Part shown: piece by piece, positions 1 to 64,000 of the stretch
Position numbering within the stretch: the stretch's first letter is position 1
Layout: the number at the start of each line of letters is the position of its first letter
Assembly: GCA_025928545.1 (NCBI GenBank)
Contig: JAICJH010000021.1
Location: 1-64,000 of the forward strand
DNA length: 64,000 nt
Origin: Bryobacteraceae bacterium
GTDB lineage: Bacteria > Acidobacteriota > Terriglobia > Bryobacterales > Bryobacteraceae
Reading direction: 5' to 3'
Translations under genes and position numbers: made by a program
Notes under the pieces: generated by a model
What the model was told of the DNA's origin: nothing
Databases searched by the model: none
What the model saw: the letters and a program-made list of their open reading frames with translations, nothing else

Positions 1-2
1 AA

Positions 3-1730
3 GAGCTGATGGAGAATCAGAACGCCATCATCTTTATCGATGAGCTGCACACCCTGGTGGGCGCCGGCTCCGCTGAAGGCTCGCTGGACGCGGCCAACAT
101 TCTGAAGCCTGCCCTTTCACGCGGCGAGATTCAGTGCATCGGGGCAACCACCCCCGCTGAATTCCGTAAATCGATTGAAAAAGATCGCTCGCTGGAACGC
201 CGCTTCCAAGCCGTCAAAGTTCCGCCGCCATCGGAAGGCGATGCCGTCAAGATCATGTACGGCATCAAGGATCGCTACGAGAAGTTCCACGCGGTCAGCT
301 ATACCGACGAAGCGATCGAATCGTCCGTCTCGGCTTCCAACCGCTACATTCCGGACAGGTTCCTACCGGACAAGGCGATCGATCTGATCGATGAAGCGGG
401 CGCCCGGGTCAAACTGCGGCAGACAACTCTGCCAGCCGATCTGGCCGACATCCAGAAGCGTATCAAATTCATCGTGAATCGCATGGAAAACGCCATCGCG
501 AATCACGAATTCGAAAAGGCGCGTTTCTATTCTGACGAGGAGCGTAAAGAGCGCGAGAACATGCGCCAGCTCCGCGAGAAATACAACCTGGACGATACCT
601 CTACCGGCGTTGTCACCAAAGACGATATTGAGGAAGTAGTGGCCCGCTGGACCGGTGTGCCGATGACTTCCATCAAGGAAGAAGAGATTTCCAAGCTTCT
701 TCGGATTGAAGACGAACTACACAAGCGGGTAGTCAGCCAAGAGCGGGCGATTTCCGTTCTCGCGCGCGCCATTCGCCGGTCGCGAGCCGGCCTCAAAGCT
801 TCGAATCGCCCGGCAGGCTCGTTCCTGTTCCTGGGACCCACGGGCGTTGGCAAGACGGAAGTCGCGCGCGCTCTGGCGGCCTTCCTGCACGGCAGCGAAA
901 AGAATCTGATCCGCTTCGACATGTCGGAATACATGGAGAAGCACGCAGTCTCGAAGCTGATCGGTTCGCCTCCCGGCTATGTGGGTTATGAAGAAGGCGG
1001 TCAGCTCACCGAACGCGTGAAGCGCGCTCCTTACTCGATCATTCTCCTCGATGAAATCGAAAAGGCGCACCCGGATATCTTCAACATCCTGCTTCAGGTT
1101 TTTGAAGATGGACAATTGACAGACGGTTTGGGCAATCAGATCGACTTCAAGAACACCATCATCATCATGACCTCGAACATCGGGGCCCGGCTGCTCGAAA
1201 AGCGCGGGAACCTGGGCTTCTCCGCTCCTCAGGTGGAGGGTGCGGCTTCGAAGGTAGAGGATCAGGTTCGGGCGGAAGTGAAGCGCTCGTTCAATCCCGA
1301 ATTCCTGAACCGGCTGGATGACATAATTCTGTTCACGTCGCTGACGGACGCGGATCTGCTGAAGATCGTCGAATTGCTGGTCGGCACGATCAACAAGAAT
1401 CTGGAACAGAAGCAGATTACGATCCGCCTCGATCAGGACGCCTCGAAGTATATTCTCGAGAAAACCTGCGCGGACCGGAACTATGGGGCTCGTCCGTTGC
1501 GGCGCGCACTCCAGAAGTTCATTGAAGATCCGCTGTCGGAAGCGCTGATTCAGGGTAGTCTGCCGAGACCGGCCGATCTGGAGATCTATCTGGGTGAGAC
1601 CGGGCTTTACTACCGCATTCTGAATCCGGTAGCGACCGTCAAGGAGCCTATTCCGGCAGGCGCCGGTGGCGTCGCGGAAGCGGAGCCTGAACAGACTCCG
1701 GCCCCCGGCGTGCCTTTGTTTTCGTTCTAA
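3..1730 (+). CDS. clpC: ATP-dependent Clp protease ATP-binding subunit ClpC (5' truncated by window edge)
   Basis: In-frame codons continue upstream of the first ATG to the window edge (E-L-M-E-N..). Walker [57 protein letters not shown]100/Clp class I layout with UVR-like middle region. Confidence 0.95.
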
Positions 1731-1749
1731 GTCACTGTATTTGTTGACT

Positions 1750-1789
1750 AATAGCCCGGACGGCGCATCCGTCCGGGCTATTGGTTTTT
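1750..1789 (+). terminator. Rho-independent terminator after clpC
   Basis: AATAGCCCGGACGG-CGCAT-CCGTCCGGGCTATT perfect 14-bp stem followed by GGTTTTT. Confidence 0.85.
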
Positions 1790-1950
1790 CGGATTACGCT
1801 TTGTTTTCAGAGGGCCGGGGCCGGGTCGGAAACCGGCTGGTTTGGACTGAATCCCGCAAGGCCTTTCAGAAGCCTCTTGACATTGGAATAACTCCAATAC
1901 TATCATCGGTTTGTCTGGTTTACGGCGTTCTGCGCCGAACTGGGGGACGC

Positions 1951-2220
1951 TTGATCAAGCTGGATATCATCAACGAAGTTGTGAATAAGACCGGAATCAC
2001 GAAAACCAAGGCCGAAATGGCTGTGGAAACGGTCTTCGGAAAGATGAAGCGGGCTCTCGAACAGGGTGACCGCATTGAACTTCGCGGTTTCGGCGTCTTC
2101 ACGGTGAAGCCCCGGAAGACCGGCATCGGACGCAATCCGCGAACCGGCGCCGAGGTTTCCATTCCTCCAGGCAAGGCCGTTCGCTTCAAACCGGGCAAGG
2201 AACTCCAGACGCTGCAATAG
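1951..2220 (+). CDS. HU/IHF family DNA-binding protein (TTG start proposed)
   Basis: LIKLDIINEVVNKTGITKTKAEMAVETVFGKMKRALEQGDRIELRGFGVFTVKPRKTGIGRNPRTGAEVSIPPGKAVRFKPGKEL is a complete HU/IHF domain. Longer 5' extension of the ORF is not HU-like. Confidence 0.88.
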   Translation: MIKLDIINEVVNKTGITKTKAEMAVETVFGKMKRALEQGDRIELRGFGVFTVKPRKTGIGRNPRTGAEVSIPPGKAVRFKPGKELQTLQ

Positions 2221-2234
2221 TTGCTGCCGCGTCG

Positions 2235-3272
2235 TTGGCCCGAAGACTCGTGTTTCCAGAAGATCCGATCGAGAACACGTCGGCCGCTGCCGCCCCTCCT
2301 GCCCCGGTGGCGCAGCAGCAGCGGCCAGATCTTCCCGTTTACTACTTCGAACCTCCCGCTCCGCATTTCGAATCCGAGCCCGAAGAGCATCATCCGAAGC
2401 GCGTGTGGCTCCACGTTCTGTTGTTCGTAGCGACCCTGTTCACCACAACGCTGGTGGGGGCTCACATGATGTTCAACTTCACGCATGATCTTCCGGTTTT
2501 CGATTTTGAACGCCTCAGCGACGTGTTCAGCATCGGCCTGCAGAGTCCGGCGGCGTTCATCAGCGGTTTACCGTTTTCTCTGACGCTGCTGACTATCCTG
2601 ATGGCGCATGAGATGGGGCATTACGTCGCGTGCCTCTGGTACAACGTGGATGCGACACTGCCTTTCTTCCTGCCGTCGCCGGTGCCTGGCACGGGAACGT
2701 TCGGCGCATTTATCCGCATCCGATCCCACATTCCAACAAAACGCGCCCTGTTCGATATCGGCGTTGCCGGACCTCTGGCGGGATTCGTGTTCCTGACCCC
2801 TGCTTTGCTGATTGGGCTGGCATATTCCCATGTCCTGCCCGGAATTGGCCATCGCGGGGCGTGGCAACTCGGCGTGCCCACGCTGCAACTGCTGGCGGAA
2901 AAGCTGGTCTTCCCCGGGGTTCGCTCGGTGGATATTTACCTGCACCCGATGGCGCGTGCAGCCTGGGTTGGGATGCTGGCCACCGCCATTAACCTGCTGC
3001 CGGCGGGGCAGCTCGACGGCGGACACATCGTCTATGCCCTGTTCGGCCGCGCGCACAAGTGGATCACCTGGGGTTTTATTGCCGCGCTGCTGCCGATGGG
3101 CTGGTTTTACTGGTATGGCTGGCTGATCTGGGCGGTGTTGCTGCTCGTTTTCGCGCGAAAGCATCCTGCGGTTTACGACTATACCGATATCGGCAAAGGC
3201 AGGATCCAGATCGGCGCCGTGGCTCTGGTGGTGTTTCTTCTCTGTTTCACGCTCTCGCCGGTAAACAATTGA
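2235..3272 (+). CDS. M50 (site-2 protease) family membrane metalloprotease
   Basis: HEMGHY zinc motif within hydrophobic helices; NLLPAGQLDGGHIVYALFG second motif typical of M50 proteases. Confidence 0.88.
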   Translation: MARRLVFPEDPIENTSAAAAPPAPVAQQQRPDLPVYYFEPPAPHFESEPEEHHPKRVWLHVLLFVATLFTTTLVGAHMMFNFTHDLPVFDFERLSDVFSIGLQSPAAFISGLPFSLTLLTILMAHEMGHYVACLWYNVDATLPFFLPSPVPGTGTFGAFIRIRSHIPTKRALFDIGVAGPLAGFVFLTPALLIGLAYSHVLPGIGHRGAWQLGVPTLQLLAEKLVFPGVRSVDIYLHPMARAAWVGMLATAINLLPAGQLDGGHIVYALFGRAHKWITWGFIAALLPMGWFYWYGWLIWAVLLLVFARKHPAVYDYTDIGKGRIQIGAVALVVFLLCFTLSPVNN

Positions 3273-3285
3273 TTCCGCCGCCCCA

Positions 3286-4038
3286 ATGAAGATCAGCGCC
3301 ACGATCGTCGCGTTCAATGAAGAACGTAACATCGCACGCGCGATTCGCAGCCTGCAACGAAGTGGCTGCGCAGACGAGGTTTTGGTTGTGGACAGCGGAT
3401 CTACCGACAAAACCCGCCAGATCGCGGCTGAACTCGGAGCCCGCGTCATTGAGGAACCGTGGCGAGGCTACGCCGCTCAAAAGAATTTCGCCGCTGCCAG
3501 CGCGGTCAATGACTGGATTCTTTCGATCGACGCCGATGAGGAACTCACGCCGGGCCTGGCCAGTGAAATCGCCGCGCTGAAAACGAAAAAACCGACCCAA
3601 TTCGATGGCTGGGCTATGCCGCGTCTGGCGAGATATCTTGGCCGCTGGATACGCCACAGCGGCTGGTATCCAGACCGCAAGGTGCGGCTTTACCACCGCG
3701 ACCGCGCGGCGTGGGAGGGCGAATATGTCCATGAGAGCGTGAGGGTTAATGGTGAGGCGGGGGAACTGCAAAATGACCTCCTGCACTACACGTGTGATTC
3801 GCTGTCCGAGCATCTCCGGACCCTGGACCGCTATACCTCTTTGGCTGCGCAGGAACTCGCTGCCAGCCGCAAACCCGTTCCCTTCCATCGGCTGATCGCG
3901 GATCCGCCATGGACGTTTTTGCGCTCCTACGTGGTCCAGCGCGGATTCCTCGACGGCGCACACGGATTTCTGATTGCGGCGATGGCGGGCTTTTATACGT
4001 TCACGAAATACGCGAAGGCGCGGGAAACCCGCCGATGA
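3286..4038 (+). CDS. Glycosyltransferase family 2 (LPS core type)
   Basis: MKISATIVAFNEERNIARAIRSLQRSGCADEVLVVDSGSTDKT..., DADEELTPGL; GT2 fold motifs. Confidence 0.88.
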   Translation: MKISATIVAFNEERNIARAIRSLQRSGCADEVLVVDSGSTDKTRQIAAELGARVIEEPWRGYAAQKNFAAASAVNDWILSIDADEELTPGLASEIAALKTKKPTQFDGWAMPRLARYLGRWIRHSGWYPDRKVRLYHRDRAAWEGEYVHESVRVNGEAGELQNDLLHYTCDSLSEHLRTLDRYTSLAAQELAASRKPVPFHRLIADPPWTFLRSYVVQRGFLDGAHGFLIAAMAGFYTFTKYAKARETRR

Positions 4039-4925
4039 AGATCCTGCATCTGGATAGCGGCAGCGAAATGCGCGGGGGGCAATGGCAGGTGCTTCGTCTG
4101 CACCAAAGTCTGGTCGAGGCCGGGCATCACTCACTCCTGCTTGCCCGGGCTTCCGGGCAGCTGCTGGGCATTGCGGCAGAACGTGGCTTGCCAGTGGAAG
4201 CTCTTCGCCCGGTGCGGCTGGCGGCGCTGTCCCGTGAATTCGATCTGATCCATGCCCATGACGCACGGACGCACACGTTCGTCGCTTTGCTACCGAAGTG
4301 CCCGTCGGTTGTTTCGCGCCGCGTGGCATTCCCGCCGGGGGACACTGCGGCTTCGAAGTGGAAGTATCGGCAACCTCGAAGATTCCTTGCTGTGTCACGG
4401 TTTGTTGCCCAGACCCTGATCCAGGCCGGAAGCGACGCTTCGCGTGTGGATGTCGTCTATGATGGCGTGGATATCCCAGCGCACCAGGCACACGGAAAGG
4501 CAATCCTGACGCCGTTTACCGAAGATCCGGCCAAGGGCATGGCGCTGGCGGAGGAGGCCGCGGCTTTAGCGGGTGTGCCGCTGGTGCGGTCGACGAACCT
4601 CGAGCGCGACCTGCCCAACGCCGAAACCATGCTCTATCTGACACAATCGGAAGGCTTGGGATCGGGCATCCTGTTGGCGATGGCACACGGTGTCACTGTG
4701 ATCGCCAGCAGGGTCGGCGGTATTCCGGAACTGATCGAGAACGGCGTGAACGGCATCCTTTTACAAAACGAACCCGTTGCTGTGGCAAATACGCTGCGCA
4801 GCCTTAGCCCTGAGCTGTGTTGCCGGCTGGGCGCCGCTGCCCGGGAAACTGTTCGCAGCCGTTTTACTGTGCACCATATGGTTCAGGCGACTCTGGCGTC
4901 GTATGGGAAGGCGCTGAATGATTGA
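4035..4925 (+). CDS. Glycosyltransferase family 4-like
   Basis: MKILHLDSGSEMRGGQWQVLRLHQSLVEAGH...; C-terminal EGLGSGILLAMAHGVTVIASRVGGIPELIENGVNGILL. ATGA overlap with upstream gene. Confidence 0.85.
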   Translation: MKILHLDSGSEMRGGQWQVLRLHQSLVEAGHHSLLLARASGQLLGIAAERGLPVEALRPVRLAALSREFDLIHAHDARTHTFVALLPKCPSVVSRRVAFPPGDTAASKWKYRQPRRFLAVSRFVAQTLIQAGSDASRVDVVYDGVDIPAHQAHGKAILTPFTEDPAKGMALAEEAAALAGVPLVRSTNLERDLPNAETMLYLTQSEGLGSGILLAMAHGVTVIASRVGGIPELIENGVNGILLQNEPVAVANTLRSLSPELCCRLGAAARETVRSRFTVHHMVQATLASYGKALND

Positions 4926-5742
4926 GCTTCTGGCTGGCCTGTTTGGATTGCTGATTGGAAGCTTCCTTAACGTTTGCATCTATCGGTGGACGCGCGATCT
5001 CTCGGTGGTCAAGCCGCGCTCCGCCTGCCCGGGCTGCAACCGGATGATCGCCTGGTACGACAACATTCCGATCCTCAGCTATGTTTTGCTGCGAGGCCGC
5101 TGCCGCAACTGCGGGGTTTCGATTTCATGGACATACCCCGCCGTCGAGCTGCTGACCGCTGTATTCTTCGCCTATTTCGTGGCAATCGAGGGCCTGAATC
5201 TCTCGGCGGCAAAAGACTGTCTGTTCGCGGCGATTATGATCGGTCTGATCTTCAGCGATCTCGATACCCGCCTGCTACCGGATGAGTTCACCATCGGCGG
5301 CTTCTTCGCCGGACTGGCACTGGCGTTCTTCGTACCGCTTCCGCCGACGTTGTTCGCGCTCGCAATGGACATGACGGGACACCATATGGGACTTCGGGCG
5401 ACCTCCGCGGGTGAGGCGCTTACCGGCGCTCTGATTCCCGCGGGAGCAATGTGGCTGCTGGGCTGGATCTTCGAAAAGCTTCGCGACAAGGAATACCTGG
5501 GGTTCGGAGACGTGAAGATGATCGCCATGATGGGTGCATTTCTCGGGTTGAGCGGCGTCATCGTGACGCTGCTGTTCGGTTCCCTGCTCGGCTCAATCGG
5601 CGGTTACGCCTGGCTGAAGTTAACCCGCAAAGATCCGGCGACGTATTATCTGCCATTCGCCACGTTCCTCGGCGCTGGTGCACTGATCGTGGTGGCAGCT
5701 CACGGCGGCATCACCGCATGGTACGAACAACTACTGCGATGA
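4918..5742 (+). CDS. pilD: Prepilin peptidase / leader peptidase (A24)
   Basis: GSFLNVCIYR, two CxxC pairs (CPGCN, CRNCG), DLDTRLLPDE and GFGDVKM catalytic Asp motifs. Confidence 0.93.
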   Translation: MIELLAGLFGLLIGSFLNVCIYRWTRDLSVVKPRSACPGCNRMIAWYDNIPILSYVLLRGRCRNCGVSISWTYPAVELLTAVFFAYFVAIEGLNLSAAKDCLFAAIMIGLIFSDLDTRLLPDEFTIGGFFAGLALAFFVPLPPTLFALAMDMTGHHMGLRATSAGEALTGALIPAGAMWLLGWIFEKLRDKEYLGFGDVKMIAMMGAFLGLSGVIVTLLFGSLLGSIGGYAWLKLTRKDPATYYLPFATFLGAGALIVVAAHGGITAWYEQLLR

Positions 5743-5812
5743 TTGTTGGCAAGCTGGACGAATGCCCTGTAATCTTAAGAACGGATGTCCATTCCCGCGT
5801 TGATGGCTGAAA

Positions 5813-6412
5813 ATGCTGGTTGAGTTCGAACTGCTGCAACAGGCCCAGCGGGGCGATGCCGCCGCGTTTAACCAGGTCGTCACGGCGTATCGGCGGCGTA
5901 TTCTGGGTACCATCTCTCGCCTGATTGGACGGCCTGAGGACGTGGAAGATGTTGCGCAGGAGGTCTTCCTTCGTCTATATTTCTCGCTCGACCAGTTGCG
6001 AACGCCGGAAGTTTTCGAACCCTGGCTTTACCGTCTGACAGTAAATGCGTCTTACGACTACCTCCGGAAGAGCAAGCGCCGGCCGGAATCCCGAATGTCG
6101 GATCTGTCCGAACAACAGGTGATGATGGCGGATGCGGCGGCTGGCTCCAAGGCTCAGACGGAGGAGGGGGAGAAGCATCGGGTGCGCGATACGGTCAACA
6201 GCCTGCTGGCGTCGGTTTCGGAAGAAGACCGTATCTTATTGACCTTGAAGGAAGTAGAGGGACTATCGCTGAAGGAATTGGAGGGGATCTATCACGTCAG
6301 TGAGAATTCTCTCAAAGTTCGGCTGTTTCGTGCCCGTCAGAGAGTATTAAAAAATGTGAAGGGAGTAACCAAGCGAAGGGAAGAAAGCGCCTCTTCTGGT
6401 GAAGGATTGTAA
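5813..6412 (+). CDS. RNA polymerase sigma factor, ECF type
   Basis: RRRILGTISRLIGRPEDVEDVAQEVFLRLYFSL (region 2) and LTLKEVEGLSLKELEGIYHVSENSLKVRLFRARQRVLK (region 4). Confidence 0.9.
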   Translation: MLVEFELLQQAQRGDAAAFNQVVTAYRRRILGTISRLIGRPEDVEDVAQEVFLRLYFSLDQLRTPEVFEPWLYRLTVNASYDYLRKSKRRPESRMSDLSEQQVMMADAAAGSKAQTEEGEKHRVRDTVNSLLASVSEEDRILLTLKEVEGLSLKELEGIYHVSENSLKVRLFRARQRVLKNVKGVTKRREESASSGEGL

Positions 6413-6488
6413 AAGAAGGTAAGATGAGATTTGCGCCGGGCCTTCCGGTGTCTCTCATGGCGCTATCTGCCTGTACGTTGATGCTTAT

Positions 6489-6827
6489 ATGGAAAATCGC
6501 AATTTGAACGACCCCGAACTCCAGCTGGAAAGTCTGTTTAACGCCTACCGGGAGGTCTGCCCCGATCCCGAGCCCTCCGTGAATTTTATGCCGGAGATGT
6601 GGTCTAAGATTGAGGCTCGCCAAAATTCCAGCACCGTTTTCAATCGCTTCGCCAAGGCCCTGGTGACCGCCGCTCTGGGCGCTTCGGTCGTCATGGGGCT
6701 CCTGTCAGCTTCCTATAACCAGACCGCCGCTTCGTCGGAAGCAACCTATCTGCAGGCTCTGACCGCGGATCATGTGTTGGATATGGAACCGCTGCAGGTC
6801 GAGCGAATTTCCGAACTGGAGCAATAG
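6489..6827 (+). CDS. Hypothetical protein with one TM segment; possible anti-sigma partner
   Basis: Directly downstream of the ECF sigma gene; FNRFAKALVTAALGASVVMGLLSA hydrophobic segment; no recognised family. Confidence 0.6.
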   Translation: MENRNLNDPELQLESLFNAYREVCPDPEPSVNFMPEMWSKIEARQNSSTVFNRFAKALVTAALGASVVMGLLSASYNQTAASSEATYLQALTADHVLDMEPLQVERISELEQ

Positions 6828-6833
6828 GATCGC

Positions 6834-7280
6834 ATGCCCCGCACACGGCTGTCAGCCATCTTCTATCTGGTACTGGTTTTTGCAAGTGGAATCCTCGTAG
6901 GTGTCGCTTCTACGCGACTCTATGCGGTGAAGGCGTCGGTGGCACCCGCGGCCGCGGCACCCCGGACTATGGCGGAATTGACCACGCGTTATGCGGAACA
7001 AATGCGCCAGAAAGTCGGAGTGAACGACGAGCAGGTGGCCGCGGTCACCAGAATCCTGGCGGATACAAAGAAGAAGTATGACGATCTTCGCCGCGAACAG
7101 CGTCCGATGCGGGATAAGATCCAGCAGGAGCAGGTTGACGCAATCCGGGCCATTTTGACAGACGAACAGAAGCCGGCATACGAGGCCTGGCGCGCGGAGC
7201 GGAAGGCTCAGCAGGCACAGAAGCTGAACCGGTCCAAAACGGCCGAAGCTGCAACGGGAAGCACCGCTCCGGGCAAGTAA
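6834..7280 (+). CDS. Membrane-anchored hypothetical protein, Spy/CpxP-like helical periplasmic domain
   Basis: N-terminal TM (AIFYLVLVFASGILVGVAST) followed by a charged helical region with RREQRPMRDKIQQEQVDAIRAILTDEQKPAYEAWR. Confidence 0.6.
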   Translation: MPRTRLSAIFYLVLVFASGILVGVASTRLYAVKASVAPAAAAPRTMAELTTRYAEQMRQKVGVNDEQVAAVTRILADTKKKYDDLRREQRPMRDKIQQEQVDAIRAILTDEQKPAYEAWRAERKAQQAQKLNRSKTAEAATGSTAPGK

Positions 7281-7304
7281 CTGTCAGTCGACTCAATAAC
7301 TAAA

Positions 7305-7339
7305 AGGGCGGCTTCCCTCGTCGGGAGCCGCCCTTTTTT
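7305..7339. terminator. Bidirectional terminator between convergent genes
   Basis: AAAAGGGCGGCTtCCC-TCGTC-GGGaGCCGCCCTTTTTT between the 7280 stop (+) and the L31 stop at 7359 (-). Confidence 0.88.
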
Positions 7340-7358
7340 CATTTCTGTTTGAAGCCGA

Positions 7359-7595
7359 TTATTTGGAAGCCAGACTTGCCGCCTTTTCAGCGCGCTGCGT
7401 CTTGTACTTCCTTTCAAACTTATCGACGCGCCCGGCGGTATCGATCAGCTTCTGCTTACCCGTAAAGAAGGGGTGGCAGTTCGAGCAGATTTCAACACGG
7501 ATGTCGGTCTTGTTCGTCGTTCTGGTGCGGAACGTATGTCCGCACGCGCAGACTACGTTCACCTCATTGTATGCGGGGTGGATTCCAGCTTTCAT
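7359..7595 (-). CDS. rpmE: 50S ribosomal protein bL31
   Basis: [64 protein letters not shown]; Zn-binding CxC and CxxC. Confidence 0.97.
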
Positions 7596-7655
7596 GGCTA
7601 TACCTCAGGAAACTTTCTTGGGAAACTCCATGTTACCACACCGCCCGAAAGTGAC

Positions 7656-7691
7656 GAACCCCTGCAGGCCCGTCAGAGCTTGCAGGGGTTC
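7656..7691 (-). terminator. Terminator-like stem-loop upstream of rpmE
   Basis: GAACCCCTGCA ... TGCAGGGGTTC perfect 11-bp inverted repeat; follows the stop of a candidate short minus-strand frame; weak T-run. Confidence 0.5.
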
Positions 7692-7963
7692 GATTAGCCT
7701 TTTGAACTGGAGGCAGTTACAGCGTCCGCGACGAAGCAACCGGTCCACAGGAAGATGGTTCCGTCACTGAGAACGAAACCTGCAACATTGTCAACGGTCG
7801 ATTCAGCATTCGGCCACCTCACGCGGTCTACTACAGGAACTCATTTTTCTGGACCACCTCCTTCTTCAGTGATACCTCCAAAGTACGCCTGATTTTTCGC
7901 GTTGTCAACAACAAAAAACGCACAAAATGGTTTGTTAGAAAACGTCATTTTAAGGGTTGCAAA

Positions 7964-8647
7964 TCAGGCATTCCGCCGACGGAGGAGAGCGATGAGACAG
8001 GCGCTGGTGGTCGAGAAAATGAGGAACCAAAAGAGCCAGGGAAGCGTCAATCCTCCGACAGAAACACCGGCTTTCGGATAATCGACAGCGAGCGTTTCCC
8101 TACTCTTCGGGTAGTGAAGGAACGCTCGTTCACCGGCAACAATGCTGCGGGACAAGTCATTCATACCGGGTCGTCTGACCAGCAGATTTCCGTCGACCGG
8201 GGACATCGCGCGAATCCGCCAGACGATCTGTCGATCGGTCAAATCCCGGACGGCCGGCGTTTCCACGACGATTCCCGGGGGCGGCAGCAGTTCGTATGTC
8301 TGAGAGTCGGATTCGAGCGGCACGGTGACCGTAGTGCTGTGGCCGATTTCGAGCGGTCCCCACCCGTAAACTGAATCGAGCTGGCTGTACAGCAGCGCGA
8401 ATGCGATGCCGAGAATGAGTACAGGCTTCACCATCAGGCCGAGGAACCTGAGGTTGTCGACCAGGAGAGCCTTTTGCGCGCTCCAGACCAGCGAAGGCTC
8501 TTCGGAGTACAAGCGGATTTCCAGCAGACGCGCGTAAATCCGCTTGCGAACTACGCGCAGCGCGGCGGCGTCGGCAAAACGCGCAAAGACCCAGAACGTC
8601 AGCAGCCCCCAGAGCGCGCTGATGATTGCCAGGGTTAATCCGATCAC
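7964..8647 (-). CDS. Hypothetical membrane protein (about 3 TM segments)
   Basis: Hydrophobic segments at N-term, middle and C-term; start overlaps the stop of the upstream RHH-like gene (ATGA). Confidence 0.75.
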   Translation of the reverse strand: MIGLTLAIISALWGLLTFWVFARFADAAALRVVRKRIYARLLEIRLYSEEPSLVWSAQKALLVDNLRFLGLMVKPVLILGIAFALLYSQLDSVYGWGPLEIGHSTTVTVPLESDSQTYELLPPPGIVVETPAVRDLTDRQIVWRIRAMSPVDGNLLVRRPGMNDLSRSIVAGERAFLHYPKSRETLAVDYPKAGVSVGGLTLPWLFWFLIFSTTSACLIALLRRRNA

Positions 8648-8838
8648 TTTAGATAGCCGAGACCGCGCAAGCGACGCTCGGCCTCTTTCGCCGCCTCGGA
8701 TTCATCCCCCGCACGCCGGGCCAGTTCCAGTTCGATCAGGTGCTCGACGAATTCTTCGGGCGAACTGTAGCCTGCTATTGCCGCTTGCTGTTCCAGGCGC
8801 TTCCAGAGATCGGAGTTGATTTTAATCGATTTCGCCAT
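8644..8838 (-). CDS. Small ribbon-helix-helix-like protein
   Basis: MAKSIKINSDLWKRLEQQAAIAGYSSPEEFVEHLIELELARRAGDESEAAKEAERRLRGLGYLK: beta strand plus two helices as in RHH/Arc folds. Confidence 0.7.
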   Translation of the reverse strand: MAKSIKINSDLWKRLEQQAAIAGYSSPEEFVEHLIELELARRAGDESEAAKEAERRLRGLGYLK

Positions 8839-8845
8839 GCTGAAT

Positions 8846-10717
8846 CTATTGGTAAACGTTGCGGCCCTTCATTGCGGCGTCGGGTTGCATTCCGAATTCG
8901 TGCAGGATGGTAACTGTCAGATCTTTCAGTTGCGGATTGGTTAGCCGCGGCGTGCGCGTGCCCAGCAGAACGCCGGGGACCGCGGCGGCGGAGATGCAAT
9001 GATCGGCGACCCATGCATCTGTATTTTCGCGAATCACGTCTGCCGGAATACCGCCCAGGGCGGTTTCCCACGACGCGCGGTAGCCTGGGGCGTAGCCAAC
9101 GATCAGATCCGGGGCGTATCGGCTATTGGTTTTCGCCGGCGACGAGACGTCGGCCACGGCAAGTTGTCCGGTATCGGGATCGCGCAGATTGGCCAATCGC
9201 CGCGAAAGGTCGGCGAGGAGAGCGTCTCGATCGTCCGGCCTCACGATGCCGTTCGGTTCCCTGCCCGCGAGGTTCAGATAGAGGGCATTCAGGCCCATAG
9301 CGTAAGCCTTCGTTCGTTTCCAGTCTATGTTCGCAAACGTCCCGCTTCCGCCGCTGACCGATAAGAACCCCTCGCGGGCCAGCCAGCTGTTGAGGTTAAC
9401 CCCACGATTGAATGCGGCGAAACCATGATCGGACATTACGATGACATCCGCGGCGCCGGCGCGATCCAGAACCATGCCGATATCGCGATCAACCGTTCGA
9501 TAGGTTTCCAACAGTTCGTCATCGTGGCGTCCCCACAGCATGTGTGAGTTCTGGTCGATCTCGGAGAAATAGAAAAACAGAAAACCTCCGCGAAACCGAT
9601 CCAGGGCATCGCGGAGCAGCCTGGTGTGTTCTTCGGAAACGAGTCGGCTTTGAGCCAGGTATTCCGGCAGATCGAACACGCCCTGGCGCAACGCGGCCGT
9701 GTCTTCTTCGATCCCCTGGGTGTAATACGATCCGGTGCGAGCGGCGAGATCCTTGCCGTAACTTGCCGGTGCGGCGACCGGCAATGCGGGGTCAGTTGGA
9801 TCGATATTCAGGGGCGACCGGTAAATGCGGATACCCGGCGTTAATTGCTGGACGTACAACCGGAACATCCCCGTAGCGCCGGCGATATCGCCAAGCAGGG
9901 GAAAGCGAACGTGAATCCATGGCGACCATTCCCCCTGCTTCAACACGAACTGCTGCCTGCCGATCTGGAATCGCGCGGCCATGGCGTCTTCATCGATATC
10001 GGCAACCAGATCGAGGCGCGTCGGGCTGTGGTCCCGCCGCAGAGAATTGGCCGGCCCCTGCACCGGAAGGACGACCCGGTGATTGGCTGCCGAAACCGGC
10101 ACCATACGGCCTCCGGAGACCTCACTGCCTTTTTCCAGGGGGTCGTCCGTGTAATAGGTGAACGTGCCGAAGGTACCTTCCAGGTCCGGCGTGCCCATGC
10201 CGGCGAGTGCGAAACCGGAATTCTGAACCGGTGGATAATTCGTGGGCATGCGAATCACACTCACCGGGATTCCGGCGGCCGAGAGTATTTCCCAAAAGGC
10301 GCGACCCTGCCGAAACGAGCGCACGCGCGCAGAGGAAAGCGGCAGAAGCCAGGGTCCGATCGAGAAGGTATGGGCCGGCCCGACGACTTCAGCCATTGAG
10401 GATATCGGCTGAAGGGTCGACGGCTCGCGGTGCACGAAATCAAAGATGCCGTGTTCGGCGGGATCGGTCCCCGTGATGAAGGTCGACCAGGCAACGGGGC
10501 TTTGCGGTGGAGTAGTTGTGGCGAGCCGTGAGATTCCGCCGCGATCGCGCAGCCGCCGTAAGTTGGGCAGTTCAGTCCAGTGGCGTTCGATAAAGTTTGG
10601 ATCCATGCCGTCAACGCCCAGCACGATGACGGATTTCGCATAGGCAGGGGAGTCATGGTGAGCGCAGCCAGCCAAAAACGCCAGTACGATGGCACAGGAG
10701 AGCGCTGATCGCATCAT
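8846..10717 (-). CDS. Alkaline phosphatase superfamily / COG3379-like phosphohydrolase, lipoprotein
   Basis: MMRSALSCAIVLAFLAGCAHH lipobox; VLGVDGMDPNFIERHWTELPNLRRL; TTPPQSPVAWSTFITGTDPAEHGIFDF; DVIVMSDHGF. ATGA overlap with upstream gene. Confidence 0.82.
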   Translation of the reverse strand: MMRSALSCAIVLAFLAGCAHHDSPAYAKSVIVLGVDGMDPNFIERHWTELPNLRRLRDRGGISRLATTTPPQSPVAWSTFITGTDPAEHGIFDFVHREPSTLQPISSMAEVVGPAHTFSIGPWLLPLSSARVRSFRQGRAFWEILSAAGIPVSVIRMPTNYPPVQNSGFALAGMGTPDLEGTFGTFTYYTDDPLEKGSEVSGGRMVPVSAANHRVVLPVQGPANSLRRDHSPTRLDLVADIDEDAMAARFQIGRQQFVLKQGEWSPWIHVRFPLLGDIAGATGMFRLYVQQLTPGIRIYRSPLNIDPTDPALPVAAPASYGKDLAARTGSYYTQGIEEDTAALRQGVFDLPEYLAQSRLVSEEHTRLLRDALDRFRGGFLFFYFSEIDQNSHMLWGRHDDELLETYRTVDRDIGMVLDRAGAADVIVMSDHGFAAFNRGVNLNSWLAREGFLSVSGGSGTFANIDWKRTKAYAMGLNALYLNLAGREPNGIVRPDDRDALLADLSRRLANLRDPDTGQLAVADVSSPAKTNSRYAPDLIVGYAPGYRASWETALGGIPADVIRENTDAWVADHCISAAAVPGVLLGTRTPRLTNPQLKDLTVTILHEFGMQPDAAMKGRNVYQ

Positions 10718-12744
10718 GAGGGATTGAAGACGGACTTGCCGTCCATCCACGCCGGTGCCGCCAGCCCGAACAAATCGAGCGCGGTCGGAGCCATATCCTC
10801 AATCCCCGGATTGTCGCTGTCGATCTTACGGCTGCTGAACAGGACACCGGGCACCAGCACAGGATCCACGCAGTGATCGCCGCTCCAGGCTTTTGGATTG
10901 TCTTCGATCACTCGCGCCGTAACCTTCCCCACTGCCGCATCCCAGGATGTGCGGTAGCCCTCGTTATAGCCAATGATCAGATCCGGAGCGGCTCCCAGAT
11001 ACGGCCCTTTATACAACTTGTCGGTTGCGTAAGCCTGGCGGATGGCTGTCTCGCCGTGTTCATCATCCTGCAAACCTGACAGCCTCGCGACCAACTCAGC
11101 CTTCAGCCCTTCCGCCTCCGCCCCGGGCGCCACAATCCCGCAAGATTCGCGTCCCCGCAGATTCAGATACAGGCCGCTCAACCCAAGACAATACGCGCGC
11201 GTGCGACTCCAATCCACGCCTTCAAAATAACGCCCGCTCTCATCGATTCCTTCCACCATCGCCAGATAGCCATTGCGATGCAGCCACGAGTTCAGATTCA
11301 CGGCCCTGCGGAATGCACAAAAGCCATGATCGGAGAGCGCGAACAGAACGGTTCCCTCATCCACGCTGGCCATCGCCTTGCCGAGCAGGCGGTCCATCCT
11401 GCGATAAAGATCCTCGATGGCGCCGGACCAGCGTCGATCACCATTCCCGTCCAGATGCCGGAAAAACATGTGCTGCACACGATCGCTCGTATCGAAGACG
11501 CAGGCCACTACGCCGCGTTTCGTATGCGCAAGGGCATTGTCGAACATCGCCTCGCGCTCGTCCATGATGCTGTAGGCCTGGGCAAGAAACTCAGCTTCGT
11601 CGATGGCGCCTTCATTGAGCGCCCAGGTGTCTTCCGCCATGCCGACGGTAGCGAATGACCCGAGCAGCTTCGCCAGGTAAGCCGAGTAGTAAGAGGGATG
11701 GCTGATCGGCAGCGCGGGACTTTCGGGGTCGATCTGAACAGGCGTTACATACAAAGAAACTTCGGGCGACGCTTCGGTCAATAAAAAGCGCGCAATCCCG
11801 CGAATCCCGACACCGGGAACTGCGTTGAACGCAAGGCGCATCCAGGGCGTGTACTCACCGCGCTGGAGCGTGCAGACTTCGCCACCGATTTCCAGCAGCG
11901 CGGAATCGCCAGACGCGTGAATGGTAAGCCGAAAAGGCAGCGCAAGAACTCCGCCGCCTTCGAGCAACTCATTGTCCGGCCCGTCCAGCGTGCCTTCGAA
12001 ATGCGAGTCGACCGGCCGCAATACGCATCGTGCGCCGCCTTCGGTTTCCGGCCGTTCCGAACGCGTACTGAACAAGGTGAAGCTGCCCTGCGTGCCGCGC
12101 AGATCCGGCGTACACATCGCGGAAAGCAGCCGGCCATTGAAGTCTTCCGGCGGGAACGTGATGGGAACCCGCAGAATCGTACTCGCGACCGAATGCTCCC
12201 CGAGAATTTTCCAAAACGATTCGCTCTTGCGCCGCATCTCAACAGCGGGACGAGAGAGCGGCAGGCGCAGGCGGCCAAGCCGCAGAACGCGCCGCGCGGG
12301 GCGGACTTTCGAGGCCGACAGTTCGGGAATATACGTCTTCAGGCTGCGATTCAGAAAATCGAAAATATTGTGTTTGGCCGGACTCACGCCGGTTGCAAAA
12401 GTCGACCAGGCGACAGGAGATAAGGCGGGAAACGTCGTGCGCAGCCGATGAAATGAACCCCGTTCTTTCAGGCGGCTGAAGTTCGGCAGTTTGCCCGCGG
12501 CCATGTAATGCTCGGTGAGACCCGGATCCAGGCCATCGAGCCCCAGAAAAATAATGCGCCGGACTTTGGCCCTGCGCAGACTCAGCCGTCTGCGAAATGC
12601 AGCGCGTACGGCCCGGAACGGCCAGAGCAGAAGTGCGGCCGCCGTCAGAAAAAACGATGCGATCAGGCTGAGGAAGGAACCGAGAAATGCGAAGCCCGCG
12701 CCCGGCCCGATATACGCGAAGTGGGGCGACAGGGGAACCGGCAT
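10714..12744 (-). CDS. Alkaline phosphatase superfamily / COG3379-like phosphohydrolase, membrane anchored
   Basis: N-terminal TM; IFLGLDGLDPGLTEHYMAAGKLPNFSRL; TTFPALSPVAWSTFATGVSPAKHNIFDF; LFALSDHGFCAF. Paralogous to the downstream gene. Confidence 0.82.
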   Translation of the reverse strand: MPVPLSPHFAYIGPGAGFAFLGSFLSLIASFFLTAAALLLWPFRAVRAAFRRRLSLRRAKVRRIIFLGLDGLDPGLTEHYMAAGKLPNFSRLKERGSFHRLRTTFPALSPVAWSTFATGVSPAKHNIFDFLNRSLKTYIPELSASKVRPARRVLRLGRLRLPLSRPAVEMRRKSESFWKILGEHSVASTILRVPITFPPEDFNGRLLSAMCTPDLRGTQGSFTLFSTRSERPETEGGARCVLRPVDSHFEGTLDGPDNELLEGGGVLALPFRLTIHASGDSALLEIGGEVCTLQRGEYTPWMRLAFNAVPGVGIRGIARFLLTEASPEVSLYVTPVQIDPESPALPISHPSYYSAYLAKLLGSFATVGMAEDTWALNEGAIDEAEFLAQAYSIMDEREAMFDNALAHTKRGVVACVFDTSDRVQHMFFRHLDGNGDRRWSGAIEDLYRRMDRLLGKAMASVDEGTVLFALSDHGFCAFRRAVNLNSWLHRNGYLAMVEGIDESGRYFEGVDWSRTRAYCLGLSGLYLNLRGRESCGIVAPGAEAEGLKAELVARLSGLQDDEHGETAIRQAYATDKLYKGPYLGAAPDLIIGYNEGYRTSWDAAVGKVTARVIEDNPKAWSGDHCVDPVLVPGVLFSSRKIDSDNPGIEDMAPTALDLFGLAAPAWMDGKSVFNPS

Positions 12745-12793
12745 TCGATCACCATGTTAACGCGGAGTAAAATCGAGACGGAACCGATCCCAA

Positions 12794-14476
12794 GTGACGC
12801 GGAACATACCTGTACTGCCGCTGATTCTCGCCGCGCTCGCCTGCCTTTCGCGCGCGTACGGCCAGACCTCCTCCACTCCGGTCATTCTCATCTCAATCGA
12901 CACGCTGCGTGCCGATCATCTGAGCGCCTACGGATACAAGCCGATCAAGACGCCGAACATCGATTCTTTCGCGGAACACGGCACGCTTTTCACACAGGCG
13001 GATTGCCAGATTCCTTTCACAATGCCGTCGCACGCTTCGATGCTGACTTCCGTCTATCCGTTCGAAAATCAGGTGGAAGAGAATGCCGTGGCCATGCCGC
13101 CGGGCGCGGTCACGCTCGCTTCGGTCCTGCGCTCGCACGGCTACAAAACGGGCGCATTCATCGGCACGGTTTTCATGGAAAAAGAGATGGGCCTCGATCA
13201 GGGTTTCGACTTTTACGACAGCCCGTTCCATTACGATGCCTTCTCACCAATCTCCGGCACGATGTTTCTGGGCGCGACACCGGGCAGTCCAAATGCCGGC
13301 AAAGACCGGCGCGATGGCGCGCTGGTGATTCGCTCCGCGCGCCAGTGGCTGGCGGCCAACAGCAGTCAGCCTCTGTTCGCGTTTGTGCATTTGTTCGACA
13401 TGCATAAGCCCTACCGCAACGGCTATGACGGGCAGCTCGCGTATGTCGACCGCCTGATCGGTACGTTCAAACAGTCCCTCATCCAGGCAGGCCTGTGGGA
13501 CAAAGCGCTTGTCATCCTGGTGGCGGATCACGGCGAAAGTCTGGGCGACCACGGTGAATCCAGCCACGGCTATTTCATTTACGAGAGCACCCTGCATGTG
13601 CCTCTGATCGTCCACTGGCCGGTGGGCACATCGAACCACCCGGCACGCATCGACGATCCCGTCGGCCTGATCGACGTTGCACCCACGATTTTGGATTTCC
13701 TGCATCTGCCGACGCCGACCTCATTTGAGGGCAACAGTTTGCTGGGCGGACGCGGCCCGGCCGGGGTCTACGGCGAGAGCGTCCATGCTCATGACGCATT
13801 CGGATGGGCGCCGCTGCGGAGTCTGCGCGCGGGGGCGTTCAAGTACATTGAAGCTCCCCGGCCTGAGCTTTACAATTTGCAGACCGATCCGCATGAACTG
13901 ACTAACCTCTATGTCAAAGGCTCGCCGAAAGCAACCGAGTTGCGCGGCGAGTTGATGAAACTGCTGGCGCGGTATGCTCCCAAAAAGCCTGTGTCCGGGA
14001 GAACGCCGTCCCCTGCCGCGCGGGCACTGCTGGATTCGCTTGGATATCTCTCCGCTGGTCCGAAAACCGCGCGGGGCACACCGGAACCCGATCCGAAAGA
14101 CCGACTACCGGAGTTCCGCATGTATGAGGACGCCCAGTTGCAGCTCTACCATCGCAAGACCGCGCAGGCCATTGCGACGCTTCGGCAAATACTGACCCGC
14201 GATCCCGGCAATCTTCTGGCCCGGCGCGATCTTGCCGCTGCCTATGTGGAAACCGGCGATTTCGCCAAAGCAAGGCCGGCCTTCCAACAGGTATTGACCG
14301 CGGCCCCCGAGGACTACATGGCGAACTACGAACTGGGCTTCGTGGAAGAGCGGCTGGGGCTATTGAAAGAAGCTAAGGAGCATCTGGAAACTGCCTGCCG
14401 CATCGCGCCGGAGTCTAAGCAGTCGCGGGATGAATTGGGGGTTGTGGATAAGAAACTGAGTTCAGCCGGACGCTGA
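12794..14476 (+). CDS. Sulfatase-like hydrolase/transferase with C-terminal TPR region
   Basis: VILISIDTLRADHLSAYGY, PFTMPSHASMLTSVYPFENQ, VADHGESLGDHGESSHG; C-terminal tandem TPR-like helices. Signal peptide at N-term. Confidence 0.85.
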   Translation: MTRNIPVLPLILAALACLSRAYGQTSSTPVILISIDTLRADHLSAYGYKPIKTPNIDSFAEHGTLFTQADCQIPFTMPSHASMLTSVYPFENQVEENAVAMPPGAVTLASVLRSHGYKTGAFIGTVFMEKEMGLDQGFDFYDSPFHYDAFSPISGTMFLGATPGSPNAGKDRRDGALVIRSARQWLAANSSQPLFAFVHLFDMHKPYRNGYDGQLAYVDRLIGTFKQSLIQAGLWDKALVILVADHGESLGDHGESSHGYFIYESTLHVPLIVHWPVGTSNHPARIDDPVGLIDVAPTILDFLHLPTPTSFEGNSLLGGRGPAGVYGESVHAHDAFGWAPLRSLRAGAFKYIEAPRPELYNLQTDPHELTNLYVKGSPKATELRGELMKLLARYAPKKPVSGRTPSPAARALLDSLGYLSAGPKTARGTPEPDPKDRLPEFRMYEDAQLQLYHRKTAQAIATLRQILTRDPGNLLARRDLAAAYVETGDFAKARPAFQQVLTAAPEDYMANYELGFVEERLGLLKEAKEHLETACRIAPESKQSRDELGVVDKKLSSAGR

Positions 14477-14707
14477 ATCAGATAGCGAATCGCGGCAATC
14501 GACGCAGATCAATTCGTGGCCGACAAATCCCGCGCGGCCTTCCGGTGTCGTCACCCATGGCCGGTTCATCCAGGGCGGATTATGCCGGACATGCTGGCAG
14601 TGCCCGCATTCCAGTTCCGCAGTCCAATCGCCGAATTCGTCCTGCGCGAAACCGACAATCTTCCGTTTGACGTCAGCGACGCCGCTCAGCGCGTGCCCCA
14701 TTCCCAC
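14462..14707 (-). CDS. DUF3565-like small protein
   Basis: VKRKIVGFAQDEFGDWTAELECGHCQHVRHNPPWMNRPWVTTPEGRAGFVGHELICVDC resembles DUF3565; Cys/His rich. Confidence 0.75.
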   Translation of the reverse strand: MGMGHALSGVADVKRKIVGFAQDEFGDWTAELECGHCQHVRHNPPWMNRPWVTTPEGRAGFVGHELICVDCRDSLSDSASG

Positions 14708-15177
14708 ATGCCGAACATAACGCTTTGCGAAACGGGATGTCCCAACTGGCGGGCGAGCATCGTGATCTGTCCGCGATGGTGCGCGTCATGCGCCACCAGG
14801 TAACCGAAGAAGCTGGCCACGTCCGGTTTGAAGCCTTTGATATTCCCGCCGCCACTGAGGGAATCGCGCAGCGTGGCTTCGAGAGCCTTGCAGCTTGCTT
14901 CGAGCGCCAGAATCGCTTCGGCTTTCGTGACGGTGGCGGGTTCCAGCTTCTCCGGCAGGTCCTTCGCGCCCGACGACTTTAACCACATCAGACGCACATT
15001 GTGCATATGCGCGGTAATGGATGCGATGTCGCGCCCTTTCCCGCCTGGAAGTTTGGCGCGCCACGCTTCGTCCGGCACACCCTGAATCAGATATATATTA
15101 ATGCGATTGTTGGTAGCGTAAGCGCCCGTCAAGCCATCCGCAACCACGAATGGAACCGGCGGTTTCTTTGCAGGCAT
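14686..15177 (-). CDS. DinB family protein
   Basis: Four-helix DinB-like pattern; GYLVAHDAHHRGQITMLARQLGHP metal-binding His motif. Confidence 0.85.
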   Translation of the reverse strand: MPAKKPPVPFVVADGLTGAYATNNRINIYLIQGVPDEAWRAKLPGGKGRDIASITAHMHNVRLMWLKSSGAKDLPEKLEPATVTKAEAILALEASCKALEATLRDSLSGGGNIKGFKPDVASFFGYLVAHDAHHRGQITMLARQLGHPVSQSVMFGMWEWGTR

Positions 15178-15181
15178 GCCT

Positions 15182-15970
15182 TTAATTATCCGACGGCTTC
15201 TCCACGTGGTCGATCACGATCGTTTCCACCGGACCTTTGGTGGCTTCCAGTTTCAGGCCGAGGCCCTGAATAGACGCCAGGATGGATGACACAACGTCCG
15301 GACGCTGTTCATCCGACGCGTATTCATACTTAAAATCGAAGAATCCCGAGATCCCGGTCTGGTCGAGCACTGGCCTTGTCAGATACCGGCTCAGCCGGGA
15401 AGCCAGGATTGGCATGGAAATATTCTCACCCGCGATTCCGTCTCCCGTAATCATGCCGCCCCGCGGACTACCAACCCAGGAAAAGTCGCTCTTCCCAATG
15501 TCTTTGGCGGTATCCAGCTTCAGCGCCTTGCCGTTCTTCGTCAGAACATAAACGGAACCCTGAGTGACATCCTTGCGTGCCTTCAGTTGGAACCGGTCGG
15601 CCAGGAGTGTCTGCAACATCTGGCGTTGCTCCTCGTTGGGTGCGGCTTTTGCAGAAAGTGGCGCCGCCTGGCTCGACTTCGCCGTGGCTGGCGGGCGCGC
15701 TTCGATCTCGAAGCGGGTGTCGTGGATCCATTCCGGGCCGCCGGAGATTTGAAATGCCTGGATGTCGAACGCGTTCATCATCAAATATTCGAGTGTGCAT
15801 CCGTGACACACTACCCGGCCTCCGGGATACGTATACATGCCATTGACTTCCATCCGGCCGCCACTGGTTGCAGCGGGCCTGACGGAAGCCACTTCAAACG
15901 CAGGATTTTGAGCAATCAGACCCACGGGGGCAAGCACGATGCTGAAAACAATAAATGCCGAAATTCGCAT
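15182..15970 (-). CDS. TIGR03435-type protein
   Basis: Signal peptide then PAFEVASVRPA...GGRVVCHGCTLEYLMMNAFDIQAFQISGGPEWI...RQMLQTLLADRFQLK. Confidence 0.85.
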   Translation of the reverse strand: MRISAFIVFSIVLAPVGLIAQNPAFEVASVRPAATSGGRMEVNGMYTYPGGRVVCHGCTLEYLMMNAFDIQAFQISGGPEWIHDTRFEIEARPPATAKSSQAAPLSAKAAPNEEQRQMLQTLLADRFQLKARKDVTQGSVYVLTKNGKALKLDTAKDIGKSDFSWVGSPRGGMITGDGIAGENISMPILASRLSRYLTRPVLDQTGISGFFDFKYEYASDEQRPDVVSSILASIQGLGLKLEATKGPVETIVIDHVEKPSDN

Positions 15971-16046
15971 ATTGGGCCCTCGGTCTATAGACGTTAGACA
16001 TTGTCTGGGCGTTGGCTGGAATTTTGCCTTGGCGGAAGATTGTGCC

Positions 16047-16979
16047 CTATCTGGCTTTGCGTATCAGGTCGATCTGCGTTTGCAAATCCTTTGAAGCGTT
16101 TTCGGCCGCAGTCGCATTTTCAGCTTTCACTTTTTTATCGCGAGTGTAGCCGACATAATCCAGCCAGCCTTGCGACCGCTTTTCCCGAGCCGCTTTCACG
16201 ACCGCGTACAGAGGATCGGCCTGTATGCGCGAGACCTCGACACTCAGCGGATTTTGCGGAACATCGACGCGGAGATCCTTCAGGATGGCCCGTGTCATCG
16301 CCAGGTGACCTGACAGATCCGGATGAATACCGTCTTTCGTGAAGCTCTGGCGATATGCCTTTAGCGCTGTGTGCAGGTCGATCACGGTCACATCTCCGGC
16401 GGCTAATGTCATTTCCCAGGCAGCATAGTCGACAAGCACGTCATCGTACTTCTCATACGGCGCTTTGTAGCTGAAATCCGGAGCGTTTTCATCGACGGCT
16501 GTCTTCACCGCGACTCGTTCAAAGGGTGGCGGCGTCAGCAGAATTACCCGCGCCGATCTCGCCCGCGCCGCTGCGATCAGATCCCGAATTCCCTTCTGGA
16601 AAGCGGTCATCCGTTCCGGACTTTGCGGATGATAGATGCCGTCGTTCATGCCGTAGCAGGCAATAACGACCTTCGGATGCACCAGATCGAGGGCGCGTTT
16701 CAGGCGTTCCGCGAGACACGGCCTTGGAAAAGGATGGTCGTTTTCAGTCAGACACGAAACAGTTTCGCTCGCCAGCCCGATGCCGACGAAATCGAAGCGG
16801 CTCGACGTGTATTGCTTATCGAGATAGTATTCCGCGAAAGTGATGTAATCGCCCGCCTGAGTGATGCTGTCGCCCAGCCACAGAACTTTCTGGCCGGAGA
16901 GCGGTGCGTTTTTCTGCGCGAGCCCGGAATGACAGAGGCACACGAAAACGATCGGGCACCAGAAGGACAGGCTTCGCAT
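16047..16979 (-). CDS. SGNH/GDSL hydrolase family protein
   Basis: Signal peptide; KVLWLGDSITQAGDYITFAEYYL, YGMNDGIY, KDGIHPDLSGHLAM (blocks I, III, V). Confidence 0.85.
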   Translation of the reverse strand: MRSLSFWCPIVFVCLCHSGLAQKNAPLSGQKVLWLGDSITQAGDYITFAEYYLDKQYTSSRFDFVGIGLASETVSCLTENDHPFPRPCLAERLKRALDLVHPKVVIACYGMNDGIYHPQSPERMTAFQKGIRDLIAAARARSARVILLTPPPFERVAVKTAVDENAPDFSYKAPYEKYDDVLVDYAAWEMTLAAGDVTVIDLHTALKAYRQSFTKDGIHPDLSGHLAMTRAILKDLRVDVPQNPLSVEVSRIQADPLYAVVKAAREKRSQGWLDYVGYTRDKKVKAENATAAENASKDLQTQIDLIRKAR

Positions 16980-17114
16980 CGCTACCAATGATACCGATCT
17001 TCGGTGGGACCCGGTGCCGAACCCCGCCAAATCGGCACAACCAAAGACAAAAGTCTTACAAATCGGGCTGCGCCGGTTGCCGGATTCCCATGTGACAATA
17101 TAAGGGTAAATAAA

Positions 17115-18590
17115 GTGTCAACCAATCACCCTACCATCATTCAGGGAGGCATGGGCATTGCCGTGTCGAACTGGCGGCTGGCATCAGCCGTATCGGGACT
17201 CGGCCAGTTGGGCGTCGTCTCAGGTACCGCTCTCGATCAGGTTTTCGCCCGGCGGCTTCAGGATGGCGATCCGGGCGGCCATATGCGCCGCGGCGTCGAT
17301 CAATTTCCCTTCCCCGAGATGGCAAAACGGATTTGGGACACCTGGTTTATACCCGGCGGTAAGGCTGACACCCAGCCTTATAAACGGCCCACTCCCGCTA
17401 CAAAAGACGGTCCACGCGATGTGCGGGAACTCTGCATTGTTGCAAATTTTGTCGAAGTTTTCCTGGCGCGCGAAGGCCACGATAATCCCGTTGGCATCAA
17501 TTATCTGGAAAAAATTCAGCTGCCGCTGCTGCCTTCGATGTATGGCGCGATGCTCGCCGGCGTCGCTTACGTGCTGATTGGCGCCGGCATTCCACTGAAA
17601 ATCCCCGGCGTTCTGGATGCTCTTGCCCTTCACGAACCGGCGGCTTATCCTCTGCCCGTAACCGGCTCGCAGGAAGGCGACGACACCATGATGACGTTCG
17701 TGCCTGCCGAGTATATGGAAGGCGCTCATCCACCGTTGCGGCGGCCGGATTTTCTCGCCATTATTGCGTCCAACACTCTCGCCCTCACCATGGTCAAACG
17801 GGCGAACGGCAAGGTGAATGGCTTCATCGTCGAAGGTCCCACGGCCGGCGGGCATAATGCCCCGCCCCGCGGCAAGCCCGTCTTCAATGATGACGGCGAA
17901 CCTGTGTACGGTGAACGCGATGTGGTCGATCTGGTCAAACTGCGGGAACTGGATGTACCTTTCTGGCTGGCCGGCGGTTATGGACGCCCGGATAAAGTGC
18001 GGGAAGCGCTCGACAACGGCGCGGCCGGCGTACAGGTGGGAACGGCCTTCGCGTTCTGCAACGAATCCGGCCTGACCCGCGAGTACAAGAATGAGGTTCT
18101 GAAAGTTGTAGCGGCGGGCAGCGCGCGGGTTGTTACCGACCCCGTTGCTTCGCCGACCAATTTTCCGTTCAAGGTGGTCCGTCTCCAGGGGTCGGTCACG
18201 GAACCCGATGTCTATGCGGGGCGGCCGCGCATCTGCGATCTGGGCTATCTCCGCGAGGCCTACCGCACGGCTGTGGGCGCGATCGGTTACCGCTGCGCCG
18301 CCGAGCCGGTCACGGTGTACAAATCGAAGGGCGGCAAGACCGAGAACACGGTGGGCCGCAAGTGCCTGTGCAACGCACTGATGGCCAATATCGGCCTACC
18401 ACAGCTGCGCAACAAGTACGTCGAGAAAGGCCTGATCACTTCCGGAGACGACCTGAGTGAACTGGCCCCGTACCTGCCCGCCGAAGGCTGGATCTACAGC
18501 GCGTCGGATGTGATCGATAAGCTGATGAGCGAATTGTCGGACCTCGGAGAGGCTCTGACCAGCATGTGCGAAACTCCTGTGCTTGCCTGA
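17115..18590 (+). CDS. Nitronate monooxygenase / 2-nitropropane dioxygenase family flavoprotein (GTG start)
   Basis: IIQGGMGIAVSNWRLASAVSGLGQLGVVSGTALD; VEGPTAGGHNAPPRG; LAGGYGRPDKVREALDNGAAGVQVGTAFAFCNESG. Confidence 0.87.
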   Translation: MSTNHPTIIQGGMGIAVSNWRLASAVSGLGQLGVVSGTALDQVFARRLQDGDPGGHMRRGVDQFPFPEMAKRIWDTWFIPGGKADTQPYKRPTPATKDGPRDVRELCIVANFVEVFLAREGHDNPVGINYLEKIQLPLLPSMYGAMLAGVAYVLIGAGIPLKIPGVLDALALHEPAAYPLPVTGSQEGDDTMMTFVPAEYMEGAHPPLRRPDFLAIIASNTLALTMVKRANGKVNGFIVEGPTAGGHNAPPRGKPVFNDDGEPVYGERDVVDLVKLRELDVPFWLAGGYGRPDKVREALDNGAAGVQVGTAFAFCNESGLTREYKNEVLKVVAAGSARVVTDPVASPTNFPFKVVRLQGSVTEPDVYAGRPRICDLGYLREAYRTAVGAIGYRCAAEPVTVYKSKGGKTENTVGRKCLCNALMANIGLPQLRNKYVEKGLITSGDDLSELAPYLPAEGWIYSASDVIDKLMSELSDLGEALTSMCETPVLA

Positions 18591-18632
18591 GACACGTCGC
18601 GCCCGTGCGATGCTGGTTTTTGCAACCGCAAC

Positions 18633-20189
18633 ATGCCGAGTGACGCCGAAAGAATAGCCGAACTGAACGCCATCGTGGAAGCCGTGCGTGCGCGCGTGCG
18701 GGATTCCTATGGGCACGTGGAAAACGGCTCCGCGACAAGCAACGGGCACATCGATCCCATTACGCCGATCCGGATCATGCCAACTGACCTGATGCCGCTC
18801 GTGCACGCGCGCGATGCCGCCCAGGCAAAAGTCGCCGCCATTGGCGCTGTGAATCCACGTGCCGGCGGTCTGGTCAACAAGATCGTTCAGAAGGTTAAGA
18901 AACTGATTGCGCGCGCACTGCAATGGTTTGTTCGCGATCAGGTTATCTTCAATCGGGAAACGATCACAGCGATTGAAGCGGCGATTGAAGCTCTGGCGGA
19001 ACAGAACCGCGCGTTGCAGATGCTGGCCGCGCAATCCAGCGAACGGTTTTCCGCGCTGAACAACATGATTGTCCAGTCGCGTGAAATGTGGGCCGCCGAT
19101 GCAAGAACGCTGAGAGACGAAGCCAGCGAATTGAAAGATATTCGCCGTCACTGGAGTGAGTGGCGCCCGGCGTGGGAACAGAAGCTCTCCACCAATGAGA
19201 TCCAGTTCCTTCGCAATGCCGCCGATTTGCAGGGCGCGTTTCAGCATCGCGTCACGCTCATAGAATCGAATTTCCGCGGGATCGTGCAGGCGCAGCACAC
19301 CGATTACCTGGGAGCTCTGGATCGCGCCAACGTGGATATCCAAAAACGATTGTGGGCGGATCTGGAGGCAGGGCTGGAGCAGGGGCGCGAGAAGTTTGAG
19401 CGAATGATTCACAGCGAGCTCAGGCTGATTCGCCTGCGGGCAGGCGGCTACGTAAATCAGCCGCTGGCTGGCGGCTCGGTCAATCAGTCGCCGCTGGCTG
19501 GCGGCTCCGTGAATCAGCCGCCTGCGATAACCGCGTCAACCCCGGCGGCCGCATCGAACCTCGATTACAGCCGTTTCGCGGAACGCTTTCGTGGCAGCGA
19601 TGAAGACATCCGGCGCAACATGGAGTTCTACCGGCCATTCTTCACAGGTCTGGATAACGTTCTCGATATCGGTTGCGGACGCGGCGAATTCCTCGACCTG
19701 ATGCGCGGACTGGGCGTGGCTGCGCGCGGTATCGACCTCAGCCCGGAATCAATCGCGCAGTGCTGCGATAAAGGTCTCGAAGCCGAAGTTGCCGATCTGT
19801 TTGAATACCTGGCGGCTCAACCGGATGGCGAATTCGGCGCCATCATGAGTTCTCAGGTGGTGGAGCATCTGCCGCCCGAGCGCGTGCCCGAAATGATTCG
19901 CCTGTGCGGCGCGAAGCTGCGGCGCGGCGGCGTGCTGGCGATCGAAACCCCGAATCCGGAATGCCTGGCGATCTTCGCCACTTATTTCTATCTCGACCCC
20001 ACCCACACCCGGCCCATGCCGTATCCCTACGTTCAGTTCTGCATGGAAGAAGCAGGCCTGACTGCAATCGAAGTGCACCAGCTCGCGCCGGCCATCGACG
20101 CGATGCCGGAGCTGGCCAGCCTGCCCGCCGACTTCCGTGAGCGCTTTTTCGGCGGCCTGGATTACGCCATCATCGGGCGCCGGATTTGA
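18633..20189 (+). CDS. Class I SAM-dependent methyltransferase with long N-terminal helical region
   Basis: VLDIGCGRGEFLDLMRGLGVAARGIDLSPESI, MSSQVVEHLPPERVPEMIRLCGAKLRRGGVLAIETPNPE. Confidence 0.83.
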   Translation: MPSDAERIAELNAIVEAVRARVRDSYGHVENGSATSNGHIDPITPIRIMPTDLMPLVHARDAAQAKVAAIGAVNPRAGGLVNKIVQKVKKLIARALQWFVRDQVIFNRETITAIEAAIEALAEQNRALQMLAAQSSERFSALNNMIVQSREMWAADARTLRDEASELKDIRRHWSEWRPAWEQKLSTNEIQFLRNAADLQGAFQHRVTLIESNFRGIVQAQHTDYLGALDRANVDIQKRLWADLEAGLEQGREKFERMIHSELRLIRLRAGGYVNQPLAGGSVNQSPLAGGSVNQPPAITASTPAAASNLDYSRFAERFRGSDEDIRRNMEFYRPFFTGLDNVLDIGCGRGEFLDLMRGLGVAARGIDLSPESIAQCCDKGLEAEVADLFEYLAAQPDGEFGAIMSSQVVEHLPPERVPEMIRLCGAKLRRGGVLAIETPNPECLAIFATYFYLDPTHTRPMPYPYVQFCMEEAGLTAIEVHQLAPAIDAMPELASLPADFRERFFGGLDYAIIGRRI

Positions 20190-20198
20190 TTCCCGCGG

Positions 20199-20945
20199 TC
20201 AGAATTTATAGCTGAAGCCGAGCGCGGCAACCGGATAATAGCGGAACGGATTCAGTTCGTTGTTGAGCTTGATTTGTTCCGCCTGAAGGTTGGCTTGTAT
20301 CGTGGGATCGGTTGCCGCGTTGAGACACCCGGTGGTCGCATTCACGAGACAGCCGGAACCGCTCAGGCTGATTTTGGCGTTGGGAGAGCCCTGAAAGACC
20401 ACACCGGCTTCCACGCTGATGCCGAAATGGCGCTGGCTGCGGGGCAGCAGGTTCCCGAAACCCAGCAGCACCATCGGGGATGCCTTTCGCACGCTCACCG
20501 CCCCGCTGCCGGTAACGGGATTTGCAGCGTTGCTGTAGTAAGTAGTGCCCCCCAAAGTGAAGGTTTGACCTGCCGGTACGTTCGCGCTTGCGGTGCCGGA
20601 ATTTCCGTCATAGATCAGCAGGCCCGGGCTGACATGAAAACCGCCGGTGCCGTGAAAATACTGATCCCAGGTTACCTGGACCGAGCGCAGTTTCAGAGTG
20701 CCCTCGTAGTGGACACCGTCTTTGTTCAGGCTGTTGCTGTAGTCGAAGGCGTTGAATCCCGCGCGGAGATTGGAGATTCCCGTCACCGAAACTGCGCCCT
20801 GAATCCCCGGCCCCAAAGTGGAGGCGCTAAGCCCGAGACCGAACAACGGCTGCGCAATCGCGGCCGTGGGCAAAAGACAGAAAACCGCAACAGCGGGAGC
20901 AAATCTCCAGAACGTTCTTCGGGTAACAACTGAAAGACTGACCAT
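20199..20945 (-). CDS. Predicted outer-membrane/periplasmic beta-rich hypothetical protein
   Basis: Signal peptide (VAVFCLLPTAAIAQP), beta-rich alternation, C-terminal ...YYPVAALGFSYKF. Confidence 0.6.
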   Translation of the reverse strand: MVSLSVVTRRTFWRFAPAVAVFCLLPTAAIAQPLFGLGLSASTLGPGIQGAVSVTGISNLRAGFNAFDYSNSLNKDGVHYEGTLKLRSVQVTWDQYFHGTGGFHVSPGLLIYDGNSGTASANVPAGQTFTLGGTTYYSNAANPVTGSGAVSVRKASPMVLLGFGNLLPRSQRHFGISVEAGVVFQGSPNAKISLSGSGCLVNATTGCLNAATDPTIQANLQAEQIKLNNELNPFRYYPVAALGFSYKF

Positions 20946-21011
20946 GCCTCATCTTAGTCGGGATTTCCGCCAGCGCCCCCGATTCAATGGGCTATTTCAT
21001 ACGAACGCGAT

Positions 21012-23300
21012 ATGATGCTTGCTGTTCCTATGCGTTCCGTTCTCATCATTGCCCTCCTGTTTCGTGCCGTCCTGGGATTCGCCCAGGAATCGAATGGATC
21101 TGTCAGCGGCTCGATTGTCGACGCAAAGGGTGGGGAAGCCCTCGCCAATGTCGCGGTGCAGCTTTCCAATGGAAGCACGCCGGTTTTGCGTGCCGTCTCC
21201 GACCCGGCAGGCCGCTTCCGGCTGGATCTGGTCGCTCCGGGCAACTATACTCTGCGCGCCTCCACCGTGGGATATCACGTTGTCACTCAGTCGTTTCAGC
21301 TTGCCGCGGGCGCTTCAAAAGAATTCCAGATCGTGCTGAGCCCCGATAACCTGGGACGCACCGACACCATCGAAGTCACCGCTGGACCCTTCGATTCCGC
21401 CAGTGAAGACAGCCCTTCGAGCCTCGTGCTCTCCGGCAATGACGTGCGCAATCTCGCGAGCGTACTGGCCGACGACCCGTTGCGCGCCGTCCAGAGTCTT
21501 CCCGGCGTCACCTCCAACAACGATTTCGACGCACGCTTTTCCGTGCGCGGCGCCGACTATAGCCGCGTCGGCCTTTATCTGGACGACGTCAAACTCCATC
21601 AGCCTTTCCACATGTTGCAGGGCCAGAATGTCACCGGCTCCGGCGCCGCCTTCAACGGCGATATGGTGGAGTCGCTGGAACTTCACGAAGGAGCCTTCCC
21701 TGCGCGCTTCGGCGATGCCAGCGCCGGCATCCTCGACGTCCGCACTCGCGACGGCAGCCATTCCGGGACATCTTTCCGCATTGAAGGAAGCGCGTCCAAT
21801 GCGGGCTTCGTCGCTGAAGGTCCGGTGGGCAAACGGAAACGCGGATCGTGGCTGGTGGGCGCGCGCCGCAGCTATCTGCAATATCTGATCAACCGGATTG
21901 ATCCCAACGGCACGTCGCTCGCCTTCGCCCTGGAGGATGTGCAGGGCCGTTTTTCTTGGGAGTTCAACCCGCGAAACAAGGTCACCTTCTACCTGCTCGA
22001 AAGCTATTCATCGCTCGACCGCACCGGTTCCAACGCGAAACTGGGCATCAACTCGCTCGCCACCGCCGGTTACGATTACACGCTGGCGAACTTCGGCTGG
22101 CATTACACGCCATCCCCAAGACTCGTGATCAATAGCCATGCCGCGTGGATGCGTGAAAAATACAATAACTACAACCCCACTCCCCTGCCCCTTGGCGAAG
22201 GATATTACGGCGAGTGGGTCGGCAACACGAACGCTTCCTGGCTCTGGGCTCCCGGAGCCAAACTGGATGCCGGCGTGGCAACCCGCCTGCTTCGCGATTC
22301 CGGATTTTCCACACAGTATCAATCCGTGACTTCGCCCCGTCTGCTCGATCAATGGCATGGCGCCGCAACGGAAGCCGAAGGATATGTGCAGCAAACCTGG
22401 AATACCGCTCACGACAGGCTCCATCTGACGGCAGGTTTTCACTTCGGCCATCACTCGCTCGATAAGGTTGCCGTGGCGCTACCGGCGGCATCCGCGACGC
22501 TGCTGCTGACGCCGTCCACGCGAATCCAGTTGGGATGGGGCCAGTATGCCCAGGATCAGGAACTGTCGGTTCTCACCTCGCTCGCCGGCGACTCCCGGCT
22601 GCTCCCCATCCGTTCCACTCAGGAAATCGCAGCGGTGGAGCAGCGCCTGAACGCGCGAACGCGCTTCCGCGCCGAATTCTACAACCGCACCGACCGCGAT
22701 ATCGCCGACCGGCCACTCCTCGATCCGCGAATGATCGGCAGTACGGTCTTTGTTCCGCCCATACTTCCCCGCTGGAGCAATTCAGAGCGCGCCTGGGCAC
22801 GCGGTGTGGAGGTTTTTCTCCAGCGCACCAGCGCCAACAAATTCACTGGCTGGGTCTCGTGGGCATGGGGACGGACGGGAATCCGCGATGGCGTGACCGG
22901 CGCGCGCTTTCCTTCCGATTTCGACCAGCGCAATACGATCAGTATCTACGGCAGCTATCGGCTGCGGCCCAGCGTGAATCTCAGCGTGCATTCGAGTTAC
23001 GGCGGCGGCTTTCCGATTCCGGAATATCTCGCTCTAAAAAACGGCGTGTATTTTCTGGCGCCTTCGCGCAATCAGCTGCGGATGGATTACTACCAGCGCA
23101 CGGATATCCGCATCAACAAGTCGTGGACTCACGATAAATGGAAGTTCGCGCTTTACGGTGAGGTGATCAATCTGAGCAACCGCACCAACCATCTGTTCGA
23201 CAGCCTGAACAGTTACAACACAAAAACGGGCCAGACTTCGGTGACGCTGGATACGATGATGCCGATCATTCCTTCGGCCGGGGTTTTGATCGAGCGCTGA
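21012..23300 (+). CDS. TonB-dependent receptor with N-terminal carboxypeptidase-regulatory-like domain
   Basis: GSVSGSIVDAKGGEALANVAVQLSNG...GRFRLDLVAPGNYTLRAS; plug RAVQSLPGVTSNNDFDARFSVRGADYSRVGLYLDDVKL. Confidence 0.9.
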   Translation: MMLAVPMRSVLIIALLFRAVLGFAQESNGSVSGSIVDAKGGEALANVAVQLSNGSTPVLRAVSDPAGRFRLDLVAPGNYTLRASTVGYHVVTQSFQLAAGASKEFQIVLSPDNLGRTDTIEVTAGPFDSASEDSPSSLVLSGNDVRNLASVLADDPLRAVQSLPGVTSNNDFDARFSVRGADYSRVGLYLDDVKLHQPFHMLQGQNVTGSGAAFNGDMVESLELHEGAFPARFGDASAGILDVRTRDGSHSGTSFRIEGSASNAGFVAEGPVGKRKRGSWLVGARRSYLQYLINRIDPNGTSLAFALEDVQGRFSWEFNPRNKVTFYLLESYSSLDRTGSNAKLGINSLATAGYDYTLANFGWHYTPSPRLVINSHAAWMREKYNNYNPTPLPLGEGYYGEWVGNTNASWLWAPGAKLDAGVATRLLRDSGFSTQYQSVTSPRLLDQWHGAATEAEGYVQQTWNTAHDRLHLTAGFHFGHHSLDKVAVALPAASATLLLTPSTRIQLGWGQYAQDQELSVLTSLAGDSRLLPIRSTQEIAAVEQRLNARTRFRAEFYNRTDRDIADRPLLDPRMIGSTVFVPPILPRWSNSERAWARGVEVFLQRTSANKFTGWVSWAWGRTGIRDGVTGARFPSDFDQRNTISIYGSYRLRPSVNLSVHSSYGGGFPIPEYLALKNGVYFLAPSRNQLRMDYYQRTDIRINKSWTHDKWKFALYGEVINLSNRTNHLFDSLNSYNTKTGQTSVTLDTMMPIIPSAGVLIER

Positions 23301-23356
23301 CTGGGAAAACGGCCGGGCGCAGGGCCCAGGTTAAAATGGTGTTGATCCCTCCTTGC

Positions 23357-23430
23357 TGGGAGATCGTCTAACGGTAAGACTGCAGCCTCTGGAGCTGCGT
23401 ATCGGGGTTCGAATCCCTGTCTCCCAGCCA
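23357..23430 (+). tRNA. tRNA-Gln (CUG)
   Basis: Cloverleaf TGGGAGA/TCTCCCA acceptor, anticodon loop CTCTGGA in GCAGC/GCTGC stem, GTTCGAATC T-arm, encoded CCA. Confidence 0.95.
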
Positions 23431-23478
23431 AACTCATCGAACTGCCGAATCGCGCCGAGATTCGACCGTTGACTTGGG

Positions 23479-23691
23479 TCAGGCTGGTAGTTCAACCTCG
23501 ATTTCGCGCAGTTCCGAAGTCGGCGAGCGCTCAGCCCGCAGGACATCCCAATAGAGCTGGATCGCCTCAGCCGCGCGCGCGACTAACTCCTCGGCGGAAT
23601 TGCCTGTCACCAGAATCGACGGAAGTTCTGGCACGTAGGCGCTAAAGCCGGCCGGTCCACGTTCTGTAACAAGTGAATACTTGCGCGTCAT
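23479..23691 (-). CDS. hicB: HicB-like antitoxin
   Basis: MTRKYSLVTERGPAGFSAYVPELPSILVTGNSAEELVARAAEAIQLYWDVL; overlaps HicA-like gene. Confidence 0.82.
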   Translation of the reverse strand: MTRKYSLVTERGPAGFSAYVPELPSILVTGNSAEELVARAAEAIQLYWDVLRAERSPTSELREIEVELPA

Positions 23692-23888
23692 TTCCTTTGG
23701 TCCTCGATTCCAGTTTGCCTCAAAATCGCGCGATACGTACCCGGTCTGACATCGTCCCCAAGCCTTCCGGACACAACGGTAATTCGACCATCGCCGCTTC
23801 GGAAAACGCGGTGGTCTCCCGAGGTGCGCGTAAGCCGCCAGCCAGAGTTCTCAAGCTTTCGGATAACTTCGCGAACCTTGAGCGGCAC
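23688..23888 (-). CDS. hicA: HicA-like mRNA interferase toxin
   Basis: KVREVIRKLENSGWRLTRTSGDHRVFRSGDGRITVVSGRLGDDVRPGTYRAILRQTGI; GxHxxF-type HicA core. Confidence 0.85.
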   Translation of the reverse strand: MPLKVREVIRKLENSGWRLTRTSGDHRVFRSGDGRITVVSGRLGDDVRPGTYRAILRQTGIEDQRK

Positions 23889-24066
23889 GACTTCAGTCTA
23901 GCGCGAGTCTTTTCCGGTGATACTCAGTCCGGCGACCTCAATTCACTTCAATTTGATCCGTCCTTCGTCAGCAGGTTCAACAAAGTTCAAAGAGAATTCT
24001 CCAACGAATCAACAACCTGCGCGCCGGAGCCCCTTCCAGCTCGCTGCGCGCGTGCTATTCCTTGTG

Positions 24067-24390
24067 CGGGAAGAACTTCATGACGCGAACAAAACAAACG
24101 GCCATCGGGCAAAACGGGTCCGTTTTTTCGAATAGCAATCCTGACTCGCGGGCCGGGCGCGCCGCCAAATCGGGAGCACGCAAGCGCCGCATCGCCACCC
24201 GCCCCACTTTGGTGCGCCGTCGCCGGCCAGTTCAACAAACGTCAAACAGAGTTCCCGGCGAGAACTCCACGACACATACAAAACAAACGGCCATCGGGCA
24301 AATCGGGTTGGTTTTTTCGAATAGCATTCCCGGCCCGCGGGCCGGTGGCGGCGCCGCCAAATGGGTCGGTTTTTTCGAATCGCAGTTTCA
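24067..24390. repeat. Imperfect intergenic direct repeats (two ~105-bp units plus one partial unit)
   Basis: Units at 24067-24171 and 24255-24362 share AAAACAAACGGCCATCGGGCAAA..CGGG..GTTTTTTCGAATAGCA..CGCGGGCCG..CGCCGCCAAAT; third partial copy GGGTCGGTTTTTTCGAAT at 24363-24380. Confidence 0.85.
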
Positions 24391-24478
24391 TGCGGTCCGT
24401 CTCAACCCACCCGTCCAATCCGCCCCACATGATAACCTTGATATTCCGGCTGTTTCGAGCTTTATCAATATATATGCC

Positions 24479-25252
24479 ATGTCCGCTCGTGTGAGCGAAG
24501 CTTTTGTCCTGCAAACCTGGCCCTTTCGGGAAGCAGACGTCGTAGTGAGCTTTTTTACCCGCGATCACGGCAAACTGCGGGGAGTCGCCCGCCGCGCACG
24601 CCGGCCTAAAAGTGGTTTCGGATCGGGATTGGAACGCCTTTCGCAGATCAGAATGTCTTACTACCAGCGAGAGAATCGCGAACTCGTAAATATCGATTCC
24701 TGCGAACTCGTCCAATCGCAATTTTCCGTGATCCACGATTTTTCCGCCGCCTGCGCCCTCGATTTTCTCGCCGAAGTTTCCGAACAGCTTCTGCCTGCCA
24801 ATGAGCCCGGCGAAAAGCAGTTCCGGTTGCTCGCCACGGTGCTCGAACACATGCGAACCGCGGCTCCCGGCGCCGTCTGGCGCGCCGTGACCTATTTCAG
24901 CCTGTGGACAGTGAAACTCGCCGGCCTGCTGCCCGACATGCATGTTTGTCTCGGCTGCGGCGGCTGGCTGGAAGATCCGGAACACCCATCGCGCGCCTTC
25001 TTCAGCCGCTTCACTTCCGGCCTTCACTGCCACGATTGCCGGCGCGACCTGCATCTCAACAGCGCCTACGAGATGTCCCCGGAATCCCGGCTGATCGCGC
25101 AGGAAATCTTTCGGTCCCCCATCGGTCAGATGACGGAACGCCCCTGGACTCGGGCGACGGCGGCCGATCTTCGCCGCTTTCTTGCCCAACAGATCGAATC
25201 GCATATTGAACGAAGGCTGGTAACCGTTCCGGTTCTCGAAGCCGCGGCATAA
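24479..25252 (+). CDS. recO: DNA repair protein RecO
   Basis: MSARVSEAFVLQTWPFREADVVVSFFTRDHGKLRGVARRARRPKSGFGSGLERLSQI; C-terminal CxxC..CxxC zinc motif. Confidence 0.93.
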   Translation: MSARVSEAFVLQTWPFREADVVVSFFTRDHGKLRGVARRARRPKSGFGSGLERLSQIRMSYYQRENRELVNIDSCELVQSQFSVIHDFSAACALDFLAEVSEQLLPANEPGEKQFRLLATVLEHMRTAAPGAVWRAVTYFSLWTVKLAGLLPDMHVCLGCGGWLEDPEHPSRAFFSRFTSGLHCHDCRRDLHLNSAYEMSPESRLIAQEIFRSPIGQMTERPWTRATAADLRRFLAQQIESHIERRLVTVPVLEAAA

Positions 25253-25255
25253 CGC

Positions 25256-26173
25256 ATGTCACAACCCAATCCACTAACGCTTCAACAGATGATCCTGCGC
25301 CTCAAACAATATTGGGGCGAACGCGGCTGCATCATTCAGGAACCGTTCGATATGGAAGTCGGCGCCGGAACCATGTGCCCGGAAACCTTCCTTCGCGTGC
25401 TTGGCACAAAACCGTATCGGACCGCGTACGTACAGCCCAGCCGCCGCCCGGCCGATGGCCGCTACGGCGATAATCCGAAGCGCCTTTACAAGCACATGCA
25501 GCTTCAGGTCATTCTGAAGCCGACTCCGGCCGACGTGATCGAGCAATACATGGGCAGTCTCGAAGCCATCGGGATCGATCTGCGCAAGCACGATATCAAG
25601 CTCGAAGAAGACAATTGGGAATCGCCGACCCTGGGGGCCTGGGGCGTCGGTTGGCAGGTAATGCTGGACGGTCTCGAAATCACGCAGTTCACCTATTTTC
25701 AGCAGTGTGGCGGCCTCGATCTGGATCTGATTCCGGCCGAAATCACCTATGGTCTGGAGCGTCTGACCGCGTTCCTCCAGGGCGTCGACAGTGTTTACGA
25801 CATCGAATGGACGCCCGGGGTGACCTATCGGGACGTTCGCTACACCGATGAGTTGCAATACTCCGTCTACAACTTCGAAGCGGCGCATGTGCCGACGCTG
25901 TGGAAGCTTTTCGATATCCACGAAGGCGAAGCGCGTCGCCTGATCGACCTCTACCCCGATTCCGCCGAAAAGCAGCGCTACCCACTGCTGGCAGCCTACG
26001 ATCATGTGCTGAAGTGCAGCAACTTATTCAACACTCTGGATGCCCGCGGCGCTATCAGCGTCACGGAGCGGGTGGGCGTGATCGGGCGCGTTCGCAAATT
26101 GGCGGTAGGAGTGGCCGAGGCCTGGGTTGACCAACAGGCGGTTGTGAGCGCCGCGGCAGAGGTGGCCGCGTGA
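25256..26173 (+). CDS. glyQ: Glycyl-tRNA synthetase alpha subunit
   Basis: [44 protein letters not shown]; conserved full-length GlyQ. Confidence 0.97.
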
Positions 26174-28143
26174 ACCTCCTCCTCGAAATTGGCTGCGAAG
26201 AAATTCCGGACTGGATGCTGGCGGGCGCACTCGAATATCTGAGCGGAGCCGTAAGCGATCTGACGAAATCGGTACGCAATCCGGATGCGGCAATCCGCAC
26301 AGACGCGACACCGCGACGTCTGGTTGTCCGGATCGAAGGCCTCATCCCACGCCAACCCGATTCGGAAGAGCGAGTTTGGGGGCCCGCGAAGTCCGCTCCG
26401 GCGCCCGCGGTCATGGGTTTCGCCAAGAAACAGGGAATCGACGCTGCCCATCTGGAAATACGCTCCGACGGGAAAGCCGAGAAATACAGCTTCGTCCGCA
26501 AGACCGCCGGCCGTGCGACAGCCGATATTTTGGCCGAAGCCCTGCCCCAGCTGATCCTCAAAACGCCGTTCCCGAAAACCATGCTCTGGCCGGGAAAGGG
26601 CGGCGCGCGTTTTATCCGGCCGATCCGCTGGGTGGTCGCGCTGCTCGATAACCAGACCATCCCGTTCGAAATCGCCGACGTGAAATCGGGCAATGAATCC
26701 AGTGGTCATCGCAAACTAGGCGCTTACCGCTTTCCTGTCGCGTACGAAAACTTCGAAGACCAGCTCCGCGCCAATTTCGTGATCCTTTCCGCCGACGAGC
26801 GCCGCAAGCGAATTCGTGCCGTGCCGACGAAGTACAAGTGCGACAACGATCTGCTCAACACGCTGGTCAATTTGACCGAATGGCCTACTCCGATCACAGG
26901 CAGTTTCGATCCTTCATTCCTCGATCTGCCCGGCGAAGTCCTGACCACAGTAATGAAGGTCCACCAAAAATACTTCTCGGTGGCTGGCGCAGATGGCAAG
27001 CTGAAACCGCAGTTCGTCGCGGTCACAAATACCGATGGCGACCCCGACGGGCTCATCGTTCAGGGCAATGAAAGCGTACTCCGATCGCGTTTCAATGACG
27101 CGCGTTTCTTCTGGGATACCGATCAGAAGCGCAAACTCTCCGAACGCGTAGCCGATCTGGCCAACGTGACTTTCCAGGCCAAACTCGGATCTTACCGGGA
27201 GAAAACAGATCGTGTCGTAAAACTTGTAAAAGAACTCGGCGGCAACGCGGATGCCGAACGCGCGGCGCTGCTTGCGAAAACCGACCTCACGACGGAACTC
27301 GTCAAAGAGTTCACCGAACTCCAGGGCATCATCGGTGGCCTCTACGCCCGCGCCCAGGGTGAAGCGGAAGAGGTTGCCATTGCGGTCTACGACCAATACA
27401 AACCGGTCAGCATGGATGGCGCGATTCCAGCCACTCCGACCGGGCAACTCGTAGCCATCGCCGACAAACTCGACACCCTTCGCGGCTGCTTCAGCGTGGG
27501 CATGATTCCTTCGGGCTCGAAAGACCCCTTCGCATTACGCCGTGCGGCGCAGGGCATAGTCAAAATCATTGTCGAGGGCAAACTGCGCCTGCCCATTCGT
27601 CAGTTGCTCGGCGGCGATCCGGCGCTGGAAGAATTTTTCTTCGATCGCGTCCGCTACTACTTCCGTGAGATTCGCGGCTTCAAATACGATGAAGTCAATG
27701 CGGTCCTTGCGGCTGGTTTGGATGATCTCGTGGATATCGATGAGCGCCTGACCGCCGTTCGGCAGGTGCGCCCCACCGCCGATTTCGAGCCCCTGGCCGC
27801 CAGTTTCAAACGCATCAGCAATATCCTGCGGCAAGCCGGTCTCCCGGCCGATCAGGCCTCGCTGAACACCGGACTTCTGGAAGTCGGTCCGGAAACCGAA
27901 CTCCATACCGAATTCGTCGCGACCAGCGCGGCGCTTCGCGAACTACCCGATTATGTTTCCAAACTGGAGCGCATCGCGTCGCTCCGCCCGGCAGTCGACC
28001 TGTTCTTCGACAAAGTCATGGTGAATGTCGAAGATCTCGCCGTTCGCCAAAACCGGCTCGCGCTGCTCCACAGCGTGCTCACCGGATTTTCCACCATTGC
28101 GGATTTTTCAGAAATCGTAACTACCTCTCAGGAGAACAAATGA
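26170..28143 (+). CDS. glyS: Glycyl-tRNA synthetase beta subunit (GTG start)
   Basis: [16 protein letters not shown]...[17 protein letters not shown]...HQKYFSV; overlaps glyQ stop. Confidence 0.96.
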
Positions 28144-30884
28144 GTAAGAACGTATATTCCTTCGGCGGCGGTACAGCCGACGGCAACGGCAAGATGAAAG
28201 ACATTCTCGGCGGCAAGGGCGCCGGACTCGCGGAAATGTGCAAGGCCGGGCTGCCTGTGCCCGCCGGCTTCACCATCGCCACGCACGTCTGCAACGTTTA
28301 CTTCAATAATCAGAAGCAGATTCCGGCGGAGATCCACAGCGAAATCGACAAGTGCCTCGTCAAGCTCGAGAAGACGATGGGCCAGACGCTGGGCGATCCT
28401 AATAACCCCATGCTGCTCAGCGTCCGTTCCGGCGCAAAGTTCTCGATGCCCGGCATGATGAACACCATTCTCAATCTGGGCCTGAACGACGTCACCACGG
28501 CCGGCTTGGCGAAAAAATCCAACAATCCCCGTTTCGCCTACGATTGCTACCGCCGTTTCATTCAGATGTTCGGCGAAGTAGCCCTCAACATCGAGATGGA
28601 GCACTTCAACCATATCTTCGACGCGCGCAAGGCGAAGGTGAAAGCGAAGATCGATACCGATCTCAACGCCGAAGATCTCCAGGCGATCATCGTCGACTAC
28701 AAGAAACTCGTCCAGAAGGAAACCAAGCGGCCCTTCCCGGAGAATCCGCGCGAACAACTGACCCTCGCCGTCGGCGCCGTGTTCGGTTCCTGGTGGAACG
28801 ACAAGGCTAACTACTACCGCCGGATGGAAAAGATCCCGGACGATATCGGCACTGCCGCCAACGTGCAGGCGATGGTATTCGGCAATATGGGCGACAATTG
28901 CGCAACAGGTGTCGGCTTCACCCGTGACCCCGGTAGCGGCGAGAAAGTCTTCTACGGGGAATTCCTGCTCAACGCGCAGGGCGAAGATGTGGTCGCGGGC
29001 ATCCGCACCCCGGAGCCGATTTCGGATCTCAAAGTCGTTATGCCGGAAGCTTTTCAGCAACTCGTTGACATCACGACAAACCTCGAAAAGCACTACAAGG
29101 ACATGCAGGATTTCGAGTTCACCATTCAGGAACGGAAGCTCTACATGCTCCAGACCCGCAATGGTAAACGCACCGGACCGGCTGCGGTACGCATTGCGGT
29201 GGACATGGTGGAAGAGGGCATGATCACGAAGCAGGAAGCGATCATGCGCGTTGCCCCCGCACAGCTCGATCAGTTGCTGCACCCCGTGCTCGATCCGAAA
29301 ACGCTCGGCGAACTGGTGAAGCTCACGACCGGTATTTCAGCCTCGCCCGGCGCAGCCGTGGGTCGCGTGGCGTTTTCCGCCGAAGACGCGGTGGAAATGT
29401 CCGAGAGCGGTCCCGTACTTCTGGTGCGCAAGGAAACCACCCCCAACGACATTCACGGAATGGACGTTTCGCGCGGCATTCTGACGGCGATCGGCGGAAA
29501 GTCCAGCCACGCCGCCGTTGTGGCGCGCGGCATGGGCCGGCCCTGCGTGGTCGGCGCCAGCGGCATCAAGATCGATGAAGCGAAGAAGGTCTTCACTGCA
29601 ACCGTTGGTGGCAAGACCATCACCGTCAAGGAAGGCGACTTCATTTCGCTCGATGGTACTTCCGGCGATGTCTATGCCGGCCATGCCAAGACGCAGGAGC
29701 CGAACCTGGCTCACGCTTCCGTAGGCAAATTCATGACCTGGACGGACGAATTCCGCGGCAAATTCGGAGTTCGCGCCAACGCCGATATCCCGCGCGATGC
29801 CAAGGTTGCCCGTTCGTTTGGCGCCGAAGGCATCGGCCTCTGCCGCACGGAACACATGTTCTTTGCGGAAGATCGCCTGCCTTTCGTCCAGCAGATGATT
29901 CTTGCCCGCGATGAAAAGAACCGCAAAAAGGCGCTGTCGAAGCTTCTCCCCATGCAGCGTTCGGACTTCGCCGGTCTGTTTAAGGCGATGGACGGCTTCC
30001 CCGTCGTGATCCGTACACTCGACCCGCCGCTCCATGAGTTCCTGCCCAAGCGCGAGAACCTGATGGTGGATTGTGCGGTTCTGCCGTACGCAGACGCGAA
30101 GATGAAGAAGGAAATCTCCGACCGCTACACGATTCCGGTGAAAGAACTGAAGAAAGTTCTGCCGGAACTGCTGCATCGTGTAGAAGAGCTTCATGAATTT
30201 AACCCGATGCTGGGCCATCGCGGCTGCCGCCTCGGCGTCACCTATCCGGAAATCACGGAAATGCAGGCACGGGCCATCTTCGAAGCCGCCGTTCAGGTGG
30301 CGAAAAAGGGCATCAAGGTGATTCCCGAAGTGATGATTCCGCTGATCGGTTCGGTGGAAGAACTCAAGAACCAGAAGGACATCGTGGTCCGCGTGGCCGA
30401 GGAAGTCTTCGCCAAAGCGAACACGAAAGTTCACTATATGGTGGGCACGATGATCGAAATCCCGCGCGCCGCCCTCACGGCGGACCGCGTGGCGAAGGAA
30501 GCGGAGTTCTTCTCCTTCGGCACCAACGATCTCACGCAGACCACTATGGGCCTGTCCCGCGACGACTATACGAAGTTCCAGAAGGACTACGAAACGGCCA
30601 AGATCTTCAACGCGGATCCGTTCGCGGTGCTGGATCAGGAAGGCGTCGGTAAGTTGGTCAAGCTGGCTGTGGATGCGGGTCGCAAGTCGCGTCCGGATCT
30701 CGAAGTGGGCATCTGCGGTGAGCATGGCGGCGAGCCGAGTTCGGTGCAGTTCTGCCAGAAGGTCGGCATGGACTACGTGTCGTGCTCTCCCTATCGTGTG
30801 CCGATCGCCCGTCTGGCGGCAGCGCAGGGCGCAATTATGGCGGGTGACACAGGCGCCAAAGCGGAAGCCGCGCGCACAGCCTGA
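28140..30884 (+). CDS. ppdK: Pyruvate, phosphate dikinase
   Basis: KNVYSFGGGTADGNGKMKDILGGKGAGLAEM; GGKSSHAAVVARGMGRPCVVG; GHRGCRLGVTYPEI; CGEHGGEPSSV. Confidence 0.98.
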   Translation: MSKNVYSFGGGTADGNGKMKDILGGKGAGLAEMCKAGLPVPAGFTIATHVCNVYFNNQKQIPAEIHSEIDKCLVKLEKTMGQTLGDPNNPMLLSVRSGAKFSMPGMMNTILNLGLNDVTTAGLAKKSNNPRFAYDCYRRFIQMFGEVALNIEMEHFNHIFDARKAKVKAKIDTDLNAEDLQAIIVDYKKLVQKETKRPFPENPREQLTLAVGAVFGSWWNDKANYYRRMEKIPDDIGTAANVQAMVFGNMGDNCATGVGFTRDPGSGEKVFYGEFLLNAQGEDVVAGIRTPEPISDLKVVMPEAFQQLVDITTNLEKHYKDMQDFEFTIQERKLYMLQTRNGKRTGPAAVRIAVDMVEEGMITKQEAIMRVAPAQLDQLLHPVLDPKTLGELVKLTTGISASPGAAVGRVAFSAEDAVEMSESGPVLLVRKETTPNDIHGMDVSRGILTAIGGKSSHAAVVARGMGRPCVVGASGIKIDEAKKVFTATVGGKTITVKEGDFISLDGTSGDVYAGHAKTQEPNLAHASVGKFMTWTDEFRGKFGVRANADIPRDAKVARSFGAEGIGLCRTEHMFFAEDRLPFVQQMILARDEKNRKKALSKLLPMQRSDFAGLFKAMDGFPVVIRTLDPPLHEFLPKRENLMVDCAVLPYADAKMKKEISDRYTIPVKELKKVLPELLHRVEELHEFNPMLGHRGCRLGVTYPEITEMQARAIFEAAVQVAKKGIKVIPEVMIPLIGSVEELKNQKDIVVRVAEEVFAKANTKVHYMVGTMIEIPRAALTADRVAKEAEFFSFGTNDLTQTTMGLSRDDYTKFQKDYETAKIFNADPFAVLDQEGVGKLVKLAVDAGRKSRPDLEVGICGEHGGEPSSVQFCQKVGMDYVSCSPYRVPIARLAAAQGAIMAGDTGAKAEAARTA

Positions 30885-30908
30885 TCGCTTACAGAAGTAA
30901 TTGCAGGG

Positions 30909-30938
30909 AAAAAAGCGGCGCGCAGGCGCCGCTTTTTT
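30909..30938. terminator. Terminator after ppdK
   Basis: AAAAAAGCGGCGC-GCAG-GCGCCGCTTTTTT perfect stem with T-run. Confidence 0.9.
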
Positions 30939-31135
30939 CATGCTTCGCCCCCGAATCGGGTCGATCTTTAAAAAACATGGAAAAACCGAGTGTTTTTGCG
31001 TGTTTTCGCTTTACTTCGCTCCCGAGGTCCCGTATCATGATAATCGACGCGTGAACATCGGGTGCGTAGAAGCCCTGTAAAATATGGGCTTCGGGCAGTA
31101 TCCGGAGTTTGCCAACTATCATATCGGGAGGTTGA

Positions 31136-31444
31136 ATGGCAACAACAAAGAGAATGACGCAGACCCAGCTGGTGCGCCAGCTTGCTGAAGCGAATGAATT
31201 GTCGAACAAGCAGGCTCGTGGAGTCCTGGATAGCCTGTCCGGCCTGGCGATCAGCGAAGTGAAGAAGAACGGCCTTTTCGTGCTGCCCGGCATTGGCCGG
31301 CTCGTGCGCGTGGACCGCAAGGCTCGCATGGGACGCAACCCTGCAACCGGTGAATCGATCAAGATCGCGGCCAAGAAGGTCGTGAAGTTCCGTGTTGCGA
31401 AGTCGGCGAAAGACTCGATCGTTCCGCCCAAGGTTAAAAAGTAA
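31136..31444 (+). CDS. HU family DNA-binding protein with Lys-rich tail
   Basis: MTQTQLVRQLAEANELSNKQARGVLDSLSGLAISEVKKNGLFVLPGIGRLVRVDRKARMGRNPATGESIKIAAKKVVKFRVAK. Confidence 0.9.
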   Translation: MATTKRMTQTQLVRQLAEANELSNKQARGVLDSLSGLAISEVKKNGLFVLPGIGRLVRVDRKARMGRNPATGESIKIAAKKVVKFRVAKSAKDSIVPPKVKK

Positions 31445-31466
31445 GTAGCTGGCCCTGTAGAAACTG

Positions 31467-31510
31467 AAAACCCCGCAAACGCCATCCGGTCGTTTGCGGG
31501 GTTTTGTTTT
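31467..31510 (+). terminator. Terminator after HU gene
   Basis: AAAACCCCGCAAACG-CCATCCGGT-CGTTTGCGGGGTTTTGTTTTT perfect 15-bp stem. Confidence 0.9.
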
Positions 31511-31600
31511 TACCAGAACTTTCCTGAGCCGAAGCCGCCCATCTTGCCGGCGGCCTGAAGCGCGCTGGCATCGGGGCCGCGCACATTCGAATTCCGAAGC

Positions 31601-31822
31601 TTATTCCGTCTTCTTGGGCTCTGCCGCGGCGGCTGTGGCCGCTGCCGGCTTGTGTTCTTCTTCCTTCACCGCTTCCTTGAAGCTCTTGATGCCTTCACCA
31701 AGGCCCTTGGCAAGTTCCGGGAGCTTTTTGCCGCCAAACAGCAGTACGGCAATACCCAATACAACAAGGATATCGGGCCCGGAAAAGATGTTGGCGGTCT
31801 GAAAGTGTAGTGGAATCTGCAT
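31601..31822 (-). CDS. tatA: Sec-independent translocase TatA/TatE
   Basis: [59 protein letters not shown], FGxxKLPEL hinge, amphipathic helix. Confidence 0.93.
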
Positions 31823-31909
31823 GACGCCTACCTCAGGTTTCATTGTAGCGTATCGGCTCCCCCAATCCTGCTTTTCCAGCCGCTCATTCGGCCGCTCTAA
31901 AATGGATGC

Positions 31910-32660
<751 letters not shown>

Positions 32661-32683
<23 letters not shown>

Positions 32684-33818
32684 TTCTGACCCCTGAAAAT
32701 ACGGTCAGCCCTGCGAGCAATAAAAGCCAGCTACCGGGTTCAGGGGTGTCGTATATGAGCGTGAGCGCCCGAACCGTGTTGTTGTTGCGATCGGCAACAT
32801 AAACCGTGCCCGAACTGTTCACCGCGATACCGTCGGGCTGAAAGAAGCGCGCCACGTCTCCGGTTCCATCCGCGCTGCCGACTACTCCAGCGAGTCCGGC
32901 CAGGGTGGTGACAATACCGGTTTGCGAGATCTGCCGGACTGTGTCGTTCAGATAGTCGGTCACATAAACGTTTCCAGCCGTATCCACAGCGGTCCAGGAC
33001 GGAACGGAAAATCTGGCAGAACTCCCACTTCCATCGGCGGATCCGGAAACATCCGGCATTCCCGCCAGCGTCGAAACCACTCCGTCAGGCGTTATTTTTC
33101 GGACCGTGTTACCAGCTTCGTCGGCCACGTACATCGTGCCGTCACTCGCAAAACTTATGCCCGAAGGATGATCCAGTCGCGCCGCGGTTCCGACTCCATC
33201 CACACTTGCACATTTGCCGTCCTGCCCGACGATTGTTGATACGACTCCCGATTGGGTTACTTCACGGATCGTGCAGCTTCCCCAGCCGGATACGTAGACG
33301 TTACCAGCGGCATCCACGGCGACTCCGGCCAGTCCGTTAAACCCTGCCAGACTACCTGTTCCATCGGCGGCGACGCAATCTCCAGCCACGCCAGCCAGAG
33401 TGGTAACCAGACCTGCGCTCGTCACTTTGCGAAGTGTGCAGTTCCCGGAATCGGCCACGTAAATGTTGCCCGCGCTGTCCACTGCCGTTCCCGAAGGGCT
33501 GTTAAATCGCGCGGCACTGCCCATTCCGTCCGAACTCCCAAAGAAACCCGATAATCCCGCCAGAGTAGTCACCACGCCGGTAGGCGAGATTTCGCGCAAC
33601 GTGCCACCGAAGTTATCCACGGTGAAAATGTCGCCCGCTTCGTCGACAGACATGGCTTTGGGAGAGCAAAACCGTGCGTCGCTTCCGGCCCCGTCCGCGT
33701 AAGCGCAGGGTCCGGCGAGTCCCGCCAGCGTCGTCACGTCCACACGGATGATGCTGGCATGCGCCGCGACCGTCAGGAAAACGGACACAAACCCGAGGAT
33801 GAGGACACGGGGGGCCAT
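32661..33818 (-). CDS. NHL-repeat protein with C-terminal PEP-CTERM-like sorting signal
   Basis: Repeated [11 protein letters not shown]...[14 protein letters not shown] blades; C-term [27 protein letters not shown]. Confidence 0.83.
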
Positions 33819-33841
33819 TTGGGGAGCCTGGCAGAGGTTAC

Positions 33842-33918
33842 TGGTGGCGGCGCGCAGACTCGAACTGCGGACCTACGGATTATGAGACCGTCGCTCTAAC
33901 CGGCTGAGCTACGCCGCC
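33842..33918 (-). tRNA. tRNA with CAU anticodon (elongator Met or lysidine-type Ile2)
   Basis: Reverse complement GGCGGCGTAGCTCAGCCGGTTAGAGCGACGGTCTCATAATCCGTAGGTCCGCAGTTCGAGTCTGCGCGCCGCCACCA. Confidence 0.92.
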
Positions 33919-34021
33919 AAAAACACCAGTTTAGCATTCGACTTAACCGGCCTCCTTTGACGGCTCTTTCCGGGTGAGATTCGCAACTTCGGTTTCCAAC
34001 CCTCAGCATGCGACACTTGGA

Positions 34022-34431
34022 TCTGGCAGGCGCCGGATGGATAGCCGCTCGCGCAAGTGAGAGGAAAGTCCGGTCTCCACAGGGCAACGTGCCGGCTAAC
34101 GGCCGGGGGGGATCTCTCAAAGGGATCTTTACGGAAAGTACCACAGAAAACATACCGCCACGTTCCTTTCGGGGGACGGGGTAAGGGCGAAAAGGTGCGG
34201 TAAGAGCGCACCGCGGACGGAGCAATTCGTCTGGCAGGGCAAACCCCACGTGGAGCAAGACCAAATAGGGGAGGAGGAGCGGCCCGCTCCGTTATACTTC
34301 CGGGTAGGTCGCTACAGTTGGACGCGCAGGCGTTCGACAATGAGCCATGCAGTAATGTATGGCCTGGATGAATGGCTATCGCCCGTAAGGGTACAGAAAC
34401 CGGCTTATAATCCGGCGTCTGCCAATTTTTT
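34022..34431 (+). ncRNA. rnpB: RNase P RNA (bacterial type A)
   Basis: P1 pairing TGGCAGGCGCCGGAT / ATCCGGCGTCTGCCA; conserved GAGGAAAGTCCGGTCTCCACAGGGC near the 5' end and GGTACAGAAACCGGCTTATAATCC near the 3' end; poly-T at the end. Confidence 0.95.
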
Positions 34432-34451
34432 TTTAATCGAACAGGCCGGAG

Positions 34452-37400
34452 TCACTGCAAGGTTGCCAGCGCCCACGTTGCGCCGTCGCTGTCATTCTTC
34501 GCTTTACGCGCCCGTTCCCAGGCGGCGCTTGCTGTCGAGGCAAACCCGTATTGCCCGCAGATATTTCCGTAGACTACCCAGGCGCGGGCATCCAGCATTT
34601 CGGGATCCGTATCACCGATCGCTTTCTTCAACGCATCCTGAGCTTCATCCGTGTTTTTCAGAGCCGACGCAACCAGAGCCATCAGATAATAGTTCGGGGT
34701 CCCTGCCTGATTCTGGAGCGAAGCGAGCGTGCCGTTGTCTGTTTTCTTCTGAAAGATGCCGCTCCACACCTTAATCTCGTCAATCTCCGCCGTGGAAGCG
34801 TGCGCCGCCGTTTTCATTTTGTCGAGCGCTTCCGCAGTACCGCTCGCATTCCCGGCCCGCATGCGTGCAACCGCCAGGGTTCGCCATCCCCTGACATCCT
34901 CTTTAGTCTGATCCAGCGCGGCCGCCTCCACTGTCTTCCAGTCGCCCAATTCCTCCCCTGCCTTCTCGATGTAATAGAAGCCAGCTTCGGAGAACGTTTT
35001 CGATGGTTTCAGTTTGTTCGCGTGCGCCAGCACCTGATCCCATTGCTTCAGGTGTGAGTAGGCTTCGCAAAACGCCATCTCGATCTCAGCTTTATCCCAA
35101 TCGTTCTTAGCTTTCCGGAGACTACTCTCGAGGATGGCAAGAGCTTCGGGGGAATCGCTCTCAGCCGCCATCATAGCCGCGGCTGTGAGGCGGGCTACCT
35201 CCGGTCCTCTCGTTTCAGCCACGACCCCCGACCAGATGGCCCGCGCAGCCGAAACCCAGCCGTTCTTATTCATTTTGATTTGGGGAACGGCCTTGTCGAG
35301 CCACCATTGAGCCGATGCAAGGTCATTCTGTTTCAGGAGGTCCAGCACGCGCCGCCCAACATCTTCCGAGCCTCCCAGAATCTTATAGCTCCCCGCTTCC
35401 GGAACAACATACATGTCCGGCAGCATCGGGTTTTGAGGCTGAGAAATTCGGTAGCCGTGTGCGTCGTCTCCGTCTTTTTCGAAAGTAAGGAGCGATGGCA
35501 TCAGATCTACCATGTTGCCCCATGACAGGCCGATCGCGCTCATTTGCCTTGAGACTGGATTCATCTCGAGCCGCATCGATTTCACCGCATCGTCGAAGCC
35601 TTCGAAACTCGTACCGGCGGTGACCAGCGGTTTCACTTTTTCCCGCGAAAACTGGTCGGTGACAAGCAGCATCAGAAGTTGCTGCACTGGAGTCCGCGGA
35701 TCGGATGGGTCAGGCGTGACCTCGTCGGGTCGCTTCATTTTGGCGAAGAGCTGCTGAATGGGGGCCAACTGCGAAGAATTTGCGGCGCGGGAAGCGGCCT
35801 GCAGGACGATACGCGACTCGTCGTAGCGTTTCACGTGCGCGAGCAGCAGCGAGCCACCCACAAGATACTGCGCTCTGCCGGAGGCATCCAGCACCGCGCT
35901 CTGTAGATTCACAATCGCCTTCGCCGGGCTTTCACGCATAGCTGTTATCGCCGTGAGAAAAACGGTTCGCTGCGGATCCGGGGCTTTTGCGGCTTCATCG
36001 GCAGCATCCGCTGTTTGTCCGCTGTAGAACAGCGATGAGAGCAAATTGGTTTCCAGAATCGGGCTGGCCTGTTTCTTCAGAACTTCACGATAAAGCGCGA
36101 TGGCCTCCTTCATTCCGGCTGGATCGGCATAGCGTTCTCCGCGTGGGTTGAATTCCAGAACGATGGCGAGATCGGTTTTCGCGACCATATCGTCGGGATC
36201 GGCTTCGACGGCCTTGCGCTGGAACCGGACGGCTTCATCTTTGTTCCAGTCGCCCTGACGAAGCCGGCCGAACGAGTCATTTTGCCAGGCCCACGCGAGC
36301 GCCTGCCAGGCCTGACTGGATTTCGGATCGAGTTCAGTTGCCTTAAGAGCCTCCTCACGCGCAGGCCCTCCAAAGCCGGAGTTCACCAACAGGCGTGAAA
36401 ACCGAATATGTGCGGTAGCGTCATCCGGGTGTCTTGCGACTGTATCCCGAAGCAGTGAGATGGCCTTGCCGGTTTCACCGATCGCCAGCAATTCGGCTGT
36501 CTCCGGCACGAACGTAATCGTCTCCCCGGATTTCATATCGAGTTGACGCAGGCTTTCCTGAATCTTTGTGTACTCGCCGGCGCCGATCCGTCGTTGCGGA
36601 ACTTCCAGGCGGTACTTTATCTCAACCACACCATCGTCAGCCAGCTTGTAGCTCCGCGAGTAAGTCAGGGAACCAAGTTTGATCTCTTTCGATGCAGGCA
36701 AATTATTGGCTTTGAAAAGCGGCGGCGGGAAAAGGCGATACACCTGCTCGCTCGCGCCGATAGACGGAAAGATGAAATCCCCGGAGCGCGGCTTGTTCGC
36801 TTCGGAACCGGGGGCGTCATCGTCCACGGAGTATTTCAATCCATACGGGAGATCGCGCAGTACCCCAGCCGCGTCAATCCCGACCTGCGCGTTTTCGGTG
36901 GTTGTGACGGCCTGCGGGCTATCGACCGCTTCAACCGAAACACGGACCGCAGTGCTCAAATCGTCCGTGCCGGAGACTTCGTAGCGCCCCAGAGATTTGG
37001 CACGATAGCTTGCCTTGACATATTTTTCAAGCGAGTCCCGAACTGCGCTGTTCGAGACATAGGACGAACGCAGAGAGGCTTCTTCAGGGCCGCGCGCCTC
37101 CATGATTTCCGTAATGGCCGCCGGACCGAACTCCCTGAAGTGGATCTCGTATGTGCGCCGCTCCCAGGCATCGGCCTGCTCCGGAATCTTCGAAAGAGCC
37201 GTCGTATCTTTCGAAGCGATGAGCGCCTGGCGGCCCTGGTCGGCGGACGGAGTAACCCCGACGCGAAATTCGCTGGCGGTGGCATCGATCCAAAGGGGCT
37301 GGCCGGGCAAATCGACATACACGATGGCATGGTCGAACAGATCAACGCCCGGAACTTCGGTGTCGACGTCAAGTCCGAAGCCTGAGTTCAGAAGGGCAAC

Positions 37401-38477
37401 GTTGGCTTTCAGCCCGGCGGCGCGGAGCATAGCCACCAGCAATGCGGATTTGTCTTTGCAGTCACCGTATTTACGCAACATGACATCGGCTGGTTTGGCG
37501 GGGATAATCGCCGCATCGCCGAATTCGATGCCGGTGTAACGGATATTCCGATGCAGTTGCGAGGTGAGCTGAACCACAATGCCGGCCGGCGGCGCCGTCA
37601 AATCCACTGCGCCCATGAGAGCTTTCAGGTCAGCTGCCTGAATCTGCGCGTCGACAATTGCGCTGTATCCGGCTGCGAGAGTTTGCCAGGACTGGGCGGA
37701 AGAAAACGCCAGATAAGGATAGGGAGACACATCGAAAGGAAGGTTGCCTTCGACGGTCTTACGGGCGGAGAGCGGTCCGAGTTCACATTCAACATGAGTG
37801 ACGCCTTTATTTCCCGCACTGCCGCCAGACCGCCTGATGGCAGTGTCCGGTATGTTGCGCGCGATGGACTGAAACGGCACGCCTTTGGCCACGTCAACGC
37901 TGAGGTGAAATCGCTCGAGTGGCACGTCGTCGAAAACATGAACGCGTCGGCCGACGCCCGCTCCCGGATAAGCAGCGCCGGAATCCACTGAGATTTCGAA
38001 TTCCACGATGGCACCCAACGCAACAGCAGGCAACGGCGCGCGCTCAATTCTCGCGTCGGAAAACACCGTGTCGTCCGATTCAGCGGCGGGCGTATCGGCG
38101 ATTGTTTTCGGATCGAGATTGTGGACCACGCCGTCGCTCGTGACGACTCGCGCGCGCAGAGTTGGTTTAGTGTCCCGCCAGGGTTGATAGCTACGCACTA
38201 CCGAAGAGTATTCTTCAACAGCGTCCTGCCGAGTGATGCGGTAGACCTTGCGGTAGCGCTCCCTAAGGTGGCCATCGGCAGTTAATTCATAGCGGTAGTC
38301 TTCGAGAAGGATGTCGACTGGTTGGTCGGCTGGAACCGAAATCTGTCCGGCAGCTTTGAGGATCGACGCCGTGTCGCCTGAAAACGGAACATCCCACGGT
38401 TGTGCCGCCCGCAATTCAACTGGAACGATGACACACAAAAGGGCGTATGCCAGGGCGGAAATTCGTGGGCAAATCAT
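34452..38477 (-). CDS. DUF3857 / transglutaminase-like protein with TPR region (1341 aa)
   Basis: Signal peptide; LLEDYRYELTADGHLRERYRKVYRIT (DUF3857-like); KYGDCKDKSALLVAMLRAAGLKA (transglutaminase Cys); C-terminal helical repeats. Confidence 0.83.
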   Translation of the reverse strand: MICPRISALAYALLCVIVPVELRAAQPWDVPFSGDTASILKAAGQISVPADQPVDILLEDYRYELTADGHLRERYRKVYRITRQDAVEEYSSVVRSYQPWRDTKPTLRARVVTSDGVVHNLDPKTIADTPAAESDDTVFSDARIERAPLPAVALGAIVEFEISVDSGAAYPGAGVGRRVHVFDDVPLERFHLSVDVAKGVPFQSIARNIPDTAIRRSGGSAGNKGVTHVECELGPLSARKTVEGNLPFDVSPYPYLAFSSAQSWQTLAAGYSAIVDAQIQAADLKALMGAVDLTAPPAGIVVQLTSQLHRNIRYTGIEFGDAAIIPAKPADVMLRKYGDCKDKSALLVAMLRAAGLKANVALLNSGFGLDVDTEVPGVDLFDHAIVYVDLPGQPLWIDATASEFRVGVTPSADQGRQALIASKDTTALSKIPEQADAWERRTYEIHFREFGPAAITEIMEARGPEEASLRSSYVSNSAVRDSLEKYVKASYRAKSLGRYEVSGTDDLSTAVRVSVEAVDSPQAVTTTENAQVGIDAAGVLRDLPYGLKYSVDDDAPGSEANKPRSGDFIFPSIGASEQVYRLFPPPLFKANNLPASKEIKLGSLTYSRSYKLADDGVVEIKYRLEVPQRRIGAGEYTKIQESLRQLDMKSGETITFVPETAELLAIGETGKAISLLRDTVARHPDDATAHIRFSRLLVNSGFGGPAREEALKATELDPKSSQAWQALAWAWQNDSFGRLRQGDWNKDEAVRFQRKAVEADPDDMVAKTDLAIVLEFNPRGERYADPAGMKEAIALYREVLKKQASPILETNLLSSLFYSGQTADAADEAAKAPDPQRTVFLTAITAMRESPAKAIVNLQSAVLDASGRAQYLVGGSLLLAHVKRYDESRIVLQAASRAANSSQLAPIQQLFAKMKRPDEVTPDPSDPRTPVQQLLMLLVTDQFSREKVKPLVTAGTSFEGFDDAVKSMRLEMNPVSRQMSAIGLSWGNMVDLMPSLLTFEKDGDDAHGYRISQPQNPMLPDMYVVPEAGSYKILGGSEDVGRRVLDLLKQNDLASAQWWLDKAVPQIKMNKNGWVSAARAIWSGVVAETRGPEVARLTAAAMMAAESDSPEALAILESSLRKAKNDWDKAEIEMAFCEAYSHLKQWDQVLAHANKLKPSKTFSEAGFYYIEKAGEELGDWKTVEAAALDQTKEDVRGWRTLAVARMRAGNASGTAEALDKMKTAAHASTAEIDEIKVWSGIFQKKTDNGTLASLQNQAGTPNYYLMALVASALKNTDEAQDALKKAIGDTDPEMLDARAWVVYGNICGQYGFASTASAAWERARKAKNDSDGATWALATLQ

Positions 38478-38601
38478 AAGATTTATTTATAATTTTAACA
38501 ATCCGGCACGTTGCAGCGGGGAGCCAAATTGGTTTCGGCAGGGTTATCGTTCGAGACGCGGCATGGCCGCCAACCCGCTAATAATCCGGCATCTGCCTGT
38601 C

Positions 38602-39966
38602 TCAGACTAAATCTTCAAGCCCGCGCACCGGCGGAGGCTCACCGTGGACACGAATCTCGCGGGCCATCGTGCGCGTGCCATCCCGGATTATTGCAACCTC
38701 ATGAAGTCCCGCCGCGACGACTGGCCGCAGCTTTACATTAATTTGGCCCGTTTCGACCAGCACCTCGGTTGGATAATGCGGGATACCTGAGACATGCACC
38801 ACTGTATTACCGGCGTCGGACGTAACCGGGAGCCCCTCAACCCAAATCGTGAACCAGCCACCGTTAGCCCAGTTCACCTCCTCAGGCGTCCATGTCGTCC
38901 CATCCTGAATTGCTTTGATCACTGGAGTCACGGCGCCGCCCCGAAGGTCGAGGTGAAACGTCTCCCAATCGGACCATGTGGCATGGCCGATCTTAATTCT
39001 CGCCGTGTGGCGTCCCGGGCTGCTGCCTGGCGGAATCCGAAAACTGACATGCAGGCCATCGGCATTCAATGAGCAATCGAACGGCGCGACACCAAATTCG
39101 TCGATTTGCGGGAAAACGGAATCGAGCGGGGGCGCGGCGTCATACGCCCAATAACACCAAAGCACGACATATTCTTCCCTGGCTGAATTGAAAGACCGGC
39201 CCCGATGCATATTGCTGCTAAGGCCTGCAACTTTGATGGGCGGATCGACATCGGCAGGCAAGTCTTGCCATTTACGGTGAGCCAGCACGCACGCCGATTT
39301 TTCCGTTACCCGGGAAACCTCGGCACTTGCGAAGCCTGCCGATCTTATCCATGCCTCCACGGCGCCGACCGTCGGGCCGCACCAATTATCCAGTTGTCCG
39401 GCCAGTTCGCCACGCTCATAGAATTCGGCGTATGGGATGGTGCGCCTGTTGCCCGCCAGGTAATCCTTGCCGTCGATCACGAACGTATCGATGATGCAGA
39501 CGCCACTCGTGAGGGCGCAAAGCTTTTCCATGGCAAGAAAGGGATGCTTCAGGTGATAGAGAACCCCCAGACATAGAACGATGTCGAATGTGCCCAGTTC
39601 GGCGGGATCGAGATCGTAGAGTTCGGCCTGAATGTATGTTGCCGAAGAGCCAAACGCACGATGCAGTGATCGGAACGTATCGAGGTCGACCACGTCCACG
39701 GCTGTGACTTCAGCGCCCCGGCGCTCCATTTCAAACGTGTAATAGCCATCCCAGGGACCAATATCCAAAACCCGTTTGCCGCTCAGGTTTTCGGGCAATC
39801 GAAACGACTCGATTCTCTGCTGTTGCCATGCCAGACTCATCGAGCCTTCCGCTACCTTACCGTTCGGAAGCAGAAAGCTGTGGTAAAGACCCGTCTTCTC
39901 CAGATTAGTTCTGACCGGGTTAACCTTGCGCTCTTGCCGGAGATCGAATTCGTTATCCATCCGCAA
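38602..39966 (-). CDS. SAM-dependent methyltransferase (DUF1698-like) with beta-rich C-terminal extension
   Basis: LSGKRVLDIGPWDGYYTFEMERRGAEVTAVDVVD; FDIVLCLGVLYHLKHPFLAMEKLCALT. Confidence 0.82.
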   Translation of the reverse strand: MRMDNEFDLRQERKVNPVRTNLEKTGLYHSFLLPNGKVAEGSMSLAWQQQRIESFRLPENLSGKRVLDIGPWDGYYTFEMERRGAEVTAVDVVDLDTFRSLHRAFGSSATYIQAELYDLDPAELGTFDIVLCLGVLYHLKHPFLAMEKLCALTSGVCIIDTFVIDGKDYLAGNRRTIPYAEFYERGELAGQLDNWCGPTVGAVEAWIRSAGFASAEVSRVTEKSACVLAHRKWQDLPADVDPPIKVAGLSSNMHRGRSFNSAREEYVVLWCYWAYDAAPPLDSVFPQIDEFGVAPFDCSLNADGLHVSFRIPPGSSPGRHTARIKIGHATWSDWETFHLDLRGGAVTPVIKAIQDGTTWTPEEVNWANGGWFTIWVEGLPVTSDAGNTVVHVSGIPHYPTEVLVETGQINVKLRPVVAAGLHEVAIIRDGTRTMAREIRVHGEPPPVRGLEDLV

Positions 39967-40008
39967 TCGACATTATCTCTTTGGATGTTGTGGTCGAATA
40001 GAAGGAGC

Positions 40009-41772
40009 ATGCGTTCCATCTTCTTTTCCGGCCTGATCGTCATGGCCGGTCTCCTCGCGGCGCAGAATGACGGAGTTACCCAGCCTTCGCTCATTTACCG
40101 CAGCGAGCCGGAATACTCCGCTGAAGCAACGCGCGCGCGCGTCCAGTCGAGCGTCATGCTGAGCATCATTGTTGGCGAAGACGGCCGTGCGCACGATATC
40201 AAGGTCACGCACGGCGCGGGTTTCGGTCTGGATGAAAAAGCCATCGAAGCAATGGATCAGTGGCGCTTCAATCCCGCAACCCGTGACGGCCACCCGGCTG
40301 CGGTTCCGGCCAATATTGAAATGAACTTCAGTATTCTCGCGAGAAACGATCCCGAGGACCACACCGGCCAGCAAGCGCGACTCAACTTCACCCTCCCGCC
40401 CGGCGCCACCAGACCCGAACTTGTCGCGGGAAAACTCCCGGCTAATCCTGCCGCTCCCGGAAAGCAGGCGCTCCGCTTCCACCTGCAGGTCGACGCCCAG
40501 GGTGCGCCGAAGAATGTCAGCGCTCTGAGTTCCACAGATCCTGCCTGGGAAAAGCAGGTACTGCGCGTTGTTCAAACGTGGCGATTTCAGCCGGCCACGA
40601 TGAACGGCAGCGCGGTTCAGGTGGAGGGCATCTTCGAGTTTGAACACGATGGAGCAGCCGAACCCGCTATCTCGATTGTTATGGATAAAAGCAATGCGGT
40701 CGGCGACGAAGCTCTTGCCTCTCGCCCGGCCCCTGCCCCGTTGCCGGTTTCCGGCTTAAGTCCACGGTCGCAGCATACTGCGACGGTGCTGCCGAACGGA
40801 ACCGTCCTGCTGGCTGGCGGAGCCGCGCACGTGAGCGAATTACCACCCGGTTCCAACGATTTCCATTCCCTGTCGTCGGCCCAGATCTTCGACTGGGCGA
40901 CCCGGAGAATTGCGAATTCCGGCGAGATGCTGACAGCGCGCTCCAGACACACGGCGACACTCCTCCGTGACGGAACGGTTCTGATCGTGGGCGGTTACGG
41001 GACCCAGCCCATCGCAAGCGCGGAGATCTTCGATCCTTCCACAGGAAAATTTTCATCCACTGGCAGCCTTCACGAAGCCCGCGAATCGCACGTCGCCGCC
41101 ATTCTGCCCGATGGACGCGTGTTGGTGTGTGGTGGTACCGGCGCCGGAAACAAATATCTGGTCAGCGCCGAAATCTACGATCCGCGCACGAAGCTATTCT
41201 CAACTACGGGGAACATGACTGTGGCGCGGACATCCTTCCGGTCCATCGTGCTGAAGGATGGCCGTATTTTGGTCGCCGGCGGCTTTGGCGCCGCAGGGGG
41301 CACGGTGGAAATTTACGATCCGGCGCGCGGAGACTTTCGCGCAGCCGGCAGCATGGCGGCTCCCCGCTATGGCTTCAGCGCAACGCTTCTCGAAACAGGG
41401 AAGATACTGATCGCGGGCGGCAGCGCCGGTTCCGCCGAGGGACCGGCATCGCCAACGTCTGAAATCTTCGATCCCGCCACGAGTTCATTTCAGGCCAGCG
41501 GCCCCATGTCTTTGGCGCGTGAGTTCCATGAAGCGTTGTTGATGAAGAACGGCAAAGTTCTGATCTCCGGCGGCATTCCGGGATCGCCGGGAACGCCGGT
41601 CGCGCCTACCGAAATCTTCGACCCGGTTTCGGGAACATTCACGCCGGGCCCGGTACTCAGCGGCCGGCATACCGGCCACACGTCGACTCTTCTCCAGGAT
41701 GGCTCGGTGCTCGTAGTCGGAAGCGGCCTGATCGGCAACGGCGGGAGCGCTGAACTCCTGATGCTGAAATGA
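40009..41772 (+). CDS. Two TonB-C-terminal-like domains fused to a Kelch-type beta-propeller
   Basis: QPSLIYRSEPEYSAEATRARVQSSVMLSIIVGEDGRAHDIKVTHGAGFGLDEKAIEAMDQWRFNPA plus a second copy; then repeated RHTATLLRDGTVLIVGG blades. GAAGGAG before ATG. Confidence 0.8.
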   Translation: MRSIFFSGLIVMAGLLAAQNDGVTQPSLIYRSEPEYSAEATRARVQSSVMLSIIVGEDGRAHDIKVTHGAGFGLDEKAIEAMDQWRFNPATRDGHPAAVPANIEMNFSILARNDPEDHTGQQARLNFTLPPGATRPELVAGKLPANPAAPGKQALRFHLQVDAQGAPKNVSALSSTDPAWEKQVLRVVQTWRFQPATMNGSAVQVEGIFEFEHDGAAEPAISIVMDKSNAVGDEALASRPAPAPLPVSGLSPRSQHTATVLPNGTVLLAGGAAHVSELPPGSNDFHSLSSAQIFDWATRRIANSGEMLTARSRHTATLLRDGTVLIVGGYGTQPIASAEIFDPSTGKFSSTGSLHEARESHVAAILPDGRVLVCGGTGAGNKYLVSAEIYDPRTKLFSTTGNMTVARTSFRSIVLKDGRILVAGGFGAAGGTVEIYDPARGDFRAAGSMAAPRYGFSATLLETGKILIAGGSAGSAEGPASPTSEIFDPATSSFQASGPMSLAREFHEALLMKNGKVLISGGIPGSPGTPVAPTEIFDPVSGTFTPGPVLSGRHTGHTSTLLQDGSVLVVGSGLIGNGGSAELLMLK

Positions 41773-41824
41773 GCTTCGTCCGAGACCTGGAAATATACTG
41801 GTTTCGGTAGATGGAAGCCAAAAA

Positions 41825-42832
41825 ATGAACACAGTTAACGTTGTCGGCGCCGGCATTATGGGACTGGCATCCGCGTGGCGTCTGGCCCAGCGGGGATGGC
41901 AGGTCACGGTTTTCGACAGAAGAGAAGCAATCCGCGAGGCCAGTTGGGCCGCGGCCGGAATGCTCGCACCTGGTGGTGAAATCGATTCGAAAACTCTGCT
42001 GTCGGAATTGGCTTTGCGCAGCCTTGCGATGTACCCGGAGTTCGTGCGCGATCTGGAAGAAGAAACGAACCTTACGGTCGAATATCGTGAATGCGGCGCA
42101 ACGGAAGTCGCGTTTGACGACGCGGCCTTTACCGCACTGACCGACAAGGCCGCGCGGCAGGCACGCATTGGCATCCCATCAGAACCGTGCCGATACAGCG
42201 CAAACGGATCCGACTTCCCGGCGCGGCGCTATCCCGACGATGCGATCGTCGATCCTCTCTGCGTGAATGACGCGCTGCTGGCGGCGTGCCGGAAGCGCGG
42301 TGTCGCCATTCGCGAGCACGAGACCGTGACCGAAATTCTGGCAGGCGGCTCGGGAGTAAAAACAGAGCAGGGCGAGTACCCGTCGGATCGAGTGCTGATT
42401 GCCGCCGGAGCATGGAGTTCAGCTTTGCTGCCGGGCCTGCCACGCTCCTGGCCAGTGAAAGGCCACATGCTGTATTTCGACATGGAGCCGGGGTTGCTGA
42501 ACGGGATTGTGCGCAGCGAAGGAGTTTACCTGCTGCAGCGGGATGCCGGCGGCGTCATCGTCGGCAGTTCCATGGAAGATGCCGGATTCGACCGCGAAAT
42601 AGCACCGGAGATTGTGACGGATATCCATCGACGCGCGGCAAAGCTTCTGCCTGCCCTCAGCGGTGTGAAGCCCGCCGACTGCTGGAATGGACTGCGACCG
42701 GCCACGGATGTCGGCCCTGTTATTGGCCGGGTGGACGATACGAATACGTGGACAGCATACGGACACTTTCGCAATGGGATATTGCTGGCGCCGGTGACCT
42801 CTGCAATGATCGCCGAACAATTTGCAAATTGA
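41825..42832 (+). CDS. thiO: Glycine oxidase ThiO (FAD-dependent)
   Basis: NVVGAGIMGLASAWRLAQRGWQVTVFDRRE; NGLRPATDVGPVIGRVDDTNTWTAYGHFRNGILLAPVTSAMIA. Confidence 0.87.
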   Translation: MNTVNVVGAGIMGLASAWRLAQRGWQVTVFDRREAIREASWAAAGMLAPGGEIDSKTLLSELALRSLAMYPEFVRDLEEETNLTVEYRECGATEVAFDDAAFTALTDKAARQARIGIPSEPCRYSANGSDFPARRYPDDAIVDPLCVNDALLAACRKRGVAIREHETVTEILAGGSGVKTEQGEYPSDRVLIAAGAWSSALLPGLPRSWPVKGHMLYFDMEPGLLNGIVRSEGVYLLQRDAGGVIVGSSMEDAGFDREIAPEIVTDIHRRAAKLLPALSGVKPADCWNGLRPATDVGPVIGRVDDTNTWTAYGHFRNGILLAPVTSAMIAEQFAN

Positions 42833-42841
42833 AATCCGCAT

Positions 42842-43681
42842 TCAGGCGGTAGACCACAACGGAAACGGCGCCCCAGCCGCGTTCCTGCAGCCTTCCAGCA
42901 GTTCGGGCATGCGCTTGCGTCGCGCCAGCAACTTTTCCAGCATTGCTTCGAGCGCCGCGTAATCCTCGCCAATCCAGCCGGGCGGAATCTGCCTGAGTGC
43001 ACGGTCCAGCACTTCCTCCGGGAAATGGATTACTCGGCTCAGCCAGGGATCGAAATCGTGGATCGACCGCACCTTCGAGTAAACCACGCGCCGCGGATAT
43101 AGGCCGGTGATGGCCGATTCCGGGAAGTCCCAGTGCGGCCCGTTGAAGGCAAAGCCATGATCGATCATCAGCGCCACAAAGCCAAGCTTGCGGGGCGGGA
43201 TGCCAGGGTGGACGAGCCAGTCCTTCAATTGCGCCCGGAAGAAGATGGACTGCCGGCCGTCCGCGTTGGCCACCCAACGGTCGAATACAAGTGAGGCGAG
43301 GAACTGCTCCACGTTTGCCACCTGGCCAAGCAGCGCGTCGGGAATGAAATCGTAGATTGCGGTCGATTGGGGAGTACCGGGGTGGCGCGACCCGAAATGC
43401 CAGCCCGGTTCGATCGCCGTTTGACGCGCGCCGATTCGTAAGCCGACCTCCGGATTATCATCCAGGAATTCGCGCGAGAGCGAAACCAGGCGCTGCTCCG
43501 GCGCCGCGATCTGAAGATGCGAAAGAATTTCGCCGGCAATCCACTCATTCACCAAAATCCTGCGATGCTGCGGGTTATTCTGGAATTTGACGATGTAGTA
43601 ATGACCATCGTCGGCTTCGAGCAGGTGTGCCTGGGCACCGCCCCTCATCTTCCGGATGAAGTGGCGGGCGTTTACCGGCAT
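42842..43681 (-). CDS. HipA-like kinase family protein
   Basis: RKMRGGAQAHLLEADDGHYYIVKFQNNPQHRRILVNEWIAGEILSHL; FDRWVANADGRQSIF; MIDHGFAFNGPHW. Confidence 0.72.
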   Translation of the reverse strand: MPVNARHFIRKMRGGAQAHLLEADDGHYYIVKFQNNPQHRRILVNEWIAGEILSHLQIAAPEQRLVSLSREFLDDNPEVGLRIGARQTAIEPGWHFGSRHPGTPQSTAIYDFIPDALLGQVANVEQFLASLVFDRWVANADGRQSIFFRAQLKDWLVHPGIPPRKLGFVALMIDHGFAFNGPHWDFPESAITGLYPRRVVYSKVRSIHDFDPWLSRVIHFPEEVLDRALRQIPPGWIGEDYAALEAMLEKLLARRKRMPELLEGCRNAAGAPFPLWSTA

Positions 43682-43725
43682 ACTGCGCTTCCGGAGAACG
43701 ATACGATCATTGAGGAGAAGAACAA

Positions 43726-43977
43726 TTGCCCGACGAAATCAAACCCGCGACCGACGCCCCGAACCCGGCAAAAGACGCTGAGAAGAGCCGCGATGAAGTT
43801 GCACTGGAACTGATGAAGTTCATTGCGGTAACCACGGGATATGGAAAAGGAACCGGGGCGGCTGCCGGATTCCAGGGTAAGCCTTCCAAGACAGCCGAGG
43901 AGTACACCGACGCCCTGTTGCAATTGTTTGAGAAGTGCCGTTCGGTAGTTGCCAAGCCGGTTGTGTCGGCGAAATAA
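43726..43977 (+). CDS. Small hypothetical protein
   Basis: 83-aa ORF, Ala/Lys-rich N-term, helical C-term; codon usage typical of window. Confidence 0.5.
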   Translation: MPDEIKPATDAPNPAKDAEKSRDEVALELMKFIAVTTGYGKGTGAAAGFQGKPSKTAEEYTDALLQLFEKCRSVVAKPVVSAK

Positions 43978-44003
43978 AGAATCAATTAAGCTTCCGTACA
44001 GCA

Positions 44004-44042
44004 AATCGCGCGACGACGGGCGGCCCCCGTCGCGCGCGATTC
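44004..44042. terminator. GC-rich inverted repeat between convergent genes
   Basis: AATCGCGCGACG ... CGTCGCGCGCGATT stem; no clear T-run. Confidence 0.45.
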
Positions 44043-44067
44043 GCTCAAACGTTAACAGACGAAGGCG

Positions 44068-44694
44068 TCAGCGGCGGCCTGACTTCTTCTTAGCCACTGG
44101 CTTTTTGGCGCCTGTTTTCTTTGCTGCCTTTTTAGGCGCTGCTTTCTTAGGAGCGGCCTTTTTGGCGGCTTTCTTTACTGCTTTTTTCGGCGCAGCCTTC
44201 TTCGCTGCTTTTTTCGGGGCTGCTTTTTTGGGAGCGGCTTTCTTCGTTGCCTTTTTGGGAGCTGCCTTTTTGGGCGCTGCCTTTTTGGCGGCCTTTTTCG
44301 AAGCAGCTTTCTTTACTGCCTTTTTCACCGTCTTCTTCGCCGCGGCTTTCTTTGTTGCCTTTTTAGCGGCTTTCTTTTTCGCCGGGGCTGCCGCCTTCAC
44401 TGGCGCCACCGGAGCCGGTGCAGACGCCTTGCGCGCTTTTTTGGCAGGCTTACGCGCTGGCGTGGCGGCCGCCTGTGGCTCGGAATCGGATGTGTCGACG
44501 ATCTCGACGATTTCCGTCACGGTGACAGGAACAGCCGTCACAACGGCGACAACCTCTTCCTCATCGTCATCGTCAATTTCCCCATCCTCGTACTCATCGA
44601 GTTTGGCTGGCTCTCCGCCAACTTCGTCGTCGTAATCCCGGAAATCTTCCATCTCATCTTCATCCCGGGCGACCAGCTTCAGATCATCGAACAT
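44068..44694 (-). CDS. Histone H1-like Lys/Ala-rich protein with acidic N-terminus
   Basis: Acidic N-term (DDDDEEEV) and C-term of repeated KKAAPKKA/AKKA units, H1/AlgP-like. Confidence 0.78.
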   Translation of the reverse strand: MFDDLKLVARDEDEMEDFRDYDDEVGGEPAKLDEYEDGEIDDDDEEEVVAVVTAVPVTVTEIVEIVDTSDSEPQAAATPARKPAKKARKASAPAPVAPVKAAAPAKKKAAKKATKKAAAKKTVKKAVKKAASKKAAKKAAPKKAAPKKATKKAAPKKAAPKKAAKKAAPKKAVKKAAKKAAPKKAAPKKAAKKTGAKKPVAKKKSGRR

Positions 44695-44906
44695 TCAATC
44701 AGCCTCCTGAACGGCGCAATCACCATTAGCATACCTGTTTTTCATTTGTTCGCAACAGTCTGCGCGTGTTTTTGATAGAAAAATCCGAAGAAAATTCGGG
44801 GAGGCCGCTAATGACAAGCTTTTTCGTGGCGCCAGATTGCATAAATCGGCGTATCTGCTACCTGGTCATTGAGATCCAGCAGGGAAAAATCGGGGTTGGC
44901 GACTTG

Positions 44907-46652
44907 TCAGCGAACGATTGCAGCGACCGGTTGCTTCGCCCGGGCGATTGAAGTCGCGGGCTTCGCGGCAGGAGTCTTGAGTGACGCCTTTGCGACCAGA
45001 CCGGCACCCGCCGCGGGCGCCTTGCGGCCTGCTTTCAGACCGGCGGATTTCGATATGGCGGAACTTGCCACGCGTCTCCCGCTCTTTCCCTTCGATTTGG
45101 CTGCAACCACCCTAATCGGCTTCGGCGGAGCCTCGTGATACGCCGCCGGAATCACCAGCCGGTCGCCGGGAGCCAGGTCAGCGCTTTTTTCAAGCCGGTT
45201 CGCACTGGCGATCACCGTCGAAGTGGACTTATAACGCGTCGCGATGGCTGACAGACTCTCGCCCGCCTCCACCTTATGCAATCGCGCGGTTGCGCGGTTT
45301 ACAGCGGGAACGGTGGCGAGGCCGGCGATGACATCCTGCGCCATCCCCTTGGGAACATGCAGGTCATAGCCTTCCGGAGCGGTTCCACGCAGCAAGGCGG
45401 GATTCAACTGTTGCAATTCGGGAATGGGCGTCTCGGTCAGATCGCTGATCAGGCCCAGGTTCACGTTCGAATCGAGAGTGAGCGTCTCATATTCCACTGC
45501 ACGTTCGGGCGTGATGTCGTAGATCCCGTACTCAGGCGCGTTCTTCGAGACGATCGTCATGGCCAGAATGATGGGCACGTAGTTGGCGGTCTCGGCCGGA
45601 ATTACCTTGCGGGCGCGCAGTTCCCAGAAATCGGCATAACCCGTCCGTTCCACGGCTTTCTCGATAACGCCCGGTCCGCAGTTATAAGCCGCCATGGCCA
45701 GATACCAGTCGTGGAATTCGTTGTACAGATCATGAAGGTGGTGGGCGGCGGCGCGGGTGGCTTTTTCCGGGTCCAGACGATCGTCTGTCCAGGGCGTCTG
45801 CATTAACCCGTATTGATTGCCGCGGAACTTGACGAATTGCCACATCCCCTTGGCTGCTGCCACGGAGACGGCGCGAGGCATAAAACCGGATTCGGCCTGG
45901 GCGAGACGGATCAGTTCCGGCGGAATACCTTCCTCGGCGAAGATCTTCGTGATCATCGCGTCGTACTTGCCGGCGCGGATCAGGCCATTCTCAATAGTCC
46001 TGTGGCCGCGCCCACTGAAATAGTTCACGTAACCCAGGACAGCATCATTCACAGTAAGCGGCAGCACGGAAGACGTGTTCTTCAGCTGGGTTTCGACCTT
46101 GTCTTTGATCCTGGGGTCCACCGGAAAGGTCATCTGCAGAATGTCGTCGATCGGAGCTTTGTCAAAGCCAGGCGCTTCATCGGTTACGGCCGCCCCCATT
46201 CCCGTCAGATCGTAACGGTTAATGGAATCCACCATCTCTTCCAGCGTGTGCTCAAAAAGCGTTCTGTTAGTGGGCGAATCGGATGCCCGCATCATCAGGC
46301 CGATGGCGGCGTCGAAATCGGATCGCGCGTGGTCGAAATCGCTGTTCAGATAGAATCGGCTTCCGGTGCGAAACTTTTCCTCGGCCTGGTGAATCAATAT
46401 GTCGGACGCATTGGGATGGAAAACCGAGGTTCCCTGATTTTCCCGGGTAACTTCTGTGAGGTAGGGGATTCGCTCAGTGTCGGCTATATCAGGGGTGATG
46501 CCGATAGCTGGAGTGCGAATGACCGCCGGGAGGAAAGAACTCTGGATACCGGATTGCTGCGGGAAAACAGGAAGGGCTAAAAGGACGGCACAAACACCGA
46601 CTGCGACAGTGTGGCGCAAGGGGGCTGGAAGTGTTTTGTGACGCCGGGCCAT
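44907..46652 (-). CDS. LysM-containing lytic murein transglycosylase (MltD-like)
   Basis: GIPPELIRLAQAESGFMPRAVSVAAAKGMWQFVKFRGNQYGL (SLT); HKVEAGESLSAIATRYKSTSTVIASANRL (LysM). Confidence 0.92.
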   Translation of the reverse strand: MARRHKTLPAPLRHTVAVGVCAVLLALPVFPQQSGIQSSFLPAVIRTPAIGITPDIADTERIPYLTEVTRENQGTSVFHPNASDILIHQAEEKFRTGSRFYLNSDFDHARSDFDAAIGLMMRASDSPTNRTLFEHTLEEMVDSINRYDLTGMGAAVTDEAPGFDKAPIDDILQMTFPVDPRIKDKVETQLKNTSSVLPLTVNDAVLGYVNYFSGRGHRTIENGLIRAGKYDAMITKIFAEEGIPPELIRLAQAESGFMPRAVSVAAAKGMWQFVKFRGNQYGLMQTPWTDDRLDPEKATRAAAHHLHDLYNEFHDWYLAMAAYNCGPGVIEKAVERTGYADFWELRARKVIPAETANYVPIILAMTIVSKNAPEYGIYDITPERAVEYETLTLDSNVNLGLISDLTETPIPELQQLNPALLRGTAPEGYDLHVPKGMAQDVIAGLATVPAVNRATARLHKVEAGESLSAIATRYKSTSTVIASANRLEKSADLAPGDRLVIPAAYHEAPPKPIRVVAAKSKGKSGRRVASSAISKSAGLKAGRKAPAAGAGLVAKASLKTPAAKPATSIARAKQPVAAIVR

Positions 46653-46890
46653 TCAGTCTCCTTCAGGCAGAATTCTAAGTTCCGGGGTACGGGCCTGGTT
46701 GGGCCTGACCCGTGTCCAACACTCTCGATTACAGACTATCATAGCGGTTTGGCCTGATTCACCCGTCTGTAACCCTGGGCTCCTGCTCGTTATGGGGTTG
46801 AGGCTTCGCTCATCCCTTCGAGCCGCATCCTCAACGTTCGCAGCTCGGTAAGCGTAGCCGATTCAATAAAAGCTCTTCTCTGCTTCGCGG

Positions 46891-48990
46891 CTATTCATCC
46901 TCAGCTTCTTCCTCACCCGTCCGGGCAGCCCTGGCGGCCGCGACAATCTTTTCAGCCTGGAGCTGGGGAACGTAATCGTAGTGGTCGAATTCCATTGAAA
47001 ACGATGCCCTGCCCTGCGTCATCGACGTCAGATCACTCTGATAAGAAAGCATTTCCGCCATTGGGACGTGCGCTTTCAGAATCTGCGTTGTTCCCTGGGT
47101 TTCCATGCCGGAGATGCGTCCGCGCCTGCCGTTCAGGTCGCCCATCAGATCGCCGGCATACTCCACGGGTGCATGAATCTCGACATTCATGACGGGTTCG
47201 AGGAGAGTCGGTTTCGCTGTCGTCATGGCGGCCCGGAATGCCTTCCTCGCAGCCAGCTTGAAAGCTAGTTCGGAGGAGTCCACATCGTGATAGGATCCGT
47301 CGTAAACGGTGACTTTGAAATCCACCATGGGATAGCCTGCCAGGAAACCGCGCTCCGAGGTTTCCAAAATCCCTTTTTCCACAGCCGGAATATAGTTTTT
47401 GGGAATTGAGCCTCCGAACACGGCATTGGCAAATTCAAAACCGGCGCCACGGGGCAGAGGCTCCATCCGGATCCAGCAATCGCCAAACTGGCCATGCCCG
47501 CCAGTTTGTTTCTTGTGCCTGCCCTGCACGTCGGCATTGCCGCGAATCGTTTCCCGATAGGGGATTCTCGGCGGCTTCAGAGTGACGTCCACTCCATAGC
47601 GTTTCTTCAGGCGGCTGACGGCGATTTCGACGTGCTGCTGCCCCGTGCCGGCAACCAGGAAGTCCCGCGTCTGGGGATCGCGATAAAACCGCAGCGAAAG
47701 ATCTTCTTCCAGCAGCTTGTGGAGGGCGTTCCCCATGCGGTCTTCATCGTTACGGCTCTTCGCTTCCACGGCGAAAGCAATCGAGGGCTCAGCCAGTTTG
47801 ACCGCGGGAACAGAAACGGGAGACGACTTATCTGCCAGCGTATCGCCGGTCAGGGTTTCTTTCAGCTTGGCGACGGCGCCGATATCGCCGGCATGGAGTT
47901 CACCCACCGGCAGGATGGTCTTGCCGAGGGGCGCACCGATGTGAGCCAGCCGTTCGGCTGATTCGCGCTTGGTGTTCAGCAGTGACGCATCATTCCGCAC
48001 AACTCCGGACAGCACTTTGAAGAATGAAATGCGCCCGGCGAAGGGATCGGCAGTGGTCTTGAAAACGTGAGCCGCCACGGGTCCTGCGTCGGAGCAAACC
48101 CGTTCGTTTTCCACTCCGTTCAACAGGACTGTCGCGGCTGGCCGATCCGCCGGCGATGGGAAAGCTTCGACGATGAGATCGAGCAGCCGGTCCGCGCCAA
48201 TATCGTGCAGTCCGGACATGCAGAGAACCGGGAAGACGAGATCCTTGCGCATTTCTTCATCGAGACCCGCAACGATATGTTCTTCGGGCAGCGTGCCGGT
48301 GTCGAAGAACTCGGCCATCAGGTCGTCCTTGCCTTCGGCTACCAGTTCCACCAGTTCCTCATGAGCCGTTTTGGCTGCTTCCGCGTAGGGTGCCGGAATC
48401 TCGCCTTCCTTCGATTTGCCGTCGCCGTCGGGCACGAAGGTATGGGCCTTCATATGAACCAGATCGATGACCCCGGTGAAATCTTTCTCGGCGCCAAGCG
48501 GGAGGTGGATGGGAATCGCGGCGCGGCCGAAGCGCTCGCGAATGCTCTCCATGGTTCGCTCGAAGCTGGCCCGGTCACGGTCGAGTTTGTTGATTACAAT
48601 GGCGCGGGGCAGTTCACGCTGATCCGCATAGGCCCACATCTTTTCAGTCTGGGCCTGCACACCCGCAACGGCGTCCACCACGATGATGAGACCGTCGGCG
48701 GCAACCAGGGTCGCGTTCGCATCGTTGGTGAACAGATTGAAGCCGGGGGTGTCGAGAAGATTGATCTTCGTCTTCTTCCATTCGATAGCGGCGATCGAGG
48801 TGGAAATTGTCAGCTTGCGCTGGATCTCCTCTTCGTCATGGTCGGTGATGGTATTTCCCTCATCGACTCGCGTCAGGCGGTTGGTGGCGCCTGCCGCAAA
48901 AAGCAGACCGGCCACCACGGAAGTCTTTCCGCAGTGGCCGTGACCTACAATGCCGACGTTTCTGATGTCCTTCGTCTCGTAAACTTTCAC
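46891..48990 (-). CDS. Elongation factor G paralog
   Basis: Five-domain EF-G layout; GHGHCGKT P-loop; LLDTPGF; NKLDRDR. Confidence 0.9.
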   Translation of the reverse strand: MKVYETKDIRNVGIVGHGHCGKTSVVAGLLFAAGATNRLTRVDEGNTITDHDEEEIQRKLTISTSIAAIEWKKTKINLLDTPGFNLFTNDANATLVAADGLIIVVDAVAGVQAQTEKMWAYADQRELPRAIVINKLDRDRASFERTMESIRERFGRAAIPIHLPLGAEKDFTGVIDLVHMKAHTFVPDGDGKSKEGEIPAPYAEAAKTAHEELVELVAEGKDDLMAEFFDTGTLPEEHIVAGLDEEMRKDLVFPVLCMSGLHDIGADRLLDLIVEAFPSPADRPAATVLLNGVENERVCSDAGPVAAHVFKTTADPFAGRISFFKVLSGVVRNDASLLNTKRESAERLAHIGAPLGKTILPVGELHAGDIGAVAKLKETLTGDTLADKSSPVSVPAVKLAEPSIAFAVEAKSRNDEDRMGNALHKLLEEDLSLRFYRDPQTRDFLVAGTGQQHVEIAVSRLKKRYGVDVTLKPPRIPYRETIRGNADVQGRHKKQTGGHGQFGDCWIRMEPLPRGAGFEFANAVFGGSIPKNYIPAVEKGILETSERGFLAGYPMVDFKVTVYDGSYHDVDSSELAFKLAARKAFRAAMTTAKPTLLEPVMNVEIHAPVEYAGDLMGDLNGRRGRISGMETQGTTQILKAHVPMAEMLSYQSDLTSMTQGRASFSMEFDHYDYVPQLQAEKIVAAARAARTGEEEAEDE

Positions 48991-49084
48991 GGAATGCCTC
49001 CGTTAAAAACGGATACTATCACACGACTAAACCGGATGAGGCGGCCGGTGCATTTCCTCTGTCCCGTGAACATGCGCGGACGCC

Positions 49085-50365
49085 CTACCAGGCTTCGCGA
49101 TTCGTGATGCTCACCCGGAACATTGGTTTCACCCTCTCGGTTTCTTCCATCTGATAGGTCTGCTGAGTTTTCGACGGATCGTAGTCCCGCCAGAGCCAGG
49201 TAAGCGATTCCGGCAGGTCGAGCGCAGCCTGCGCGATTGCGTGCATGCTCACGCCAAAGCGGAAATGAAAATCGTAGCCCTTGAACTTGAGACTGTTGGC
49301 CAGTTGAATGTTGTTCAGCGGCCAGCTTCCGGTGGCGTTTTCCATGTCATCGGATCCGTCCGACAGCCAAACACGCAAATTCTTTTTCGGGTCGCGCCGG
49401 ACATGTTGCGCGACGATGTAGCCTCCATCCTGATTCTTTTCCGGATGCCACTGAATGGCCGTGTAGCTGCCGATGTGGGAAAGGACCCGGCTGAACTGCT
49501 GCGGGTAATACCAGGCCACGTTCATCGCACAGATTGCGCCCGACGACGCCCCGCCGATTGCGCGGGAATAGCTGTCCTGCCGGAGCTTATAGGTTTGCTG
49601 CACGTCGGCGAGGACTTCGTCGATCAGATACTTTCCGTAACGATCGGACACCGTATCGTATTCGATGCTCCGCATCATCTGAGCTTCCTGCCCGCCCGTG
49701 CCTGGCTGGATCAGAACGTGCACCATGGGCGGAATCTTCTTTTGCGCGACCAGGTTATCGGAAACAATCTGCAGCCGAAGGCGCATCAGATCCTGATTCC
49801 CGACAATGGTTTCGCCATCCTGCCAGACCATGAGCGGCGCTCCATTGGCGAGATCGGTACCCGGATTCACGTAGACCCAGTAGTTCGACGACATGCCTGG
49901 GTAGACTTTGCTGACCAGAGTTTTCCGTTCGCTCAGCTTGCCACGCGGGACGCCGGGTTGCGGATAAGAATCCGGATTGTAGCCCGCCACCTGATACCCG
50001 CCGATTTCGCGGCCATTGGCGAAATAGTGATACTGGTGGGTGGTGCCGAGCCGCAGCATTTTCAGCAGATACCAGTAGTTGGTTCCGGCGACGCGCTTCA
50101 TCGGCACGGCCGGCTCCGCATCAATGACAACGGTGGCTTCGTTTGGGGTCTCGACGGCGAACAGGAATTCCTGGCCCCAGACGGCCACTCCATCGCGCCC
50201 GCTCAGTTCGGGAATCCGGTAGCCTGATGAATCTTTGCGGGCAAGCAGTTCGGCGAGCTTCGGGGAGTCTGTGCGCGCCGCCTCGATGAGTTCCTGGATG
50301 GGATTGACTTGTGCCAACAGAGCGGGCACACAGAGAACGGCAAGCAGGACAAGTTGGTTGTTCAT
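49085..50365 (-). CDS. Enterochelin esterase-like (alpha/beta hydrolase) secreted protein
   Basis: Signal peptide; N-terminal E-set-like region; SYSRAIGGASSGAICAMNVAWYYPQQFSRVLSHIGSY nucleophile elbow. Confidence 0.82.
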   Translation of the reverse strand: MNNQLVLLAVLCVPALLAQVNPIQELIEAARTDSPKLAELLARKDSSGYRIPELSGRDGVAVWGQEFLFAVETPNEATVVIDAEPAVPMKRVAGTNYWYLLKMLRLGTTHQYHYFANGREIGGYQVAGYNPDSYPQPGVPRGKLSERKTLVSKVYPGMSSNYWVYVNPGTDLANGAPLMVWQDGETIVGNQDLMRLRLQIVSDNLVAQKKIPPMVHVLIQPGTGGQEAQMMRSIEYDTVSDRYGKYLIDEVLADVQQTYKLRQDSYSRAIGGASSGAICAMNVAWYYPQQFSRVLSHIGSYTAIQWHPEKNQDGGYIVAQHVRRDPKKNLRVWLSDGSDDMENATGSWPLNNIQLANSLKFKGYDFHFRFGVSMHAIAQAALDLPESLTWLWRDYDPSKTQQTYQMEETERVKPMFRVSITNREAW

Positions 50366-50571
50366 TCAGTTCCGGATTGTATCGCGTTTGGCCGCCATTG
50401 CCATCCGGCTTGGCGGGGAATACTCCCTGCAAACCTTACGGAATACCTCCGAAAAAGCTAATGGACAATAGCGTAACGGAATCGAGTATGGCTATGCTGT
50501 GGGTTCTACTTCGGTTCCGGCAGAGGCGAAGTTTGCACGGGGCTTGCGGCTGCGCAAGCGGACTCCACGAG

Positions 50572-50598
50572 CAAAACCCCGCCAAGTCAGGGCGGGGT
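50572..50598 (-). terminator. Terminator-like hairpin (minus orientation)
   Basis: On the minus strand CCCCGCC-CTGACTT-GGCGGGG followed by TTTT. Confidence 0.6.
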
Positions 50599-50633
50599 CT
50601 GCAGTAAAGCTGGAGTGGAAAGGAGGAACGCTT

Positions 50634-50711
50634 ATGTTTCTTCTGTTGTTGTTCGTTAGCTTTGTCAAGAAGCTTCGACGGCTGGGCATCAAAATCGACT
50701 TCTGGTTCTGA
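50634..50711 (+). CDS. Candidate 25-aa small protein MFLLLLFVSFVKKLRRLGIKIDFWF
   Basis: Strong Shine-Dalgarno GGAAAGGAGGAACGCTT-ATG; hydrophobic N-term then basic segment; flanked by stem-loops. Confidence 0.5.
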   Translation: MFLLLLFVSFVKKLRRLGIKIDFWF

Positions 50712-50864
50712 TTCCCGACCGATGGAGGCTGGCGGTTCGCCCCGCTGGCCTCCACAACAACAATCTAACACAATTCAGAGCTTTGGTAACAGCTTCTTTT
50801 GGGCTTTTTGGCGACGCTGAGAAGTGCCGAATCGTCGGCAGGCAGCGCTGAAACTGGAAGAGCG

Positions 50865-51365
50865 TTACCGCGCCCGGAACACTTCAAGCCACTTTGTGTG
50901 AGCAATGATGTTGCCCGCCAGCATTCGCTGGAATTCCCGGATCGAGACGTCGCCGGGCCATGCGGGAGCAGTGTTAAGAGCATAGAAATCAAATGAATAG
51001 TGATTGAACGGTCCGGTTCCCGCGCCGGGTCCGAAAGAGGCGCCGGCCTCGTCACTCTCAGGCAGGAGCTTTGCAGTGCCGGGAAGAACGAACCCGAGCC
51101 AGTGGTTGGTGTCGACGTAGTCGTTGCCGACCGGACCTTGGTAATAGTGAACGACTACGACGTAGCTCTGAAGCCGGTCGGGCGCGGAGCCTGAGCCGGA
51201 ACTCCAATGAAAATCGAAAGCGGGGATCGCAGCGCTGCCGTTTGCCGAAGCGGTCGATGTCACCCAAAACAACGAGCCCGGGGGAACATTTTCGACTGAA
51301 GGCTGTGCTGTGATCTGCGCGGAGCCGGCAACCGCGCAGAACAGGAACAACACCGCTGTTTTCAT
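50865..51365 (-). CDS. PEBP/YbhB-YbcL-like secreted protein
   Basis: Signal peptide; paralogous layout to the next gene (FHWSSGSGSAPDRLQSYVVVVHYYQ...TNHWLGFVLPGTAKLLPES...GPFNHYSFDFYALNT). Confidence 0.78.
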   Translation of the reverse strand: MKTAVLFLFCAVAGSAQITAQPSVENVPPGSLFWVTSTASANGSAAIPAFDFHWSSGSGSAPDRLQSYVVVVHYYQGPVGNDYVDTNHWLGFVLPGTAKLLPESDEAGASFGPGAGTGPFNHYSFDFYALNTAPAWPGDVSIREFQRMLAGNIIAHTKWLEVFRAR

Positions 51366-51438
51366 TTGTCCGCTCCTTAGTACGATATATTTAGTACTGT
51401 AGCGGAAGCCAAAGCCGGGGTCAAGGCCGATTTCCGGC

Positions 51439-52074
51439 TCACTGCGGGCCGGAAAATCTACCCACGTAAGCGGCCTTCCCGACTACATGGCCTTCCATCG
51501 CCTTCATCAGTTCATCGCGCGTGCAGGTGGCCGGCAAATCCAGTTTAGTGTCGAGGGCGTAGAACTCGAAGATGTAGTGGTGGATCGGCCCTGCGGGAGC
51601 GCCCGGTCCAAAATACGAGCCAGGAGCGCCGTTGCGGTTGTTGATGCCGGGTCCGTTGATGGTCCCATCCGGCAAAGTTCCGGCGGCGAGACTTTCCGGC
51701 AAGCTGGTGGCCGTGCCTGGAATATTAAAAGCCGACCAGTGCAGAGTATCCGTTGTCCCTTTGGCCGTCGAATTCTCAACGTCGTGCAGAATCACCGCGT
51801 AAGTCTTGAGGGTATTCGGCGCCGCACCGGGGTTTGTACCCAGGTTCCAGTGAAATTCAAAACCTGGCGACTTGTTGCCGCCCCGGCCGGCATTCTGCAT
51901 CGGAATTATGCCGCCATCCGGCCATGCCGACGAAGTGACCCAGAACTGGAGCCGTGGCGCACCGGCGCCGCGTCCCGGTCCACCGCTCGCCGCCGCGGGG
52001 GCCTGCGCAAAGACCATGCCGGAACATGCCGTGAAGACAACTGCCGAGATTAAATGTCGCTGAAATGCTTTCAT
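51439..52074 (-). CDS. PEBP/YbhB-YbcL family secreted protein
   Basis: Signal peptide; FHWNLGTNPGAAPNTLKTYAVILHDVEN...LHWSAFNIPGTATSLPES...GPIHHYIFEFYALDTKL. Confidence 0.85.
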   Translation of the reverse strand: MKAFQRHLISAVVFTACSGMVFAQAPAAASGGPGRGAGAPRLQFWVTSSAWPDGGIIPMQNAGRGGNKSPGFEFHWNLGTNPGAAPNTLKTYAVILHDVENSTAKGTTDTLHWSAFNIPGTATSLPESLAAGTLPDGTINGPGINNRNGAPGSYFGPGAPAGPIHHYIFEFYALDTKLDLPATCTRDELMKAMEGHVVGKAAYVGRFSGPQ

Positions 52075-52225
52075 TGTTTACTCCCTCCCGGATAGTTTAT
52101 ATCGGGACCGCGTATCAGGTCTGTTTAGCAGGATGGGAAACGCTGAAAATCGCTGTTCGTGTGGCGAGATGGCAACCCCGGCACACCGCCGTCATAACGA
52201 TGCAGTCCACTCGATATAGATCCAA

Positions 52226-52237
52226 AGCAATATTGCT
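52226..52237. promoter_or_regulatory. Perfect palindrome upstream of HigBA-like genes, candidate autoregulatory operator
   Basis: AGCAATATTGCT, 20 bp before the toxin ATG, next to the AT-rich TATATGCTATATTA. Confidence 0.55.
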
Positions 52238-52256
52238 TATATGCTATATTACAAGC

Positions 52257-52622
52257 ATGGTGTGGGAAGTCGAATTCACCGATGAGTTCGAGGAATGGTG
52301 GCACACCCTGTATGAGTCCGAGCAGGGAAAGGTCGACGCGCGTGTCGGCCTGCTGATGGAGCGCGGGCCGAATCTCGGATTTCCATTCAGCTCGCAGGTC
52401 AAGGCTTCTTGCTTTCCGGAGATGCGCGAACTTCGCGCTCAGGCTGGTGGCGATCCTTTGCGGATGCTGTACGCGTTTGATCCGCGCCGAACTGCGATTC
52501 TTTTGGTTGCCGGTGATAAGACCGGCGACGATCGATGGTACGAAAAGAACGTCCCCGTGGCGGACCGGCTATTCGAACGCCACCTGCGGACAATCGATAA
52601 GGAGAGGTCGGAACATGGCTAG
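52257..52622 (+). CDS. HigB/RelE-family toxin
   Basis: MVWEVEFTDEFEEWWHTLYESEQGKVDARVGLLMERGPNLGFPFSSQVKAS..MRELRAQAGGDPLRMLYAFDPRRTAILLVAGDKTGDDRWYEKNVPVAD. Confidence 0.88.
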   Translation: MVWEVEFTDEFEEWWHTLYESEQGKVDARVGLLMERGPNLGFPFSSQVKASCFPEMRELRAQAGGDPLRMLYAFDPRRTAILLVAGDKTGDDRWYEKNVPVADRLFERHLRTIDKERSEHG

Positions 52623-52932
52623 GAATTTCAAGGAACTGCGCAATGGGATGTCGGCTGCTGCAAAAGCGGCCAGCGTGAGCGAGCACCGCCGGTTAGTTGA
52701 AGAGATGTCGCTTCTCCAACTGCGGAAAGCCCGCGAGCTCACCCAAACCAAGATCGCCGGTGAGCTGCACATGGGTCAGGGCGATGTGTCGAAGCTGGAA
52801 CGTCGAACAGATATGTATGTCAGCACGCTCGCCAGCTACCTTCAGGCAGTAGGGGCCGATCTGGAGATTCGCGCGGTTTTCCCCGATGGGCGCGCTGTTA
52901 AAATCACGCAGTTTTCTGAAGAGTCTATTTAG
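52615..52932 (+). CDS. XRE-family antitoxin
   Basis: ELTQTKIAGELHMGQGDVSKLERRTDMYVSTLASYLQAVGADLEIRAVFPDG HTH; overlaps toxin gene by 8 bp. Confidence 0.88.
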   Translation: MARNFKELRNGMSAAAKAASVSEHRRLVEEMSLLQLRKARELTQTKIAGELHMGQGDVSKLERRTDMYVSTLASYLQAVGADLEIRAVFPDGRAVKITQFSEESI

Positions 52933-53168
52933 CGAATCGCAGATCGTAGCCGGTTCAGGAGACGCTTGGGAGAGTCCAGGGCAGGTGCCCTTCACTATAA
53001 TGAGGCTGATGGGGGATTCCGCAGCACGGTTTTTCAGCGGTACGCTTATCCGTTCCCGGAGGTGTATGACCATATGACGGCAATGAACTTGCGCCGACTC
53101 CCCACAAATTCCCCGACAGTCGGTTGGGGTGACGCAGTCGTTGGTTCGTAAGTTAGTTTTATCAACAT

Positions 53169-53257
53169 GCCCGGGTGGCGAAATCGGCAGACGCAACGGA
53201 CTTAAAATCCGTTTTTCCGCAAGGAGAGTGTGGGTTCAATTCCCACCCCGGGCACCA
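53169..53257 (+). tRNA. tRNA-Leu (UAA)
   Basis: GCCCGGG/CCCGGGC acceptor, CTTAAAA anticodon loop, long variable arm, encoded CCA. Confidence 0.95.
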
Positions 53258-53705
53258 AATTTTAGAATCGGCGAATTAGCAGATGTTTACGGGTCGTTCG
53301 TTTCGACGGGCTCCGTGCCGTTGGGGCTCAGTTTTCCCGGTCGCTGTCCGGAAGCGGGACCGTAGCGCCAGTTGAACGGCGCAGCCTATGCGCGACCGAA
53401 GCGACCCGCATCGCTGTCACCACCAGCGCCGCGTCCCTGCACAGGCGGACTTCGTTGGCTCGCCAGATTTGACCGTCCCATACCGTCAGATCGCGGTATT
53501 AGCGGTAGTTCTCAGCAAATCATATCCTGCTAAAAATACAGAGCTTAACCTGATATGGGACCGTCGTACTCTGGTGCGGTCCTGATAAGCTGTGACAGAA
53601 TTCAGATTCTGCAAAAAACTCTCGCGCTGAGTGCTGCAAAACGACGGCGCGGCCGATTTTTCCCGCACTTCCGCACGAGTTAGCCGACAATAGAATTTTC
53701 TACAA

Positions 53706-54200
53706 ATGTCATCAATCCTCGAACTTTGTCACTGGCTCCAGCACACTGCGTTCTCGCAGTCGGTTCTGCAATCCGCGCTCGTTTTTCCCCTGATAGAGGG
53801 AACCCACATACTCGCGCTCTCGATCTCGGTTGGCCTCGTCATGGTGCTCGACCTTCGCCTTCTCGGCCTGGCTTTCCGCGGAGAACGGGTGGCGGTCATC
53901 ATGAAACAGAGCGCCGGCATCTCCTTGGTGGGCTTCGCAATTATGTTCGCGACTGGCCTCATACTCTTCATCACCCAGGCCGAGAAAGCCTACACGAATC
54001 GCTTCTTCCTGATCAAAATGGTTTTGCTGGTTCTGGCGGGAATTAACGCCGGCTGGTATCAGTACAAGTACTACCCGAATATGGAGGAGTGGGATGCGGC
54101 GCCCGTGACTCCGTTGGGCCCAAGAGTTTGTGCGGTGGTCTCCCTGATCTGCTGGCTGACGGTGATCTTCTGCGGCCGGACGATGGCGTACGAGTTTTAA
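53706..54200 (+). CDS. DUF6644-like four-helix membrane protein (paralog 1)
   Basis: GTHILALSISVGLVMVLDLRLLGLAFRG ... GLILFITQAEKAYTNRFFLIKM; four hydrophobic segments. Confidence 0.75.
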   Translation: MSSILELCHWLQHTAFSQSVLQSALVFPLIEGTHILALSISVGLVMVLDLRLLGLAFRGERVAVIMKQSAGISLVGFAIMFATGLILFITQAEKAYTNRFFLIKMVLLVLAGINAGWYQYKYYPNMEEWDAAPVTPLGPRVCAVVSLICWLTVIFCGRTMAYEF

Positions 54201-54213
54201 AAGGAGGTCGCCT

Positions 54214-54723
54214 ATGCTCCATGAAATCTTAGCGTTTATACAACACCTCCTTCACGAATTCGACGTCTGGATCTACAATTCGCCGACGCCGGGCATTATC
54301 AGGGACTCCAAATACGCGATTCCGATCATCCAGACCTTCCACCTCGCCGGCATAACGACGATACTCGGAACCACGGTAGTGACGAACCTTCGCCTGCTCA
54401 ATCTCGGGTATCGGGAGATCCCGCTGGAGGTGATCGTCTCGCAGTTGCGCCGCTGGTTTAAGATCGGTCTGATCACGACGATGTCGTCTGGTTTTATCGT
54501 TTTCGTGGTAGACCCGGTCCGCTATGTCCAGAACACTTCCTTCATCGTGAAGATGTGCCTGCTGCTGCTCGCAATCATCTATCAGTTCACAATCTTCCGG
54601 AAGATTTTGCGGGCCAATCCCGCACCCGCTTTATCCATGGGCAACCTGGTTCCATCGGCGATATCGCTGGTACTCTGGTTCGGAGTGGGCTGGGCCGGAC
54701 GCGCAATAGCCTTTTTCGGATAA
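54214..54723 (+). CDS. DUF6644-like four-helix membrane protein (paralog 2)
   Basis: TFHLAGITTILGTTVVTNLRLLNLGYRE ... GFIVFVVDPVRYVQNTSFIVKM; preceded by AAAAGGAGG. Confidence 0.75.
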   Translation: MLHEILAFIQHLLHEFDVWIYNSPTPGIIRDSKYAIPIIQTFHLAGITTILGTTVVTNLRLLNLGYREIPLEVIVSQLRRWFKIGLITTMSSGFIVFVVDPVRYVQNTSFIVKMCLLLLAIIYQFTIFRKILRANPAPALSMGNLVPSAISLVLWFGVGWAGRAIAFFG

Positions 54724-54758
54724 ACGAATCCGAAAGCGCTTCCCTGCCCGCCGAGTGA

Positions 54759-55163
54759 ATGCGAAATGATACTCCTGGTGGTGGGGACCCGTTGCTGAAA
54801 GCACTCCGCGCAGTCTGCGCAGTACACATCCTTGCCGTTTTTTCTCAAGCGGTATCTGCGGGGCAGTTTCTGTCGGGCGACCCAACTCCCGTTCGCTTTC
54901 ACGAAGTCGGAGCCTGGGTCATCCTGACCGTTGCCGCTGCACAGCTCATCCTCGTGATTATCCGCGGACGATTCTTTACCGGGATGCTGCCGTTGACGCT
55001 TTCGAGCGTCGCAATTCTGCTTTGTGAAGGACTTCAGACGGGAACCGGTTACGGCCGTTTTCCCCAAGTCCATATTCCGCTTGCTGTGCTGATTTTCGGA
55101 GGGCTGGTCTGGCAGGGATATCAATTGTTCCGGTCACCGAATCCCGGTAGACAACCGATATGA
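54759..55163 (+). CDS. Small His-containing four-helix membrane protein
   Basis: AVHILAVFSQAVSAGQFL, RFHEVGAWVILTVAAAQLILV, GYGRFPQVHIPLAVLIFGGLVWQGYQLF; ATGA overlap with the next gene. Confidence 0.7.
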   Translation: MRNDTPGGGDPLLKALRAVCAVHILAVFSQAVSAGQFLSGDPTPVRFHEVGAWVILTVAAAQLILVIIRGRFFTGMLPLTLSSVAILLCEGLQTGTGYGRFPQVHIPLAVLIFGGLVWQGYQLFRSPNPGRQPI

Positions 55164-56692
55164 AGATCAGCCGCCGGGAAGCGATGCGAATAGCCACGCT
55201 GAGCATGGCGACTGGCGCTGTGATCCCAGATCTGGCGTGCACGCAGGCCCGGCCTGAACCAAGGCTGCTGACAAGCCAAGCCAAGCTTCCCCCGCGATTC
55301 TCTGTTCCGCTTCCGGTACCGACGGTGCTGAAGCCCGTCAACGCCAGTGCCGATACCGATCATTACGAAATGAGCGTGCGCCCCGCGAGCCTCAGAATTC
55401 TTCCGGGGCTGGAAACGGAAATCTGGGGATACGAAGGTCAGTTTCCCGGCCCTACGATCGAGGGGCGCACAGGACGGCGGGTCTCACTCCGGCTTCGCAA
55501 TCAGTTGCCTGTACCCCTCGTTCATCATCTCCACGGCGGCCACACCCCGCCGGAGAGCGACGGATATCCAACAGACCTTCTTACACCCGCGGCCGGTTTT
55601 ACGAATTCGCACATGCACGATCCCCGGGCCAATACTGCGGCAATGGAGCGCGAATACGTGTATCCAAACCTGCAGCGCCCTGCAACACTTTGGTATCACG
55701 ATCACCGCATGGACTTTACCGGGGCGCAGGTTTGGCGCGGAATGGTTGGGCTTTACATCCTGCGCGACGATCGTGAGGATCGTCTGCCGCTGCCGCGCGA
55801 CGGCAGGGAAATCCCTTTAGTGATCTGCGACCGGTCCTTTGCATCCGACGGATCATTCCTTTATCCGTCTCTGGACAAAAGTCTGCGCAGCCCCGGAATC
55901 GAGAGTTCCTACATGGGAGGCGTGCTGGGCGATGCAATTATGGTCAACGGCGCGCCCTGGCCAAAACTGGAAGTTTCCAATACGTGCTATCGTTTTCGCA
56001 TTCTGAACGCGTCAAACGCGCGACGCTATGAACTTGCTCTTGAACCTGCCGCGGGCTCTGGTCACGCGTTCATTCAGATCGGCAGCGACGGCGGACTGCT
56101 GGAAGCGCCACAAAACCGGCGTACGATACGAATTGCGCCGGCGGAAAGGGTCGATCTGATTGTGGATTTTTCCCGATACGCGGTGGGTTCAACCGTAATC
56201 CTCACGAATCGCGAAGGTTCCGGTTCGGCCGCCAGTGTCATGCAGTTTCAAGTCACGCGCAGTGAGAAGGACCCATGCACTGTGCCGGCTAAACTTTCCG
56301 AACCGCCGCTTTTGGATGTCCGTGCCGCCACGGTCACGCGGGATTTCGATTTCCGCTATCAACGCAGTTCGCGTGTCTGGACGATTAACGGCAGAGAATT
56401 CGACCCGGCGCGGATCGACGCCTACCCGAAGCTCGGGTCCACGGAGATCTGGCGATTACGCTCGGACTTCAATCATCCGGTGCATCTGCACCTCGTGCAG
56501 TTCCGGGTCCTTTCTCACGGCGGACCGCCGGAGGCTTCCGATGCAGGCTGGAAGGATACCCTCGATCTGGAACCTGGAGTGGCGGCCGAGATTCTGGTGC
56601 GCTTTACCGACTACAGGGGACGCTACGTGTTCCATTGCCATAACCTGGAACATGAGGACATGATGATGATGGGAAATTTTGAGGTGGTTTGA
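55160..56692 (+). CDS. Multicopper oxidase, CotA/bilirubin-oxidase-like, with Tat-type lipoprotein-like signal
   Basis: SRREAMRIATLSMATGAVIPDLAC; copper motifs HHLHGGH, WYHDHRM, HPVHLHLVQF, YVFHCHNLEHEDMMMMG. Confidence 0.93.
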   Translation: MKISRREAMRIATLSMATGAVIPDLACTQARPEPRLLTSQAKLPPRFSVPLPVPTVLKPVNASADTDHYEMSVRPASLRILPGLETEIWGYEGQFPGPTIEGRTGRRVSLRLRNQLPVPLVHHLHGGHTPPESDGYPTDLLTPAAGFTNSHMHDPRANTAAMEREYVYPNLQRPATLWYHDHRMDFTGAQVWRGMVGLYILRDDREDRLPLPRDGREIPLVICDRSFASDGSFLYPSLDKSLRSPGIESSYMGGVLGDAIMVNGAPWPKLEVSNTCYRFRILNASNARRYELALEPAAGSGHAFIQIGSDGGLLEAPQNRRTIRIAPAERVDLIVDFSRYAVGSTVILTNREGSGSAASVMQFQVTRSEKDPCTVPAKLSEPPLLDVRAATVTRDFDFRYQRSSRVWTINGREFDPARIDAYPKLGSTEIWRLRSDFNHPVHLHLVQFRVLSHGGPPEASDAGWKDTLDLEPGVAAEILVRFTDYRGRYVFHCHNLEHEDMMMMGNFEVV

Positions 56693-56695
56693 GCG

Positions 56696-57550
56696 ATGAC
56701 CCTGCATCGATATGCTGTGATTGTTTCCATCGTGCTGGTCGTGGTGATTGGGATCGGCGGGAGCGTAACCACGCTTGCCGAATTCGCCGCCACAGCCCCC
56801 GCGCAGACCGCATCTATCCAGTCGATTCCAACGGCAGCAGTTCATGCAGCGGGTGGAGTCCTCGCCACGTTGCTCGTTCTGATTGCAGCTCTATGGGTCG
56901 CGTTCTCCAGACAGCGAAGAGCTGTCCAGATCACGGCGTGGGCGGGCGCTGCGCTGGCCGCGATCAGTAGCGCCCTCGGTATGTCGGACCAGGCATCGGC
57001 CTCGGTCACAGTCGCGATCGTCCATGCCTGCCTTGCGCCTGTGATTCTGTCGCTGATGGTGTCACTGGTGGTTCTTACCGCACCCGCCGATTCTTCATCG
57101 GAAGAGCCACTGCTGTTGCCAGGCGGCGGGAAGCTCAGGATAGCTGCCCTTGCCGGTCCACCACTCGCACTGATCCAGATCATTTTCGGCGCGCTTTATC
57201 GCCATAAAGCCATCGGCGTATTGCTCCACATGGGCGGAGCCCTGGTGGTGTCGTTGCTGACATTGATCGTCTGTGTCGCGATCATGCAACAAATCACGCA
57301 CAGCATACCTCTCAGGAATGCCGCCGTGGTCGCGATGATCGTGGTTCTGACTCAGCTTTCGCTGGGAATCGCGGCCTTTGTGATGAGGCTGCTCGATGCC
57401 GATACAGGCACGCTCTTCCTCGCCGCCACCGTGTTGCACGTGACTGTCGGTTCAATGACACTCGCATCAACCGCGCTGTTGGCGATATACGCCCGGGGCA
57501 TTCGTCCCGCAAAAGACGATCAGAAGATCGCTTTTGGCGAATCCCAATAA
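56696..57550 (+). CDS. COX15/CtaA-like (heme A synthase-like) membrane protein
   Basis: Eight hydrophobic helices; RYAVIVSIVLVVVIGIGGSVTT; VHAAGGVLATLLVLI, VAIVHACLAPVIL, GALYRHKAIGVLLHMGGALVV, TVLHVTVGSMTLA. Confidence 0.7.
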   Translation: MTLHRYAVIVSIVLVVVIGIGGSVTTLAEFAATAPAQTASIQSIPTAAVHAAGGVLATLLVLIAALWVAFSRQRRAVQITAWAGAALAAISSALGMSDQASASVTVAIVHACLAPVILSLMVSLVVLTAPADSSSEEPLLLPGGGKLRIAALAGPPLALIQIIFGALYRHKAIGVLLHMGGALVVSLLTLIVCVAIMQQITHSIPLRNAAVVAMIVVLTQLSLGIAAFVMRLLDADTGTLFLAATVLHVTVGSMTLASTALLAIYARGIRPAKDDQKIAFGESQ

Positions 57551-58026
57551 GCAATCCATCGCCCTGCGCAAATTACGGCCAGCCACAGCAACAGCGAGAG
57601 AGCAGCGGCAAGTCGCGCTTTGGATGGAATCTCTTTGGCCGCGTCGAGCGCCGCTGTGTTGCGGTAGACGGATCGAAAATACACGGAGTGTGCGATCAGC
57701 AGACAAAGCAGAAACATCTTCAGCCGGAAGAAGGTATTGGGATAGTATGCATCGGCTTTCGCTCCTGCAAGCAGAATGCCGCAGGTGACCATCAGTGTGA
57801 GTCCCGCGTGCTTCCACGGACGGAGGGTCCTGATGAGTTCGCCGGCCGGCGCGGTCGGGAAGGCCCACCCCAGCAGACGGAGATTCGTGGCAAGAATCAT
57901 GCCGCCGAATATCGCGATGCAAGTGAGATGAGTTGACAATACGATCGGGTAGAAATACTGAGACTGCCTGACGGCCGTGAACAGCCCCGTATTCCGAATT
58001 GTTTCAGCGAATTCCGCTAGCATCAT
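57520..58026 (-). CDS. DUF6644-like four-helix membrane protein (paralog 3)
   Basis: STHLTCIAIFGGMILATNLRLLGWAFPT ... GILLAGAKADAYYPNTFFRLKM; 31-bp convergent overlap with the CtaA-like gene. Confidence 0.75.
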   Translation of the reverse strand: MMLAEFAETIRNTGLFTAVRQSQYFYPIVLSTHLTCIAIFGGMILATNLRLLGWAFPTAPAGELIRTLRPWKHAGLTLMVTCGILLAGAKADAYYPNTFFRLKMFLLCLLIAHSVYFRSVYRNTAALDAAKEIPSKARLAAALSLLLWLAVICAGRWIAYWDSPKAIF

Positions 58027-58044
58027 TTTGGTCTCCCGATCTTT

Positions 58045-58485
58045 CTACGTGAAAGCGTAAAACAGCCCGCCAAAAATAACGGGCACCCACAGAAGTAATG
58101 ACATCGCCCCCGCAATTACACCGGCTCCCGCGGACCCGCGTCGCGCCACCATGCGGTGCACGGTGTAGTTGTAAATAATGGCGATCACAAGGCAAATCAA
58201 CTTCAGCCGGAACACCTCATTGCGCGAATAGCGCTCGGGATCGGTTGAGAAAAGCAGCAGACCGGATGTAATTGCCGTCGTCAATCCGCCAAGTGTCCAG
58301 AACGTAGTTGTCCTCAGCAAATCCGATGACCTCAGGTTTTTCAAACCAAGCCCCATCAGGCGGAAGTCAACCATCGCAATGGACCCGATCGCAACCGCAA
58401 ACGACGCGATGTGAATACATTCGAGCGCGCCAAAAGCCCACTCGATCTGGTTCAGCGGATTAGTCAGTGGATCGTAAACCAGCAA
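58045..58485 (-). CDS. DUF6644-like four-helix membrane protein (paralog 4)
   Basis: CIHIASFAVAIGSIAMVDFRLMGLGLKN ... GLLLFSTDPERYSRNEVFRLKL. Confidence 0.75.
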   Translation of the reverse strand: MLVYDPLTNPLNQIEWAFGALECIHIASFAVAIGSIAMVDFRLMGLGLKNLRSSDLLRTTTFWTLGGLTTAITSGLLLFSTDPERYSRNEVFRLKLICLVIAIIYNYTVHRMVARRGSAGAGVIAGAMSLLLWVPVIFGGLFYAFT

Positions 58486-58494
58486 AGTATTCTC

Positions 58495-61400
58495 CTAGAA
58501 AATGAATTTCACTGCAACCTGCACCAGCCGGGGCGCGCCCGCTTTAACGATTTGTCCGAACAGCGCCGTGTCTATGTTCCCATTGACCGCCGAGGGCCCA
58601 AAAAACTGGGCGTGATTGAACGTGTTGAATGTTTCGAAGCGAAACTGCAGCGCTTGCGATTCGGACATATTAAAAGTCCGCAGCAAAGCCAGATCGAAGT
58701 TCAGCGCACCCGGCCCATGGAATGAACGCCGGGACGCGTTGCCCGCAGTACCCAGCGCATTTTCGCTGAAGGCCCCCGTGTTGAAGTATTTGAGACCATT
58801 TCGCGGGTTGTGGTTTAGCGCGAGTGCCGCGCCATTGTAGTCCGGCAGGTCGAGACTATAGTTGTTGACGCCGTTCGGAATACTGCCCATCAGCGAATTG
58901 TCACCGGTGCTGCGCAGCGTCACCGGGAAGCCGGAACTGGCCCGCGCGATTCCCGAAACTCCCCAACCACCCAATAACGTTCTTGCAAACTTGGTTTTCC
59001 CCGTCGGGAGGAAACGAAACTCGAAGGTCGTCACCAGATCATGCTTGAGATCGAAAGAAGACAACGAGCGCGTGGCCCGAAAGTTGAACGGATTAATGGG
59101 ATCGGACAGACTCGATGCCTGATCGATGGATTTACTGAACGTATAACTGGCCGCAACGTCCAGACGTTTGCTGGAGTGCTTAATATTCGCCTGAAGAGAA
59201 TTATAGTTCGAGTTACCGATGCTCGCGTTGTAGTCGTCGTTGCTGAAGGCGTCGCCAAGGCCGCTCCGGGTCCCGTTGATGGTCTTGCCCGCGGGAGTTA
59301 GGTAAGTCTGATCCTCAGCGAACGGTCCGCAAGTGGCAGTACCGGGTGAAACCGCGGACTCGCGACTCAGTGACAGGCAAAGCCCCGGATTACCCGGATT
59401 GGCGGAATAAACGACCAGAAGGTGATGAGCCTGTGAGCCGGCATAGCCAACGCTCGCCAACAGATTTGTTCCGAACTGACGCTCAACAGAGAGAAAATAG
59501 CTCTCATTGTAGGGGTAGGTGTTGGTAGGCGGCGGCGCCGTCATTCCCGCGATCGGTTCAAATGCCGGGAAGTCAATACCCCCGACAGGCTTCGCCGGTG
59601 AGACACCGAAAGGTGGAAAAACCAGAGGGAAAGGGTTGCCTGAGAATGCGCCGTCAGCAGCAGATCGGAACGGCTGATCGAAAAGAGGAGGACCAGGGCT
59701 CGTATAGCTCAACCCGTATGGTGGTTGAGGCTCATCGAATGCAAGGGTGTTGCCCTGGATGACCGAATAGAACATTCCATAACCCGCGCGAACGCTCATT
59801 TTACCCGGGCCACCAGTAATTCTGCCAATCAGTCCATCAGACGCGTCGGGTGACCACGCCATACCCAGTCTGGGAGCAAACCGATTCCGAGTGGGAACTA
59901 AGGTATCGGGAACTCCGGCATCGCCGGCATAGACAAGCCCTGCTGGTGCGTCGGTGAATACTTTCGATTGCTCGCCCGGAATAAAGGTAGGAACCTGGTT
60001 GTACTTCTCTGACCAATACTCCATCAAATCCCAGCGCAAGCCATAGTTCAGGACCAGGTTGGATTTCACCCTCCAGCTGTCCTGCGCGAAGCCCCCCACG
60101 TAGCGGTGGCGGGGATAATACGACTGCGAATCAGCCTGGTTGTAGTTGCTTGCCACACCGATCAAGAAGTCCGCAAAATCCGAACCGGTTTCGGAACCGG
60201 AAAACAGAAACGAGCCGTTAAAAGTCGGGTTTGGATTTACGTTGACCTTTTCGATACTTGCCTGAATTCCTCCCTTGAACGTGTGCCGTCCAAACGCGCG
60301 CGAAATATTCTCACTCGCCGAGTATGTATTGTTGGCCTGCTTCAGATTCGTGATAGGGGTGCCCATTACGAAGGAATTGAAGACGACGTTCTCGATGCCT
60401 TCAATGGACGGCGCCAGAGGAACGATGCCGGCCGTTCCCACCCCGGTCAGAAATCCCTGAGACGCAAGGCTGGTACCTACGCCTCCCGATGGCTCCCCGA
60501 CATCGTTCGATGAACGCATGAAACTCAGCCGCAGCTCATTAACGAAGTTGGCGCCGAACTGCCTTGTGGCGCCCAGATTCACCAGTTGTGCCCGTCCGAT
60601 GTTGAGGCCGTTAAACCCTGGAACTGAAGCGCCTCCCTGCCCGGTCGGATAAGGGTTATCAACGTAATAGTCATCGAAAAAGTAGTAGGCGGAGAGTGCG
60701 CCCCATAGGCTGCTGTTGCCATCCAGGCGAAAGCTCGCTTTATCGTCGCGCAGCTTCTGTCCATGCTCACCACTGGAGAAAGTTGTGGCGCCGGCGTTGG
60801 GCGCGGGTATGTATGGCAGCAGATACCGCGAGGGCGCGGACCAGGCCCGCAGCGGGATTATTCCGCCAGGAAAAACACATTGCGAGCTTGCGACGCAACT
60901 GCCCGAATAGTAAGGCTCGCCCGAAGTGACCTTGTAGCCCAGTCTTTGAGAAAGCAAGTCCGCGAGATATGGGCCCGCCACTGAGCCCGTCAATGAATCC
61001 GCTACGTCGGCGAGATTACCCGTCCGGTCCGTAGCTGACGGCACGGAAATCAGCCCCGTGTCGATTCCCTGGTTTGTCCTTGTCCCCTGATAATCCGCAA
61101 AGAAAAACGTCTTGTTCCTGCGGATGGCCCCGCCCGCGGTACCGCCAAATTGATTCTGCCGGTAAAAGCTCCGCTCGGGTGAAAAAAAGTTGCGTGCGTC
61201 CAGGTCGGTGTTGCGCAGGAACTCGAAGCCTGATCCATGCATCTGGTTGCTCCCGGACTTGGTGATAACATTCACCACGCCACCGCTCGAGTTCCCGTAT
61301 TCGGCGTCAAAGTTATTCGTGAGGACACGGAATTCGGCAATCGAATCGAGATTCGGAACGATTGCGGTGCCGCCGTTCATCAATTCCTTGACGTCGCCGC

Positions 61401-62040
61401 CATTGACAACGAAGCCATTGGCATCCTCACGCTGACCGTTAATGGATTGATTGCCGGGATTCAAACCACCGGAAGGTGCGATCGCAACTGTCGCGCCCGC
61501 CATCACAATGGAATCCGCCGTTTGAGTGGATGTTGGAATAATTCCCGCCTGCAACGCAAGCAGATCCGTAAAGCTTCGCCCGTTCAACGCCACAGCCGTC
61601 ATCGCGTGAGACGTCACGATCTCACCGGTCTGCGTGGTGGAGGTATCCACCTGAAGCGGGTTCTCGACAACGGTGATCGTGTCCATCTTTTCGCTCATCT
61701 GCAGCGTGATATCGAGCCTGACCACACCGTCGGCATCCACAACAATTCCGGATCGTTTTTGCAGGCTGAAACCAGCGGCTTCCACCTGTACCGTATAGCT
61801 CCCGACCGACAGGCCGGAGAATGTATAGTTCCCGCTGCTGTCGGATTCGGTGGCCGACGAGACTCCCTGGGCCGGTATCGAGGCGATAACGCGCGCGTGG
61901 GGCAGCACTGCGCCGCTGGGATCCTTTACCACTCCGGATATACTCCCGGTGACGGCGGCGGGACTTGCCGTACACAAACAAAAAAAGAGGAGTATGGGCG
62001 CAAGTCTCCTCAGGAGCCGCAATGCGGCTGAAATTTTCAT
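58495..62040 (-). CDS. Oar-like TonB-dependent receptor with carboxypeptidase-regulatory-like domain
   Basis: GSISGVVKDPSGAVLPHARVIAS...GNYTFSGLSVGSYTVQVEAAGF; plug ...INGQREDANGFVVNGGDVKE; YGNSSGGVVNVITKSGSNQMHGS. Confidence 0.92.
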   Translation of the reverse strand: MKISAALRLLRRLAPILLFFCLCTASPAAVTGSISGVVKDPSGAVLPHARVIASIPAQGVSSATESDSSGNYTFSGLSVGSYTVQVEAAGFSLQKRSGIVVDADGVVRLDITLQMSEKMDTITVVENPLQVDTSTTQTGEIVTSHAMTAVALNGRSFTDLLALQAGIIPTSTQTADSIVMAGATVAIAPSGGLNPGNQSINGQREDANGFVVNGGDVKELMNGGTAIVPNLDSIAEFRVLTNNFDAEYGNSSGGVVNVITKSGSNQMHGSGFEFLRNTDLDARNFFSPERSFYRQNQFGGTAGGAIRRNKTFFFADYQGTRTNQGIDTGLISVPSATDRTGNLADVADSLTGSVAGPYLADLLSQRLGYKVTSGEPYYSGSCVASSQCVFPGGIIPLRAWSAPSRYLLPYIPAPNAGATTFSSGEHGQKLRDDKASFRLDGNSSLWGALSAYYFFDDYYVDNPYPTGQGGASVPGFNGLNIGRAQLVNLGATRQFGANFVNELRLSFMRSSNDVGEPSGGVGTSLASQGFLTGVGTAGIVPLAPSIEGIENVVFNSFVMGTPITNLKQANNTYSASENISRAFGRHTFKGGIQASIEKVNVNPNPTFNGSFLFSGSETGSDFADFLIGVASNYNQADSQSYYPRHRYVGGFAQDSWRVKSNLVLNYGLRWDLMEYWSEKYNQVPTFIPGEQSKVFTDAPAGLVYAGDAGVPDTLVPTRNRFAPRLGMAWSPDASDGLIGRITGGPGKMSVRAGYGMFYSVIQGNTLAFDEPQPPYGLSYTSPGPPLFDQPFRSAADGAFSGNPFPLVFPPFGVSPAKPVGGIDFPAFEPIAGMTAPPPTNTYPYNESYFLSVERQFGTNLLASVGYAGSQAHHLLVVYSANPGNPGLCLSLSRESAVSPGTATCGPFAEDQTYLTPAGKTINGTRSGLGDAFSNDDYNASIGNSNYNSLQANIKHSSKRLDVAASYTFSKSIDQASSLSDPINPFNFRATRSLSSFDLKHDLVTTFEFRFLPTGKTKFARTLLGGWGVSGIARASSGFPVTLRSTGDNSLMGSIPNGVNNYSLDLPDYNGAALALNHNPRNGLKYFNTGAFSENALGTAGNASRRSFHGPGALNFDLALLRTFNMSESQALQFRFETFNTFNHAQFFGPSAVNGNIDTALFGQIVKAGAPRLVQVAVKFIF

Positions 62041-62102
62041 AAGAACACAGATTTCGGGCGGTCTTTTAGGCTGGCGGGACTAAGAAGCCTTCCAGAAAGT
62101 AG

Positions 62103-62132
62103 CTCCGATGCCCTCACGAGAGAGCATCGGAG
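62103..62132. repeat. Stem-loop between receptor and DUF6152-like gene
   Basis: CTCCGATGC ... GCATCGGAG perfect 9-bp inverted repeat; no strong T-run. Confidence 0.55.
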
Positions 62133-62156
62133 TGAAAGTTGAATCGGAATCGAAGT

Positions 62157-62597
62157 TTAGTTGCTGCCCGTCTGGTGGCCGGGGTCCTTGCCATCCGCAG
62201 CGGGCCGGGCGATGTCGTGATACATGCGGGTGCCGTCGGGTTTAGTCACGTAGAAAAGCGAAATTCCCTTGGAGCCATCTCGCATCGGGTGACCTGTCAC
62301 GCTGATCGAGTCACCGGGTTTGTAGGACGCCCGATTCCAGCCCTGACGTGCCATGATGTTCACGGCGCCGCCCTCCACATCCCAGACGCCAACGGTGGAG
62401 GGATCGACCCCAGCCTTGTCGGCAACCTTAATGATGATGTGGGTGTGTGGATTTTCCCAATTGTATTCCTGAACCGTACCGACGTATGTCACGTTTTTGG
62501 ACATTTCGAACATCGCGAAGGAGTGATGGGCAAATGCCGGGACGCCAAGAGCTAACGCCCCCATAACGGCGACCATGGCAATCGTCTTTGCTTTCAT
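62157..62597 (-). CDS. DUF6152-like secreted protein
   Basis: MKAKTIAMVAVMGALALGVPAFA|HHSFAMFEMSKNVTYVGTVQEYNWENPHTHIIIKVADK; AxA-type cleavage leaves HHSF. Confidence 0.85.
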   Translation of the reverse strand: MKAKTIAMVAVMGALALGVPAFAHHSFAMFEMSKNVTYVGTVQEYNWENPHTHIIIKVADKAGVDPSTVGVWDVEGGAVNIMARQGWNRASYKPGDSISVTGHPMRDGSKGISLFYVTKPDGTRMYHDIARPAADGKDPGHQTGSN

Positions 62598-63038
62598 CTG
62601 TTTAAACCTCTTTTACCTTGGGTAAGGGACTTGGACCTGGAACCGCCGCTGAGCGATCCGTACTAAGACAAAATAACAGGGTCTGAGTGCCTGACGCCAC
62701 ACCCAACCACCTCCAGGGAGGATATGTCCCGGTCTATTACCCGGCGAAACCACGCCAAGATGCGTGTCCGAGACTGTACGCGACAGTCATTAGCGGAATA
62801 TTCTTCCCGCATTTTCATGCAGTTACAACGTCGTAAAAAACTGCACGATATTTTTCGCCTTCGATGTTCGTGCAACCCAAAAACGACCGTCCAGGGCCAA
62901 CCGAGTGCCCCGAGGGACGAGTGTCGGACCATCCAGGACTGTCCGAGGCCTTATACGCATCCCCAGATCGGATATCTAATTTAGGACAGCACCGAGCGGC
63001 CACCCGGCCGACCCAATCAAACCAAGGGGAGTACCTGA

Positions 63039-64000
63039 ATGACTTTGTTGTCGCGATGCGCGTCACGTAATGTGGGAATCGGAATACTGGCGCTAACCGC
63101 CCTGATGGCCACGTTCGCCTCATTGGCGTCCGCCCAAAACGTCAGCAGTTCGCTGGAGGGAACAGTCTTTGACCCAGCGGACGCCGCTGTGCCAAGAGCC
63201 AAACTGACCCTCAAAGACGAAGGTAGCGGAAATGTCCGCCAGGCTACGGCGGATGATACGGGCTTCTTCCGGTTTCTGGCCTTGCCGGCAGGTACGTACT
63301 CGCTCAATGCCTCGGCCGCCGGGTTCAAGGGACAGACAGTCAACGGCATTACGCTCGTCCTGGCGGAAATGCGCTACACGAAAATCAATCTCACGGTCGG
63401 GAATGTGTCGGATTCAGTGTCAGTGACGGCGGATGCCACGCCGGTCCAAACCTCCTCCAGCGAAAAAGCGGCATTGATCGATTCCAATCAGTTGAGCACC
63501 GTCACCCTGAAAGGCCGGGATGTGTTTGGTTTTATGAATCTTCTGCCCGGCGTCGTCGATACGGCAACCCGCGATGTCACCTCACCCAACGGCTTGAGCA
63601 ATATCACAATCAATGGCAATACGACTTCCAAGAACTTCTCGGTTGACGGCGTCAGCAACATGGATACCTCCGGAGACGCGACCGTTCACTACGAACCCAA
63701 TATGGACGCGATTCAGGAGGTTAAGGTACTTGGCTCCAACTTTCAAGCCGAGTTCGGGCGGAATTCTGGTGGCTCAATCGCCGTAGTCACAAAGAGCGGC
63801 ACTCAGAAATTTCACGGCAGCGGCTGGTGGAATCACCGCCATGAAGGCTTTAACGCCAATGACTTTTTCAGAAACCAAAACGGGCAGGCCCGGTTGCCCT
63901 ATCGCTATAACGTGGACGGCTGGAGCCTCGGTGGCCCAGGCTACATCCCGCATCTGCTTAATACCAGCAAGACCAAGTTCTTCTTTTTTGCATCCCAGGA
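63039..64000 (+). CDS. TonB-dependent receptor, N-terminal part (runs off window end)
   Basis: ATG at 63039; MTLLSRCASRNVGIGILALTALMATFASLASAQNVSSSLEGTVFDPADAAVPRAKLTLKDEGSGNVRQATADDTGFFRFLALPAGTYSL...FGRNSGGSIAVVTKSGTQKFHGSGWW; open to the end. Confidence 0.92.
   Translation, partial: MTLLSRCASRNVGIGILALTALMATFASLASAQNVSSSLEGTVFDPADAAVPRAKLTLKDEGSGNVRQATADDTGFFRFLALPAGTYSLNASAAGFKGQTVNGITLVLAEMRYTKINLTVGNVSDSVSVTADATPVQTSSSEKAALIDSNQLSTVTLKGRDVFGFMNLLPGVVDTATRDVTSPNGLSNITINGNTTSKNFSVDGVSNMDTSGDATVHYEPNMDAIQEVKVLGSNFQAEFGRNSGGSIAVVTKSGTQKFHGSGWWNHRHEGFNANDFFRNQNGQARLPYRYNVDGWSLGGPGYIPHLLNTSKTKFFFFASQ

Follow-up and report, generated by a model that had tools for sequence, protein, structure and literature searches.

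The window is a 64,000-nucleotide stretch of acidobacterial DNA. Nine of its genes form two convergent runs, whose 3' ends overlap by 31 bp (Table 1). The original prediction, made from the sequence alone, listed these nine open reading frames and our check returned each at the same position and on the same strand. The short gaps that it described are also present. Neighbouring genes within both runs are separated by anything from a 4-bp overlap to ~35 bp, with the exception of 116 bp between the DUF6152 and receptor genes. The four DUF6644 proteins and the DUF6152 protein all exceed their Pfam cut-offs, which are 27 bits in each case, and the multicopper oxidase matches three Pfam Cu-oxidase domains. 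The predicted "TonB receptor" keeps the second half of its name: it matches the barrel families OMP_b-brl_4 and CarboxypepD_reg, but the curated NCBIfam TonB-receptor models scored far below cut-off and none passed. A Pfam search of the 6.7 Mb genome found no DUF6644 genes elsewhere, and the four in the window are the complete set. We also considered a genomic island at the tRNA-Leu gene (53169-53257). This was not supported: no repeat of the tRNA end of at least 14 bp was found in 79 kb and GC content is only slightly reduced (0.567 versus 0.581).

Table 1. Genes of the two convergent runs, with positions in the window.
Feature	Position	Strand	Evidence
DUF6644 subtype A, lineage I (D1), 4-TM membrane protein	53706..54200	+	PF20349 42 bits; tree clade A
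DUF6644 subtype B, lineage I (D2)	54214..54723	+	PF20349 66 bits; invariant His43, Gly93, Lys113
M3, small His-containing membrane protein, 134 aa	54759..55163	+	no Pfam family
CotA/bilirubin-oxidase-type multicopper oxidase, N-terminal twin-Arg-like signal	55160..56692	+	Pfam Cu-oxidase domains, Cu-ligand motifs
CtaA-like protein, 284 aa, four heme-His kept, without E-x-x-H-R	56696..57550	+	alignment of 32
DUF6644 subtype A, lineage II (D4)	57520..58026	-	PF20349 53 bits; tree
DUF6644 subtype B, lineage II (D3), TTG start	58045..58485	-	PF20349 33 bits
Outer-membrane beta-barrel receptor (OMP_b-brl_4 + CarboxypepD_reg)	58495..62040	-	Pfam 585 bits
DUF6152, secreted, predicted mature N-terminus HHSF..., predicted OB-fold	62157..62597	-	PF19649 105 bits

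Recurrence of the gene neighbourhood

The nine-gene order as a whole was seen in the window only. The original prediction was staked on conservation of the neighbourhood in relatives, and the unit does recur, as two blocks. Block 1 consists of M3, the multicopper oxidase and the CtaA-like gene, converging on a DUF6644 pair. It is found in G387 and G325, other genera of the family, where the oxidases are 65% and 61% identical to that of the window, respectively. Block 2 combines the receptor, DUF6152 and DUF6644. It recurs in G368 (in the order DUF6152, receptor, four DUF6644), in G329 (six DUF6644, DUF6152 and receptor) and, less tightly, in G387. Receptors at the DUF6644/DUF6152 loci of G387, G368 and G329 are 62-67% identical to the window receptor. 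A CtaA-like gene is convergent with DUF6644 in five genomes. Among these is G368, in which four DUF6644 genes converge on the CtaA-like gene, followed by genes for CtaG and cytochrome oxidase subunit III. We conclude that the neighbourhood is a conserved module, kept in blocks. The locus is more than a chance grouping because the only four DUF6644 genes of the genome are here and the arrangement recurs in other genera.

Co-occurrence of DUF6644 and DUF6152 was assessed in 297 Acidobacteriota genomes, evenly drawn from the phylum, with presence defined as a score over the Pfam cut-off. Each family was present in 39 of the 297, and these were the identical 39 genomes, from nine families (Fisher 1e-49, kinship uncorrected). 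Within the window's own family, 22 of 101 genomes had both, 75 had neither and 2 + 2 were discordant (8e-18, again without correction for kinship). In family f2, both are absent from most genomes and both are present in a few scattered ones (for example, G202 in g5 and G171 in g3). Therefore, the match between DUF6644 and DUF6152 does not reflect one ancestral event. The genes are also physically close. We collected 57 DUF6644-seeded loci, with one genus represented by several genomes. In 40 of these loci, DUF6152 and DUF6644 are no more than 5 kb apart, at a median of 0.9 kb. Over the same distance, cytochrome c' was found at 26 loci and proteins of a family that we call WEGDTL at 34.

These neighbours define a commoner module: DUF6644A/B, a cytochrome-c'-like lipoprotein, two secreted WEGDTL proteins and DUF6152. 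The lipoprotein-like component has a CxxCH motif, invariant in 18 such neighbours, and matches cytochrome c' in the PDB at 2e-6. The secreted pair were named NGIW and LQGIW after their motifs. Both share "WEGDTLVV" and they are homologous to each other (hhalign 100%). None of 24 WEGDTL members has a Pfam family and no PDB relative was found. Proteins of the LQGIW type were present in 36 of the 39 DUF6644/DUF6152 genomes and in one other, with seven candidates scored per genome. The commoner arrangement is present in contigs labelled Acidobacteria, Gemmatimonadetes and Gammaproteobacteria. Cultured Steroidobacter agaridevorans and Peristeroidobacter are among these, with NGIW, DUF6152 and a pair of DUF6644 genes. 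The unit extends beyond what the window shows, in both gene content and distribution. Cytochrome c' and WEGDTL proteins belong to its core, along with DUF6644A/B and DUF6152; the laccase and CtaA-like genes are a lineage-specific addition. One Myxococcales contig carries LQGIW near a single DUF6644.

Features of the encoded proteins

Neither DUF6644 nor DUF6152 is mentioned in the literature searched. In the collected loci, 166 of 171 DUF6644 copies have a same-strand partner within 900 bp. The DUF6644 tree separates clade A (84 proteins, including D1 and D4) from clade B (77, including D2 and D3), with 10 outside. Pairs of lineage I are ordered A-B in 62 cases, alongside 11 other combinations. 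All 10 lineage II pairs are ordered B-A, and these include pairs at receptor, CtaA-like and laccase loci. The window has one pair of each lineage. The short N-terminus of D3 is matched by its G387 orthologue. Such pairing, with opposite gene orders, is strong evidence for an obligate A/B heteromer, from which we infer a physical complex.

An alignment of 68 DUF6644 sequences has three invariant residues: His43, Gly93 and Lys113. The AlphaFold2 model of D2 (pLDDT 94.7) has four long TM helices, and positive loop charges place His43 near the periplasmic side. A fold search returned no PDB match at E <= 0.001. Using hhalign, the DUF6644 profile aligned with UPF0093/HemJ over 115 columns (probability 88.5, P 2.7e-6), a remote similarity. 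As controls, the CtaA-like and M3 families each scored under 1%. DUF6644 resembles HemJ (PF03653) in its four TM helices and in the alignment of its invariant TM1 His, and of the Lys before TM3, with those of HemJ. It differs in having no UPF0093 match in Pfam, even at E 10, in occurring nearly always as an A/B gene pair and in adjoining periplasmic redox genes. HemJ is described as a b-type heme protein by Skotnicova et al. (2018). By this alignment, DUF6644 may also hold heme. A relationship to CopD was rejected, given no Pfam match and an hhalign score of 0.4%, the latter a weak test with a single CopD sequence.

For DUF6152, we aligned 78 sequences, of which 77 reach the signal-peptide junction. 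The signal peptide ends in Ala at position -1 in 76 of these, after a small or aliphatic residue at -3, and His-His follows immediately in all 77 (A23-H24-H25 in the window). Pro50-His51 and Trp72 are invariant in 78/78. The AlphaFold2 model (pLDDT 82) is a five-strand barrel, and Foldseek matches are generic OB-folds, including CcmE, with E from 1e-3 to 1e-2. Maturation of DUF6152 is predicted to leave an OB-fold protein that begins with an invariant His-His. An N-terminal His is known to chelate metal in nature, and metal binding was recently shown for four N-terminal-His families, DUF4198, DUF6702, Ang-1 and Ang-2 (PMC12537917). DUF6152 shares with these families a His exposed by signal-peptide cleavage (here predicted) and neighbouring receptors or permeases. 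Conversely, it is a separate Pfam family, with His-His and another predicted fold. These features suggest that DUF6152 binds metal, which could be copper or nickel. Some genomes encode at least 43 DUF6152 copies, and most copies in such expanded genomes have no DUF6644 nearby.

The window oxidase matches CotA in the PDB at 4e-91. Similarity to the CotA laccase and bilirubin oxidase is full-length, and all of the copper-ligand motifs (HLHGG, YHDH, HPVHLHL and HCHNLEHEDM) are intact in the window oxidase and its relatives. The difference from CotA is one of setting: the window oxidase is of an exported type and is encoded beside putative heme membrane proteins, rather than belonging to a spore coat.

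The protein predicted to be COX15/CtaA-like scores 12.8 bits in Pfam, below the cut-off of 29.9, but does align with CtaA-type proteins across the bacterial family. Like heme A synthase (CtaA/COX15), it has four heme-ligand His (H50, H110, H178 and H248), invariant in 32 of 32 aligned sequences. Heme A synthases have a catalytic E-x-x-H-R motif (E57-x-x-H-R), in which conservation of the Glu is reported to be strict (PMC12808453). The window protein lacks this motif and has A47-x-x-H50-A51, with Glu replaced by Ala47 and Arg by Ala51. Both residues are also lost in G387 and are kept in G325. In addition, contig 88 of the window genome carries a second CtaA-type gene. Because the heme His are kept, the catalytic Glu and Arg are lost and a second gene is available, the protein is probably now a membrane heme carrier and not a heme A synthase. 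M3 has no Pfam match and is present in 5 of 101 family genomes. Homologues in G387 and G325 again adjoin the oxidase gene, and three His are kept in 3/3 sequences. An hhalign score of 36%, over the last helix only, is no more than suggestive of M3 as half of a CtaA.

Candidate functions of the module

The original prediction envisaged membrane proteins passing electrons or copper to and from the periplasmic oxidase. This was partly right. Its redox component is supported by the intact laccase motifs and heme His of the CtaA-like protein, the cytochrome c' of the commoner version and the HemJ-like alignment of DUF6644. Our preferred reading, held tentatively and at rather less than an even chance, is that a widespread envelope redox module, acting as an electron-exchange hub, occurs at this locus in a laccase-coupled form. 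Briefly, each DUF6644 A/B pair would form a heterodimer of eight TM helices. Close to the periplasmic face, the invariant His residues of the two subunits would bind a b-type heme; having one His per subunit counts against this, in that a bis-His heme would need dimerisation. The pair would shuttle electrons between the quinone pool of the membrane and partners in the periplasm. Of these partners, the general one would be DUF6152, an OB-fold binding copper or nickel via its N-terminal His-His and third invariant His. In the commoner version, the cytochrome c'-like lipoprotein may be a further carrier, and the secreted WEGDTL proteins may act as binders or as client enzymes. The redox partner in the window lineage would be the CotA-like laccase, the CtaA-like heme protein and M3 would be added membrane heme carriers, and the receptor would serve uptake of a substrate or metal chelate. 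In favour of this reading we also count the shared genome distribution and proximity of DUF6644 and DUF6152, the A/B pairing with its opposite gene orders, the position of His43, recurrence of the laccase variant in G387 and G325, and the WEGDTL proteins beside 18 of 20 dispersed DUF6152 loci. Several points count against electron exchange. The HemJ alignment is remote and HemJ itself is poorly characterised. DUF6644 has no solved fold relative, and the DUF6152 copies distant from DUF6644 are in the majority in expanded genomes. Furthermore, CotA and similar laccases obtain electrons from the substrates that they oxidise, so a membrane donor is not required.

Metal handling, in the manner of CopC/CopD or YcnI/YcnJ, is a rival reading that we regard as unlikely. 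Here, DUF6152 would capture copper or nickel via its N-terminal His for import or delivery by DUF6644 A/B; the laccase would be a client cuproenzyme or cuprous oxidase and the receptor would import a metal chelate. By analogy, a periplasmic N-terminal-His protein with a membrane partner would be the closest known kind of system, and both CopC/CopD and YcnI/YcnJ combine such a secreted protein (predicted here) with a multi-TM partner. The invariant A-HH after the predicted signal peptide, together with invariant His51, is as expected for metal capture. Nickel is one of the metal ions bound by DUF4198, DUF6702 and the anglerases, some of which are joined to permeases (PMC12537917). Two genomes, G329 and G152, have HupE/UreJ_2 genes close to DUF6644 loci, and one G289 DUF6644 locus has a CusF-domain oxidase and an efflux OEP. 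However, the predicted OB-type barrel of DUF6152 is not the Ig-like beta-sandwich of CopC and His-brace proteins, the module has no CopC or CopD match in Pfam, and the DUF6644 profile did not align to the single CopD sequence (a weak test). Partners such as cytochrome c' and the WEGDTL proteins also set the module apart and would be unexpected for a copper importer, and the DUF6152 copy numbers exceed ordinary copper-chaperone need.

We consider it improbable that the module traffics heme or porphyrin, with DUF6644 as a HemJ-like porphyrin/heme protein and DUF6152 as an OB-fold heme chaperone resembling CcmE. The HemJ profile match and the CtaA-like and cytochrome c' neighbours agree with this, and CcmE is among the Foldseek matches of DUF6152 (8ce8 chain E, probability 0.99, E 4.5e-3). 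Many unrelated OB-folds rank equal or higher, so the CcmE match is informative on fold only. We recognised no ccm genes next to the loci, and this scheme does not account for the WEGDTL partners. Those partners are the basis of another scheme, in our judgement equally improbable, in which DUF6644 and DUF6152 contain no redox centre and aid secretion, folding or sensing for WEGDTL proteins and receptors. WEGDTL-family proteins adjoin dispersed DUF6152 genes (within three genes) in 18 of the 20 loci examined, and both families have large sets of paralogues. Yet metal or heme chemistry is indicated by the three invariant His of DUF6152, of which two would form the mature N-terminus, and by the presence of cytochrome c', the laccase and the CtaA-like protein as partners. 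Finally, chance juxtaposition of unrelated small operons would account for a complete gene order confined to the window. With sub-blocks recurring in several genera and identical DUF6644 and DUF6152 phylogenetic profiles (39/297), we think this extremely unlikely.

The electron-exchange reading can be extended to a hub-and-spokes arrangement, which is doubtful as a whole. Few hubs and many spokes are suggested by the DUF6644 and DUF6152 copy numbers. A few DUF6644A/B hubs, with or without cytochrome c', would serve many secreted DUF6152-WEGDTL pairs, and the laccase would be plugged in here. DUF6152 would then be a new N-terminal-His OB-fold metal cofactor protein that activates, or supplies electrons to, secreted enzymes of a very large class lacking annotation. 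The module brings no fewer than four families of soil bacteria with no known function (the two WEGDTL types, DUF6644 and DUF6152) into one testable system with named candidate ligands. If DUF6152 does bind metal, it would add an OB-fold that starts with His-His to the N-terminal-His metalloproteins, of which few are known. In some Acidobacteriota genomes the system reaches dozens of copies, and a large share of the chemistry outside the cell may depend on it. In the window genome, the second DUF6152 gene lies between a receptor gene and one encoding a WEGDTL-family protein.

DUF6152 copies and WEGDTL proteins

DUF6152 genes number at least 43 per genome in three of the compared genomes (G187, G329 and G368). 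In loci sampled from G187 and G368, WEGDTL-family proteins adjoin most DUF6152 copies. The window's own genome encodes a second DUF6152, flanked by a receptor (before) and a WEGDTL-type secreted protein with no Pfam family (after). The LQGIW type of WEGDTL protein is a very large secreted family without annotation. A first look gave up to ~200 candidates per genome (G028 and others), of which seven per genome were scored.

Neighbours of DUF6644 loci

HupE/UreJ_2 permeases, the type that carries anglerases, are encoded close to two DUF6644 loci. PepSY_TM proteins adjoin DUF6644/DUF6152 loci. In genome G289, one DUF6644 pair is adjoined by an OEP, a cytochrome c and a multicopper oxidase unlike the window's, with a CusF domain at its C-terminal end.

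Flanking genes

A second OMP_b-brl_4 receptor is transcribed divergently from DUF6152. Downstream of this receptor lie a pair of AP_endonuc_2 genes, which are xylose isomerase-like, and one DUF3500 gene. Directly ahead of tRNA-Leu, a Gp49-like (DUF891) and HTH_37 gene pair is likely a toxin-antitoxin pair of HigB/HigA type.

Coordinates of genes in the window and in extracted loci (L)
Feature	Location	Position	Strand
HupE/UreJ_2	L200	3328-4011	
HupE/UreJ_2	L037	7962-8684	
PepSY_TM	L063	423-1952	
PepSY_TM	L188	2499-3974	
Second DUF6152	G000, contig 16 (L222)	6601-6972	
CusF-domain oxidase	G289, L068	12212-13906	
Second OMP_b-brl_4	window	63072-64000	+
Second OMP_b-brl_4	L074	3073-6582	
Gp49-like/HTH_37	window	52257-52932	+

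Follow-up and report, generated by a model that had tools for sequence, protein, structure and literature searches.

The DUF6152 gene and its surroundings

The window, the whole stretch of 64,000 nucleotides analysed here, contains near its end a gene on the minus strand (62157..62597) that encodes a precursor of 146 amino acids. Read directly from the sequence, the open reading frame extends from an ATG at 62597 to a stop at 62157, with an AGAGG stretch directly 5' of the start. The product matches the Pfam family DUF6152 (PF19649) with 104.9 bits against a gathering cut-off of 27 (E=2.4e-30), which bears out the DUF6152-like call of the initial annotation; its coordinates and strand are also right. 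Besides this match, Pfam returned only a sub-threshold hit to DUF4131 for the protein, and neither CopC (PF04234) nor CusF. DUF6152 is a Pfam entry without assigned function or solved structure. No related solved structure was found, a match to Tako8 having no passing stretch, and a literature search found no paper naming DUF6152 or DUF6644, the family of membrane proteins encoded nearby.

The precursor starts with MKAKTIAMVAVMGALALGVPAFA and continues HHSFAMFE, and the stretch WENPHTH is located farther along the chain. The predicted signal peptide (62529..62597, minus strand) has 23 residues and ends in PAFA, with A-F-A at positions −3 to −1, giving a mature chain of 123 amino acids. On the same strand, the codons CAT CAC at 62523..62528 specify the predicted mature His1 and His2, and those at 62445..62453 specify Asn26, Pro27 and His28 (the NPH motif). 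A second DUF6152 member in the same genome reads AVAHHGSNV...INPHPQ.

On the minus strand of the window DUF6152 is followed by a gene for a TonB-type outer-membrane protein and then by two DUF6644 genes. The TonB-type protein, the next gene 3' of DUF6152 (58495..62040, minus strand), has CarboxypepD_reg and OMP_b-brl_4 domains (PF25183, E=3e-175). The co-directional DUF6644 genes are at 58045..58485 (Pfam E=8.6e-8) and 57520..58026 (E=4.4e-14), both also on the minus strand, and a second tandem DUF6644 pair is found on the plus strand at 53706..54200 (E=1.2e-10) and 54214..54723 (E=7e-18). At the loci of the closest relatives (L032, L033, L034 and L035) the DUF6644 pair comes directly after DUF6152, without the intervening TonB-type gene. 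A perfect 13-bp hairpin (62103..62132, minus strand; z = -4.9) begins 24 nt 3' of the DUF6152 stop; it is without a clean T run and would be a partial terminator or an intercistronic hairpin. It may set the ratio of expression between DUF6152 and the outer-membrane protein.

The only copper-specific neighbour of DUF6152 in the window is a multicopper oxidase on the plus strand (55160..56692; assigned by Pfam, with a CueO-like NCBIfam match below cut-off). The initial annotation had taken this gene as support for copper binding. It is, however, encoded 5.5 kb away on the opposite strand, and no equivalent was found at the other DUF6152 loci except for a weak match at L042, so that we rejected it as a functional partner.

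Three histidines are invariant in the family

To place the protein in its family, relatives were collected from 199 Acidobacteriota genomes, of which 23 were positive, and from 299 Pseudomonadota genomes (31 positive), sampled as the phylum of a Caulobacterales relative, together with a direct scan. Removal of sequences more than 70% identical left 142 non-redundant members from the two phyla with a median pairwise identity of 31%. His1, His2 and His28 are each present in 142/142 of these and no other residue is invariant; the triad is also complete in all 205 members of a larger set. Pro27 (141/142), Asn26 (134/142) and some glycine residues come close. The initial annotation had proposed testing the first histidine and an NPHxH motif in a family alignment: the first histidine and that of NPH are fully conserved, but the second histidine of the motif is not. 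This residue, His30 of NPHTH, is found in just 12/142 members, mostly of the window's own subfamily, and was rejected as a family ligand.

The mature start at HHSFAMFE after PAFA, as given in the initial annotation, proved very probable. Residue −1 is Ala, Gly, Ser or Thr in 142/142 of the non-redundant homologues, and the predicted site rests on this conservation, on the A-F-A context of the −3,−1 rule and on the coevolution of residues 4–8 with the folded domain. The mature chain thus very probably starts His-His. As a control, 569 signal-peptide-like N-termini of other open reading frames from the same loci were selected with a crude regular-expression predictor rather than SignalP; His was at +1 in 11 of them and His-His in none. 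With the pair in 0/569 control N-termini and in 142/142 and 205/205 family members, the pattern is far beyond chance.

The pair could in principle have been imposed by the profile itself. A profile built from residue 12 onward, that is without residues 1–11, recovered 197 distinct members, and all 197 have His-His at the expected place. The members added by a genome-wide search with a similarly truncated alignment also all have the pair, except for two distant OB-like proteins (E=1e-8 and 1e-5). Both of these lack His-His and also the NPH histidine, so that the two N-terminal histidines and that of the loop are present or absent together. As profiles without the N-terminus find no true member lacking His-His, a profile artefact was rejected.

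Beyond the triad, Met82 is found in 12/35 members that have Met at residue 6 and in 0/170 of the others; it may be an addition that favours Cu(I) in the window's subfamily. Divergent members from Pseudomonadota, an HHGW subgroup (L164, L174, L179 and L183), have twin-arginine-like signal peptides such as MSRRSVLRIAA...ALAHH, and these could mean export after folding.

Predicted fold and position of the N-terminus

The mature chain was modelled with AlphaFold2 using an alignment of nine sequences, the chain and eight relatives. The mean pLDDT was 84; residues 1–10 averaged 80, below the core at over 90. Strands are at residues 13–23, 30–35, 47–52, 74–82 and 88–95, and His28 is on the loop between the first two. 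A Foldseek search of the PDB with the model matched OB domains, namely those of lysyl-tRNA synthetase, RPA and mitochondrial SSB, so by prediction DUF6152 is an OB fold. An Ig-like fold of the LPMO type was not seen, and no LPMO was among the matches in Pfam or in the search for related solved structures.

Mean-field direct-coupling analysis was carried out on 203 sequences (146 effective), a size at which the signal can reflect subfamilies. The strand pairs expected from the AlphaFold2 model recur. Couplings between the N-terminus and the loop rank third (F7–H30), tenth (A5–E25) and seventeenth (E8–N26), and M6–M82 ranks eighth. Direct couplings of His1 or His2 to His28 were set aside, since columns without variation cannot coevolve. 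The couplings agree with an N-terminal segment that folds back beside the His28 loop, which is weaker than a distance.

Genes associated with DUF6152

In DUF6644 one His, one Gly and one Lys are invariant in 78/78 sequences. There is no match to the CopD Pfam family above cut-off, consistent with a distant relation only. When profiles were compared with hhalign, DUF6644 gave 83% (E=1e-5) with CopD, with the invariant His, Gly and Lys aligned, and 42% with HemJ; CopD against HemJ, as a control, gave 91% and unrelated pairs gave 0.1% and 0.4%. DUF6644, which comes in tandem pairs, probably belongs to the CopD/HemJ superfamily as a branch that has so far gone unrecognised. At 18 loci with DUF6644, some of them overlapping, a CxxCH cytochrome c'-like protein is also encoded.

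An unnamed secreted family with the motif GHWEGDTLVVDT...ER..R...L..E.TI.DP....PW is present at 87/108 DUF6152 loci; in 77 cases the gene is co-directional and no more than 400 bp away. It comprises 165 open reading frames in total, with many copies per genome (for example L040:3996-4943 and L066:4245-5090), and neither Pfam nor NCBIfam has a model for it. In Foldseek its AlphaFold2 model (pLDDT 75) is similar to proteins that bind fatty acids or retinol, suggesting a calycin fold. Three copies are found on the window's contig just past the window end (G000:C17:73434-75960; L280:11435-13961). A 680 amino acid open reading frame adjoining the genome's second DUF6152 (L058:6926-8965) has a metallo-beta-lactamase domain and also matches the calycin-like profile.

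DUF6152, DUF6644 and the calycin-like family are found in nearly the same set of about 22 of the 199 Acidobacteriota genomes. Of the 23 with DUF6152, 22 have DUF6644 and 21 the calycin-like family, giving Fisher p values of 6e-26 and 5e-24; with genera as the unit of counting they are 3e-15 and 2e-14. All are inflated by shared ancestry. We found no study of this three-family module. DUF6152 reaches at least 23 copies in Acidobacteriota (the high-copy genomes being G187, G028 and G116) and 28 in one Caulobacterales genome (G200), and the calycin-like family has expanded in parallel. More than 20 copies in some genomes suggests a redox or catabolic module.

Also encoded near DUF6152 loci are TIM-barrel proteins like xylose isomerase, some of which have N-termini of the secretion type (L280:4627-6663, L281:1332-2165 and L035:9404-11430; those of L280 and L281 were assigned by Pfam, those of L035 by eye). 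They hint at sugar or glycoside catabolism.

A putative N-terminal-histidine metal site

Three invariant histidines without any other invariant residue are typical of a metal site. With one of the three being the mature N-terminus, a metal site is the best reading of the DUF6152 pattern, and we consider it quite likely that the exported protein carries a mononuclear site of the N-terminal-His type. Removal of the signal peptide would expose His1-His2 as the N-terminus of an exported OB-fold protein, and the N-terminal segment would pack on the strand 1–2 loop bearing His28. A single ion of a transition metal, with Cu(II)/Cu(I) the likeliest, could then be held by His1 together with the N-terminal amine and by His28, and His2 might be an extra ligand. 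The arrangement would be like a histidine brace, in which the N-terminal amine and the side chain of His1 act with a further His (PMC10952591). Its partners would be the tandem CopD/HemJ-like DUF6644 pair, often the CxxCH cytochrome c'-like protein, and the secreted calycin-like proteins, which may hold a hydrophobic ligand. This explanation as a whole, with an N-terminal-His site on an OB fold in a module with DUF6644, cytochrome and calycin-like partners, seems to us likely.

That the histidines are kept for protein contacts, or as a signal for export or cleavage, with no metal involved, would fit the near-equal conservation of Pro27 and some glycines. It is quite improbable given the metal-site signature of the three histidines, the absence of His-His after the cleavage site from all 569 other secreted-type N-termini of the same loci and the co-conservation of the distant His28 with the pair. 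The identity of the metal is less firm; copper is our best guess and a little more probable than not. The N-terminal-His proteins DUF4198 and DUF6702, however, prefer Ni2+ (PMC12537917). The same residues could bind nickel, zinc or cobalt, or haem, for sensing or sequestration, and the weak likeness of DUF6644 to the haem protein HemJ and the neighbouring CxxCH cytochromes could be read in that way. We regard such a site as unlikely, as Met6 and Met82, which are features of the window's subfamily, would be well suited to Cu(I) and the inspected loci showed no genes for nickel or zinc.

If the metal is copper, DUF6152 might be a CopC-like periplasmic Cu(II) carrier that passes copper to a CopD-like DUF6644. 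The profile relation of DUF6644 to CopD, the DUF6644 tandem adjoining DUF6152 in many genomes and the co-occurrence of the two families speak for such a trafficking pair, as does CopC itself being an N-terminal-His copper protein (PMC10952591). It is nevertheless doubtful: DUF6644 is near DUF6152 at only 26/108 loci, up to 23–28 DUF6152 copies per genome against at most 14 of DUF6644 would be odd for a chaperone, and the predicted OB fold differs from the Ig-like Ang-1, a published N-terminal-His copper carrier (PMC12537917). Tentatively, we prefer a redox or oxidative role in the periplasm to the mere delivery of copper, since more than 20 copies per genome next to varied catabolic genes would fit a redox or catabolic role better than a single chaperone function. 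More speculatively, and rather doubtfully, DUF6152 could represent a hitherto undescribed class of mononuclear copper enzymes or redox proteins, an OB-fold histidine brace with calycin-like secreted proteins presenting hydrophobic substrates and DUF6644 and cytochrome c as electron partners, amplified more than 20-fold in some bacteria to oxidise many compounds.

Comparison with known systems

N-terminal-His metalloproteins include LPMOs, CopC and pMMO. DUF6152 as a Pfam family was known; what is new are the invariant N-terminal His-His and NPH, and the predicted site and its scaffold among such metalloproteins. The OB fold was not previously known to hold a metal with an N-terminal His, and DUF6152 probably does so. 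New scaffolds for a site of this type are rare and useful. DUF6152 bears the signature without exception across an entire uncharacterised family, of which a single genome can hold as many as 28 matches. With the histidine-brace proteins (LPMO, CopC, PmoB, PmoF1 and X325) DUF6152 would share an N-terminal His exposed by cleavage and a distant invariant His. It differs from them in its predicted OB fold in place of an Ig-like scaffold and in having two N-terminal histidines, and no sequence relation to these copper proteins was found.

CusF and SilF, chaperones for Cu(I)/Ag(I), are likewise small periplasmic proteins, with the OB fold predicted for DUF6152 and likely copper ligands. The ligands of CusF are a His, a Met and a Trp in the barrel, not at the N-terminus, and hhalign gave 42% over 26 columns only, so homology is not supported. 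In the CopC-CopD and YcnI-YcnJ uptake pairs a secreted N-terminal-His protein is encoded with a membrane protein of the CopD superfamily, as are DUF6152 and DUF6644, but DUF6644 is a distant relative, occurs in tandem and is lacking from most DUF6152 loci.

The signal-strapping families DUF4198, DUF6702, Ang-1 and Ang-2 are also small, exported and without assigned function, with a conserved mature N-terminal His (PMC12537917). The 2025 paper describes these four families and does not name DUF6152 in its main text. His1 is found in 65–100% of their members, compared with His-His in 100% of DUF6152 together with a third His, and the crystal structure of Ang-1 is Ig-like, in contrast to the OB fold predicted for DUF6152 (PMC12537917). 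Just outside the window, L280:7880-8557 (G000:C17:69879-70556) encodes a further protein whose mature chain is predicted to start with His (PATVA|HRLDECLQATRI). It has a C-terminal transmembrane segment and in Pfam only a sub-threshold EF hand, and recalls the Ang domains seen in HupE/UreJ-2 proteins.
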